Of a DNA stretch of 39,109 nt, positions 1 through 39,109 are shown piece after piece (the first letter of the stretch is position 1; each line of letters starts with the position of its first letter). The notes below the pieces were generated by a model. The model was not told where the DNA came from. It did no database searches and saw only the letters and a program-made list of their open reading frames with translations. Position numbers and translations under genes: made by a program. The stretch is from the NCBI GenBank assembly GCA_021792615.1, contig JAJYUJ010000023.1, forward strand, positions 1 to 39,109. Direction: 5' to 3'. The DNA is from a bacterium (GTDB lineage: Bacteria > JAMCPX01).

Positions 1-287
1 GAATTTTTACAGGCTAAGGGTGGATAAATTCAGGGTGTTTTACATGATCGAGGGAAAAAAAGTTATACTTCTCCGGGTTATAAACAAAAAAGATGCAGAC
101 CGGTTTATTCAAAAGTTATAACACAAATAAATATATTTAATCCTTCACGGGTTATCGGATTGTCCGGGTGAACTTTTGCTTTGCCTCAGGAAGACCCCAA
201 GTCTTCTCGTTTCGCTTATTCGTCTTCTCGTGACCCCAGACACTGCAAGACAGGGTTCACCTGAAACATCTCCATTCAAGTGGTGGT

Positions 288-302
288 CCCGCTTTTAGCG
301 GG
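288..302. repeat. Short perfect hairpin CCCGCT-TTT-AGCGGG
   Basis: A 6-base perfect stem with a 3-base loop. No T-run follows on either strand, so it is better called a dispersed palindrome than a terminator. Confidence 0.4.
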
Positions 303-346
303 AACAGGGTATTATTCCTGCTGTATCATTCCTCACTTTTTTATCT

Positions 347-365
347 CCCTCCCTTGATGGGAGGG
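347..365. repeat. Hairpin CCCTCCC-TTGAT-GGGAGGG
   Basis: A 7-base perfect stem with a 5-base loop, followed by AAAGGGAGGGTGAG, which repeats the right arm. A related CCCCTCTT/AAGAGGGG hairpin occurs at 38088-38107, so this looks like one member of a dispersed palindrome family. Confidence 0.45.
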
Positions 366-582
366 ACAAAGGGAGGGTGAGATTCTATGCCATTCCCACC
401 TCGCGGAACGCGTGATAAACTCCAACGGGAATCTCCGCCCAAGACGGAAAGGTATTAAAAATCTCAATATTTAAGTCGGGCCCCGGCATGCTCCGATGTT
501 TTACTCTGGTTTCTTACTTATACTTCTCGACTGCTTTTTCCCACCAGCCATATTTATCAGACGACAATGGACGCCTCCTATG

Positions 583-605
583 CCCGCCTAATTGTAATAG
601 GCGGG
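583..605 (-). terminator. Possible terminator hairpin after the pseudogene
   Basis: CCCGCCTA and TAGGCGGG form a perfect 8-base stem with a 7-base loop, ten bases past the stop codon of the minus-strand fragment at 616. There is no T-tract, so it may be a stabilising hairpin or a repeat and not an intrinsic terminator. Confidence 0.35.
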
Positions 606-615
606 AAGATAATTA

Positions 616-1200
616 TTAATGGATCGCGTAGAAATTGTCGTCGTCAGAACCGAAATAAATGGTACCATTAGCAGCGATTGCCGGAGAAGTATAAATCGGA
701 CTATTGGCCGCAAACTTCCACCTCAGTGAGCCGTCGGGATTTACAGCGTAGAGATTACCATCAAAAGCACCAAAATAGATAGTGCCGTCAGAGCCAATCG
801 CTGGAGAAGAGGCAACATTGCCATTAAAAGCATACTTCCACACCAAAGCTCCAGTATCACCACTAGTATCCACAGAACTCAAGCTGGTATTTTGGCTATT
901 CCGACGAGATTTTGGCCAAGGGCTATTAGCTAAACAACCACCAGTTGTGCCGAATTGAGTTATAGAAAATGTTTGCCCGGCCACTAAAATGCTTCCATTT
1001 TGAGAATAACATTCTGGGTTAGCCGCTATGCTGTAATTGATTGTCGCTGAGCCTATCCCAGAACTTGGAGACAAAATTGTTATCCAAGAATCGTTAGTTG
1101 AAACATTCCAAGCGCAAGCACTGTTGTTGGTGGTAATACTGAAACTACCACTGCCACATCTATTAACCGCACCATGTATCCAGGACGGCAACAGGTGCAA
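616..1200 (-). pseudogene. Remnant BACON + PQQ-repeat protein (5'-truncated paralogue)
   Basis: The readable frame begins at a TTG with no convincing ribosome binding site. It encodes most of a BACON-type domain (GSGSFSITT, then CAWNVSTNDSWITI, ending AGQTFSITQFG). After this come SPWPKSRRN and two propeller repeats of the DGTIYFG / AVNPDGSLRWKF type, ending FYAIH. The tail is clearly related to the intact neighbour at 1279-3414, which has SPWPKFRAN followed by VDTSG and the same repeats. Bases 1201-1278 are in the same frame as the neighbour but carry stop codons. Another frame there reads toward a GCT sequence that could be the lost start of the BACON domain, which suggests a frameshift. 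It has no signal peptide. I infer a decayed duplicate or a recombination remnant. A short expressed protein is possible but unlikely. Confidence 0.6.
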
Positions 1201-1278
1201 CCCTCGTTCTCTACAATACCCAATTCAAGGACAAGCACCGAGTCTACTTTATTCGGAGAAGGGCATCACCAGCGCTTT

Positions 1279-3414
1279 TCAGTGAAATGCATACAGCGGA
1301 CCGCCGCCTTCTCCTATATAAAGAGAACCGTCTGGGCCTATTGCCGGAGAAGATCCTATGCCGCCGCAGGAAACAGCGTTTCCATCATAGTAGCTCCATT
1401 TGAGTGTGCCGTCAGGGTTGATTGCAAGAACATAGCAGGCAGAACCTATATAAATCGTGCCGTCAGCGCCTATCGCAGGAGAAGACGATGTTACTCCAGC
1501 ATTATAACTCCATTTTAGGGTGCCATCCGGATTGATCGCATAAAGGTTACCCGATCCAATATAAATGGTGCCGTCGGCCCCTATCCCTGGAGAAGAAATC
1601 TCCGAGCTACCTGTGGTATACTTCCATTTCAGAGTGCCGTCTGGATTAATCGCATAGAGGTTACTTATGTCAGAGACGCTGTTACTCGATCCGATATAAA
1701 TGGTACCATCAGAACCCACAGCAGGGGAAACGTAGGCGATATTACCGCTCACCATATAACTCCATTTTAGGGTACCGTCCGGATTGATCGCATAGAGCTT
1801 ATTATCCTCAGATCCCACATAGATTGTACCATCTGCCCCTATCGCAGGAGTTGACCATATCCAACCGCCCGTACCATAAGTCCATTTCAGGGTGCCATCC
1901 GGGTTGATCGCATAGAGGTTATCATCCATTGATCCAATATATATGGTGCCGTCAGGACCCTGAACAGGAGATGAGTATTCAAGACGACCGCCCGTTGTAT
2001 AACTCCATTTAATCGTACCATCAGGATTGATAGCATAGAGGTTATCAGTTGCCGTACCGACATAAATAGTACCATCTGCAGCTATATACGGTGTTGTATA
2101 AGAAATACCCCATGGAGTATTATTGATCCATTTGAGTGTTCCATCTGGATTGATTGCATAGAGATTACTACCCCCAATATAGATCGTACCATCGGCCCCT
2201 ACTACAGGTGAATCAACAATAGATATATTTACATTCGTGTTGCTCCACTTTAGTAAGCCGGTTACACCGCTGGTATCCACGGTGCTGAGACCCGTGTTGC
2301 GCATGTTGGCCCTGAACTTTGGCCACGGGCTTACTGCATTTATTTGCACCGTAGCCTGTGCCGTGGCATCACCGTTTATCACCGCTGCTGTGCACGTCCC
2401 GGACATACCCATGGACGGAGTAAAATTGTATGCCCAGCCCGTGCCGCACGGCCCGCTGGCACTGATCGTACCACCGCACGTGTCCACTGCTTTATTGATA
2501 AACGGCGTCCCGTTCTTCGCGGTAATTGTGCACGTCATGGATGACCCCGCATAAACGGGGTTCGGTCCCGGTGTGCTGCAGTCTATGCTGACACTATCCC
2601 GTTCACAGAATGGATATGGATTCGAATCCGGCGTGTCCTGGTCGCCCGTGTGTACGGTCACATCACTGGATTCCGAATTCGCTGGTACCGTTACCTCAAT
2701 CTCCTTGTCAGACCAGCTCTGTACAGTTGCCGGATTGCCGTCGAATGTTACAGAACCTTGCGTCGTTGAAAAATTATAACCCGAAATGGTAATAGTTTCC
2801 CCGGTTACTGCCATAGCTGGGGTTATACTGCTTATCACCGGTGCTCCCGCATAGATATACACCACGCTTACAAAATTCGAAGTCGCATTAAATCCGATGA
2901 CCTTGTTCACGGATTGCCCGCCTGAGGGAATCGTAAATCTCGAACCCGATGTCCCTGAGGTGAAAAGCCATGCCCATACTCCATTGCTCGGATTCTCGGT
3001 ATACCAGCCTGCGCCAAGGTCGGGGTCGCATACATTTGCACGCCCGGATACCACGGTGTATGCCTGCATCTCTACCCCGGTCCAGTCGTCTTTATCGTTA
3101 TTGGTTATATACACCGGCGCGGTTATGTCCATTCCGTCAAATTCGGTATTTCCTGTCTGGAACAGACCGGCCTTGCCGGATATGTCCTGTCCCGAAGACG
3201 GAGGCGAAACATCAACAGATTTTACACTCATGGTGCGGGTAGCTGACGTATAATTAATTTCGTAGGCAGCAAGCGGTGCTCTGTGCTGCTGTGGGGTTGT
3301 TCCATGAGTGCATCCGGCTATGAAAAGTATAGATAGAAAAGCAGTGAAAATCTTTAGGTAATATTCCGATCTCTCTGGTCCGCAGGTTTCTGTCTTATTG
3401 TTATTATTCAACAT
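1279..3414 (-). CDS. Lipoprotein with TIG domain and eight-repeat PQQ-like beta-propeller
   Basis: The 711-residue product starts with a lipoprotein signal whose lipobox is LFIAGC, about residues 31-36, so it should be lipidated and surface- or periplasm-facing. A TIG/IPT immunoglobulin-like domain follows (PVISSITPAMAVTGETITISG onward, about 193-265). Then there is a cysteine-containing linker domain. The C-terminal half has eight repeats of about 40 residues with DGTIYIG and YAINPDGTLKW motifs, which should close an eight-bladed propeller of the PQQ/BamB-like kind. No PQQ-binding or catalytic residues can be assigned. The ATG is preceded by AAAGGAGG at good spacing and by a strong promoter at 3442-3470. 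The repeats are also similar at DNA level, a setting for recombination. The related remnant at 616-1200 lies immediately downstream. The likely role is extracellular binding or scaffolding; this is inference. Confidence 0.8.
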   Translation of the reverse strand: MLNNNNKTETCGPERSEYYLKIFTAFLSILFIAGCTHGTTPQQHRAPLAAYEINYTSATRTMSVKSVDVSPPSSGQDISGKAGLFQTGNTEFDGMDITAPVYITNNDKDDWTGVEMQAYTVVSGRANVCDPDLGAGWYTENPSNGVWAWLFTSGTSGSRFTIPSGGQSVNKVIGFNATSNFVSVVYIYAGAPVISSITPAMAVTGETITISGYNFSTTQGSVTFDGNPATVQSWSDKEIEVTVPANSESSDVTVHTGDQDTPDSNPYPFCERDSVSIDCSTPGPNPVYAGSSMTCTITAKNGTPFINKAVDTCGGTISASGPCGTGWAYNFTPSMGMSGTCTAAVINGDATAQATVQINAVSPWPKFRANMRNTGLSTVDTSGVTGLLKWSNTNVNISIVDSPVVGADGTIYIGGSNLYAINPDGTLKWINNTPWGISYTTPYIAADGTIYVGTATDNLYAINPDGTIKWSYTTGGRLEYSSPVQGPDGTIYIGSMDDNLYAINPDGTLKWTYGTGGWIWSTPAIGADGTIYVGSEDNKLYAINPDGTLKWSYMVSGNIAYVSPAVGSDGTIYIGSSNSVSDISNLYAINPDGTLKWKYTTGSSEISSPGIGADGTIYIGSGNLYAINPDGTLKWSYNAGVTSSSPAIGADGTIYIGSACYVLAINPDGTLKWSYYDGNAVSCGGIGSSPAIGPDGSLYIGEGGGPLYAFH

Positions 3415-3441
3415 AGGAAACCTCCTTTAGTTGATACTTTA

Positions 3442-3470
3442 TTTGTACCCTGCTTTCTTTATATTGTCAA
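3442..3470 (-). promoter_or_regulatory. Sigma-70-type promoter for the TIG/propeller lipoprotein
   Basis: On the minus strand, TTGACA (3470-3465) and TACAAA (3447-3442) are separated by 17 bases. The predicted start is near 3435, followed by AAAGGAGG and the ATG at 3414. Confidence 0.6.
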
Positions 3471-3620
3471 GCCTTAAAATCGAGTCCATGGAGGAAAAAG
3501 GATCAAATCTTTCATTTTGATAAATGGCTGCCGGTTTCTTTCAAACCGCTCTATAAGATCGGAAAGCTGTTGGGGAAGTTGGTCACTCATGAGACAAGAC
3601 ACTTTTATTTTTAAAAGAAT

Positions 3621-3648
3621 CTGGATTCCGTATCAAGTACAAAATGAC
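3621..3648. repeat. Degenerate REP-like palindrome, copy 1
   Basis: CTGGATTCCGTATCAAGTAC followed by AAAATGAC. It is the reverse complement of a diverged GTCATTCCGCACCTGATGCG-type element found at 35189-35216 and 36441-36468. Confidence 0.45.
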
Positions 3649-3757
3649 AATAGGAAGTAACTCTCTTTTGTCCCTCTTATGTAAGAAGGATAACGCAGAC
3701 GTGCGGTCATGATTTGGAAGTTGGGTATTGCAGAACGACTTGTTATAGTGAAACTAC

Positions 3758-3792
3758 TTGTACTTGTGCATAATTTTAAGATACAATATAAA
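3758..3792 (+). promoter_or_regulatory. Candidate promoter(s) upstream of the kdsC operon
   Basis: Two overlapping sigma-70-like arrangements are visible: TTGTAC (3758-3763) with TACAAT (3782-3787) at 18 bases, and TTGTGC (3764-3769) with TATAAA (3787-3792) at 17 bases. Either would give a leader of about 120 bases before kdsC. Confidence 0.4.
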
Positions 3793-3921
3793 AAGTGGTA
3801 CTGATCGGAACTCCCGGGGGAGTCAAGGGGATGGCAAGTATTTTTTCGTCAGCAAAGGCAATCAAGCAAGGCATATCTTGCAGATACTGAATGGAATATA
3901 TTAAAACTTAAAGGATAAATT

Positions 3922-4443
3922 ATGAGGAAGAAGTATACGAAGAATACATTAAAGAATAAATTAAGAAACATAAAGCTCCTTATCCTGGATGTCGACGGTG
4001 TGCTGACGGACGGCAAGCTTATCTACAACAGCGACGGTATAGAATTAAAGGCCTTCGACGTCAAGGACGGCTATGGTCTCGTGCGTCTGAAACAAGCCGG
4101 CGTTAAGCTCGGTATCATAACGGCGAAGTCCTCGAGTATCGTTGAAACGAGGGCTAAAGACCTCGGTATCGATGCACTTTACCAGAACATCGGCGACAAA
4201 CTTACGGCATATACCGATATAAAAGAAAAGTATGATCTTACCGATGATGCAATTGCATATATTGGGGATGATGTACCCGATCTCGGTGTACTCAAACAGA
4301 CCGGAGTGCCCATAGCCGTACATGATGCCGTAGAAGCCGTAAAAAACACATCCGTTTATATTACAGAAAAATGCGGCGGCAATGGCGCTGTAAGGGAAGT
4401 TGTGGAGCTTATCATGCAGGCAAAAGGGATACCTTTATCATAA
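3922..4443 (+). CDS. kdsC: 3-deoxy-D-manno-octulosonate 8-phosphate phosphatase (HAD)
   Basis: The 173-residue protein is a compact C0-type HAD phosphatase. It would remove the phosphate from Kdo-8-phosphate to release Kdo for LPS inner core synthesis in the cytoplasm. The nucleophile motif DVDGVLTDG has D23 and D25. The motif II threonine is T68 in IITAKSS; most KdsC proteins have TGR at this point, so the GR is replaced by AK. Motif III is in TRAKDLGI and motif IV is GDDVPDL at 115-121. The GGNGAVREV tail is typical of KdsC and helps close the tetramer active site. AAAGGAT lies before the ATG. It is the first gene of the LPS cluster, and lpxL, lptC, lptA and lptB follow on the same strand, which supports the assignment strongly. 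Confidence 0.92.
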   Translation: MRKKYTKNTLKNKLRNIKLLILDVDGVLTDGKLIYNSDGIELKAFDVKDGYGLVRLKQAGVKLGIITAKSSSIVETRAKDLGIDALYQNIGDKLTAYTDIKEKYDLTDDAIAYIGDDVPDLGVLKQTGVPIAVHDAVEAVKNTSVYITEKCGGNGAVREVVELIMQAKGIPLS

Positions 4444-4561
4444 TAATGAATAACCCTGCGATAAGACCGCCATGCATTCACATCTCCCCCACCTGCCCTC
4501 CCCGGTCAAGGGAAAAGGATGAGAAAACACCCGTGGTAAAATTTCAAGAACATAACAAATT

Positions 4562-5473
4562 ATGAGAACCAGGCAACGGTTTGTTAGGTCATTGGTTTAT
4601 TACGGGACGAAATCAATCATATTTTTTTTCCGGCTGTTTCCCCTAAGCTTCGATACATGGCTTGGCGCCGGTCTCGGCAAGCTTGCGTATTTCGTCCTCA
4701 GAAGCGAGAGGACCAGGGGTATCAACAATATTCTGAAAGCGTTTCCTGACAAGGACGGTTTGTGGGCACGGCAGCAGCTCAAAAAAAGCTTTGAAGGTTT
4801 CGGCAGGAGCATCATGGAACTCGTGAAACTGGACACCATCGCAAAACATATCGATGATTATATCCGGGTCGAGAACTTCGAAGCATTTGAACAGTCACGG
4901 ACAAAGGGAAACGGCATTCTCTGGATTACCGGGCATATAGGCAACTGGGAGCTCATGCCGGTGTACTTTGCCAGCAAAGGATACGAAACGTACGTCGTCG
5001 CAAAGGGGTTATATGACCCGAAGATGGACAAATTGCTGAATGACATAAGGGAACGGTACCATGTGCATCCGGTCATCAGGGGCAGCCAGGGTTCGGGGAA
5101 GAAGATCCTCAGGGCGCTGCGATCCAATGCCATACTCGGCATGCTGATAGATCAGGACACAGATGTGCAGGGCGTTTTTGTCAACTTCTTTGGAGATACG
5201 GCCTTTACACCCCGGGGTGCGGCTGACCTCGCCTTGAAAGCCGGTGCAGGCGTTGTTGCAGGATTCATAACAAGGATTGATTCGCGGCATCACGTCATAA
5301 CACTGCATACGCCTCATATTCCTTCAAAATCATCAAATTATGAGAACGATGTCGTATCATTAACCCAGTCCATGACGGATACCATCGAACAGCACATACG
5401 CCGTCATCCTGCCGACTGGGTGTGGATGCACTCACGGTGGGCCAAAAGGCCTGACGCCGGAAGAGCCCAATAG
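4562..5473 (+). CDS. lpxL: Lipid A lauroyl/myristoyl acyltransferase family (LpxL/HtrB)
   Basis: The 303-residue protein belongs to the LPLAT lipid A acyltransferases, which add a secondary acyl chain to Kdo2-lipid IVA at the inner face of the inner membrane. A hydrophobic N-terminal anchor lies around residues 13-46. The catalytic HX4E motif is HIGNWE with H125 and E130. Later landmarks are FTPRGAADLA and the C-terminal DWVWMHSRW, both usual in this family. The length matches LpxL. No good Shine-Dalgarno sequence precedes the ATG. Bases 4444-4561 between kdsC and this gene carry a CCTGCCCTCCCC-type repeat fragment. The chain-length specificity cannot be read from sequence. Acylation of another lipid (for example an ornithine or glycolipid precursor) is possible, but the LPS context makes lipid A most likely. 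Confidence 0.87.
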   Translation: MRTRQRFVRSLVYYGTKSIIFFFRLFPLSFDTWLGAGLGKLAYFVLRSERTRGINNILKAFPDKDGLWARQQLKKSFEGFGRSIMELVKLDTIAKHIDDYIRVENFEAFEQSRTKGNGILWITGHIGNWELMPVYFASKGYETYVVAKGLYDPKMDKLLNDIRERYHVHPVIRGSQGSGKKILRALRSNAILGMLIDQDTDVQGVFVNFFGDTAFTPRGAADLALKAGAGVVAGFITRIDSRHHVITLHTPHIPSKSSNYENDVVSLTQSMTDTIEQHIRRHPADWVWMHSRWAKRPDAGRAQ

Positions 5474-5479
5474 AAAGTT

Positions 5480-5508
5480 GTTCTTTATCTTTACGAGTTG
5501 TGATAAAA
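5480..5508 (+). promoter_or_regulatory. Candidate internal promoter before lptC
   Basis: TAAAAT (5503-5508) with an extended TGA just upstream, and TTCTTT (5480-5485) at 17 bases. It sits in the 63-base gap after lpxL and could drive lptC-lptA-lptB-rpoN-ftsK separately. Confidence 0.35.
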
Positions 5509-5536
5509 TAAACACATGAGGATAGGATAATCACAA

Positions 5537-6094
5537 ATGAATTTTCAGACCTGTAACGTCAGAGTTTTCGCGTGCTTCATCGCTGTTTCTTTTTTTCTTC
5601 TTGCATCATGTACCGCAAAGACAACGGCGCAGAAAGCAAGCAGTACAACGCCCGTGCAGCCAAAAATAACCATCGTCGCACCTGTCTATACCGAGCTGAA
5701 ACAAAACACGCTCCTCTACAACGGCACTGCAGTATCGGCACAGTATTTCGATCGAACGCACCCCGGTATCATAACAAAGCCGGTTATGAACGGTATGCTG
5801 ACCAACGGTGAAACTTTCTCGGTATCGTCCGAAAAGGGGTTCTATGATGAAAGCAATCACAAGGTAACACTCGCTGACAACATCCATGCGGTATTGAATA
5901 ACACCTATACGCTCACCTGCGACAGCATTGACTATTTCATCGAAAAAAAGCTAATAATCTCTCAGGACCCGATAACGGTATACAGTAAAGATTTGCAACT
6001 GCATGGAGATAAGGGTAGTATAAATCTTGAAAAGAACATCATGACGGTACAAGGCAATATCAATGCGAAGATATACAATATGAGTTTAAAATGA
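5537..6094 (+). CDS. lptC: LPS export protein LptC
   Basis: The 185-residue protein has a lipoprotein-like N-terminus (hydrophobic stretch ending LLASC, Cys at about residue 25) and then a single OstA/LptC beta-jellyroll domain. E. coli LptC is anchored by a transmembrane helix, so a lipid anchor here would be a variant. Family features include the alternating short-strand pattern around GETFSVSSEKGFYDES, KVTLADNIHAVLNN and LQLHGDKGSINLEKN. LptC receives LPS from LptB2FG and hands it to LptA. The start has AGGATAGGA upstream. Its stop overlaps the lptA start in ATGA, as expected for translationally coupled partners. Confidence 0.82.
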   Translation: MNFQTCNVRVFACFIAVSFFLLASCTAKTTAQKASSTTPVQPKITIVAPVYTELKQNTLLYNGTAVSAQYFDRTHPGIITKPVMNGMLTNGETFSVSSEKGFYDESNHKVTLADNIHAVLNNTYTLTCDSIDYFIEKKLIISQDPITVYSKDLQLHGDKGSINLEKNIMTVQGNINAKIYNMSLK

Positions 6095-6687
6095 GCATGC
6101 TCTTACTATGGATACAAAGATATTTTGAGGATAACCGCTGGGGGTATACGCGGATCTCCCGCAAGGCCGTGCCCTGCCGATTGTCCGTTCTGTTTCTCTT
6201 CGCCATGTCGGTATCGTTCATGGTTGTTCTCCCCGCACATGCGAATTCTCTCATGGAAGAGGTACAGCAACCGGGTAAACAAACCAAACCGATTGACATA
6301 ACTTCCAGTCAGCTCGAGGCGAACCTTAAAACCCATATCGTTATATTCAAAGGCAACGTCATTGCAAAGCAGGGAGATGTCGTCCTGTACTGCGACACCC
6401 TCACGGCATACTATGATGCAAAAGATAAAAACATAACGATGATTGTGGCGACCGGTGATGTCAAGATTACGAAGAAAGACATGATAGCAACCGGCGATAA
6501 GGCAGTCTTTGACAACGTGAAGAAGCTGCTGACCTTAACGGGCTCTCCGAGGATATGGCAGGCAAAAAATATAATAGAAGGAACAAAAATAGTGTTTTAC
6601 CTTGGTACGGACCGGATATTCGTCGAAGGTGCGAAATCACTCTACAACCCGCAAACAGAAGGAATATTGCATGGACAAACACCTTGA
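6091..6687 (+). CDS. lptA: LPS transport periplasmic protein LptA
   Basis: The 198-residue product has an N-terminal export signal (hydrophobic LSVLFLFAMSVSFMVVLPAHA, cut near ANS). This is followed by an OstA-type domain beginning PIDITSSQLEANLKT. Strand repeats such as VIFKGNVIAKQGDVVLYCDTL and GDVKITKKDMIATGDKAV are characteristic of LptA, which oligomerises into the periplasmic bridge for LPS. The N-terminus before the hydrophobic core is long (about 30 residues), so the real start may be an internal one. The first ATG overlaps the lptC stop. The end overlaps the lptB start by 17 bases. Confidence 0.85.
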   Translation: MSMLLLWIQRYFEDNRWGYTRISRKAVPCRLSVLFLFAMSVSFMVVLPAHANSLMEEVQQPGKQTKPIDITSSQLEANLKTHIVIFKGNVIAKQGDVVLYCDTLTAYYDAKDKNITMIVATGDVKITKKDMIATGDKAVFDNVKKLLTLTGSPRIWQAKNIIEGTKIVFYLGTDRIFVEGAKSLYNPQTEGILHGQTP

Positions 6688-7396
6688 AATAATCGGACTC
6701 ATGAAGTTCTTCGGTAAAAAAAAGGTTGTATCGGATGTAAGCCTTTCGGTAAAGAGCAGTGAAATTATCGGTTTGCTGGGACCCAACGGCGCCGGAAAAT
6801 CAACCACATTCTATATGATTGTCGGGATATACAAACCCGATAAAGGGAAGATCCTTTTAAACGATGAAGATATAACAAAAGATCAGATGTTTATACGGGC
6901 CAGGAAAGGCATTACCTACCTTCCCCAGGAACCCTCGATATTCAGAAAACTTTCGGTGCAGGACAACATCAAGATCGTTTTTGAATCGATGGATATGCCG
7001 CAGGAGCTCATCGACGAAAAGACCGAGGAAATAATGAAGAGTATGAATATCATGCACATAAAAGATAACAGGGGATACTCGCTGTCCGGCGGAGAAAGAA
7101 GGCGTGTAGAGGTTTCACGGGCGCTCGCAGCCAAGCCCGATTTCATGCTCCTGGATGAGCCCTTTGCCGGTATCGATCCCATAGCGGTCAATGAACTGAG
7201 AGAAATCCTTTTTTCGCTGAGGGAAAAGGGCATCGGTATCATAATATCCGATCATAATGTAAGGGAAACCTTGAATGTTTGCGATAAGGCTTATATTATA
7301 AATAACGGGAGAATTATAGAAGAAGGGGATCCCAAGGAGATAGCACTGAGTGAAAAGGCGAAACGCATATACCTTGGCGAGGATTTTAAGCTATGA
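6671..7396 (+). CDS. lptB: LPS export ABC transporter ATPase LptB
   Basis: The 241-residue cytoplasmic ATPase powers LPS extraction by the LptB2FG transporter. It has Walker A GPNGAGKST (37-45), the Q-loop in LPQEPSIF, signature LSGGERRRVEVSRAL near 137-151, Walker B FMLLDEPFAGIDP near 158-170, and the H-loop in SDHNVRET. LPQEPSIFRKLSV is a hallmark of LptB over other ABC ATPases. I chose the ATG at 6671, preceded by AGAAGGA; an upstream in-frame start would only add residues inside lptA with no family similarity. The gene overlaps rpoN by ATGA. lptF and lptG are not in this window. Confidence 0.94.
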   Translation: MDKHLEIIGLMKFFGKKKVVSDVSLSVKSSEIIGLLGPNGAGKSTTFYMIVGIYKPDKGKILLNDEDITKDQMFIRARKGITYLPQEPSIFRKLSVQDNIKIVFESMDMPQELIDEKTEEIMKSMNIMHIKDNRGYSLSGGERRRVEVSRALAAKPDFMLLDEPFAGIDPIAVNELREILFSLREKGIGIIISDHNVRETLNVCDKAYIINNGRIIEEGDPKEIALSEKAKRIYLGEDFKL

Positions 7397-8751
7397 TAGA
7401 AATAAAACATGAGGTCAGCTTACGGCAACAGCTCGAATTAACGCCGCAACTTATTCAGGCCCTCCGTCTGCTTCAGCTGACAAGGCTTGAGCTTGAGCAG
7501 GAACTGAAAACAGAGCTTGAAATAAATCCGTTTCTCGAGGAAGAACAATCGGAGCAGGAGACCCTCGATACAGAGGCCGAAGAGAATATTTACAACGACC
7601 GGAGTGCTGCAGGCAGCGGAGACAGGGGTATCGTAAAAAGAGAAGAAGATCCGATAGAAAACACCGCTCACAGGGAAATGGGATTGCATGACTATTTGCT
7701 CTGGCAGCTTGGATTATCCGCAAATTCCGAACAGGAGATACAGATCGGCGAGGCAATCATCGGTAATATAAATGACGAGGGTTACCTTTCATCGCCGGTT
7801 GAGGACATCGTAAGTTTCACGGGTTCCCCGGCAGAAGATATCGAACGGGTACTCGGTAAAATCCAGGACTTTGATCCTTCGGGCGTAGGGGCGAGAAGCC
7901 TTAAAGAATGCCTCCAAATCCAGATCCGGCACCTCGGCATAGACAATCCTATCATAAACAGCATACTCGCCGATCATTTAAACGACCTTGAAAAGAAAGA
8001 TTATTCCTCAATTGCAAAAGCATTGGGAGTCCATGCCGATCTCGTTACGGCAGCAGCAGAGATCATTAAACATCTGAACCCGAAACCCGGAAACACATAC
8101 AGCTCGGGTGAGGAAAACTATATTGTACCGGATGTCATGGTAACCAAGGTAGGAGAAAAACTCGTCGTCGAACTTATAGAAGAGGGCGTACCAAGGATTA
8201 AGGCCGCAGATTATTATGCCAGGAAATTGCTCGATCAAACCGGTGCCAATGATACCGCAAAGAAATTCATCCGGGAAAAGCTCCAGGGTGCACGATGGCT
8301 GATCAAGGCAGTAGAGCAGCGCAAAAACACCATAAAAAAGGTGGTAGAAGCCATCGTTGAACGGCAGAAGTCTTTTTTTGAATACGGCGAACAATACTTC
8401 GAACCCATGGTTTTAAAGGACATAGCGACTGACATCGGTGTTCACGAAACAACCGTCGGGAGGGTTACAAACGGGAAATACGTCCAGACACAATGGGGAA
8501 TCTATGAGTTGAAATATTTCTTCAGTCCTTCCTTGAAAACGGACAACGGAGACCTGCTTTCCACGAAACTCGTAAAGCAGAAGATCAAGGAACTTATCGA
8601 AAAAGAGAGCCAGTCAGAGCCGCTCTCGGACACGGATATTGTAAGGATTCTGAAGACACAAGGCATAAACATAGCGAGAAGGACCGTTGCAAAATACCGG
8701 GAGATTATGAATATCTCTCCGCTCCATATACGAAGGGTAAAGGCATCCTGA
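7393..8751 (+). CDS. rpoN: RNA polymerase sigma-54 factor
   Basis: The 452-residue protein has all three sigma-54 regions. Region I is glutamine- and leucine-rich (LRQQLELTPQLIQALRLLQL). An acidic linker follows (about 50-80). Next are the core-binding domain, the central DNA-binding region with HETTVGRVTNGKY, and the RpoN box ARRTVAKYR at 428-436. It directs transcription of genes with -24/-12 promoters that need an AAA+ activator. lptB-rpoN is a conserved neighbourhood. Usually hpf and PTS-Ntr genes follow rpoN, but here the stop shares a base with the ftsK start (TGATG). I saw no convincing sigma-54 promoter in the window. Confidence 0.95.
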   Translation: MIEIKHEVSLRQQLELTPQLIQALRLLQLTRLELEQELKTELEINPFLEEEQSEQETLDTEAEENIYNDRSAAGSGDRGIVKREEDPIENTAHREMGLHDYLLWQLGLSANSEQEIQIGEAIIGNINDEGYLSSPVEDIVSFTGSPAEDIERVLGKIQDFDPSGVGARSLKECLQIQIRHLGIDNPIINSILADHLNDLEKKDYSSIAKALGVHADLVTAAAEIIKHLNPKPGNTYSSGEENYIVPDVMVTKVGEKLVVELIEEGVPRIKAADYYARKLLDQTGANDTAKKFIREKLQGARWLIKAVEQRKNTIKKVVEAIVERQKSFFEYGEQYFEPMVLKDIATDIGVHETTVGRVTNGKYVQTQWGIYELKYFFSPSLKTDNGDLLSTKLVKQKIKELIEKESQSEPLSDTDIVRILKTQGINIARRTVAKYREIMNISPLHIRRVKAS

Positions 8752-10919
8752 TGGCGAACAACAACAAAAAAGAAAATGTCATCTTAAAGGACATCGTTGC
8801 CCTCTTGACCCTGTCTGTTTCCATATTCCTCCTGATAAGCCTGTTGTCTTATGATCCACACGACGCAACATGGTTAAACGACGTGCACAGCGCCCTTTAC
8901 CATAATATGGGTGGTAAAATAGGGGCCAACATCGCAGAACTCCTTTTCGTGATATTCGGCATATCGGGATATGTCATCGGTGTACTCGGTATCATGATAT
9001 TTTTTGCCATGCTTTTTAAGGACACCTGGAAACACCGGTGGACACGCATTTCAGGGCTGGTTTTGTTTATCCTGTCGCTGTCTTTTACCATAGCGGCACT
9101 GCATGCGTCCTCCCAGGGCTCAACCATGAGAACTACCGGAGGCTGGATAGGTTATTTCCTCACCACAAAGCTGCAGCCATACCTCGGAAATACCGGGACA
9201 GCGGTCATTGCCGTAACCGTACTCCTTATTTCCATGGTGCTTTTGTTCAGGAGGCCCATAACGCAATTTATCTTGTTCACGGCAGGATTGACGATCGCTG
9301 TTATCGTGGGCACAGGGAAACTCATCCAACGAATAAAGACCCAGATCATAGTATGGAGAGAAAAGAGAAAAAGGGTAAAGGAAAAATTAGGCATAAAGGA
9401 CAGAACCCTCGACATCATCATCCAGCCTCCAAAGAAGAAAGAAGTGCATCCGGAACGCGTGAAAAAACCGGAAGAACCCGTACAGGAAGAACTGTTTAAA
9501 GCAATACCCGGGGACTTCAAGAAACCTTCGGTACAGATGCTCGATGAATACGAGGCGCGGGATATCGAGTATGATACCGCTTCACTACAGTTCAATGCAC
9601 GAACCCTTGAGAAAAAGCTGTCGGACTTCAACGTAAACGGAAAGATAACGAACATCAGGCCCGGACCGGTCATTACCATGTATGAATTCGAACCGGCTGC
9701 CGGAGTCAAAGTAAGCCAGATCATGAACCTTTCGGATGATCTCGCACTGGCAATGAAGGTCCCCAGCGTACGCATTCAGCCGCATATCGTGGATAAAGCT
9801 GCAGTCGGCATAGAAGTACCCAACGCATCGAGAAGGATCGTGTACCTGCGGGAGGTCCTGCAATCGAAGAAATTCAGGGAAAGTACGTCCCTGCTTACCA
9901 TATGTCTGGGCGTCGATACAACAGGCGAGCCGGTTGTGACTGACCTTGCAAAGATGCCGCACCTCCTGATAGGGGGTTCCACAAATTCCGGCAAGAGCGT
10001 AACCATGAATGCCATCATTATGAGTTTACTGTTTAAGGCAACACCCGATGAACTGAAGTTTATCCTCGTGGATCCGAAAATGCTCGAGTTTTCACCGTAC
10101 AATGACATACCGCACCTGCTTCATGAGGTAATAACAGAACCCAAAAAGGCTACCTACATCCTCAGATGGGCAACAGAGGAAATGGACAGGAGGTACAGGA
10201 CAATCAACACGGCAGGCGCGAGGAACATATCGGTTTATAACCAGATGATACGGTCAAAGAAGATTCAGGATGAGGACTCCCGTGAAATGCCCAAAATAGT
10301 GATCATCATCGACGAGCTTTCTGACCTCATGTTTACAGCACCGAAAGAGGTAGAAGAATATATCATCAGGCTTTCCCAGAAAGCCCGTGCAGCCGGTATT
10401 CACATTATATTCGCAACCCAGCGGCCGTCCGTTGATGTCATCACCGGAACGATCAAATCAAACTTTTCCTCGAGGATAGCACTGAAAGTACCGCAAAAAA
10501 CAGACTCAAGGATAATCCTCGATCAATCCGGGGCTGAAGAACTGCTCGGTGCCGGGGATATGCTGTTTATAGCCCCGGGCGATTCACAGCCTATACGGGT
10601 ACACGGCGCCTACGTGTCGGACACCGAGGTAATGCGGGTTACCGAACACCTCAAGAAGATGCGCAAACCATCGTATGAAATCGAGATCCTCGAAGAACCG
10701 GATCTCAACAACATGGGCACGGACGACGAATTGACCGATGAACTCTATGAGAAGGCCATAGAAATAATCAAGGAGAACGGCTCTGCATCCATATCCCTGA
10801 TCCAAAGAAGACTCAGGGTCGGGTATAACAGGGCCGCACGCATGGTCGAGAAAATGGAGAAGGACGGTATCATTTTAAGGGGAGACAACACCAATAAAAA
10901 CACCATCGTATCGAAATAA
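8751..10919 (+). CDS. ftsK: DNA translocase FtsK/SpoIIIE
   Basis: The 722-residue protein has about four N-terminal transmembrane helices (residues 15-170). A basic and charged linker follows (180-260), then the alpha/beta motor and a C-terminal gamma winged helix. Walker A is GGSTNSGKS near 408-416 and Walker B is KIVIIIDELSDL near 514-525. The gamma domain spans about 658-718 (SASISLIQRRLRVGYNRAARM) and would recognise the polar KOPS-type signals that orient chromosome pumping. It acts at the division septum in dimer resolution. The linker is short compared with E. coli FtsK, closer to SpoIIIE. Start and stop are tightly packed between rpoN and lolA. Confidence 0.95.
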   Translation: MANNNKKENVILKDIVALLTLSVSIFLLISLLSYDPHDATWLNDVHSALYHNMGGKIGANIAELLFVIFGISGYVIGVLGIMIFFAMLFKDTWKHRWTRISGLVLFILSLSFTIAALHASSQGSTMRTTGGWIGYFLTTKLQPYLGNTGTAVIAVTVLLISMVLLFRRPITQFILFTAGLTIAVIVGTGKLIQRIKTQIIVWREKRKRVKEKLGIKDRTLDIIIQPPKKKEVHPERVKKPEEPVQEELFKAIPGDFKKPSVQMLDEYEARDIEYDTASLQFNARTLEKKLSDFNVNGKITNIRPGPVITMYEFEPAAGVKVSQIMNLSDDLALAMKVPSVRIQPHIVDKAAVGIEVPNASRRIVYLREVLQSKKFRESTSLLTICLGVDTTGEPVVTDLAKMPHLLIGGSTNSGKSVTMNAIIMSLLFKATPDELKFILVDPKMLEFSPYNDIPHLLHEVITEPKKATYILRWATEEMDRRYRTINTAGARNISVYNQMIRSKKIQDEDSREMPKIVIIIDELSDLMFTAPKEVEEYIIRLSQKARAAGIHIIFATQRPSVDVITGTIKSNFSSRIALKVPQKTDSRIILDQSGAEELLGAGDMLFIAPGDSQPIRVHGAYVSDTEVMRVTEHLKKMRKPSYEIEILEEPDLNNMGTDDELTDELYEKAIEIIKENGSASISLIQRRLRVGYNRAARMVEKMEKDGIILRGDNTNKNTIVSK

Positions 10920-10944
10920 CACCCATTACTCAAAGGAGGAGTAT

Positions 10945-11628
10945 ATGAAACATATCAAAACTTTTACCAAGACTTTTACCTTAACGGTCATTGCCCTGCT
11001 GCTGTGTTCCAATGCAATGGCAGCCATAAGTGCAAATACCGTTGCAAAAAAAGTTCAGTCACTCTATGACAGGACTTCCTCGATGGAGGCAAACTTCGTG
11101 CAGACGGCAAGCATGAAAACGCTTTCGATATCTGAACGGGACCACGGCATCGTTTATATGAAAAAGGACGGCAAGATCCGGTGGGAGTATAAAAGCCCCA
11201 AAGAGCAGCTCATTGTCAGCAATGGCAAAAAAATATGGTTTTATATGCCATCAGACCACCAGGTGATTATCGGAAATTTCGAAAAATCGTTCAAGTACAA
11301 GCCAACGCAGACTTTTCTTACGGGTATGGGCAGGATCCTCGAGGACTTTCATGTCAAGTTCAGCAGCAATAAAGCGCTTTTAACCACGAAAAACGAGTAC
11401 GCTCTCGAACTTACCCCGAAAAAATATTACGAGGGCGCTCCTGCAAAGATATTGCTCGCCGTGGATAAAAAGGATTACTTGATTCTCAAGAGCGTCGTTG
11501 TCGATAAATTCGACAATGTCACGGAGATCGATTTCAAGAACATAAAACTGAACACCACGATGCCGGACACTCTCTTTACCTTTACACCGCCAAAGGATGC
11601 GGAGATTATCCATAGCCCGGGCCAATGA
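10945..11628 (+). CDS. lolA: Outer-membrane lipoprotein carrier protein LolA
   Basis: The 227-residue protein has a clean signal peptide (cut after SNAMA, about residue 26) and a LolA fold. Characteristic pieces are the motif SSMEANFVQ, then GIVYMKKDGKIRWEYKSPKEQLIVSNGKKIWFYMP, and VEITDIDF-like strands near the end (FDNVTEIDFKNIKLN). LolA takes lipoproteins from LolCDE and carries them across the periplasm. A strong AAAGGAGGAG precedes the ATG. ftsK-lolA adjacency is common in proteobacteria. No lolB is visible, in line with many lineages outside beta- and gammaproteobacteria. Confidence 0.9.
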   Translation: MKHIKTFTKTFTLTVIALLLCSNAMAAISANTVAKKVQSLYDRTSSMEANFVQTASMKTLSISERDHGIVYMKKDGKIRWEYKSPKEQLIVSNGKKIWFYMPSDHQVIIGNFEKSFKYKPTQTFLTGMGRILEDFHVKFSSNKALLTTKNEYALELTPKKYYEGAPAKILLAVDKKDYLILKSVVVDKFDNVTEIDFKNIKLNTTMPDTLFTFTPPKDAEIIHSPGQ

Positions 11629-11646
11629 TGCAGCCGGCTTTGCCCT

Positions 11647-12429
11647 ATGAAAACCATATCACTGGATAAACACAACAAGCATACCGCTCTCATAACCATA
11701 CATAACCCGCAGAAGCAGAATGCATTCGATGCTGCTCTTCTCACGGAGCTTGCCGGCAAATTAAAAGCCGTGGAAGACAGCAGAACGTACAGAATCGTAT
11801 ACATAACCGGGGAAGGCGGCAAGGCATTCTCGACCGGCGTTTTTCTCAAAGATCTTATCGAATTCGGGAGTACGTCCGCTGCAAAGAGATTTGCTGCTCT
11901 TCTCGAGTCCACTATGGACAGACTGTTTAATTTTCCCAAACCGGTCATCGCCCTCATCAACGGGTATGCCCTGGGCGGCGGATTCGGTTTGGCAATGTCA
12001 TCGGACATACGGATTATGACTGTAAATTCAAAAATAGGGTTCCCTGCGGTTAAAATAGGTGCAATATTGCCTTCGGGCTGTACGTACAGGCTCATAAGTC
12101 TTGTGGGTGCTGGACACACAAAGGATCTCCTGCTGACCGGCAGGCACGTCACTGCGGACGAAGCATTAAGGATCGGCATGGTTAACTATGTTGTCAGGGA
12201 CAAAAAAGCACTGTTCCAAAAAGCCGATGAACTTTCGGAACTTATCCTGCAAGGGGGCCCGCAGGCACTCTCCATGACCAAAATAACCGTAAACAAGCAT
12301 ACGAATGAACTCATCTCCAGATACGGTTTATATTCGTCCGACAACTTTGCCTATCTTTCTTCTACAAAAGACTGGCAGGATCGGATCTATAGGTTCCTGC
12401 ACAGGAAGAAAACGGGTAAAAGGCACTAA
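11647..12429 (+). CDS. Crotonase-fold protein lacking hydratase glutamates
   Basis: The 260-residue protein aligns over its whole length with enoyl-CoA hydratase/isomerase proteins. The second oxyanion-hole region INGYALGGGFGLAMSSDIRI and the VGAGHTKDLLLTGRHVTADEALRIGMVN block are clear. The first oxyanion-hole motif is unusual: FSTGVFLKDL instead of FAAGADIKE. The two glutamates used by mitochondrial enoyl-CoA hydratase (E144 in GGGCELAM, E164 in GQPE) fall on G in GGGFGLAM and A in GFPAVKIG. It is therefore unlikely to hydrate crotonyl-CoA by the standard mechanism. It could be an isomerase, a hydrolase or a binding protein. No Shine-Dalgarno sequence is evident before the ATG, 18 bases after lolA, so translation may be coupled. 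Confidence 0.8.
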   Translation: MKTISLDKHNKHTALITIHNPQKQNAFDAALLTELAGKLKAVEDSRTYRIVYITGEGGKAFSTGVFLKDLIEFGSTSAAKRFAALLESTMDRLFNFPKPVIALINGYALGGGFGLAMSSDIRIMTVNSKIGFPAVKIGAILPSGCTYRLISLVGAGHTKDLLLTGRHVTADEALRIGMVNYVVRDKKALFQKADELSELILQGGPQALSMTKITVNKHTNELISRYGLYSSDNFAYLSSTKDWQDRIYRFLHRKKTGKRH

Positions 12430-12455
12430 GACATCAGGCTAGTGCTGAAAACATC

Positions 12456-13793
12456 ATGACCAACAAAAAGAGTATTTCAATTATACCGCTTGGCTGTCCG
12501 AAGAACGATGTCGATAGCGAGCTGATAGCAGGAGCTTTCAAAAAAGCCGGGTACGCTGTCGAATGGGACAACATAAAAGGAGAAACAGTCGTCATAAACA
12601 CCTGCGGGTTCGTTAAGGATGCGATTGACGAGTCTCTGGATGCGATCCTGCAATCGATCAAGGCGAAACAGGAAGGGCTTATCAAAAAGGTTGTCGTGAC
12701 GGGCTGTCTCGCACAGCGCTTCGGGGAAAAGCTGTCCTCTCAATTGAAAGAGGTAGATCTTTTCGTCGGCGTTTCCGGTTTCGAAAACATTCCAAGCCTG
12801 CTCAACCATCCGCAAAAAAAAGAATTCATCCAAAAAACGCCGTTCACTTCGTATCCGGAGAAACTGGAAAGGGTTGCATATCGCAACACCTATTCTGCCT
12901 ATATGAAGATCTCCGACGGATGCAACAACAGGTGTTCTTACTGCGTAATCCCCCTTATCAAAGGAAAGATGATAAGCAGGCAGCGCAAAGACATCATAGA
13001 TGAAGCAAAGGCACTTGCAGACAGAGGAGCTGTCGAATTGAATCTCATAGCCCAGGATACCATGAATTTCGGCATTGACCGGGGACAAAAGGAACTGATA
13101 TCCCTCCTTGCCGAACTTGAAAAAATCAACGGGTTCAACTGGATCCGGCTCAACTACCTCTACCCTTCCCATATCTCCGAAGACTTCCTCTCCTTCGTTT
13201 CGAACAGCGAAAAAATCGTCAAATACTTCGATATGCCTATCCAGCACATATCGGGCCGCATATTGAAGCTCATGAACAGGTCGACAACGCCGGATGATAT
13301 AAAAAAGATCGTAAAACGCGTGGCAAAACACATCCGCGAACCTTTTTTCAGAACAACGGTTATCGTCGGCTTCCCCGGAGAAACCGGCGATGACTTCAAC
13401 GAATTGCTGGCTTTCTTCGATGAATATGCGTTCCACCGTATCGGCGTATTTCCCTATTCCAATGAGCAGCCGGCTCCTGCATCGAGGCTGAAGGGCACAG
13501 TACCCGGGGAAGTCATCCTTGAGAGGCTGAATAGAATGAACGAGATCGCACACAAGATAATGAACGAAGCGTCCGCCGGCTTTATCGGTAAAATCTATGA
13601 TGCTCTTATCGAAGGGACCGACCCTTCGGACCCTTCGGTGACACTTGCACGGCCATGGTTCTTTGCACCCGAGATAGACGGATACGTCATGATCTACGGT
13701 TCCGGCAGACCTGCGAAAGGGAAATTCAGAAAGGTCCGGATCACGGATGCTGTTGGTGTCGACCTCACCGGTGAGTTTGCAGAAAGGGTATAA
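12456..13793 (+). CDS. rimO: Ribosomal protein S12 methylthiotransferase RimO
   Basis: The 445-residue radical SAM enzyme would add a methylthio group to the conserved aspartate of ribosomal protein S12. The N-terminal UPF0004 domain carries the three auxiliary-cluster cysteines (C14 in PLGCPKND, one in NTCGFV, one in TGCLAQR). The SAM cluster motif is CNNRCSYC near 155-162, followed by IPLIKGKMISR. A TRAM domain closes the protein (about 375-440; DALIEGTDP, ARPWFFAPEIDG). PLGCPKNDVDSE and the DGCNNRCSYCVIP pattern separate RimO from MiaB. The Shine-Dalgarno sequence is weak. It is the last gene of the plus-strand operon and meets the TPR gene head-on across a hairpin. Confidence 0.93.
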   Translation: MTNKKSISIIPLGCPKNDVDSELIAGAFKKAGYAVEWDNIKGETVVINTCGFVKDAIDESLDAILQSIKAKQEGLIKKVVVTGCLAQRFGEKLSSQLKEVDLFVGVSGFENIPSLLNHPQKKEFIQKTPFTSYPEKLERVAYRNTYSAYMKISDGCNNRCSYCVIPLIKGKMISRQRKDIIDEAKALADRGAVELNLIAQDTMNFGIDRGQKELISLLAELEKINGFNWIRLNYLYPSHISEDFLSFVSNSEKIVKYFDMPIQHISGRILKLMNRSTTPDDIKKIVKRVAKHIREPFFRTTVIVGFPGETGDDFNELLAFFDEYAFHRIGVFPYSNEQPAPASRLKGTVPGEVILERLNRMNEIAHKIMNEASAGFIGKIYDALIEGTDPSDPSVTLARPWFFAPEIDGYVMIYGSGRPAKGKFRKVRITDAVGVDLTGEFAERV

Positions 13794-13809
13794 ACCCAAA
13801 ACGATAGTG

Positions 13810-13826
13810 CTGCCGGTAACCGGCAG
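13810..13826. terminator. Bidirectional hairpin between convergent rimO and TPR gene
   Basis: CTGCCGG-TAA-CCGGCAG is a perfect 7-base stem with a 3-base loop in the 33-base convergent gap. Plus-strand sequence after it is T-rich (CACTTCTTCTTGTTCTTC). The minus strand gives ...CGTTTTGGGTT. It probably ends transcription from both sides. Confidence 0.5.
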
Positions 13827-14645
13827 TCACTTCTTCTTGTTCTTCAGCCGATGTGTGATACTGTCTATTTTTACACCGATGATCGATGTTTCGGACGGAT
13901 ACTGCGATTTCAAGCCATTCAACAAAGACAGGGCTTCCTCGGACCTTCCGGTTTCCTCATAGCAGTCCGCTATTGCAAGCTGTGCCGAAAACTCGTATGA
14001 ACTCTGTGGATAAAGCAGGCTTATCTTCTGAAAATCCTTGACGGCATCGCTATAATGCCCTGCAAGATAATTCAAATAGGCAAATTCATACAGATATGAC
14101 GCGGGCGGCTTCGGGTAAAGCTTTAATAATTTATCATAGATGCTGATTGCTTTCGGTATATTGCCCTCACCTTCGTATTCAGACGCAAGTCTCGGCAGCA
14201 ATTGTTTCAGGTACTCTTCCGAACTGGTGCTGCCCAGAAGTTTCTCATATACTTCTATAGCTTTCTGAGGCAAATGCTGCTTCTCCTGGTATATCTGGGC
14301 TATGTACATATAAGCATCGAACGTGTGTTTATAGTGCGGATAGGTGTACACAAGGTCGTAAAAATACTCGAGTGCTGTCGTATAGTCGTTCAAGTAGAGA
14401 TATTCCAGCAAACCGAGCTGGTAGAGTGCATCTTTTCTTACAGAACTGTTCGGATATCTTTTTATGATCAACTTATAGATATTCTCTGCAGTTTCCACAT
14501 TGCCGTTGGCAGCAGCGTCGATCGCCTTTGAATAGAGGTGTTCCGGTCTGTCCCTGAAACATGATATACCGTAGTAAATACCACCGGCAATCAGCACGGT
14601 AATGACCATGAGCTTGATAGCAGGTATGCGGCTGGATGATTTCAT
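13827..14645 (-). CDS. Membrane-anchored TPR protein
   Basis: From the ATG at 14645 the protein is 272 residues. A single transmembrane segment (KLMVITVLIAGGIYYGISC, about 12-30) is followed by about six tetratricopeptide repeats. Examples are KDALYQLGLLEYLYLNDYTTALEYFYDLVYTYP written in pieces, and SAQLAIADCYEETGRSEEALSLL. The repeats resemble BamD/YbgF-type TPR proteins, but there is no lipobox cysteine. Most of it should lie in the periplasm, where it may scaffold an envelope complex. I chose 14645 because GGAGGAATAAGAG lies before it and the hydrophobic anchor then sits at the start; longer readings run back into gyrA. Only 7 bases separate it from the gyrA stop, so it is co-transcribed. 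Confidence 0.75.
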   Translation of the reverse strand: MKSSSRIPAIKLMVITVLIAGGIYYGISCFRDRPEHLYSKAIDAAANGNVETAENIYKLIIKRYPNSSVRKDALYQLGLLEYLYLNDYTTALEYFYDLVYTYPHYKHTFDAYMYIAQIYQEKQHLPQKAIEVYEKLLGSTSSEEYLKQLLPRLASEYEGEGNIPKAISIYDKLLKLYPKPPASYLYEFAYLNYLAGHYSDAVKDFQKISLLYPQSSYEFSAQLAIADCYEETGRSEEALSLLNGLKSQYPSETSIIGVKIDSITHRLKNKKK

Positions 14646-14652
14646 TATACTC

Positions 14653-17133
14653 TTATTCCTCCGCTGGGGCTCCGGGTCCTTCATCTCCGGAAACGTCATC
14701 ATTGTTTTCTTCGGTCTCTGCAATGCGTACGGCTTTTGAAACGTTTTCTCCGGGTTCGAGCTGTATAAGTCTGATGCCCTGTGTATTTCTTCCAATGATG
14801 GATATATCCTTCACGCCGAGCCGTATCATTCTCCCCGTGTTCGTTATGATAAAGATATCGTTGTTGTCCTGTACTTTTATAACGGAAATAGCATCGCCTG
14901 TTTTGGGCGTGATTTTTACATTGATGATCCCCTTACCCGCCCTCCTCTGTAACCTGTAAGCGGCTATTTTCGTCCTTTTACCGTATCCGTTTTCGGTCAC
15001 CGTCAACACGGTAGCATCCTGCTCGAGCATATCCATGGCTATTATCTCGTCATCTTTATCAAGGGTAATACCTATGACACCGTATGCAGCCCTTCCGACG
15101 GTCCTGATCTGTGTTTCCGGAAAGCGTATTGCCATACCCCGCTTTGTCGAGAGAATTATCTCCTGTTTTCCATCGGTAAGCCTTACATCGACCAGCCGGT
15201 CATCCTCTTCGAGATTTATAGCTATAATGCCCCCGCTTCTTGGATTTGCGTACATGGAGAGCGCCGTCTTTTTCAGGTACCCTTTCCGTGTAGACATGAG
15301 AAGGTAGAAAGGCTCTGAAAGGTCTTTTACCGGCACGTACGTGGTCAGTTTCTCGCCTTCCTGCAGGTTGATCAGCCCAACAATAGGTTTACCGCTTGAA
15401 GCCCTGCCGGCCTGGGGTATCTCGTAAACCTTCAGCCAGTATACCTTGCCTTTGTCGGTAAAGAAGAGAATAGAGCTGTGTGCGGACGCCACAAACAAAT
15501 TCTCGATGAAATCCTCTTCTTTTATACCGGATGCCGTTTTACCTTTGCCGCCCCTCTTCTGTACCCTGTACAGGCTGACCGGGTTGCGCTTTATATATCC
15601 TTTGCTGCTGATGGTAACTATCATGTCTTCGTCCGCTATAAGGTCTTCGACGTTTATGTCTTTTGACTGACCGATGATCTCGGTCCTTCTTTCATCGCCG
15701 TATCTCTCCCGTATCTCTTCAAGCTCCGACACGATGATACCCGTGAGTTCTTTCTCGTCCGATAGTATCCGTTTCAACCTCTTGATGTCTTTTTCCGTGT
15801 CCCTGTATTCCGAGATTAATTTTTCTGTTTCAAGGGCGGTCAACCGCTGAAGCCTCATTTCAAGGATCGCCTTTGCCTGTACTATCGAGAACTCGAACCT
15901 CTTGATAAGGTGGGCCTCTGCCTCAGGGGTGCTCTTCGATTTTTTTATCGTTGCTATGACTTCATCTATGTTCTCTATTGCTTTTTTGAGACCCTCGAGT
16001 ATATGGAGGCGTTCTTCGGCCTTCCGCAATTCAAAAATGGACCTTCTGGTAACGACCTCTTTCCTGTATTCTATGAACTTGACGAGAATGTCCTTGAGCG
16101 ACATTATGACAGGCCTGCCGTGATCCAGGGCAAGCAGGATAATGCCGAAGGATTCTTCAAGCTGCGTATGCTTATACAATTTATTGAGGATTATTTCGGG
16201 ATATTCGTCTTTCTTCAGTTCTATGACCACCCTCATGCCTTCCCGGTCCGATTCGTCCCTGATATCGCTGATTCCCTCTATTTCTTTTTCGTTGACAAGC
16301 TCGGCTATCTTCTCTACAAGTTTTGCCTTGTTTACCATATACGGGAGTTCCGTTATGATGATGTTTTCCCGGTCTCCCCTCGCTTTCTCGGTAATGACCC
16401 GTGCCCGCATCTTGATCACACCCTTCCCCGTTGCATAAGCCTCTCTAATCTGCTCGGCACCCGTGATGTACGCACCGGTAGGGAAATCAGGACCCGGTAT
16501 ATACTTCATGAGATCGTTTATTCCCAGAGACGGGTTCTTTATGAGTGATATAATAGCATGAATGACCTCGGTCAGATTGTGCGGTGGTATATTCGTTGCC
16601 ATTCCAACGGCGATCCCTGAGGACCCGTTAATCAGAAGATTGGGAAATTTTGCAGGCAGTATCGAGGGCTCGGAAAGCGTATTGTCATAGTTCGGTACAA
16701 AATCCACGGTTTCTTTGTCGATGTCGGCCAGCATCTCCCCTGCAAGTCTCTGCATCCTGACCTCCGTATACCTCATTGCTGCAGGAGGATCCCCGTCTAT
16801 AGAACCGAAATTCCCCTGACCGTTGACCAGTGTATAGCGCATGGTGAAATCCTGTGCCATTCTTACGATGGTATCGTAAACCGCCACATCACCGTGAGGG
16901 TGGTACTTACCGATTACATCTCCCACGACCCTTGCGGACTTTTTATACGGCTTGTCATGGGTGTTCCCCAGATCGAGCATCGCAAAGAGTATCCTCCTGT
17001 GTACCGGTTTCAATCCATCTCTGACATCGGGCAGTGCCCTCCCGATAATGACGCTCATCGCAAAGTCAAGATACGAGCGTTTCATTTCATCTTCGATATC
17101 CGCAATTACAATCTTATCCTGTTGTTCAGTCAT
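14653..17133 (-). CDS. gyrA: DNA gyrase subunit A
   Basis: The 826-residue subunit cuts and reseals DNA in the gyrase heterotetramer. The catalytic tyrosine is Y122 in [10 protein letters not shown]. The GyrA box appears as QRRAGKG in the C-terminal wrapping domain, which separates it from ParC. In the quinolone-determining region the sequence is [11 protein letters not shown], so residue 83 is Val (GTG codon) where E. coli has Ser; Asp87 is kept. The C-terminal acidic tail ([12 protein letters not shown]) is usual. I chose the ATG at 17133 (MTEQQDK), with GGAGG 12 bases upstream. A TTG at 17145 would overlap that site. It lies in an operon with DUF3467 and polyprenyl synthase genes; gyrB is not nearby. 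Confidence 0.96.
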
Positions 17134-17178
17134 AGTATTTTTCAACCTCCAAAATGTGCAAAAATAGTAGATTCGTGA

Positions 17179-18147
17179 TCAGGATTTTCTTTTAGCCACT
17201 GTCCGGGTAAATTTTCTCAGCTCATCGAGCTCCAAAGATTGCGGGAGCCCGTCAAGGAGCCGTAAAGCCCTGTTCGCAAAATTCTCGGCCTTTTTCTTTG
17301 TATATTCAAATCCATGATTTTTTTCTATAATGTTATACACCCGCTTAAACAGATCCTTATCCTCGCTATAGTTTGCAAGTGCGGCCTTCAGCAAAGCCTT
17401 TTCTTTTTTATCGGCATTGGACAGGGCCACGATCATCGGCAACGTCACCTTTCCTTCTTTCAGGTCAACCCCTTTATCTTTACCGGAAAGCTTTCCGGAA
17501 GATACATAGTCTATGGTATCATCGATAAGCTGAAAGGCAAGACCTATCAGAAGCCCGTACTGCCTCATCCAGGACTGCTGCTTTTCCGAAGCTTTTCCCA
17601 TAATGGGACCGCTTTCACAGGCAGCCGAAATGAGGTATGCCGTTTTTTTCTTTATGATGGTGTAATAATCCTGTTGTGAAATCCCGGTGTCCCTGCTTAA
17701 CCTCAATTGGACGAGCTCACCCTCTGCCATGAGGCCGAGTACCCGTATAAACAGCCCGAGCAATTCCCGGTTCCCCATGTTCGCTATCAAGGAGGAGGAA
17801 GTTGCAAGCAAATAATCTCCGACAAGGATACTGCTCTTGTTGCCCCATATATCGTTTGCAGAAGGTGTGCCGCGCCTGTGTTTGGCATTGTCGACAACAT
17901 CATCGTGCAAAAGAGTCGCGGAATGATATATCTCAATGGCAGCAGCAATCTTTGTAAACTTCTCTGCCGGGACATTGAATATCCTGGAACTCAATATGAC
18001 AAGATACGGTCGTACCCTCTTGCCGCCGCTCGTAATGAGGTGCTGGCTTATCTCGGCTATTGCCGGTATCGTATGGGAGGTAAGTTTCTTTATATAACCG
18101 TCTACGGTGTCGAGATTATGAGCTATTGAATCTTTTATATTCATCAT
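17179..18147 (-). CDS. ispB: Polyprenyl diphosphate synthase (octaprenyl-type)
   Basis: The 322-residue trans-prenyltransferase chains isopentenyl diphosphate onto an allylic primer to make the side chain of a respiratory quinone. Motifs are GGKRVRP (41-47), the first aspartate-rich motif DDVVD (82-86, in LLHDDVVDNAKHRRG) and the second DDTID (209-213, in FQLIDDTIDY). EIYHSATLLHDD matches long-chain synthases such as IspB more than short FPP or GGPP enzymes, since no bulky aromatic residue sits just before the first motif. The product length cannot be fixed from sequence. Two adjacent ATG codons are possible (18147, 18144). The gene is 4 bases after DUF3467. Confidence 0.87.
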   Translation of the reverse strand: MMNIKDSIAHNLDTVDGYIKKLTSHTIPAIAEISQHLITSGGKRVRPYLVILSSRIFNVPAEKFTKIAAAIEIYHSATLLHDDVVDNAKHRRGTPSANDIWGNKSSILVGDYLLATSSSLIANMGNRELLGLFIRVLGLMAEGELVQLRLSRDTGISQQDYYTIIKKKTAYLISAACESGPIMGKASEKQQSWMRQYGLLIGLAFQLIDDTIDYVSSGKLSGKDKGVDLKEGKVTLPMIVALSNADKKEKALLKAALANYSEDKDLFKRVYNIIEKNHGFEYTKKKAENFANRALRLLDGLPQSLELDELRKFTRTVAKRKS

Positions 18148-18151
18148 GTAT

Positions 18152-18460
18152 TTATTGTAAAAATCCTATTTTTTGTACCGGCTGATCCTGTGCCAGCTTG
18201 ATTTCACCGAATCTTTCCTCATATTTCTTCATGTTCTCCGACAGTGCACTCAATAAACGTTTCATGTGGATAGGGCTTGTCAGCACCCTGCTTCTCACTT
18301 TCCCCTGAGGCGATTGAGGCTGAACATAAACAAAATCGAGTATGAATTCCGTTTCTGTATGGTTTATAAGTGCAAGATTTATGTATACACCCTGGGCGGT
18401 AGCTTCATCAAGCTGAATTTGTATCCCTGCTTCCTTTTTGGGTTCCTGGTTCTGCTGCAT
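18152..18460 (-). CDS. DUF3467 family protein
   Basis: This is a 102-residue cytoplasmic protein of the DUF3467 family, known mostly from Gram-negative and Thermotoga-like bacteria and without an established function. The recognisable core is AQGVYINLALINHTETEFILDF, read in two pieces, then YVQPQSPQGKVRSRVLTSP and the helix HMKRLLSALSENMKKYEERFG. AGGAGG stands ahead of the ATG and a promoter lies just upstream. It heads the operon with polyprenyl synthase, gyrA and the TPR gene, but this does not reveal its job. Confidence 0.8.
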   Translation of the reverse strand: MQQNQEPKKEAGIQIQLDEATAQGVYINLALINHTETEFILDFVYVQPQSPQGKVRSRVLTSPIHMKRLLSALSENMKKYEERFGEIKLAQDQPVQKIGFLQ

Positions 18461-18483
18461 ATATATAACCTCCTCTTGTTTTC

Positions 18484-18511
18484 ATAATACATTTTACAAT
18501 CAAAGCAACAA
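18484..18511 (-). promoter_or_regulatory. Promoter for the DUF3467-ispB-gyrA-TPR operon
   Basis: TTGTTG (18511-18506) and TATTAT (18489-18484) at 16 bases on the minus strand. The predicted start at about 18477 is just ahead of AGGAGG (18474-18469). Confidence 0.45.
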
Positions 18512-18617
18512 AAAAGTTCGCAGACATAATAGATTGACAAAACAGCCAAGTTGTTTCAATCTCTATGAGGACAGCAGGATGCCGGACCCCTGACATCAAC
18601 AACCATAAGGAGGTTCT

Positions 18618-19016
18618 ATGATGATAAAGTTAGCGGTATTTATGGCTTTATGCCTTATCGGTCAGCTCGCTATGGAAGCAGTCGCTTATACATTCAAGTT
18701 ATGGACATACACGTCGAAAAAAAACTTCCTCATCCATATCATACTCGCGGTAATGCTCGTGTTCGGGGTACTCTCATACCTTGTCAGCGGCATGCACTGG
18801 TACTTGCGGTATCCCGCGGGTGTCATCGTCGGATTCCTTTACGAGTACGGCAATGCATCCGGACTTGATATGTTTTATTTTCCGGACAACAAATTCCTGA
18901 TATTCAGAAGCAAGGCATCGGTGCTGGTGGTTATTTCGCTCATGTGGGGGTTGTATCCGCTCATTGTCCCTATCGTCTACAGGTACATCGCTCCGGTTAT
19001 CATGAAGGCCGGCTAA
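18618..19016 (+). CDS. Unknown four-helix inner-membrane protein
   Basis: I do not recognise this 132-residue protein. It has four predicted transmembrane helices (about 4-23, 37-56, 60-78 and 102-125) joined by short loops. Aromatic and charged pieces such as LEYEYG-like FLYEYGNASGLDMFYFPDNKF lie between helices 3 and 4. AAGGAGG precedes the ATG well. It stands alone on the plus strand between divergent DUF3467 and convergent ppx. A TTGACA at 18534-18539 could be its -35, but the matching -10 is poor. Codon use looks native. Confidence 0.7.
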   Translation: MMIKLAVFMALCLIGQLAMEAVAYTFKLWTYTSKKNFLIHIILAVMLVFGVLSYLVSGMHWYLRYPAGVIVGFLYEYGNASGLDMFYFPDNKFLIFRSKASVLVVISLMWGLYPLIVPIVYRYIAPVIMKAG

Positions 19017-19021
19017 CCCGA

Positions 19022-19912
19022 TCAGCGTGCAAAGAGGTTTATCATGATGCCGTGGAGCAGTCCCTTCTGGGATACATAGCAATTATCCATGCCGGTCCCT
19101 TCCATGATCTTCATCAGAATGATAAGACCCGGTAAAAGAATATCCGCCTTATCCTCTTCAAGACCTGTCATAGTTTTAATCCCGTCAACCTTCAACAGGC
19201 ATAGTTTATCATAGAATATCCTGAGATCCCCCATCCGCAGACCGTCCGAAGGTTTGAGGGTATTATAAATGGTCCCTATATTGCCGGGCACTCCGATCTG
19301 TACCTGCGGTTTTAACCCCCCGATATGTTTCAGGATGCCGTTGAAATCATCATCAATGGACCTCCCGATCGCCCGTAACTCTTTTGCAGACGGCGGATCA
19401 TGAGTAATGAACCTTTCCTTCAATCTGACAGCTCCATTCTCTATCGACACAGCCAGCTCTATAGTCTCCGGACCACCCACGGACAACTCGGTACTGCCCC
19501 CGCCGATATCGATGACCAATGCCCTTTTACCCTCTATAGCTATACCGTTTACGGCACCGGTATGGATAAGCCGTGCTTCCTCACTACCTGATATGATCTC
19601 AATATCGAATCCCGTTTTTTCCTTGACGAGGTGCAAAAAATAATCCGAATTCTTTGCGGTCCTCAACACACTTGTGGATATCAAACGCAGCCTGTCAATC
19701 CTGTATGCACTTATTACGGAATGTATCTCTAAAAGTCCGTTGAGCGTTCTTTCTATAGCCGCCTGTTTCAGCATACCGTCCGCAAACATACCCTCACTGA
19801 GCCTGTTCGGATACCGGATATAGTTCACCAGATCGTAATGACCGGCCGTTCCCTGCCCGATCGCAAGCCTCATGGCGTTGGTCCCGAGATCAACGACAGC
19901 CACCTGTTTCAT
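19022..19912 (-). CDS. Ppx/GppA phosphatase family protein
   Basis: The 296-residue protein is a sugar-kinase/HSP70/actin-fold phosphatase of the exopolyphosphatase / pppGpp phosphohydrolase family. Seen motifs are VVDLGTNAMRLAIG (phosphate 1), the catalytic-glutamate region IISGSEEARLIHTG, VIDIGGGSTELSVG (phosphate 2), and IGVPGNIGTIYNTL. It has only the two-lobed core, without the C-terminal HD-like domains of E. coli Ppx, as in many short bacterial homologues. Whether polyphosphate or pppGpp is the substrate cannot be decided. It lies 39 bases after the START-domain gene and is likely co-transcribed. Confidence 0.85.
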   Translation of the reverse strand: MKQVAVVDLGTNAMRLAIGQGTAGHYDLVNYIRYPNRLSEGMFADGMLKQAAIERTLNGLLEIHSVISAYRIDRLRLISTSVLRTAKNSDYFLHLVKEKTGFDIEIISGSEEARLIHTGAVNGIAIEGKRALVIDIGGGSTELSVGGPETIELAVSIENGAVRLKERFITHDPPSAKELRAIGRSIDDDFNGILKHIGGLKPQVQIGVPGNIGTIYNTLKPSDGLRMGDLRIFYDKLCLLKVDGIKTMTGLEEDKADILLPGLIILMKIMEGTGMDNCYVSQKGLLHGIMINLFAR

Positions 19913-19951
19913 GATGAACGATTATCCTCCCGAAATCCCCGGAAGATCCTC

Positions 19952-20629
19952 TTATTCATTCTTTCTGAAGGTCCCGCCCGAGTCTACCCATTTTTTCACA
20001 TTTCCAAGAGCAGTTGGCAGGTCCTTGCGCGTCAGAGCATCTTCAATAAATCCGGGGACAAGCAGGCCGATATCGACCTTGCTTCCGTAGCGTGCAAGCG
20101 TATGTGTGTCGTCGACCTTATAAAGATGATAGTATCCATAAAGCTCTTTAAGGTCGTTTTTGTAGTTTGGATCGAGGTGCCATGATAACCTGTACGCAGC
20201 GTTGTTAAATTTGTGGTCCACCCGGTACCTGATATTAAAAAACATTATCTTGAGCATGAATTCGGTAATATTACCGTTATTATCGCCCTGTATTATTTTC
20301 GCTTCCCTGAGGTGCGGCAGGTATTCTTTCTGGCGGTCCGTCTGCTTTAACATGTCCCACACCTTATTTATCGGCTGATCGAACAACAGGGATGCCATTA
20401 TCAGGGACTTTTTATTTTTCCCCTCGCCCGAATCCTGTTTCAGAACGACTATCTTGCCCGCTTCAAGGCTGGCAATATCGGTAACGCTCAACCCTTCGAG
20501 CGCTTTGGGCGGCAAGGGAGGAGAAGAAAGTTTGACACTTTCGTCACCAACAACTCTCACGGGAGACAGGAACAATACCATCAGGAACACAGTCAATCCC
20601 GCATACATCATCCTTTGTAAACTCCGCAT
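19952..20629 (-). CDS. Exported START/SRPBCC-domain protein
   Basis: From the ATG at 20629 the protein has 225 residues, with a signal peptide (hydrophobic MYAGLTVFLMVLFLSPVRVVG, cut around residue 28). After this comes an SRPBCC/START-like ligand-binding domain of the COQ10/polyketide-cyclase type. Its start is ASLLFDQPINKVWDMLKQTD and its end is the amphipathic helix IEDALTRKDLPTALGNVKKWV. Such domains bind lipids or other hydrophobic ligands, here in the periplasm. The chosen start has AGGAGG 7 bases upstream; the longer reading adds eleven residues without a signal-like character. It probably forms an operon with ppx. Its ligand is unknown. Confidence 0.78.
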   Translation of the reverse strand: MRSLQRMMYAGLTVFLMVLFLSPVRVVGDESVKLSSPPLPPKALEGLSVTDIASLEAGKIVVLKQDSGEGKNKKSLIMASLLFDQPINKVWDMLKQTDRQKEYLPHLREAKIIQGDNNGNITEFMLKIMFFNIRYRVDHKFNNAAYRLSWHLDPNYKNDLKELYGYYHLYKVDDTHTLARYGSKVDIGLLVPGFIEDALTRKDLPTALGNVKKWVDSGGTFRKNE

Positions 20630-20661
20630 ACTTCTTCCTCCTGTAGAGATTATTTCTTTCA

Positions 20662-20691
20662 TTGGATTGTTTACACCATTTCTGTTATAAT
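20662..20691 (+). promoter_or_regulatory. Extended -10 promoter for the LivK-like gene
   Basis: A perfect TATAAT (20686-20691) with TGT directly upstream, and TTGGAT (20662-20667) at 18 bases. The leader to 20767 is about 70 bases. Confidence 0.6.
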
Positions 20692-20766
20692 GTCATCTAC
20701 TAATAACCTCTTGCGTGACTATTCACGCCTTCATTCATTAAAAGGGTAACTAACGGAGGCAGGAGA

Positions 20767-21867
20767 ATGATAAGAAAATATATATGGATTGTTTTGCTCT
20801 TGTGCTTGCTGCAGTCTTGCACCCACAAATCAAACGTTATCAGGATAGGCGTTGCAGGACCGATGACCGGAGACCAGTCCGTTTTCGGAAGGGACGAACG
20901 GCGCGGGGTAAAGCTGGCTGTCAGCGAATGGAACCAGAAGGGCGGCGTGCTGGGCAAGAAGATAGAACTTATCGTTGAAGACGACCAGCACGATCCGCGG
21001 CAGGCTGTAGCCGTTGCAAACAGGCTTGTTACGGATGGCGTTGCCGGTGTTATCGGCCATTTTAACAGTAATTGCTCAATACCCGCTTCTGCGGTTTATC
21101 ACAGGGCCGGTATTCCCATGATCTCCCACGGATCCACGAGCCCCCTGCTTACGGAACAGGGGTTTGATAACGTGTTCCGTGTATGCGGCAGGGACGATCA
21201 GCAGGCACGGGTTGCCGCTGATTTTGTCTGTAAAACGCTCGGACTCTCGAGAATAGCGATCATTCAGGACAAAACCACCTATGGCCAGGGCCTCGCGGAC
21301 GAGTTCAGAAGATGGCTGAGCAAAAAATGCAAAGTCGTCTATTACGGCACCATCATCCAGGGGGACAAAGACTTCCACGCGGTTCTCACAAATGTAAAGG
21401 CGCAAAGGCCGGATCTGATCTACTTCGGCGGGGTTTATCCCGAAGGAGGGTTGCTTGTCAAACAGGCACGCCAGCTCGGCATAAAGGCCCTGTTCATGGG
21501 CGGGGACGGCATCATGGGTCCCGAGTTTATAACGATAGCGGGCAGTGCTTCCGACAAGGTGTATGCGACATTCGGTCCGGATATCAATAAGGTACCATCG
21601 GCAAAACAGTTTATCGAAAGTTACCGGAAGCTTTACGGGGAACCCGGTCCGTATTCCGTATATGCTTATGTTGCAGCCACTGTCCTGTTATCGGCAATAA
21701 AAGATTCCGGTTCTTCGAATCCGTCCGTCATTATATCGTACCTTCATTCGCACCGTTTCGATACGGCACTCGGCACTATTGAATTCGACAAAAAAGGAGA
21801 TGTTGTCCACAGCCCCTATGTCATATGGCAGGTCAGGAACGGACGCTTCGAGCAGTTGCAGAGGTAA
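20767..21867 (+). CDS. LivK-like ABC transporter substrate-binding lipoprotein
   Basis: The 366-residue protein has a lipobox ending LLQSC (Cys at about 18) and a Peripla_BP_6 (type I) fold. GVAGPMTGDQSVFGRDERRGVKLAV, read in pieces, and the hinge sequences GVAGVIGHFNSNCSIPAS and IPMISHGSTSPLLT match branched-chain amino acid receptors. The last lobe has YVYAYVAATVLL-like and LGTIEFDKKGDV strands. It should bind an amino acid or related carboxylate. No permease or ATPase genes flank it, so it is an orphan receptor here; it may serve a distant LivHMGF set. It has its own extended -10 promoter and GGAGG upstream of the ATG. Confidence 0.87.
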   Translation: MIRKYIWIVLLLCLLQSCTHKSNVIRIGVAGPMTGDQSVFGRDERRGVKLAVSEWNQKGGVLGKKIELIVEDDQHDPRQAVAVANRLVTDGVAGVIGHFNSNCSIPASAVYHRAGIPMISHGSTSPLLTEQGFDNVFRVCGRDDQQARVAADFVCKTLGLSRIAIIQDKTTYGQGLADEFRRWLSKKCKVVYYGTIIQGDKDFHAVLTNVKAQRPDLIYFGGVYPEGGLLVKQARQLGIKALFMGGDGIMGPEFITIAGSASDKVYATFGPDINKVPSAKQFIESYRKLYGEPGPYSVYAYVAATVLLSAIKDSGSSNPSVIISYLHSHRFDTALGTIEFDKKGDVVHSPYVIWQVRNGRFEQLQR

Positions 21868-21876
21868 GGACAGTGG

Positions 21877-22890
21877 TTACTTCGTATGCTTCGGCGAGGT
21901 AAGCCGCTCGAATTTTTCTATTGCCTCCGGATGTCCCACAGCAATCAGTATGTCATTTTTGTTTAATAGAAAATGCGGCGACGGATTGTAGATAAATTCT
22001 CCGCCGGGCTTCCTGACCGCAATAATGGTAATATCATGAAGCTGGCGTATTTTTGCTTGTTCGACCGTCTTACCATGAAGCTCGGAACCGTCCTGAATCA
22101 TGAGTTCTTCTATCTTCAGCTCGAAATTGGTTTCTGCGGTTGCAAACTCCATAAAGTCTATGACATTGGGCTTGATAACGCTCTGGGCAATCTTCTCCCC
22201 GCCTATGATATAGGGCGATATTACCCGGTTGGCACCTGCTTTGTAGAGCTTGGAAATTGACGAGCTCTCCCCTGCCCTTGAGATGATATACAGGGACGGG
22301 TTCAAGTCCCGTGCCGTAAGAACGGTATAGACGTTATCGGAGTCGTTTGCCATAGCGGCAATAAGACCTTTTGCCTTGTCGATACCCGCCTTCTTTAATA
22401 TTCCTTCATCCGTACCGTCTCCCTGAAGAAACAGATAATCGTTCGTATCTATAATATTCACGATAGCCGGGTCCTTGTCTATGGCTATAAACGGTACGTT
22501 ACCGGCCTTCAGTTTATTCGCAACTATGGAGCCGATCCTGCCCAGTCCGCACAGGATATAATGATCTTTCAGATTTTCTATTGCCTTTGTCACGCGAAAC
22601 CTCCCGATGGTCCTTTTTAATTCTCCTTCAATGATGGCTTTAAACAAACCGCCTGCGCCATAGGTAACGAAACCTATACCGATAGCAATCATAAAAACGG
22701 CGAACAGTTCGCCTTTCGGATCGAGGGGGCGCGCCCCTCCGCTATACCCGACGGTACTCAAGATAACGATTGTCGTATAGAGGGCTTCGATAAAGCTGAA
22801 CTTCTCGATATACATGAATCCGGCAATACCGATAGCCAGAATGCTTACAAGGATGAATGCATACCGGTAGATTTTATGCGATACAGTCAT
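21877..22890 (-). CDS. Two-helix potassium channel with RCK (TrkA-N/TrkA-C) domains
   Basis: The 337-residue protein has two transmembrane helices (about 10-28 and 61-82) around a pore loop with filter TVGYSGG (46-52). It then has a Rossmann RCK-N domain (ILCGLGRIGS, residues about 112-121, with an acidic IAIDKD at the second strand) and a TrkA-C domain near 250-330. This is the MthK-like layout for ligand-gated K+ channels. The canonical filter is TVGYG; here Ser50 replaces the last glycine. Its ATG overlaps the ilvE stop as ATGA, so translation is coupled. Whether it conducts K+ selectively needs measurement; the ligand is unknown. Confidence 0.88.
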   Translation of the reverse strand: MTVSHKIYRYAFILVSILAIGIAGFMYIEKFSFIEALYTTIVILSTVGYSGGARPLDPKGELFAVFMIAIGIGFVTYGAGGLFKAIIEGELKRTIGRFRVTKAIENLKDHYILCGLGRIGSIVANKLKAGNVPFIAIDKDPAIVNIIDTNDYLFLQGDGTDEGILKKAGIDKAKGLIAAMANDSDNVYTVLTARDLNPSLYIISRAGESSSISKLYKAGANRVISPYIIGGEKIAQSVIKPNVIDFMEFATAETNFELKIEELMIQDGSELHGKTVEQAKIRQLHDITIIAVRKPGGEFIYNPSPHFLLNKNDILIAVGHPEAIEKFERLTSPKHTK

Positions 22891-23810
22891 ACCTTGTAAT
22901 AGAAAAGCCAGTCTTTATGCCGTTTATCTTTTCCTCTTACGATATCGAAAAATTTTTTTTGTAAACGCTGGGTGATTTTCTCGGGCCTTCCTGTACCTAT
23001 CTTTCTGTCATCCACCTCGCGTATCGGCGTAATCTCCGCCGCAGTACCGCTGAGAAATGCGCCATCAGCAATATAAAGCTCGTCCCTGGTAAACCGGACC
23101 TCCTCGACGGGGATACCGCTCTCTTGTGCAAGCTGGATAATCGTGGCTCTCGTTATGCCCGACAAAATGGATGTCAGGGGCGGTGTTTTGAGGACACCGT
23201 TCTTAACGATGAATACGTTTTCCCCGCTGCCCTCTGCCACATACCCTTCGTCATCGAGCAGTATCGTCTCGTCATAACCCGCCAGTTTCGATTCTTTTTT
23301 TGCAAGGATCGAATTTACGTAAGACCCGCCGATCTTTGCCTTGCTCATGGCGGCATTCACATTGTACCGGACATACGACGAGATCTTTATTCTGATACCG
23401 TTCTTCAGGCCTTCATCTCCGAGATAAGCCCCCCATGGCCATGCTGCTATGACTATCTGAACCGGATTGTTTTCGACATAAAGTCCCATGTCCCCATAAC
23501 CATAAAATGCAATCGGTCTTATGTAGCCTGCCTTGAGTTTGTTTGTTTGCAGCGTTTGCACAATGGCATTTTTGATCTCCTGCCTTGAGTAAGGATAATC
23601 CATCAGCATTATATGGGCGGAATCAAAAAATCTATCCACATGTTGATCGAGTCTGAATACCGCGGACTTTCCGTTGTCCGAGGCATAGGCACGAATACCT
23701 TCGAATGGTGCTACGCCATAGTGCAGGGAATGTGTCAATACGTGCACCCTGGCATTATCCCATTTTACCAGCTTGCCGTCCATCCATATATATTCTGTTT
23801 TCTGAATCAT
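22887..23810 (-). CDS. ilvE: Branched-chain amino acid aminotransferase
   Basis: The 307-residue fold-type IV PLP enzyme interconverts branched-chain amino acids and their 2-oxo acids. The PLP lysine is K159 in SKAKIGGSYVNS. Other motifs are HSLHYGVAPFEGIRAY near the N-terminus, DDEGYVAEGSGENVF (phosphate and PLP contacts), and LSGTAAEITPIREVD (the SGTAA loop that recognises substrate). These are typical of IlvE, not D-amino acid transaminase or ADC lyase. Length is standard. GGAGGAAG precedes the ATG. It sits between the DUF4388-J-TPR gene and the K+ channel gene on one transcript. Confidence 0.93.
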   Translation of the reverse strand: MIQKTEYIWMDGKLVKWDNARVHVLTHSLHYGVAPFEGIRAYASDNGKSAVFRLDQHVDRFFDSAHIMLMDYPYSRQEIKNAIVQTLQTNKLKAGYIRPIAFYGYGDMGLYVENNPVQIVIAAWPWGAYLGDEGLKNGIRIKISSYVRYNVNAAMSKAKIGGSYVNSILAKKESKLAGYDETILLDDEGYVAEGSGENVFIVKNGVLKTPPLTSILSGITRATIIQLAQESGIPVEEVRFTRDELYIADGAFLSGTAAEITPIREVDDRKIGTGRPEKITQRLQKKFFDIVRGKDKRHKDWLFYYKV

Positions 23811-23825
23811 GCGTTTCTTCCTCCG

Positions 23826-25310
23826 TTACTTAAAGAATTTTTTGAATACTCCCTTTTGGCCTTTTTGGGAGAGTTCAAAAGCCCTTATTTCCCTCAAGGC
23901 ATCTATATTCTGCTGATTTTTGGCGTACGCCGTCTTGAATGCCTCGTGCGCTTTTTGTTCCTCGCCCTTCACTTTCAATATTCTGCCGAGAAAGTAATAA
24001 CCCGAATCATGCTCCTTGTTGAGCTGCAGCCCCCGCTTTATATATTCCAATGCCTTTGCCCTTGCTTCTTCCGAGTTCGGGTCTAAACGGAATATAGACC
24101 ATCCGAGGTACGAGAAGTATTCACCCTCCGTTGAATTCAACTCAACGGCCCACTTGAAGTTTTCATAGGCCTCTTTGATGTTATTTGTTTTCAGGAGGAT
24201 CTGGCCTTTCTGGAATTGGAGTTCGGCCTTTACGATTTTATCCGCTTCGTTGTTCTCGATCTGCTTTTTCCCGGACTTGAGGTATTCATCGTATTTTTGA
24301 CGCTCTTCGTCGTTGGTCAGCGTTTCGTATGCGGTGGTAACAATCGTAAATATATCGGATGCAGCCTCCTTTATCTCCGGCGGATAATCGAAAAAATGAT
24401 CCGGATGATATTGTTTTGCAAGCACGAAGTAAGCCTTTTTTATCGCTGCACTGTTCGCCTGTTGATTGACATGAAAGCACTCGTAATAATTTTTCTCTTT
24501 TAATTCATCGAGCTTGTCTTTGAACTCTTCGATCAATTTCCGGTGTTCCTCGTTGAACTTGACTTTTTCTTCTTCCATCCCGGCCTCGGTCTCCTTCTGC
24601 TTTTTGTCCTCGATAAACCCCATCCCCAGGAATAAATACACAAGGCTTGCAGCTTCTTCCTGTTTCATCTGTACGCCCGCTAAAATCTGACCGAGCGTCC
24701 TATCCGATGTCATTTTCAAAAGAAGGTTTAATTCGGTTTGCGTCAGGCTGAACAGCGTCGGGTCATACTGTTCTTTACCCTTCCCGTATGTCGTTTCAGC
24801 GTTCTTGTTCGTGAATTCGAGCAAAACGCTCTTGGGCAGATGCATCTTCACGCCTTCGACAATAAGATTAAACAATGACATGGAAAACTGAGAGACGATA
24901 TTTTCGGGAAGCGCGGTCTCCCGGAAATGAAACGCACCGTCGCTCATACTGAAGGTATACACAAATCTCATGCGAAGCTGAAGCTTCAGGGCATCGTTGA
25001 TGTTGATCGGCAAAAGCCCTCTTTCCTGCAAAACCGTCCCGTGCCGCTTCTTTTTCTCGAGGACCTCTTTCAGGGAATCTTCATAATCGGGCTGGCTTAT
25101 CAGCCCATTCTCAAACAACACCCTGCCGAACGTCTCTTTCAAAATGTTAGACCTTCCGCCAACGAGCAGGCCGTTTTTAAAATATAATTCTTTTTTAAAC
25201 TTGCCCGCTTCCACTCTCATGATACCCTCTAATTTCGTCGTTGCAATATTCCTTAGCACAGCTACGAATTGAGGGTTATCTATATGTCCGGAATTGCTTA
25301 ACCCTGCCAT
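23826..25310 (-). CDS. DUF4388-J domain-TPR fusion protein
   Basis: The 494-residue cytoplasmic protein joins three modules. Residues about 12-115 form a DUF4388 (PATAN-like) domain (GIMRVEAGKFKKELYFKNG). A middle winged-helix-like segment (about 185-230) and a charged helix follow. Next is a J domain at about 272-342 with the HPD motif in KQYHPDHFF, and then TPR repeats (about 362-470; LQFQKGQILLKTNNIKEAYENF). The HPD implies stimulation of a DnaK. DUF4388 proteins are frequent in Deltaproteobacteria and tied to signalling. No transmembrane segment is seen. A TATAAT lies right at the ATG and no Shine-Dalgarno sequence is present, so translation may be leaderless. Confidence 0.85.
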   Translation of the reverse strand: MAGLSNSGHIDNPQFVAVLRNIATTKLEGIMRVEAGKFKKELYFKNGLLVGGRSNILKETFGRVLFENGLISQPDYEDSLKEVLEKKKRHGTVLQERGLLPININDALKLQLRMRFVYTFSMSDGAFHFRETALPENIVSQFSMSLFNLIVEGVKMHLPKSVLLEFTNKNAETTYGKGKEQYDPTLFSLTQTELNLLLKMTSDRTLGQILAGVQMKQEEAASLVYLFLGMGFIEDKKQKETEAGMEEEKVKFNEEHRKLIEEFKDKLDELKEKNYYECFHVNQQANSAAIKKAYFVLAKQYHPDHFFDYPPEIKEAASDIFTIVTTAYETLTNDEERQKYDEYLKSGKKQIENNEADKIVKAELQFQKGQILLKTNNIKEAYENFKWAVELNSTEGEYFSYLGWSIFRLDPNSEEARAKALEYIKRGLQLNKEHDSGYYFLGRILKVKGEEQKAHEAFKTAYAKNQQNIDALREIRAFELSQKGQKGVFKKFFK

Positions 25311-25316
25311 ATTTTA

Positions 25317-25346
25317 ATTATATACTTAAATCAGCAAAACATTCAA
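25317..25346 (-). promoter_or_regulatory. Promoter for the J-domain/ilvE/channel operon
   Basis: TTGAAT (25346-25341) and TATAAT (25322-25317) at 18 bases on the minus strand. The expected start falls on or next to the ATG at 25310. Confidence 0.55.
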
Positions 25347-25390
25347 TAAAAATATTGCAACATTGCCCCTTATTGATGTAGGTATTAAAA

Positions 25391-26539
25391 ATGTTCAAAC
25401 ATGCAAAAAAGAAACTTATTATTTTTGGTTCGGTTCTGCTTCTTATATTGCTCGTACCGCAATACGGCTCATCCGGCACCGCCATACCTACGGTACGGGT
25501 CAAGGTCTTTCATGACGTTTCAACCCTGCACATAGAGGGCAGGGACCTTCAGCTTATCGATACCTATAGGAATTTATACATATTCAGGAACCCCGGCATT
25601 TCGTATATCATCATATCTGCCGCCCGCAACGGCATCATGGTAAACAAGGCGGTGTATCCTGCCCGCATGGTAACCCTCATCTTCTCGGGGGGTGTGGTAC
25701 GAATAAACGGCACATTATTGAGAGGACACCTTGAGATAGCCAACACAGACAACGGGCATCTCATCGTCGTCAATGATATCAATCTCGAATCTTATGTCGC
25801 CGGGCTTGTAAATGCAGAGATGCCGCATAATTGGCCCCTGGAAGCACTCGAAGCACAGGCCGTGGTCGCCCGGACATACGCATTATGGCAGAAGTCGAAG
25901 CACCTCGACCAATACTTCGACATGGAGAACGGGGTCATGGACCAGGTGTACACCGGAGTCGATTCCGAAGACAGCAAGGGATGGGAAGCGGTGAACGCAA
26001 CCCGGGGGCAGATCATAACCTACGGGGGTAAGCCTATACTCGCGATGTACCATTCCATCTGCGGCGGGGAAACGGAAAACTCCGAGGATGCGATCGGATA
26101 CAAATATCCGTACCTGCGTGCCGTAAAATGTAATTTTTGCAGGATCGCGCCCGGCTTCAACTGGAAGTATACGATCGGGTTCAAATCTCTTGCAGACCGA
26201 TTGATTATAAAGGGCTACACTTTGTCGGCTGTATACGGGTTCAAAATACTGAAGAGGAGCAGGACACAAAGGGTAATGACTGCCCGGATCATCACCAACC
26301 GGGGAAACATCGACCTCGACGGCGTCACCCTTCGCGGAGTCTTAGGGTATGATAAATTGAGAAGTACTTTGTTTTGGATACAGGTTAAAAATAATAAAAT
26401 ATTTTTTAGCGGCAGAGGATTTGGACATGGGGTGGGCATGTGCCAATGGGGAGCTTATGGTATGGCTAAAAAAGGATACAACTACCGGCAGATTATCCAT
26501 TACTATTATAAGCATGTACATATAGAGAGGTTTTATTGA
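25391..26539 (+). CDS. SpoIID/LytB-family lytic transglycosylase
   Basis: The 382-residue protein has an N-terminal anchor or signal (KKLIIFGSVLLLILLVP) and a SpoIID domain. The catalytic glutamate should be E143 in NAEMPHNWPLEALEAQAVVARTYA, as in Bacillus SpoIID. A CGGETENSED motif and a cysteine pair (KCNFC) follow. The C-terminal GRGFGHGVGMCQWGAYGMA is a family signature. SpoIID cuts glycan strands that have lost their stem peptides. Nothing in the window suggests spore formation; in non-sporulating bacteria, homologues act in division or cell-wall remodelling. The start has no strong Shine-Dalgarno sequence. The patatin and DedA genes follow closely. Confidence 0.87.
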   Translation: MFKHAKKKLIIFGSVLLLILLVPQYGSSGTAIPTVRVKVFHDVSTLHIEGRDLQLIDTYRNLYIFRNPGISYIIISAARNGIMVNKAVYPARMVTLIFSGGVVRINGTLLRGHLEIANTDNGHLIVVNDINLESYVAGLVNAEMPHNWPLEALEAQAVVARTYALWQKSKHLDQYFDMENGVMDQVYTGVDSEDSKGWEAVNATRGQIITYGGKPILAMYHSICGGETENSEDAIGYKYPYLRAVKCNFCRIAPGFNWKYTIGFKSLADRLIIKGYTLSAVYGFKILKRSRTQRVMTARIITNRGNIDLDGVTLRGVLGYDKLRSTLFWIQVKNNKIFFSGRGFGHGVGMCQWGAYGMAKKGYNYRQIIHYYYKHVHIERFY

Positions 26540-26551
26540 AAGGTGTTGAAT

Positions 26552-27379
26552 ATGGCAAATTTAAATATACTTGAAAAACTGCAATCCTTTATAAAAAAGG
26601 ACAAAGCAAAAAGCATCGGCATTGCCCTCGGCGGGGGTGTCGTATGGGGTACGGCACATATAGGCGTACTCGAGGCAATCGAAGAAGAAGGGATAAAGAT
26701 AGACGCCATTGCAGGGACATCTGCCGGAAGCTTAATCGCTGCACTGTATGCCTTCGGTATAAATTTAAAGGACATTAAATCCTCTGCAGAAAAACTCCGG
26801 ATGTCCGACATATTCAAACTGCGGCTGCCGAGGATGGGACTCGCCTCTACAGAAGGCATTGGAAAACTTATCAAAAGCTTCATCGGCGATGCAAAAATCG
26901 AAGACGCAAAGATACCGCTGGTCATTCCTGCCGTTAATCTTATAACCGGTAAGCCCTATCCGTTTACCCGCGGCCCTGTTGCAGAAGCAGTCATGGCAAG
27001 CAGCGCCATTCCCGGTATTTTTGTACCGGTACGTATCGACAACCAGCTCTACGTGGACGGTTCGCTCCTTGCGGACGTTCCCTGCCAGATACTCAAGATG
27101 AACGCAATAGACTTTATCATCGGCGTCGACCTCGTCGATCAGGAGACCTTTAAAAAAGAACCGGGCAATATTTTTGACGTCATCATAAAGAGTATACACA
27201 TTATGATAAACGAGACGCGCATGGAAAGGCTTAAGTTCGCGGATGTGGTCATAAGCCCCGATGTGCATGATATAGGTCAGTTCGATTTTGACAAGATACC
27301 GCTGCTCATCAGGAGAGGGAAAGAGGCGGTATCGAAACATATCGAATTCATAAAAAAGAATGCCGTAAAAACCCATTAA
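26552..27379 (+). CDS. Patatin-like phospholipase (RssA/NTE type)
   Basis: The 275-residue protein has the Ser-Asp dyad of patatins: S57 in GTSAG (55-59) and D169 in YVDGS. The oxyanion loop is GGGVVWGTAHIGVL, where most bacterial relatives have Arg or Lys in place of Trp. The family hydrolyses phospholipids or lysophospholipids. No signal peptide is visible, so it is cytoplasmic or peripheral. I chose the ATG at 26552 over a GTG nine bases earlier because AAAGG fits it better and the GTG lies inside that site. It is 12 bases after the SpoIID gene and 21 before dedA, so an envelope operon is likely. Confidence 0.86.
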   Translation: MANLNILEKLQSFIKKDKAKSIGIALGGGVVWGTAHIGVLEAIEEEGIKIDAIAGTSAGSLIAALYAFGINLKDIKSSAEKLRMSDIFKLRLPRMGLASTEGIGKLIKSFIGDAKIEDAKIPLVIPAVNLITGKPYPFTRGPVAEAVMASSAIPGIFVPVRIDNQLYVDGSLLADVPCQILKMNAIDFIIGVDLVDQETFKKEPGNIFDVIIKSIHIMINETRMERLKFADVVISPDVHDIGQFDFDKIPLLIRRGKEAVSKHIEFIKKNAVKTH

Positions 27380-27400
27380 AGAAAACGCTTGAATTAGCCC

Positions 27401-28009
27401 ATGGGAACCGAACTACTGATACAGTACGCCGAACATTTTACCTATATAGCAACATTTATCCTCTTGCTGCTGTGCGGCCTCGGCCTGCCGATCCCCGAAG
27501 AGGTGCTGCTCGTCATATCGGGATATATTGCCTATAAAGGATTGACATCCCTTTATTTTACCGGTCCTGTCGATTTCCTCGGTGTCATGGGCGGTGATCT
27601 CATCTTGTTTTACATAGGCAGGGGATGGGCAAAAGGTGTGAAGGGACACAACATTATCAGGCGTTTTATAGGCGACGCCGGGCTTCAGAAGGTTGAGCAT
27701 GTTTACGGCAAACATGGGAATAAGGCCATATTCATAGCCCGTTTCGTCAGCGGATTGAGACTGGCCGTGTTTCTCTCTGCAGGCATCATGGGTACAAAGC
27801 GCAGCAAGTTCATAATCACGGATGCAATTGCCGGTCTGCTGGACATACCCATCTGGATCGGTGCGGGTTATTTCATGGGAAGCGATATCGACCGCGTATT
27901 GAGATATGCAAAAGACTTCGAATACCTGTTCATCATCGCACTTCCGTTTGTGATAGCAATCATCGTCATCCTGTACCTTCACTCAAAATGGAAGGCCCCG
28001 TTCGAATAG
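27401..28009 (+). CDS. DedA/SNARE-associated family membrane protein
   Basis: The 202-residue inner-membrane protein has the DedA fold. LGLPIPEEVLLVISGYIA contains the conserved PxPE motif. GVMGGDLILFYIGRGWA matches the first re-entrant region. FIARFVSGLRLAVFLSAGIMG matches the FxxRFxPxxR motif, with Gly and Leu in place of Pro. DedA proteins flip undecaprenyl phosphate or phosphatidylethanolamine across the inner membrane using a proton gradient. About four to five hydrophobic segments are visible. It is the last gene of the SpoIID-patatin-DedA set and ends against convergent maf. Confidence 0.88.
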   Translation: MGTELLIQYAEHFTYIATFILLLLCGLGLPIPEEVLLVISGYIAYKGLTSLYFTGPVDFLGVMGGDLILFYIGRGWAKGVKGHNIIRRFIGDAGLQKVEHVYGKHGNKAIFIARFVSGLRLAVFLSAGIMGTKRSKFIITDAIAGLLDIPIWIGAGYFMGSDIDRVLRYAKDFEYLFIIALPFVIAIIVILYLHSKWKAPFE

Positions 28010-28010
28010 A

Positions 28011-28619
28011 TCAACCGATCTCGATTGCCTTGAGTCTTTTTAATGCCCCGATCAGTTCCGGAAGCGGCAGCCCTACCACATTCGTATACGAGCCTTGAAT
28101 CTTTTTAATAAAAACTCCTCCGATCCCCTGGATGCCGTAAGCACCTGCCTTATCCATCGGCTCGCCCGTTTTTATGTACCACCGGATGTCCCTATCCGTC
28201 ATCCTGAGCATGGTAACATCCGTCGTCACCGAAAACGTTAACCGCACCTGTTCCGGTATCTTCAAGATACAAACACCGGTTATGACCCTGTGTGTTTTAC
28301 CGCTCAGAAGCCCGAGGATCTTTTCCGCATCCTTCCTGCCCGACGGCTTTCCTATAATCCTGCTGCCCATGACGACAATCGTATCGGCAGCTATTATAAG
28401 GGCGTGTCCCTTTTCCCCTTGTCCGACATCATCCGCCTTCATGCGTGCAAGAGAAACCGCGTGTGCACCCGGCTGTCCATGCACGCGGGTTGATAACCGC
28501 GGCATCGTTTCTTCTACGAGAGATTCTCTCGATGTAAATTTCAGGCCAATTCCCTGCAGCATGGTCATTCTCCTCGAAGAGGACGACGCGAGTATAATCT
28601 TTATCGTATTTTTTATCAT
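28011..28619 (-). CDS. maf: Maf/YhdE-family nucleotide pyrophosphatase
   Basis: The 202-residue protein matches Maf pyrophosphatases, which hydrolyse dTTP, UTP or modified nucleoside triphosphates to monophosphates and act against mutation or in division arrest. It has ILASSSSRRMTML (usually SxSPRR), the catalytic aspartate in AADTIVV, GKPSGRKDAEKILGLLSGKTH, and the final AGAYGIQGIGG with YTNVVGLPLPEL. I use the ATG at 28619; a GTG at 28625 is also possible. There is no strong Shine-Dalgarno sequence. It is divergent from the RNase R gene across only 36 bases. Confidence 0.88.
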   Translation of the reverse strand: MIKNTIKIILASSSSRRMTMLQGIGLKFTSRESLVEETMPRLSTRVHGQPGAHAVSLARMKADDVGQGEKGHALIIAADTIVVMGSRIIGKPSGRKDAEKILGLLSGKTHRVITGVCILKIPEQVRLTFSVTTDVTMLRMTDRDIRWYIKTGEPMDKAGAYGIQGIGGVFIKKIQGSYTNVVGLPLPELIGALKRLKAIEIG

Positions 28620-28649
28620 TTGCACAATCCCGTATCTATGCTATAGCAT
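28620..28649 (+). promoter_or_regulatory. Compact maf/rnr divergent region with 12-base palindrome
   Basis: TTGCAC (28620-28625) and TATAGC (28642-28647) at 16 bases form a candidate promoter for RNase R. ATGCTATAGCAT (28638-28649) is a perfect 12-base palindrome on top of the -10. The predicted start is one or two bases before the ATG. Confidence 0.4.
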
Positions 28650-28655
28650 TGAGGT

Positions 28656-30584
28656 ATGAAAATTGTAAGAAAAAACACAAAGGGTTTTAAAAAGCAAGGT
28701 ACATTGTTTGTACATCCGGATGGATATGGTTTTGTCAGCACCGATATGCCAAAGGACGTGTTTATACCGCCAAAATATCTCAACGGGGCGATACACAGTG
28801 ATACCGTCATGATCAGCGTCAGCACGCATGACGGGAAATTGTATGAAGGAAAGGTGCTGAAAATAGTGCAGCGGAACATGAAATACATCGTTGGAACCGT
28901 AGAGAGGGAACACGGCCAGCTTTTCTGTTCACCGCTCGACAAGCACATCACGTTTGTTTTGCCGTTTGAAAAAGGCACACGTGGCTTGAACGAGGGAGAG
29001 GTCGTGCAATGTGAGCTGATAAACGATGACAGGGGCAACCGCAAGGCGAGACTGTTTCAAAGGCTCGGCAACGACACCACACCTGACATAGACCTCAAGC
29101 TGGTCATTGCAAAACATAACCTGATTTCGGCGTTCAGCAGAAACGCGTCCCAGCATGCAGCATCCCTGAAGTACAACCTCAGCAACGCGGAGCGCTCGGC
29201 ACGGCATGATCTGACCGCCCTGCCTATCGTTACCATCGACGGAGACGATGCGAAAGATTTCGATGATGCGGTGTTTGTAAAGAAAACAGCAAACGGGTAC
29301 ACCCTTTACGTGTCTATAGCCGATGTAAGCCACTACGTTAAAATGGACGATCCCGTGGACATCGATGCCTTCGAGAGGGGTACCAGCGTCTATTTCCCGG
29401 GCAAGGTCTTACCGATGCTTCCCGAGGAACTCTCCAACGATCTCTGCAGTCTTAAGCCGTATGAAAACAGGCTGACTCTTACCTCGGAGATCAGGTATGA
29501 CAAAAGCGGCAGGCGATCGAGCTACAGCATCTATCCGAGTGTTATCAGGAGCTCTGCAAGGCTTACCTATACGTCGGTCAAAGATATCCTCGAACATAAA
29601 GACAGATCCACAACCATCGAAGGCGAGCTGCAGAACAACCTTCAGGTCATGCGGGAGCTTGCCTCCCTGTTGCGGGAACAGAGGCTGAAAAACGGGAGTC
29701 TCGATCTTGACCTGCCGGACATAGAACTGACGGTCGACAAATTCGGCGCGCCCGAGTCCATCTCCAAAAAGGAAAGGAACATTGCCCATATCCTTATAGA
29801 GGAATTTATGCTTGAGGCGAACAGGGTAGTCGCTACCTATGGCACATCAGATTCTCACCCCTTCATCTACCGGATACATGAGCAGCCCGACCACGACAAG
29901 CTGTACGAGTTCTACCTGTTCGTGCATAACCTCGGGTTGAAAATACCCGCATTCGAGAAATTCGATTCTCTGTCGCTTCAAAATATTCTGGACAAAGTAA
30001 AAGACACCAAGCTTGAGAAGGTAATCAATTATACGCTCCTTCGCTCCATGATGCAGGCAAAGTATGATGTCGCGAATATAGGCCATTATGGACTGGCGTT
30101 CGATCTCTATACACATTTCACCTCTCCCATAAGAAGGTATCCTGACCTTACGGTCCACAGGTTATTGCGGGACCTGTTCACGCACAGCATGTCAAAAAAG
30201 CGTGCCCAGATGTGGACATCGAAACTGGAAGACATTGCGAAGCACTCGTCGGAAACAGAGAGGAAGGCCATGGATGCCGAAAGGGACCTCTATAAAATAC
30301 TGACGGCGAAGATGCTCCTGGAAAAACAGAACATGCCCCTGCAAGGCTACATCAGCGGCATTACGGGATCGGGATTGTTCGTGGAGATAGAAGACTTCTT
30401 TATAGACGGCTTCCTCGCATTCGAAGACATACCCCATGACTATTTTTACTCGGACACTGCACGTCATATAGCCGTGGGTAAAAAAACCGGACGCACCTTC
30501 AAGATCGGACAGAAGATCGAAATACAGATAACCAATATAGAACGGTTTACCGGCAAGATAAAACTTGAGACGGTGAATAAATAA
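28656..30584 (+). CDS. rnr: Ribonuclease R
   Basis: The 642-residue 3'-5' exoribonuclease degrades structured RNA. Cold-shock domains come first (KKQGTLFVHPDGYGFVSTD). The RNB catalytic core follows, with the metal-binding DGDDAKDFDDAV near 195-206, and NIGHYGLAFDLYTHFTSPIRRYPDL (read in parts). A C-terminal S1 domain lies at about 555-640 (GYISGITGSGLFVEIED). It lacks the N-terminal winged helix and basic C-terminal tail of E. coli RNase R, so it is short. A stop codon two codons before the ATG rules out an upstream extension. GAGG touches the ATG too closely to be a normal ribosome binding site. Confidence 0.93.
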   Translation: MKIVRKNTKGFKKQGTLFVHPDGYGFVSTDMPKDVFIPPKYLNGAIHSDTVMISVSTHDGKLYEGKVLKIVQRNMKYIVGTVEREHGQLFCSPLDKHITFVLPFEKGTRGLNEGEVVQCELINDDRGNRKARLFQRLGNDTTPDIDLKLVIAKHNLISAFSRNASQHAASLKYNLSNAERSARHDLTALPIVTIDGDDAKDFDDAVFVKKTANGYTLYVSIADVSHYVKMDDPVDIDAFERGTSVYFPGKVLPMLPEELSNDLCSLKPYENRLTLTSEIRYDKSGRRSSYSIYPSVIRSSARLTYTSVKDILEHKDRSTTIEGELQNNLQVMRELASLLREQRLKNGSLDLDLPDIELTVDKFGAPESISKKERNIAHILIEEFMLEANRVVATYGTSDSHPFIYRIHEQPDHDKLYEFYLFVHNLGLKIPAFEKFDSLSLQNILDKVKDTKLEKVINYTLLRSMMQAKYDVANIGHYGLAFDLYTHFTSPIRRYPDLTVHRLLRDLFTHSMSKKRAQMWTSKLEDIAKHSSETERKAMDAERDLYKILTAKMLLEKQNMPLQGYISGITGSGLFVEIEDFFIDGFLAFEDIPHDYFYSDTARHIAVGKKTGRTFKIGQKIEIQITNIERFTGKIKLETVNK

Positions 30585-30596
30585 AGGGAGGATAGC

Positions 30597-33017
30597 GTGG
30601 TGAAGAGATCAGGTGTATCCGTATATTCGTTTTTGTTTCTTATCGCCCTGTTCCTGGCCGGAGGGTGCGGCAGTCCAAAGAAAACTTCGCCGTCACCGGC
30701 ACCGTCCGCCGTCATGCACGGTGCCAACGGATTCGTGTTGACCCCTGCGGGCGTCCAGATAGGGGCCGACAGAAAGAGCATCCCCATGCCGAGTGAAATC
30801 ACCGTAACACCGGACGGAAAGACAGCACTGGTGCTGAGCACGGGATGGGACAATTATGTGGCTAGCAGGAGCCATATGATAACCGCTATCGACGCCGTGA
30901 CCGGTACCATCGAATCCAGCCTATCCCTCAAGCCCCTCGGGTACGAAAGTTTCGACGGGATGGCGGTCAATAGCTCGGGAACCGATGTGTATGTTCCCGG
31001 CATAGGCGGAACCGCCATAACTGCACAGAGAGGCTTTGTACTCGATGTGGGAATAGGTGCAAACCGCAGTCTCAGTTTGAAGCAGGCCATACCGCTCCAG
31101 CCCTATATCACGTCAACGTTCGGCTCCGCCGACATCCAGCTCTGGCCGACGGCGGCTGGAATAGCGGTAACCGGCGACACCTTAATTACGGCAAATAATG
31201 TTGCGTACGACACGAATGGCAGCCAGTATCCCGGTGAAACGGTTTCCATGATTAACCTCGCAACAGGCATGCAGACCTTTACCTTGAAGACCGGGGGGCT
31301 TTACCCCTGGGCAATAGCCATAACACCGGACGGGAAAGAGGCATACGTGTGCAACCGCCAATCCAGCACCGGTGCGGGAAATGTTACGGTGTTTTCGATT
31401 TCAGGCACCCCTGCTACCATAACGACCATACCGTTAGACCAGGTAGGTTCTGCTGCAATTATCTCGTCATTGGACGGCAGTAAGATGTACGTCGCAAATA
31501 CGCTCAGCGACACGGTCAGTGTCATCAACACGTCAAACAACACGGTGGCCGGCACGATATCCCTCGCCATGTTTATCAGCGAACCCACCATAGGAGGACT
31601 ACCGAACAACCTTGCGCTTTCGGGAGACGGTAAATACCTGTATGTGTCCATGGGTGCCGATAATGCGATCGCCGTCATCGATACCGCTACTGACCAGGTC
31701 ACCGGAAGAATACCGACTGCTTCATATCCGTCCGGCGTGGCATTCGATAACGCGAACAATCATATCTTTGTATCAAACATGTATGGGATAGAACACGGGC
31801 CGTTTGCACCGGCGACTGCGAGCGAGGAGTTTGACATGTCAAAATATGTCTGGTTTGTGTTCGGGTCTGTATCTGATATACCCCAGCCGTCGGCCGGACA
31901 GCTTGCAGTATACACAAAGCAGGTGCTTGCCAATGACTTCGTCCAGCCTGCACATCCTGCTGTCCCTGCCGATATTTTAAGTGCATGGTCGCACATACAG
32001 CATGTTGTCTACATCCTCAGGGAAAACAAGACGTTTGACATGGAATTCGGGGACCTCGGCACTCAGGCAGGCGGTCAGCCCATACCTTGCCCGTATTTTG
32101 CAGCAGGCAGCTTTGACGCATTCACTTCATTACCATTGTCATACGGATGCCAAAGCTATGGGGTAGGATTCACCACACCCAACACGCATGCACTGGCCGG
32201 TCAGTTTGCACTCGATACGAACTTTTATCTCGACATCGTACCTTCCATAGCAGGACATCCCATGTCGTTCCAGGGAATGATCAGCGACTATCTCCAGAGA
32301 ATATGGGCGATCAATACCGGCTACGGAGGGTTCAACAGGGGGCTGGACTCGGGGGATCCCGTCGCATCGGTCCCGAGCGGAACGATCTTTGATGCCCTGA
32401 ACAAGGCAGGCCTGACCTTCTCTTCTTTCGGACAGGACGTCCCGAGCCTATACAACGGCGGAAGTGATCCTTTGGACATACCGCCTGCGTTCGATCCGAC
32501 CTACGGCAGCTTTTTCAGCGATGTGGCAAAGGCGAATTATTTTATTTCTCTCTTCGATACGATGGTGCAGAACAACAGCTTCCCGAATTTTGTATTCATG
32601 TCCATGGGAGACGACGGCTATGAACCGACCACGCCTCCGGCGGCCTACTCCGAGAATGATTACGCCACAGCCATGGTCGTGCAGGCGATCTCGAACAGCA
32701 AATACTGGGGATCGACGGCGATATTCATCGATGAAGACGACCCGCAGCCGGGGATCGACCATATCGATCAGGAACGGTCGTTTATCATCGTTATCAGCCC
32801 GTATGCAAAGCACGGCTACATCTCGTTTGCGCACTACGGGTTTCCGGCCGCTCTGAGGACCATAGAACTCATGCTCAGCGCATCGACAAATAAAACAATC
32901 CCGCCGATGACAGAGTTCGATGCTACGGCGCTGCCCATGTATGATATGTTCACCCCGACGACGGATATGACGGCATATACGGCACTGCCCGAAGAATGGG
33001 GCATTTACGTAAAATAA
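30597..33017 (+). CDS. Lipoprotein with YVTN beta-propeller and phosphoesterase domain
   Basis: The 806-residue product has a lipoprotein signal ending FLAGGC. A YVTN-type seven-bladed propeller region lies at about 45-430 (TPDGKEAYVCN, KMYVANTLSDTVSVINT, KYLYVSMGADNAIAVID). An alkaline-phosphatase-fold phosphoesterase fills about 465-806 (HVVYILRENKTFDMEFGDL, AIFIDEDDPQPGIDHIDQ, VISPYAKHG). ENKTFD is the phospholipase C/acid phosphatase-type active-site motif. It should cleave phosphoester bonds outside the inner membrane, perhaps for phosphate scavenging. The GTG at 30597 has GGGAGG upstream. It lies 12 bases after rnr and may share its transcript. Its substrate is unknown. Confidence 0.85.
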   Translation: MVKRSGVSVYSFLFLIALFLAGGCGSPKKTSPSPAPSAVMHGANGFVLTPAGVQIGADRKSIPMPSEITVTPDGKTALVLSTGWDNYVASRSHMITAIDAVTGTIESSLSLKPLGYESFDGMAVNSSGTDVYVPGIGGTAITAQRGFVLDVGIGANRSLSLKQAIPLQPYITSTFGSADIQLWPTAAGIAVTGDTLITANNVAYDTNGSQYPGETVSMINLATGMQTFTLKTGGLYPWAIAITPDGKEAYVCNRQSSTGAGNVTVFSISGTPATITTIPLDQVGSAAIISSLDGSKMYVANTLSDTVSVINTSNNTVAGTISLAMFISEPTIGGLPNNLALSGDGKYLYVSMGADNAIAVIDTATDQVTGRIPTASYPSGVAFDNANNHIFVSNMYGIEHGPFAPATASEEFDMSKYVWFVFGSVSDIPQPSAGQLAVYTKQVLANDFVQPAHPAVPADILSAWSHIQHVVYILRENKTFDMEFGDLGTQAGGQPIPCPYFAAGSFDAFTSLPLSYGCQSYGVGFTTPNTHALAGQFALDTNFYLDIVPSIAGHPMSFQGMISDYLQRIWAINTGYGGFNRGLDSGDPVASVPSGTIFDALNKAGLTFSSFGQDVPSLYNGGSDPLDIPPAFDPTYGSFFSDVAKANYFISLFDTMVQNNSFPNFVFMSMGDDGYEPTTPPAAYSENDYATAMVVQAISNSKYWGSTAIFIDEDDPQPGIDHIDQERSFIIVISPYAKHGYISFAHYGFPAALRTIELMLSASTNKTIPPMTEFDATALPMYDMFTPTTDMTAYTALPEEWGIYVK

Positions 33018-33100
33018 ACCTGCGACCCCGGGTGAAATGCAGGTGTATAGCAGAAAGGGGTTTTTGAGACAAAAGTCATACAGGGTGACCGAGTAGTTTA

Positions 33101-33517
33101 CTAACGCAAGAAGAGACTGTAACTCAGAACACTGAAGACAAACGACGTGAAAAGCGTGTATTTGAGGTTGCGTTCAACAAAGGCGAAGTAGAGCACCGAA
33201 GCGAATACGCGCACGTATGGTGTAAGCATGAGCACGGCAATCCCAAGGTTGACAAAGAGGCGCGGACGGAAAGCACCGGAGAATATCTGCCGCGTTACCG
33301 CAAGGATGAAATCGAACAAATTCATGCCGGAGATTGAATATGCAATCCCGGGCCTGCCTGTCGACAGCCAGTGCCAAATCACGCCGGCGGCAATCAGTGC
33401 CATGCTCAGAAGCACACCGATCAACAAAATGTATCCAACGAGGCCTTCCATATCAAAACCTCCCCTCTTCCCTCCGGACGGTTCATGTCTTGCCGTTGTT
33501 CCCTCAAGCGCTATCAT
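33101..33517 (-). CDS. DUF1634 membrane protein
   Basis: The 138-residue protein has three transmembrane helices (about 26-48, 87-109, 118-136) and matches DUF1634: VGYILLIGVLLSMALIAAGV, and LGIAVLMLTPYVRVFASVLYF with the conserved TPYxRV. DUF1634 genes are usually found beside TauE/SafE permeases, as here, but no function is settled. The ATG overlaps the TauE/SafE stop by one base (TAATG), and AGGAG is upstream. It ends the cytochrome-TauE-DUF1634 set. Confidence 0.82.
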   Translation of the reverse strand: MIALEGTTARHEPSGGKRGGFDMEGLVGYILLIGVLLSMALIAAGVIWHWLSTGRPGIAYSISGMNLFDFILAVTRQIFSGAFRPRLFVNLGIAVLMLTPYVRVFASVLYFAFVERNLKYTLFTSFVFSVLSYSLFLR

Positions 33518-34344
33518 TATATGACTCCTAATCCCCGCAGGATCATCTCAACTCCTAATATCGCCAGGACCACCAGGAAGAAATGACGCACCTTCTGGTT
33601 CGTAAGCCGGACGAGCAGCCGTGTGGCTATAAATGCGCCGATGAGGATACCGAGGATCACCGGTGCAGCGAGTCCCGGATTAATCAAGCCTGCCGCGAGG
33701 TAAACACTCGCTCCTGCAAGCGCGGTAACGCCGATGATCAGGTTGCTCGTCGTGGTGGACACCTTCGGCGGCAGTCCCATCACGAGATCGTGTATCAGCA
33801 CCTTGAGTGCGCCTGCCCCGATGCCGAGGAGCCCGGCGATAAACCCGGCACCAAACATCAGCGGACCGCCGAAGTAGGCGCGTGCCCCGCGGTACTCGAT
33901 GGTCTGACCCGTGGCCTGATCGTAATATTTCCCTTCGAGTTGCAGCCACTTCGAAAACTTGTCCTGATGCGCGACCGGTGTCCAGCCATGGTGCCGCTGC
34001 AGGAAAAGGGCTGTCCATGCACCCAGCAGCACAAGTCCGAAAATAAAAAAGAGCGGCCCCCGTGCTGAGACCACAGTGATCGCCGCACCGACCAGTGCTC
34101 CTACGATCGTAAACATTTCAAGAAACATGCCGACCTTGAGATTGGTAATGTGATCACGCACATATGCAGACGCCGAGCCGCTTGATGTTGCAATAACCGA
34201 GACAATGCTAATTGCGATGGCGTGTTTGATGTCCATGCCCAACAAAGTTAGAACGGGGATCAGAACAACACCGCCTCCCATGCCGCTCATGGCACCTACA
34301 AAACCCGCTGCAATGGAGATAAAAAAAAGTAATTCAAAAGACAT
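33517..34344 (-). CDS. TauE/SafE family anion exporter
   Basis: The 275-residue permease has about eight hydrophobic helices and the family repeat motif twice: AGFVGAMSGMGGGVVLIPVL near residue 12 and AGFIAGLLGIGAGALKVL near 165. TauE/SafE proteins export sulfite, sulfoacetate or other small sulfonates. A polar loop (about 120-150) separates the halves. AAGGA lies before the ATG. With the upstream cytochrome c and downstream DUF1634 it may form a sulfur-compound module; this is inferred from context only. Confidence 0.87.
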   Translation of the reverse strand: MSFELLFFISIAAGFVGAMSGMGGGVVLIPVLTLLGMDIKHAIAISIVSVIATSSGSASAYVRDHITNLKVGMFLEMFTIVGALVGAAITVVSARGPLFFIFGLVLLGAWTALFLQRHHGWTPVAHQDKFSKWLQLEGKYYDQATGQTIEYRGARAYFGGPLMFGAGFIAGLLGIGAGALKVLIHDLVMGLPPKVSTTTSNLIIGVTALAGASVYLAAGLINPGLAAPVILGILIGAFIATRLLVRLTNQKVRHFFLVVLAILGVEMILRGLGVI

Positions 34345-34430
34345 GGTGATCCTTCAATAAACAAACGGTACGATTTTTCAGCACACTATCTCCCGTCCAT
34401 GCAGTGCAGTATATGCCAATCGATCCTGTA

Positions 34431-34868
34431 TCACTGCGGCTTGCCGCCCATTTCTATGGGCTTGCCGCGGGAAAGCGAGGTTATGTAACTGACCAGAGCG
34501 TTCATTCTGATACTACCGTACGCAGGCGGCTTGCCGTGAAGCGCTCCGATGATACAGTTTCTGATCTGGTCTTCCAGCGTGATTACTTTATTGACCCTCG
34601 GATTGAAGCGCGGATAGATAGCAGCTGCATTTGAAAGGCTCGGGATTGTAATGTTCCCCGGCATTTTACCCGGCACGGTGCCGCCCGCGGTGTGACAGGT
34701 TTCACACGTCCTGCCGTTGCCGCCGAATGTTCCATGAATGAAGAGCGCCTTGCCCACAACAACCGATTTCTCCAGGGAAGATCCAGGGCCGGCAGCGTAG
34801 CTTACAGAAGCAAAAAACATCATAACCGCAGCAGCGAACACACCCGATATTGGTTTCATGTTTCTCAT
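34431..34868 (-). CDS. Periplasmic mono-heme cytochrome c (SoxA/TsdA-like)
   Basis: From the ATG at 34868 the protein has 145 residues, with a signal peptide cut near SYAA (about 25). It has one heme site, CETCH (55-59). The segment after it (IPSLSNAAAIYPRFN, then LEDQIRNCIIGALHGKPP, MNALVSYITSLSRGKPI) resembles the second heme domain of SoxA or thiosulfate dehydrogenase-type cytochromes. Those carry an R-x-x-C or N-x-C segment and a final SRGxP. Methionines near the C-terminus could be the distal ligand. The start is chosen by AAGGAGGAG just upstream. It probably handles electrons from a sulfur compound; alternatively it is a generic class I cytochrome. Confidence 0.8.
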   Translation of the reverse strand: MRNMKPISGVFAAAVMMFFASVSYAAGPGSSLEKSVVVGKALFIHGTFGGNGRTCETCHTAGGTVPGKMPGNITIPSLSNAAAIYPRFNPRVNKVITLEDQIRNCIIGALHGKPPAYGSIRMNALVSYITSLSRGKPIEMGGKPQ

Positions 34869-35161
34869 GATTCTCCTCCTTTTGATCATCAGTTTATCCC
34901 CTTTTCCTTGATAATTTCTGGTTAATTCCGAACCGCTCAATCAAGATAATTTGTCAGAAAGTTGATCGTCCATAAGAATGACATATCAGAACCTGTTTAA
35001 AAGAACAAACATTTTGAATCTAAATAAAAATGGCGAAGTTTTTTCATGGGGTAAAGGACGGTGCATTTTTCTATAAAAATGAATCAGATCCAATACCCCG
35101 TCTGCTGCCGGACCCGCCTCTTTCCCAAAAGGGGAATTTAAACGACTGCACCGCTCTAAGG

Positions 35162-35430
35162 AGGGACGGAAAGTGGGTGAATCTCTACGTCATTCCGCAC
35201 CTGATGCAGAATCCAGTCTTCTTCCGCTTACCTAAGAAACTCAATATTTAATCAGCCCCTTCCCCGCCTTTACTCATCCAACCAATGTCCAATGTCAACA
35301 GGCTGTTGCAAAAGCCACTGCAAGTCATTGCGAGGAGCGATTTTGCGACGAAGCAATCTATAACTTATTGATTTAATAAAATGAGATTGCTTTACTTCGT
35401 TCGCAATGACAGTAATCCGAGTTTTTCAAC
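35162..35430 (+). repeat. Long direct repeat, copy A
   Basis: About 269 bases, nearly identical to 36414-36681 with a few substitutions and one-base indels. It begins AGGGACGGAAAGTGGGTGAA and contains a GTCATTCCGCACCTGATG palindrome (35189-35216), a shared spacer, and most of a MITE-like element. The pair brackets the EcsC-family gene. Confidence 0.9.
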
Positions 35431-35437
35431 AGTCTGT
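35298..35437. mobile_element. MITE-like element with nested inverted repeats, copy A
   Basis: The outer arms ACAGGCTGTTGCAAAAG and (reverse strand) ACAGACTGTTGAAAAAC pair. Inside them GTCATTGCGA...CGAAGCAATCT (from 35324) pairs with GAGATTG...TTCGCAATGAC (to 35410). There is no coding capacity. The arms resemble a dispersed non-autonomous element known from many Desulfobacterota and Nitrospirota genomes (general recollection, not searched). Confidence 0.7.
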
Positions 35438-35452
35438 CATGGTCTGACCCCT

Positions 35453-35479
35453 TCTATCTTTTCTATCTTTTCTATCTTT
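35453..35479 (+). repeat. Three 9-base tandem repeats TTCTATCTT
   Basis: Three perfect copies in tandem just downstream of the EcsC-family stop codon. On the minus strand this is an AAGATAGAA purine run. Confidence 0.7.
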
Positions 35480-35513
35480 TTAATCAACAGCCCCATTGCA
35501 GACAGCAGGGACA

Positions 35514-36302
35514 TTACGCGTCACTATACGCCTGTTGTATCTGCTCCGGCCCGTAGGTACGCTCCAGCCTCCGTACAATAAAGTGTCCCTGCGCCATATT
35601 CTGAAAGTGATGCATAAAAATAACGTTGATCCCTGCACCGCCGATGCCGCCGACAAGGGGCATAAGCTCTGCCGCTGCTTTCTCCGTGATGTTGATTTCA
35701 AAACGGGAGGCAATCTCTGCGATCAGCCGTACGATCACCGGCGCACCTTCATCTGCCAATCCCCGCTCCGATATATACTCCGCCGCCTTGGCAATCTCCT
35801 GCGCCAAAGCAGCCCGGACTGCAAAATAACCTGTTTCCGCTGCATCATCCCTGGTTGAGTTTCCACCGAGGGCGAACACTTCGATACAAGCAAGTTTACT
35901 TTCAATGTTCCTGATATTTTCCCCTTCACCCGATGCAATCTGCGCAATAGACCGCAGCATCAATGTTGTGGTCACCGGCAGTTCGATGGGGAGCGTCAGA
36001 AGTCCGCCCATCCCGCCAAGAAATCCCGTGCCGCCAACCAGGAGTTTATGGAATACATTATTGGAAGATGCGGACGTGGTATCCTTGAGTGTGTACACAG
36101 CAAAATTCAACGCCGACATAAGCGCCTTTTGAACATACGTATTGACCTTGTTATTCCATCCCCGGGGCAGCAACTTTATGCCCTTTTCGATCGGCAGGCC
36201 TATCTTGTTGGTTATCTTGATGGCAAGGCCGATGTTTTCAAGAAGAGCCTTTGCATACTTCAGATCGTTCAGATCCTCTTTCGACAAACGCTTCATATCC
36301 AT
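35514..36302 (-). CDS. EcsC-family protein
   Basis: The 262-residue protein matches the EcsC family (PF12787). A glycine-rich hydrophobic stretch GGTGFLGGMGGLLTLPIELPVTTTLMLRSIAQIA (read in parts, about 91-125) is followed by amphipathic helices around IESKLACIEVFALGG. A second glycine-rich stretch lies at about 215-240 (LMPLVGGIGGAGINVIFMHHF). Bacillus EcsC belongs to an ABC transporter locus, but these stand-alone homologues have no settled function. No EcsA or EcsB is present. AAGGAG precedes the ATG. The gene is framed by GGTCTGACC/GGTCAGACC and by the 268-base direct repeats, so it may have been inserted or rearranged. Confidence 0.82.
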   Translation of the reverse strand: MDMKRLSKEDLNDLKYAKALLENIGLAIKITNKIGLPIEKGIKLLPRGWNNKVNTYVQKALMSALNFAVYTLKDTTSASSNNVFHKLLVGGTGFLGGMGGLLTLPIELPVTTTLMLRSIAQIASGEGENIRNIESKLACIEVFALGGNSTRDDAAETGYFAVRAALAQEIAKAAEYISERGLADEGAPVIVRLIAEIASRFEINITEKAAAELMPLVGGIGGAGINVIFMHHFQNMAQGHFIVRRLERTYGPEQIQQAYSDA

Positions 36303-36320
36303 ATGATGCTCCTTACGAAC

Positions 36321-36329
36321 ACTATAGCA
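36321..36329 (-). promoter_or_regulatory. Extended -10 for the EcsC-family gene
   Basis: On the minus strand TGC immediately precedes TATAGT. The predicted start is near 36314, just ahead of AAGGAG. The -35 is poor (TTTATT at 17 bases), as allowed for extended -10 promoters. Confidence 0.4.
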
Positions 36330-36413
36330 ATTTTTTGTTCAGGAATAAAGTTTCAGACCCGGGAATTTTTCTTATTGGGGCTGCATAAGGTCAGACCTTG
36401 ACATTGGAAATCC

Positions 36414-36681
36414 AGGGGCGGAAAGTGGGTGAATCTCTACGTCATTCCGCACCTGATGCGGAATCCAGTCTTCATCCTCTTACCTAAGAAACTCAATATT
36501 TAATCAGCCCCTTCTCTACCTTTCCTCATCCCACAATGTCCAATGTCAACAGGCTGTTGCAAAAGCCACTGCAAGTCATTGCGAGGAGCTATTTTGCGAC
36601 GAAGCAATCTATAACTTATTGATTTAATAAAATGAGATTGATTTACTTCGTTCGCAATGACAGTAATCCGAATATTTCAAC
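36414..36681 (+). repeat. Long direct repeat, copy B
   Basis: Second copy of 35162-35430 in the same orientation. Its REP-like palindrome (36441-36468, GTCATTCCGCACCTGATGCG then GAATCCAG) is better preserved than in copy A. Confidence 0.9.
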
Positions 36682-36686
36682 ATGTT
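36549..36686. mobile_element. MITE-like element with nested inverted repeats, copy B
   Basis: Same inner arms as copy A. The outer right arm is degenerate (ATATTTCAACATGTT), so this copy appears more decayed at that end. Confidence 0.6.
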
Positions 36687-36721
36687 TTCCTACTGATTCT
36701 TTCTGACCTGCATTTTGCAGG

Positions 36722-36946
36722 CTATTCGGCTTCAAATTCTCTGCTTGGAATCTGGGATTGTCTGATAATCGACTTTAATGTACCTATTTTTATTTCTTTA
36801 TGATTGGGGACAGGGACTGTAATGGTCGAAATATCTTTCTTTTTCTGCATAACAATATGACTGCCCCTTTGACGTACCTTATTAAATCCATGATTCGACA
36901 AAATGCTGCAAACTTCCTGTCCGGATAAAACCTTAAGCTTACCCAA
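36722..36946 (-). CDS. hicA: HicA-family mRNA interferase toxin
   Basis: The 74-residue protein has the HicA double-stranded-RNA-binding-like fold. LSGQEVCSILSNHGFNKVRQRGSHIVM includes the catalytic histidine H30, and VPVPNHKEIKIGTLKSIIRQ is typical. HicA cleaves mRNA and is held by HicB. The start is TTG, with AGAGG 6 bases upstream; the gene overlaps the hicB stop by 8 bases. The order here is antitoxin first, then toxin, the reverse of the classical hicAB order but common in other genomes. Confidence 0.9.
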   Translation of the reverse strand: MGKLKVLSGQEVCSILSNHGFNKVRQRGSHIVMQKKKDISTITVPVPNHKEIKIGTLKSIIRQSQIPSREFEAE

Positions 36947-37166
36947 CAGATACCTCTAAACGGGTTATAAAGACTTCGCCGTGTAGACGATCTTTAACCT
37001 CTTGTTCAGAGGCGGATTCAAAGAATAATTCAATAGCTTCTCTTAAATTCTGCCGGGCTTCTTCTACTGTTTTACCCTGGCTTGCAACATCAAGTTCAGG
37101 ACATATTGCAACATAATCATTGTCCTCTCTCTCTATAATTGCGGTAAATTGTTCTACATGACGCAT
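36939..37166 (-). CDS. hicB: HicB-family antitoxin
   Basis: The 75-residue protein has the partial RNase H-like HicB fold: FTAIIEREDNDYVAICPELDVASQGKTVEEARQNLREAIELFFE. It lacks an obvious C-terminal DNA-binding domain (no ribbon-helix-helix or HTH after residue 60). AGGAGG precedes the ATG. It should neutralise the overlapping HicA. A perfect palindrome over its promoter suggests control by some factor, though this HicB seems too short to bind DNA alone. Confidence 0.9.
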   Translation of the reverse strand: MRHVEQFTAIIEREDNDYVAICPELDVASQGKTVEEARQNLREAIELFFESASEQEVKDRLHGEVFITRLEVSVG

Positions 37167-37195
37167 AAATCCATCCTCCTTTTTACTGTCTTATT

Positions 37196-37228
37196 GATTA
37201 ATTTAATTAATCTTTATCATGAAAGCAA
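37196..37228 (-). promoter_or_regulatory. hicBA promoter with overlapping palindromic operator
   Basis: On the minus strand, TTGCTT (37228-37223) and TAAATT (37205-37200) lie 17 bases apart. GATTAATT-T-AATTAATC (37196-37212, plus strand) is a perfect 17-base palindrome that covers the -10. Confidence 0.55.
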
Positions 37229-37290
37229 CTGCTTGTCATCTCGACTTATTGTAGGATACCGCTTCTCATATTACCCGCAAGAGGCGGACA

Positions 37291-38046
37291 TCAATCGCCT
37301 TTTTCTTTTACAGAGTATGCCGCACCCCTGCCGTTGCCTTCACGCACTATCAGGCCTGAGCCGAGCAGGTTTCCGAGGAGACGGTTTATCGTGCTCTTGG
37401 GGATCTTTGTTTGGCCGATGCAGTCCCTGATATTAACGGCCTTTTTTTCTTTTATAAATTCCAGCAGCTCTTTTTCCTTTTCCGAAGTGCTGTCTATGGC
37501 TATACCTGCCTTAGATCTATCCGCGCTTACGGGATCCGCATGGTTTGCTGCCTTTGCCTGTTTGAACCTGCCTTTGAACGCAGCCTTCGATACAAACGCA
37601 CACGTATAAAGCGTTGCAACCTGTATAAACGTCCTCGAAAGCTCGGCAGGCATGCGCTCGATGACATGCAGCGCGACGCACAGGACAGAGGTAAGATAAA
37701 GCACGCCCCAGATAAGAACTGCATTGTCCCCTCTCCTTATCCTGCGTATGTATTCGTCCGGCTGGAGCACTGATTCTGTCCTGCGCACCCACCGGGTGAT
37801 CTCTTTCTTACCCATGTAAGCAAGCTGGATAATAAGGTATGCTGCGGTCGAAAGCTCGATCGCCTTTATCTCGTTTGCATTGGGAAACCCGATCAGCCTG
37901 TGAAAGGCAGGCACAAGGTTAATCCATTCCCATACGACGAGCCCGAGCTGTATCAAGGTTGCGAACCACAGAAGGAAAAACAGCTTGTCCCCGATCTCCC
38001 TTTCCACGGTGTCGATCTTTCTTTCGTAAGACTTATCTATATCCAT
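37291..38046 (-). CDS. Membrane-anchored winged-helix regulator
   Basis: From the ATG at 38046 the protein has 251 residues. Four hydrophobic segments occupy the N-terminal two thirds (LFFLLWFATLIQLGLVVWEW; IELSTAAYLIIQLAYMG; AVLIWGVLYLTSVLCVALHV; FIQVATLYTCAFVSKAAF). A polar linker then leads to a winged helix at about 190-248. Its recognition helix is likely IPKSTINRLLGNLLGSGLI and its wing REGNGRGAAYSV, as in MarR/IclR-like domains. DNA binding from a membrane-embedded protein suggests a one-component sensor. I chose the ATG by AGGAGG just upstream. Two CGTCTCAT repeat clusters and a consensus promoter lie upstream and could be its own control region. Confidence 0.78.
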   Translation of the reverse strand: MDIDKSYERKIDTVEREIGDKLFFLLWFATLIQLGLVVWEWINLVPAFHRLIGFPNANEIKAIELSTAAYLIIQLAYMGKKEITRWVRRTESVLQPDEYIRRIRRGDNAVLIWGVLYLTSVLCVALHVIERMPAELSRTFIQVATLYTCAFVSKAAFKGRFKQAKAANHADPVSADRSKAGIAIDSTSEKEKELLEFIKEKKAVNIRDCIGQTKIPKSTINRLLGNLLGSGLIVREGNGRGAAYSVKEKGD

Positions 38047-38087
38047 AATGCCTCCTATGCTTGGTTCTTTAGACTTTCTTTTAAATC

Positions 38088-38107
38088 CCCCTCTTTGTAA
38101 AAGAGGG
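38088..38107. repeat. Hairpin CCCCTCTT-TGTA-AAGAGGGG in the leader of the regulator
   Basis: A perfect 8-base stem with a 4-base loop, about 40 bases before the regulator's ATG and inside its predicted leader. It resembles the dispersed palindromes at 347 and 39085. Confidence 0.5.
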
Positions 38108-38120
38108 GACAGGCGAGATT

Positions 38121-38176
38121 TTCGTCTCATCGTCTCATTTGCGTCTCATTTTTATCCATTTGCGTCTCATGAGACG
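38121..38176. promoter_or_regulatory. CGTCTCAT repeat cluster 1 (operator candidate)
   Basis: CGTCTCAT occurs at 38122, 38130, 38141 and 38162. The last copy is part of the perfect 16-base palindrome GCGTCTCATGAGACGC (38161-38176). The cluster lies downstream of the predicted start of the regulator transcript. Confidence 0.6.
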
Positions 38177-38223
38177 CAGAACCATTTGTAATATAAGGAC
38201 AATCTCGATCCCATTGTTTGACG

Positions 38224-38252
38224 AATAATAAATATATAATACATGGCTGTCA
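38224..38252 (-). promoter_or_regulatory. Consensus promoter for the membrane winged-helix regulator
   Basis: On the minus strand TTGACA (38252-38247) and TATTAT (38229-38224) are exactly 17 bases apart. The predicted start is near 38217, giving a leader of about 170 bases that includes repeat cluster 1 and a hairpin. Confidence 0.65.
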
Positions 38253-38323
38253 AGGTTATTCTTCGTTAATGTACTGCGTGCCTTTATTGAAGCGGCTTCG
38301 CGGATAGCAGGGTTGAGATTTTG

Positions 38324-38390
38324 CGTCTCATTTATCGTCTCATCGTCTCATTTGCGTTCCACTTTCGTTCCATTGCGTCTTATGAGACGC
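38324..38390. promoter_or_regulatory. CGTCTCAT repeat cluster 2 (operator candidate)
   Basis: CGTCTCAT occurs at 38324, 38336 and 38344. Degenerate CGTTCCA copies follow, then the near-palindrome GCGTCTTATGAGACGC (38375-38390). As in cluster 1, GAGATTTT stands just before it and GCAGAA just after it, so the clusters look like an ancient duplication. Confidence 0.6.
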
Positions 38391-38418
38391 AGAAGTGTGC
38401 GGAATATATAATGTTCCT

Positions 38419-38524
38419 TGCCCCGTTAGAAAACACAGTAATCTATGAAGGAGATAAACCCAGTTACATCAATTATGAGACAGAAGATTTCCTAACAGGG
38501 CAAAGCACATCTTTTCTAACGGGG
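38419..38524. repeat. TTGCCCCGTTAGAAAA repeats in mixed orientation
   Basis: CCCCGTTAGAAAA (38421-38433) is matched perfectly and inverted by TTTTCTAACGGGG (38512-38524). A third inverted copy, TTTCCTAACAGGGCAA (38488-38503), differs at two positions. The segment could fold into alternative hairpins. Confidence 0.65.
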
Positions 38525-38581
38525 TGAATCTCACCCTTTTTAGACAGAACCTGCGATTTGGGTGCCGTTATTGGACAAATA

Positions 38582-38833
38582 TTAACGGTATACTTCTTTT
38601 CTGTGAAGAACTCTGAAAATTGTTACAGTTTTTGTTTTGTCGTCAATTTCGTAAAGTATACGATATTTCCCTACACGCAATCTATACCCATCAACTCCCT
38701 TGAGTTTCTTGGTTTGATGCTGTCTGGGTTACTGAGCCAATGATTTTATCTTTTCATTGATAGCCGGTAGATCTTTTGGATTTATAGCACGAAGCTCTTT
38801 TTCCATTGTGGGCTTGGCAAGCAGTGTGTACAT
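38582..38833 (-). pseudogene. RelE/ParE-type toxin gene interrupted by an in-frame TAA
   Basis: Reading from the ATG at 38833 gives MYTLLAKPTMEKELRAIN, then ...KIKSLAQ, and a TAA at 38731-38729. Without any shift of frame the reading resumes PRQHQTKKLKGVDGYRLRVG, then KYRILYEIDDKTKTVTIFRV and LHRKEVYR, ending at 38582. The whole is 83 residues plus the internal stop, the right length for RelE/ParE toxins. The second half carries the KLKG...YRLRVGKYRILYEI signature and the C-terminal catalytic-type residues (RVLHRKEVYR). The ATG overlaps the antitoxin stop (TAATG). The rest of the frame is intact, so the nonsense change looks recent, or it is a base-call error. As written, only a 34-residue N-terminal fragment would be made. 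Confidence 0.8.
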
Positions 38834-39030
38834 TACAGGATTTTTTCTTTTTTAAGCCGGGCTTCAATCTTTGAATAAGGAATAGATTCTTCTTTTGCAA
38901 CAGCTAAAAAGGCTTTCTTGTCGCTAAGTTCTTCGAGAGAGTAAAGCAGCTTTTCATAATATTTAATATCCAGGATAACTGCTTTTTTTCGTCCTTTATT
39001 GTCAATTATATATTTTGTTTGAGTTTTCAT
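38833..39030 (-). CDS. RelB/Phd-like antitoxin
   Basis: The 65-residue protein has the pattern KYIIDNKGRKKAVILDIKYYEKLLYSLEEL, a short Phd/RelB-type antitoxin with an N-terminal beta strand pair and an acidic or amphipathic helix. The tail (YSKIEARLKKEKIL) would wrap the toxin. It directly overlaps the interrupted RelE-type gene. A consensus promoter ends at the ATG and no Shine-Dalgarno sequence is visible, so the message is probably leaderless. Confidence 0.82.
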   Translation of the reverse strand: MKTQTKYIIDNKGRKKAVILDIKYYEKLLYSLEELSDKKAFLAVAKEESIPYSKIEARLKKEKIL

Positions 39031-39036
39031 ATTTAA

Positions 39037-39065
39037 ATAATATTCACAAATATGTTTTGTGTCAA
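39037..39065 (-). promoter_or_regulatory. Consensus promoter for the antitoxin, start at the ATG
   Basis: On the minus strand TTGACA (39065-39060) and TATTAT (39042-39037) are 17 bases apart. The predicted start falls at about 39030, the A of the start codon. Confidence 0.65.
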
Positions 39066-39084
39066 TCAGGGTACCCCGCCTCTT

Positions 39085-39107
39085 ATCTTAAGAGGGAGAC
39101 TTAAGAT
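39085..39107. repeat. Hairpin ATCTTAAG-AGGGAGA-CTTAAGAT
   Basis: A perfect 8-base inverted repeat with a 7-base loop at the right edge of the window. It probably belongs to a dispersed intergenic palindrome that continues past the edge. Confidence 0.45.
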
Positions 39108-39109
39108 AT

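Follow-up and report, generated by a model that had tools for sequence, protein, structure and literature searches.

The window, that is, the whole 39,109-base stretch of DNA analyzed here, likely encodes a one-component transcription regulator that is embedded in the membrane and likely also contains the operators of that regulator, a judgement that extends to the whole mechanism proposed below. The repeats ahead of the regulator gene very probably serve as binding sites for the membrane-embedded protein that this gene encodes, because its relatives keep the arrangement of sites with the core switched at nearly every copy. The repeat CGTCTCAT (CGTCTCA) occurs nine times in the window, all within positions 38123-38389, seven times forward and twice in reverse, the reverse copies lying inside palindromes, while shuffled windows hold 1.3 copies on average and four at most. 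The busiest 7-mer per 500-bp tile reaches 9-10 copies at the repeat region and no more than six in every other tile of the window. Count and position confirm the original prediction of seven forward copies in two clusters, each closing in a 16-bp palindrome or near-palindrome (Table 1). Both clusters represent the same 77-nt unit in diverged form (79% identity, 213 bp apart), and AATATA stands at the same offset from the palindrome core in seven of the seven units compared. The two CGTTCCA copies of the distal unit (38355-38372), absent from the earlier description, have the sequence of the repeat at G004:C300, a decayed relative, and may be mutated sites or a sign of cross-talk. The promoter that the clusters were said to flank is located on the minus strand between them and matches the consensus at 11 of 12 positions; about one promoter of this quality per region is expected by chance, yet it is conserved in the aligned sequences of G003:C45, G004:C195, and G003:C273. 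The proximal unit, placed in the leader by the same prediction, indeed lies between the predicted promoter and the ATG, about 77 bp ahead of the latter and inside the predicted mRNA. A search for structured RNA at the repeat region is negative, no Rfam family matching at E-values of up to 1.

Table 1. Features of the regulator locus, in window coordinates (residue numbers for the protein domains)
Feature	Position	Strand	Description
Regulator gene	37291..38046	-	ORF of 251 aa (MDIDKSYER...), ATG at 38046, AGGAGG upstream
Regulator domains (predicted)	residues ~1-165; ~187-246		membrane helices; linker; C-terminal winged helix
Proximal operator unit (putative)	38123..38176	.	four forward CGTCTCAT, the last one within the palindrome
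Perfect 16-bp palindrome GCGTCTCATGAGACGC	38162..38177	.	ends the proximal unit
AATATA, proximal unit	38190..38195	.	offset +23 from the palindrome core
Predicted promoter TTGACA-17-TATTAT	38225..38253	-	between both units
Distal operator unit (putative)	38324..38389	.	three forward CGTCTCAT, two CGTTCCA variants, near-palindrome
Near-palindrome GCGTCTTATGAGACGC, one mismatch	38375..38390	.	ends the distal unit
AATATA, distal unit	38403..38408	.	offset +23 from the palindrome core

The start of the regulator gene is supported by its homologues, which begin at the same MDI. Profile analysis of the protein reports weak matches of its C-terminal residues with the MarR_2, Penicillinase_R, and IclR winged helices, all sub-threshold (Penicillinase_R, 18.1 bits for a cut-off of 22.6; MarR_2, 20.1 for 27), and membership of the BlaI/MecI (Penicillinase_R) or MarR families is rejected, the scores lying under all curated cut-offs. 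AlphaFold2 models the winged helix with a pLDDT of ~72-81 and four long helices at low confidence (~50-57 in the membrane part), and Foldseek relates the winged-helix domain to AspA, MecI, BlaI, MarR, and PagR with weak E-values of 0.003-0.02, TubR being matched as well. Each of these HMM, AlphaFold2, and Foldseek results is weak alone, but their agreement supports the predicted winged-helix fold. The N-terminal part returns nothing convincing in profile searches, and its membrane domain has no match to the curated families searched. The hydropathy profile shows four membrane segments, two of them strong and two weaker, which, together with the low-confidence model, leads us to predict that the protein is membrane-embedded, as a four-helix protein ending in a winged helix had been anticipated; neither the model nor hydropathy indicates a sizeable periplasmic part. 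DNA-binding and transmembrane domains in one polypeptide are what defines a membrane-bound one-component regulator, and on these predictions the protein counts as one. As for the gene neighborhood, hicBA lies downstream on the same strand (36722-37166), and on the other flank (38600-39030) a RelB-like antitoxin is accompanied by a probable toxin.

Full-length relatives were detected only within one small bacterial family, where four of nine genomes contain them. Besides the window's own genome, these are two drafts of the same genus and one draft of a second genus, so that the comparison rests on a small sample of three draft assemblies. In a profile search of 386 genomes, full-length relatives are likewise confined to this family, the distant matches being winged-helix parts alone. 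A phage or plasmid origin is rejected, as the plasmid and phage collections contain no relative of the regulator. The relative at G005:C79 (L035, 1501-1757) has lost its membrane domain, the first 45 residues being joined to the winged-helix end; together with fragments at G004:C147, G005:C166, and G000:C20, this deletion suggests that paralogues decay often.

Each motif was counted in the 500 bp upstream of each relative and compared with dinucleotide shuffles (n=500). The resulting motif-by-locus table is close to diagonal, with off-diagonal counts mostly zero: CGTCTCA occurs nine times at the window locus and is absent from the other gene-bearing loci, CGTGTCA six times at G004:C195, CATGTCA five times at G003:C273, and CGTATCA five times at G005:C67 and five at its orthologue G003:C230. 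Shuffles that attain the count of the commonest 7-mer number 0 (window), 1 (G004:C195), 15 (G003:C273), 3 (G005:C67), and 1 (G003:C230) out of 500. Signals are weaker at the decayed loci, G004:C300 (CGTTCCA, four copies) and G005:C79 (CGTTCA, four copies), where 10 and 163 of 500 shuffles attain it, and the repeat at G005:C146 is indistinguishable from chance (427/500). Nearly every relative thus has repeats of its own, but their cores differ and G005:C146 lacks a clear motif. Pairs of CGTGTCA occur at G004:C195 alone among the nine genomes, and isolated CGTATCA pairs in G000:C45, G001, G007, and G008, single and widely spaced, are judged to be chance occurrences.

The window was aligned with G003:C45, G004:C195, and G003:C273. 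At conserved positions, the sites read TGAGACG in the window and G003:C45, TGACACG in G004:C195, and TGACATG in G003:C273, while the promoter, the spacer DNA, and the site flanks stay aligned, so the 7-bp cores have changed together. Among members of the MDID group, identities are 65-77% for the membrane domain and 29-55% for the winged helix; the winged helix thus diverges faster than the membrane domain. A concerted change of cores at conserved positions is what a shift in the DNA specificity of the regulator predicts, and copying of whole units fails to explain it because the flanks remain orthologous. Selection exerted by the DNA-binding domain would explain the joint change. The claim that the winged-helix protein uses the repeats is hence well supported at the sequence level by the conserved positions, the concerted switch, and the near-diagonal table.

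The geometry of the sites is regular, 16 of 19 half-site spacings being 10-12 or 20-22 bp, i.e. one or two helical turns (Rayleigh p ~1.5e-5, a value that is indicative only, as spacings were read by hand and sites found by motif). The palindromes lie 213 bp apart in the window and at G003:C45, and 182 bp apart at G004:C195; the difference of 31 bp amounts to almost exactly three turns, a hint given by only two independent values. In the CGTATCA paralogues, both clusters stand upstream of the putative promoter, and the order of clusters and promoter differs from that of the window. The bracketing of the promoter is consequently a feature of one branch: the layout described for the window is kept in part of the family, but not in these paralogues, and G005:C146 has no statistically clear motif.

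In the mechanism that we propose, the palindrome CGTCTCA|TGAGACG would be bound by the C-terminal winged helix, which probably dimerizes, and further copies of the protein would occupy the direct CGTCTCA half-sites, which face the same side of the DNA helix at a distance of one or two turns. Binding is the best supported of the putative steps, ahead of dimerization, repression, looping, and sensing; that the protein would bind from within the membrane, as the original prediction has it, is likewise a putative step. With one unit in the predicted leader and the other about 105-170 bp upstream of the transcription start predicted near 38218 on the minus strand, negative autoregulation would be the most likely outcome, possibly via a loop between the units; autorepression is plausible, as is looping to the membrane, which is suggested by spacing alone. 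Since the membrane domain lacks a sizeable outside part, the signal that it senses would be a condition of the membrane or envelope. The relatives would make up a small family that changes fast and whose members each recognize their own form of the site, an arrangement that would insulate the paralogues. If this holds, the soluble domains of the window protein and of the G004:C195 relative would each prefer their own site among CGTCTCATGAGACG, CGTGTCATGACACG, and CGTATCATGATACG.

The regulon of the window motif is likely small, as one further unit lies upstream of a lipoprotein glycosidase gene. In the 2.54-Mb genome of the window, closely spaced CGTCTCAT pairs occur only at the window locus and at C23:62340-62378, and the whole genome holds three units, two at the locus and one at C23, in agreement with the expectation that the repeats are not scattered over many unrelated loci. 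The third unit (C23:62338-62403; 90% identical over 67 bp) stands about 120-150 bp upstream of a gene encoding a GH5-like lipoprotein glycosidase, which would probably be the second target, and has no regulator gene beside it. A reading frame that by eye we take to be DUF5615-like breaks off where this unit begins (L001 1320-1470, G000:C23), which suggests that insertion or recombination brought the unit there. Within the nine genomes of the family, CGTCTCAT pairs are restricted to G000:C46, G000:C23, and G003:C45. At G003:C45, both units and the promoter are present and the regulator gene is missing from its expected place, which is occupied by what appears by eye to be an IS110-type transposase gene; this two-unit region and the single C23 unit indicate that units can exist without an adjoining gene. 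Pairs of CGTCTCAT in G067 and G084, genomes with no relative of the protein, are tandem CGTCTCATGTTG units or a single pair in unrelated settings and are dismissed as chance or unrelated.

Units without a regulator gene raise the question of whether they are MITE- or REP-like repeats, small and dispersed, either mobile or amplified passively, that stand beside the gene by chance. Each cluster does copy a unit of ~77 nt, the C23 copy borders a gene fragment, and the G003:C45 region is gene-less, but 2.5 Mb of genome hold a mere three units, the core varies by locus in step with the type of regulator, and neither spread nor homogenization of units would leave the flanks orthologous while the cores change together. 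The five family genomes that lack the protein also lack CGTCTCAT and CGTGTCA pairs, and we regard such an origin as improbable. Even less probable is a centromere-like or membrane-anchoring array of the iteron or parS type, through which the membrane protein would hold chromosomal sites with no control of transcription. The helical register of the direct repeats, the centromere binders AspA and TubR among the Foldseek matches, and the lack of an extracytoplasmic domain would fit such an array; against it, the copies bracket the conserved promoter of the regulator gene itself. Nor is any replication, rep/par, or partition gene recognized among the ORFs around the locus, which, with the empty plasmid and phage searches, also leads us to reject a plasmid partition system or iteron origin.

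An activator or dual regulator, whose main target would be a divergent or distant surface lipoprotein gene and for which the leader unit would be secondary, is compatible with autoregulation and deserves more weight, even if we deem it rather unlikely. Units stand beside genes for secreted lipoproteins with fn3, NHL/Vgb, or TIG domains (fn3 at G004:C195; NHL/Vgb propellers at G003:C273, G004:C206, and G004:C234), besides the GH5-like one at C23, and this association is suggestive because Vgb-like propeller matches number only 5-23 per genome. Moreover, the palindrome and AATATA could belong to an outward-facing promoter, directed away from the regulator gene. However, no gene of any size lies that way in the window before the contig end, the neighbors at G005:C67 and G003:C230 are of other kinds, and sites in the leader suit repression better.

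The protein represents a new family with a narrow distribution, within the known class of membrane-bound one-component regulators. It shares the winged-helix fold with the BlaI/MecI and MarR-type repressors, whose known members are dimeric and act on short palindromes, including at their own promoter; these are soluble, and the membrane domain of the window protein has no counterpart there. The bacitracin sensor-regulator BcrR of Enterococcus has its DNA-binding domain at the N-terminus, of a helix-turn-helix type other than the winged helix of the window protein, and activates the bacitracin resistance operon. Like the predicted window protein, it is a one-component regulator that is permanently anchored in the membrane, through a domain of four helices (as cited in PMC13384398). 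ToxR and CadC are membrane-integrated one-component regulators with a winged helix-turn-helix, but theirs is N-terminal, the protein crosses the membrane with one helix, and the sensor is periplasmic (PMC5936718); membership of that family is rejected since the window protein has a C-terminal winged helix (187-246), several membrane helices, and no sizeable periplasmic part. The closest described analogue that we found, with the same order of parts, is the LytTR-type membrane transcription factor HigX of Caulobacter (PMC13384398). HigX begins with four membrane helices and has no periplasmic domain; a linker leads to its C-terminal DNA-binding domain. It recognizes an inverted repeat that is imperfect and has 8-bp halves and no spacer, has cell-envelope genes among its targets, and lies near a toxin-antitoxin pair, as the window regulator does beside hicBA. 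In contrast, its DNA-binding domain is LytTR instead of a winged helix (no family member has a LytTR match in Pfam or NCBIfam, so membership of the HigX type is rejected), and neither multi-site clusters around its own promoter nor a paralogue-specific operator series appears in the text consulted on HigX (PMC13384398). The open-access literature searched contains nothing that matches paralogue-specific operators of membrane winged-helix regulators.

With this locus, membrane-bound regulators gain a further family, one with a membrane domain that fits no curated family searched. The locus also offers a natural series of close regulators with matching operators, in which one or two half-site bases change along with the winged helix, so that the joint change of regulator specificity and operator sets is directly testable. 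A broader reading, which we offer tentatively and as somewhat short of probable, is that duplicated, lineage-specific membrane winged-helix regulators would rapidly switch specificity and carry their operators along (CGTnTCA, n = C/G/A, and variants), forming insulated autoregulatory loops that tie their own and surface-lipoprotein promoters to the membrane.

Two other kinds of repeat were observed. An inverted repeat, CCCCGTTAGAAAA/TTTTCTAACGGGG, with its arms 78 bp apart, lies at window positions 38421-38524, and a similar pair, CCCGTTAGAA...TTCTAACGGG, lies upstream of the G005:C146 relative (L060 ~1689-1782); together they look like a small dispersed element of the lineage. In other lineages, winged helices or remnants of the AlbA_2/HATPase_c_4 type often have short direct repeats in frame ahead of them (L030, G088:C51; L102, G358:C156; L111, L114, L125, L131, L136, and L139), such as five copies of TAGCGGAT, or TTGACGCAAATG, and linkers such as VTPEVTPEVTPE, VEAQVEAQVE, or SSQKSSQK. 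These in-frame repeats may serve related winged helices as operators inside the gene.
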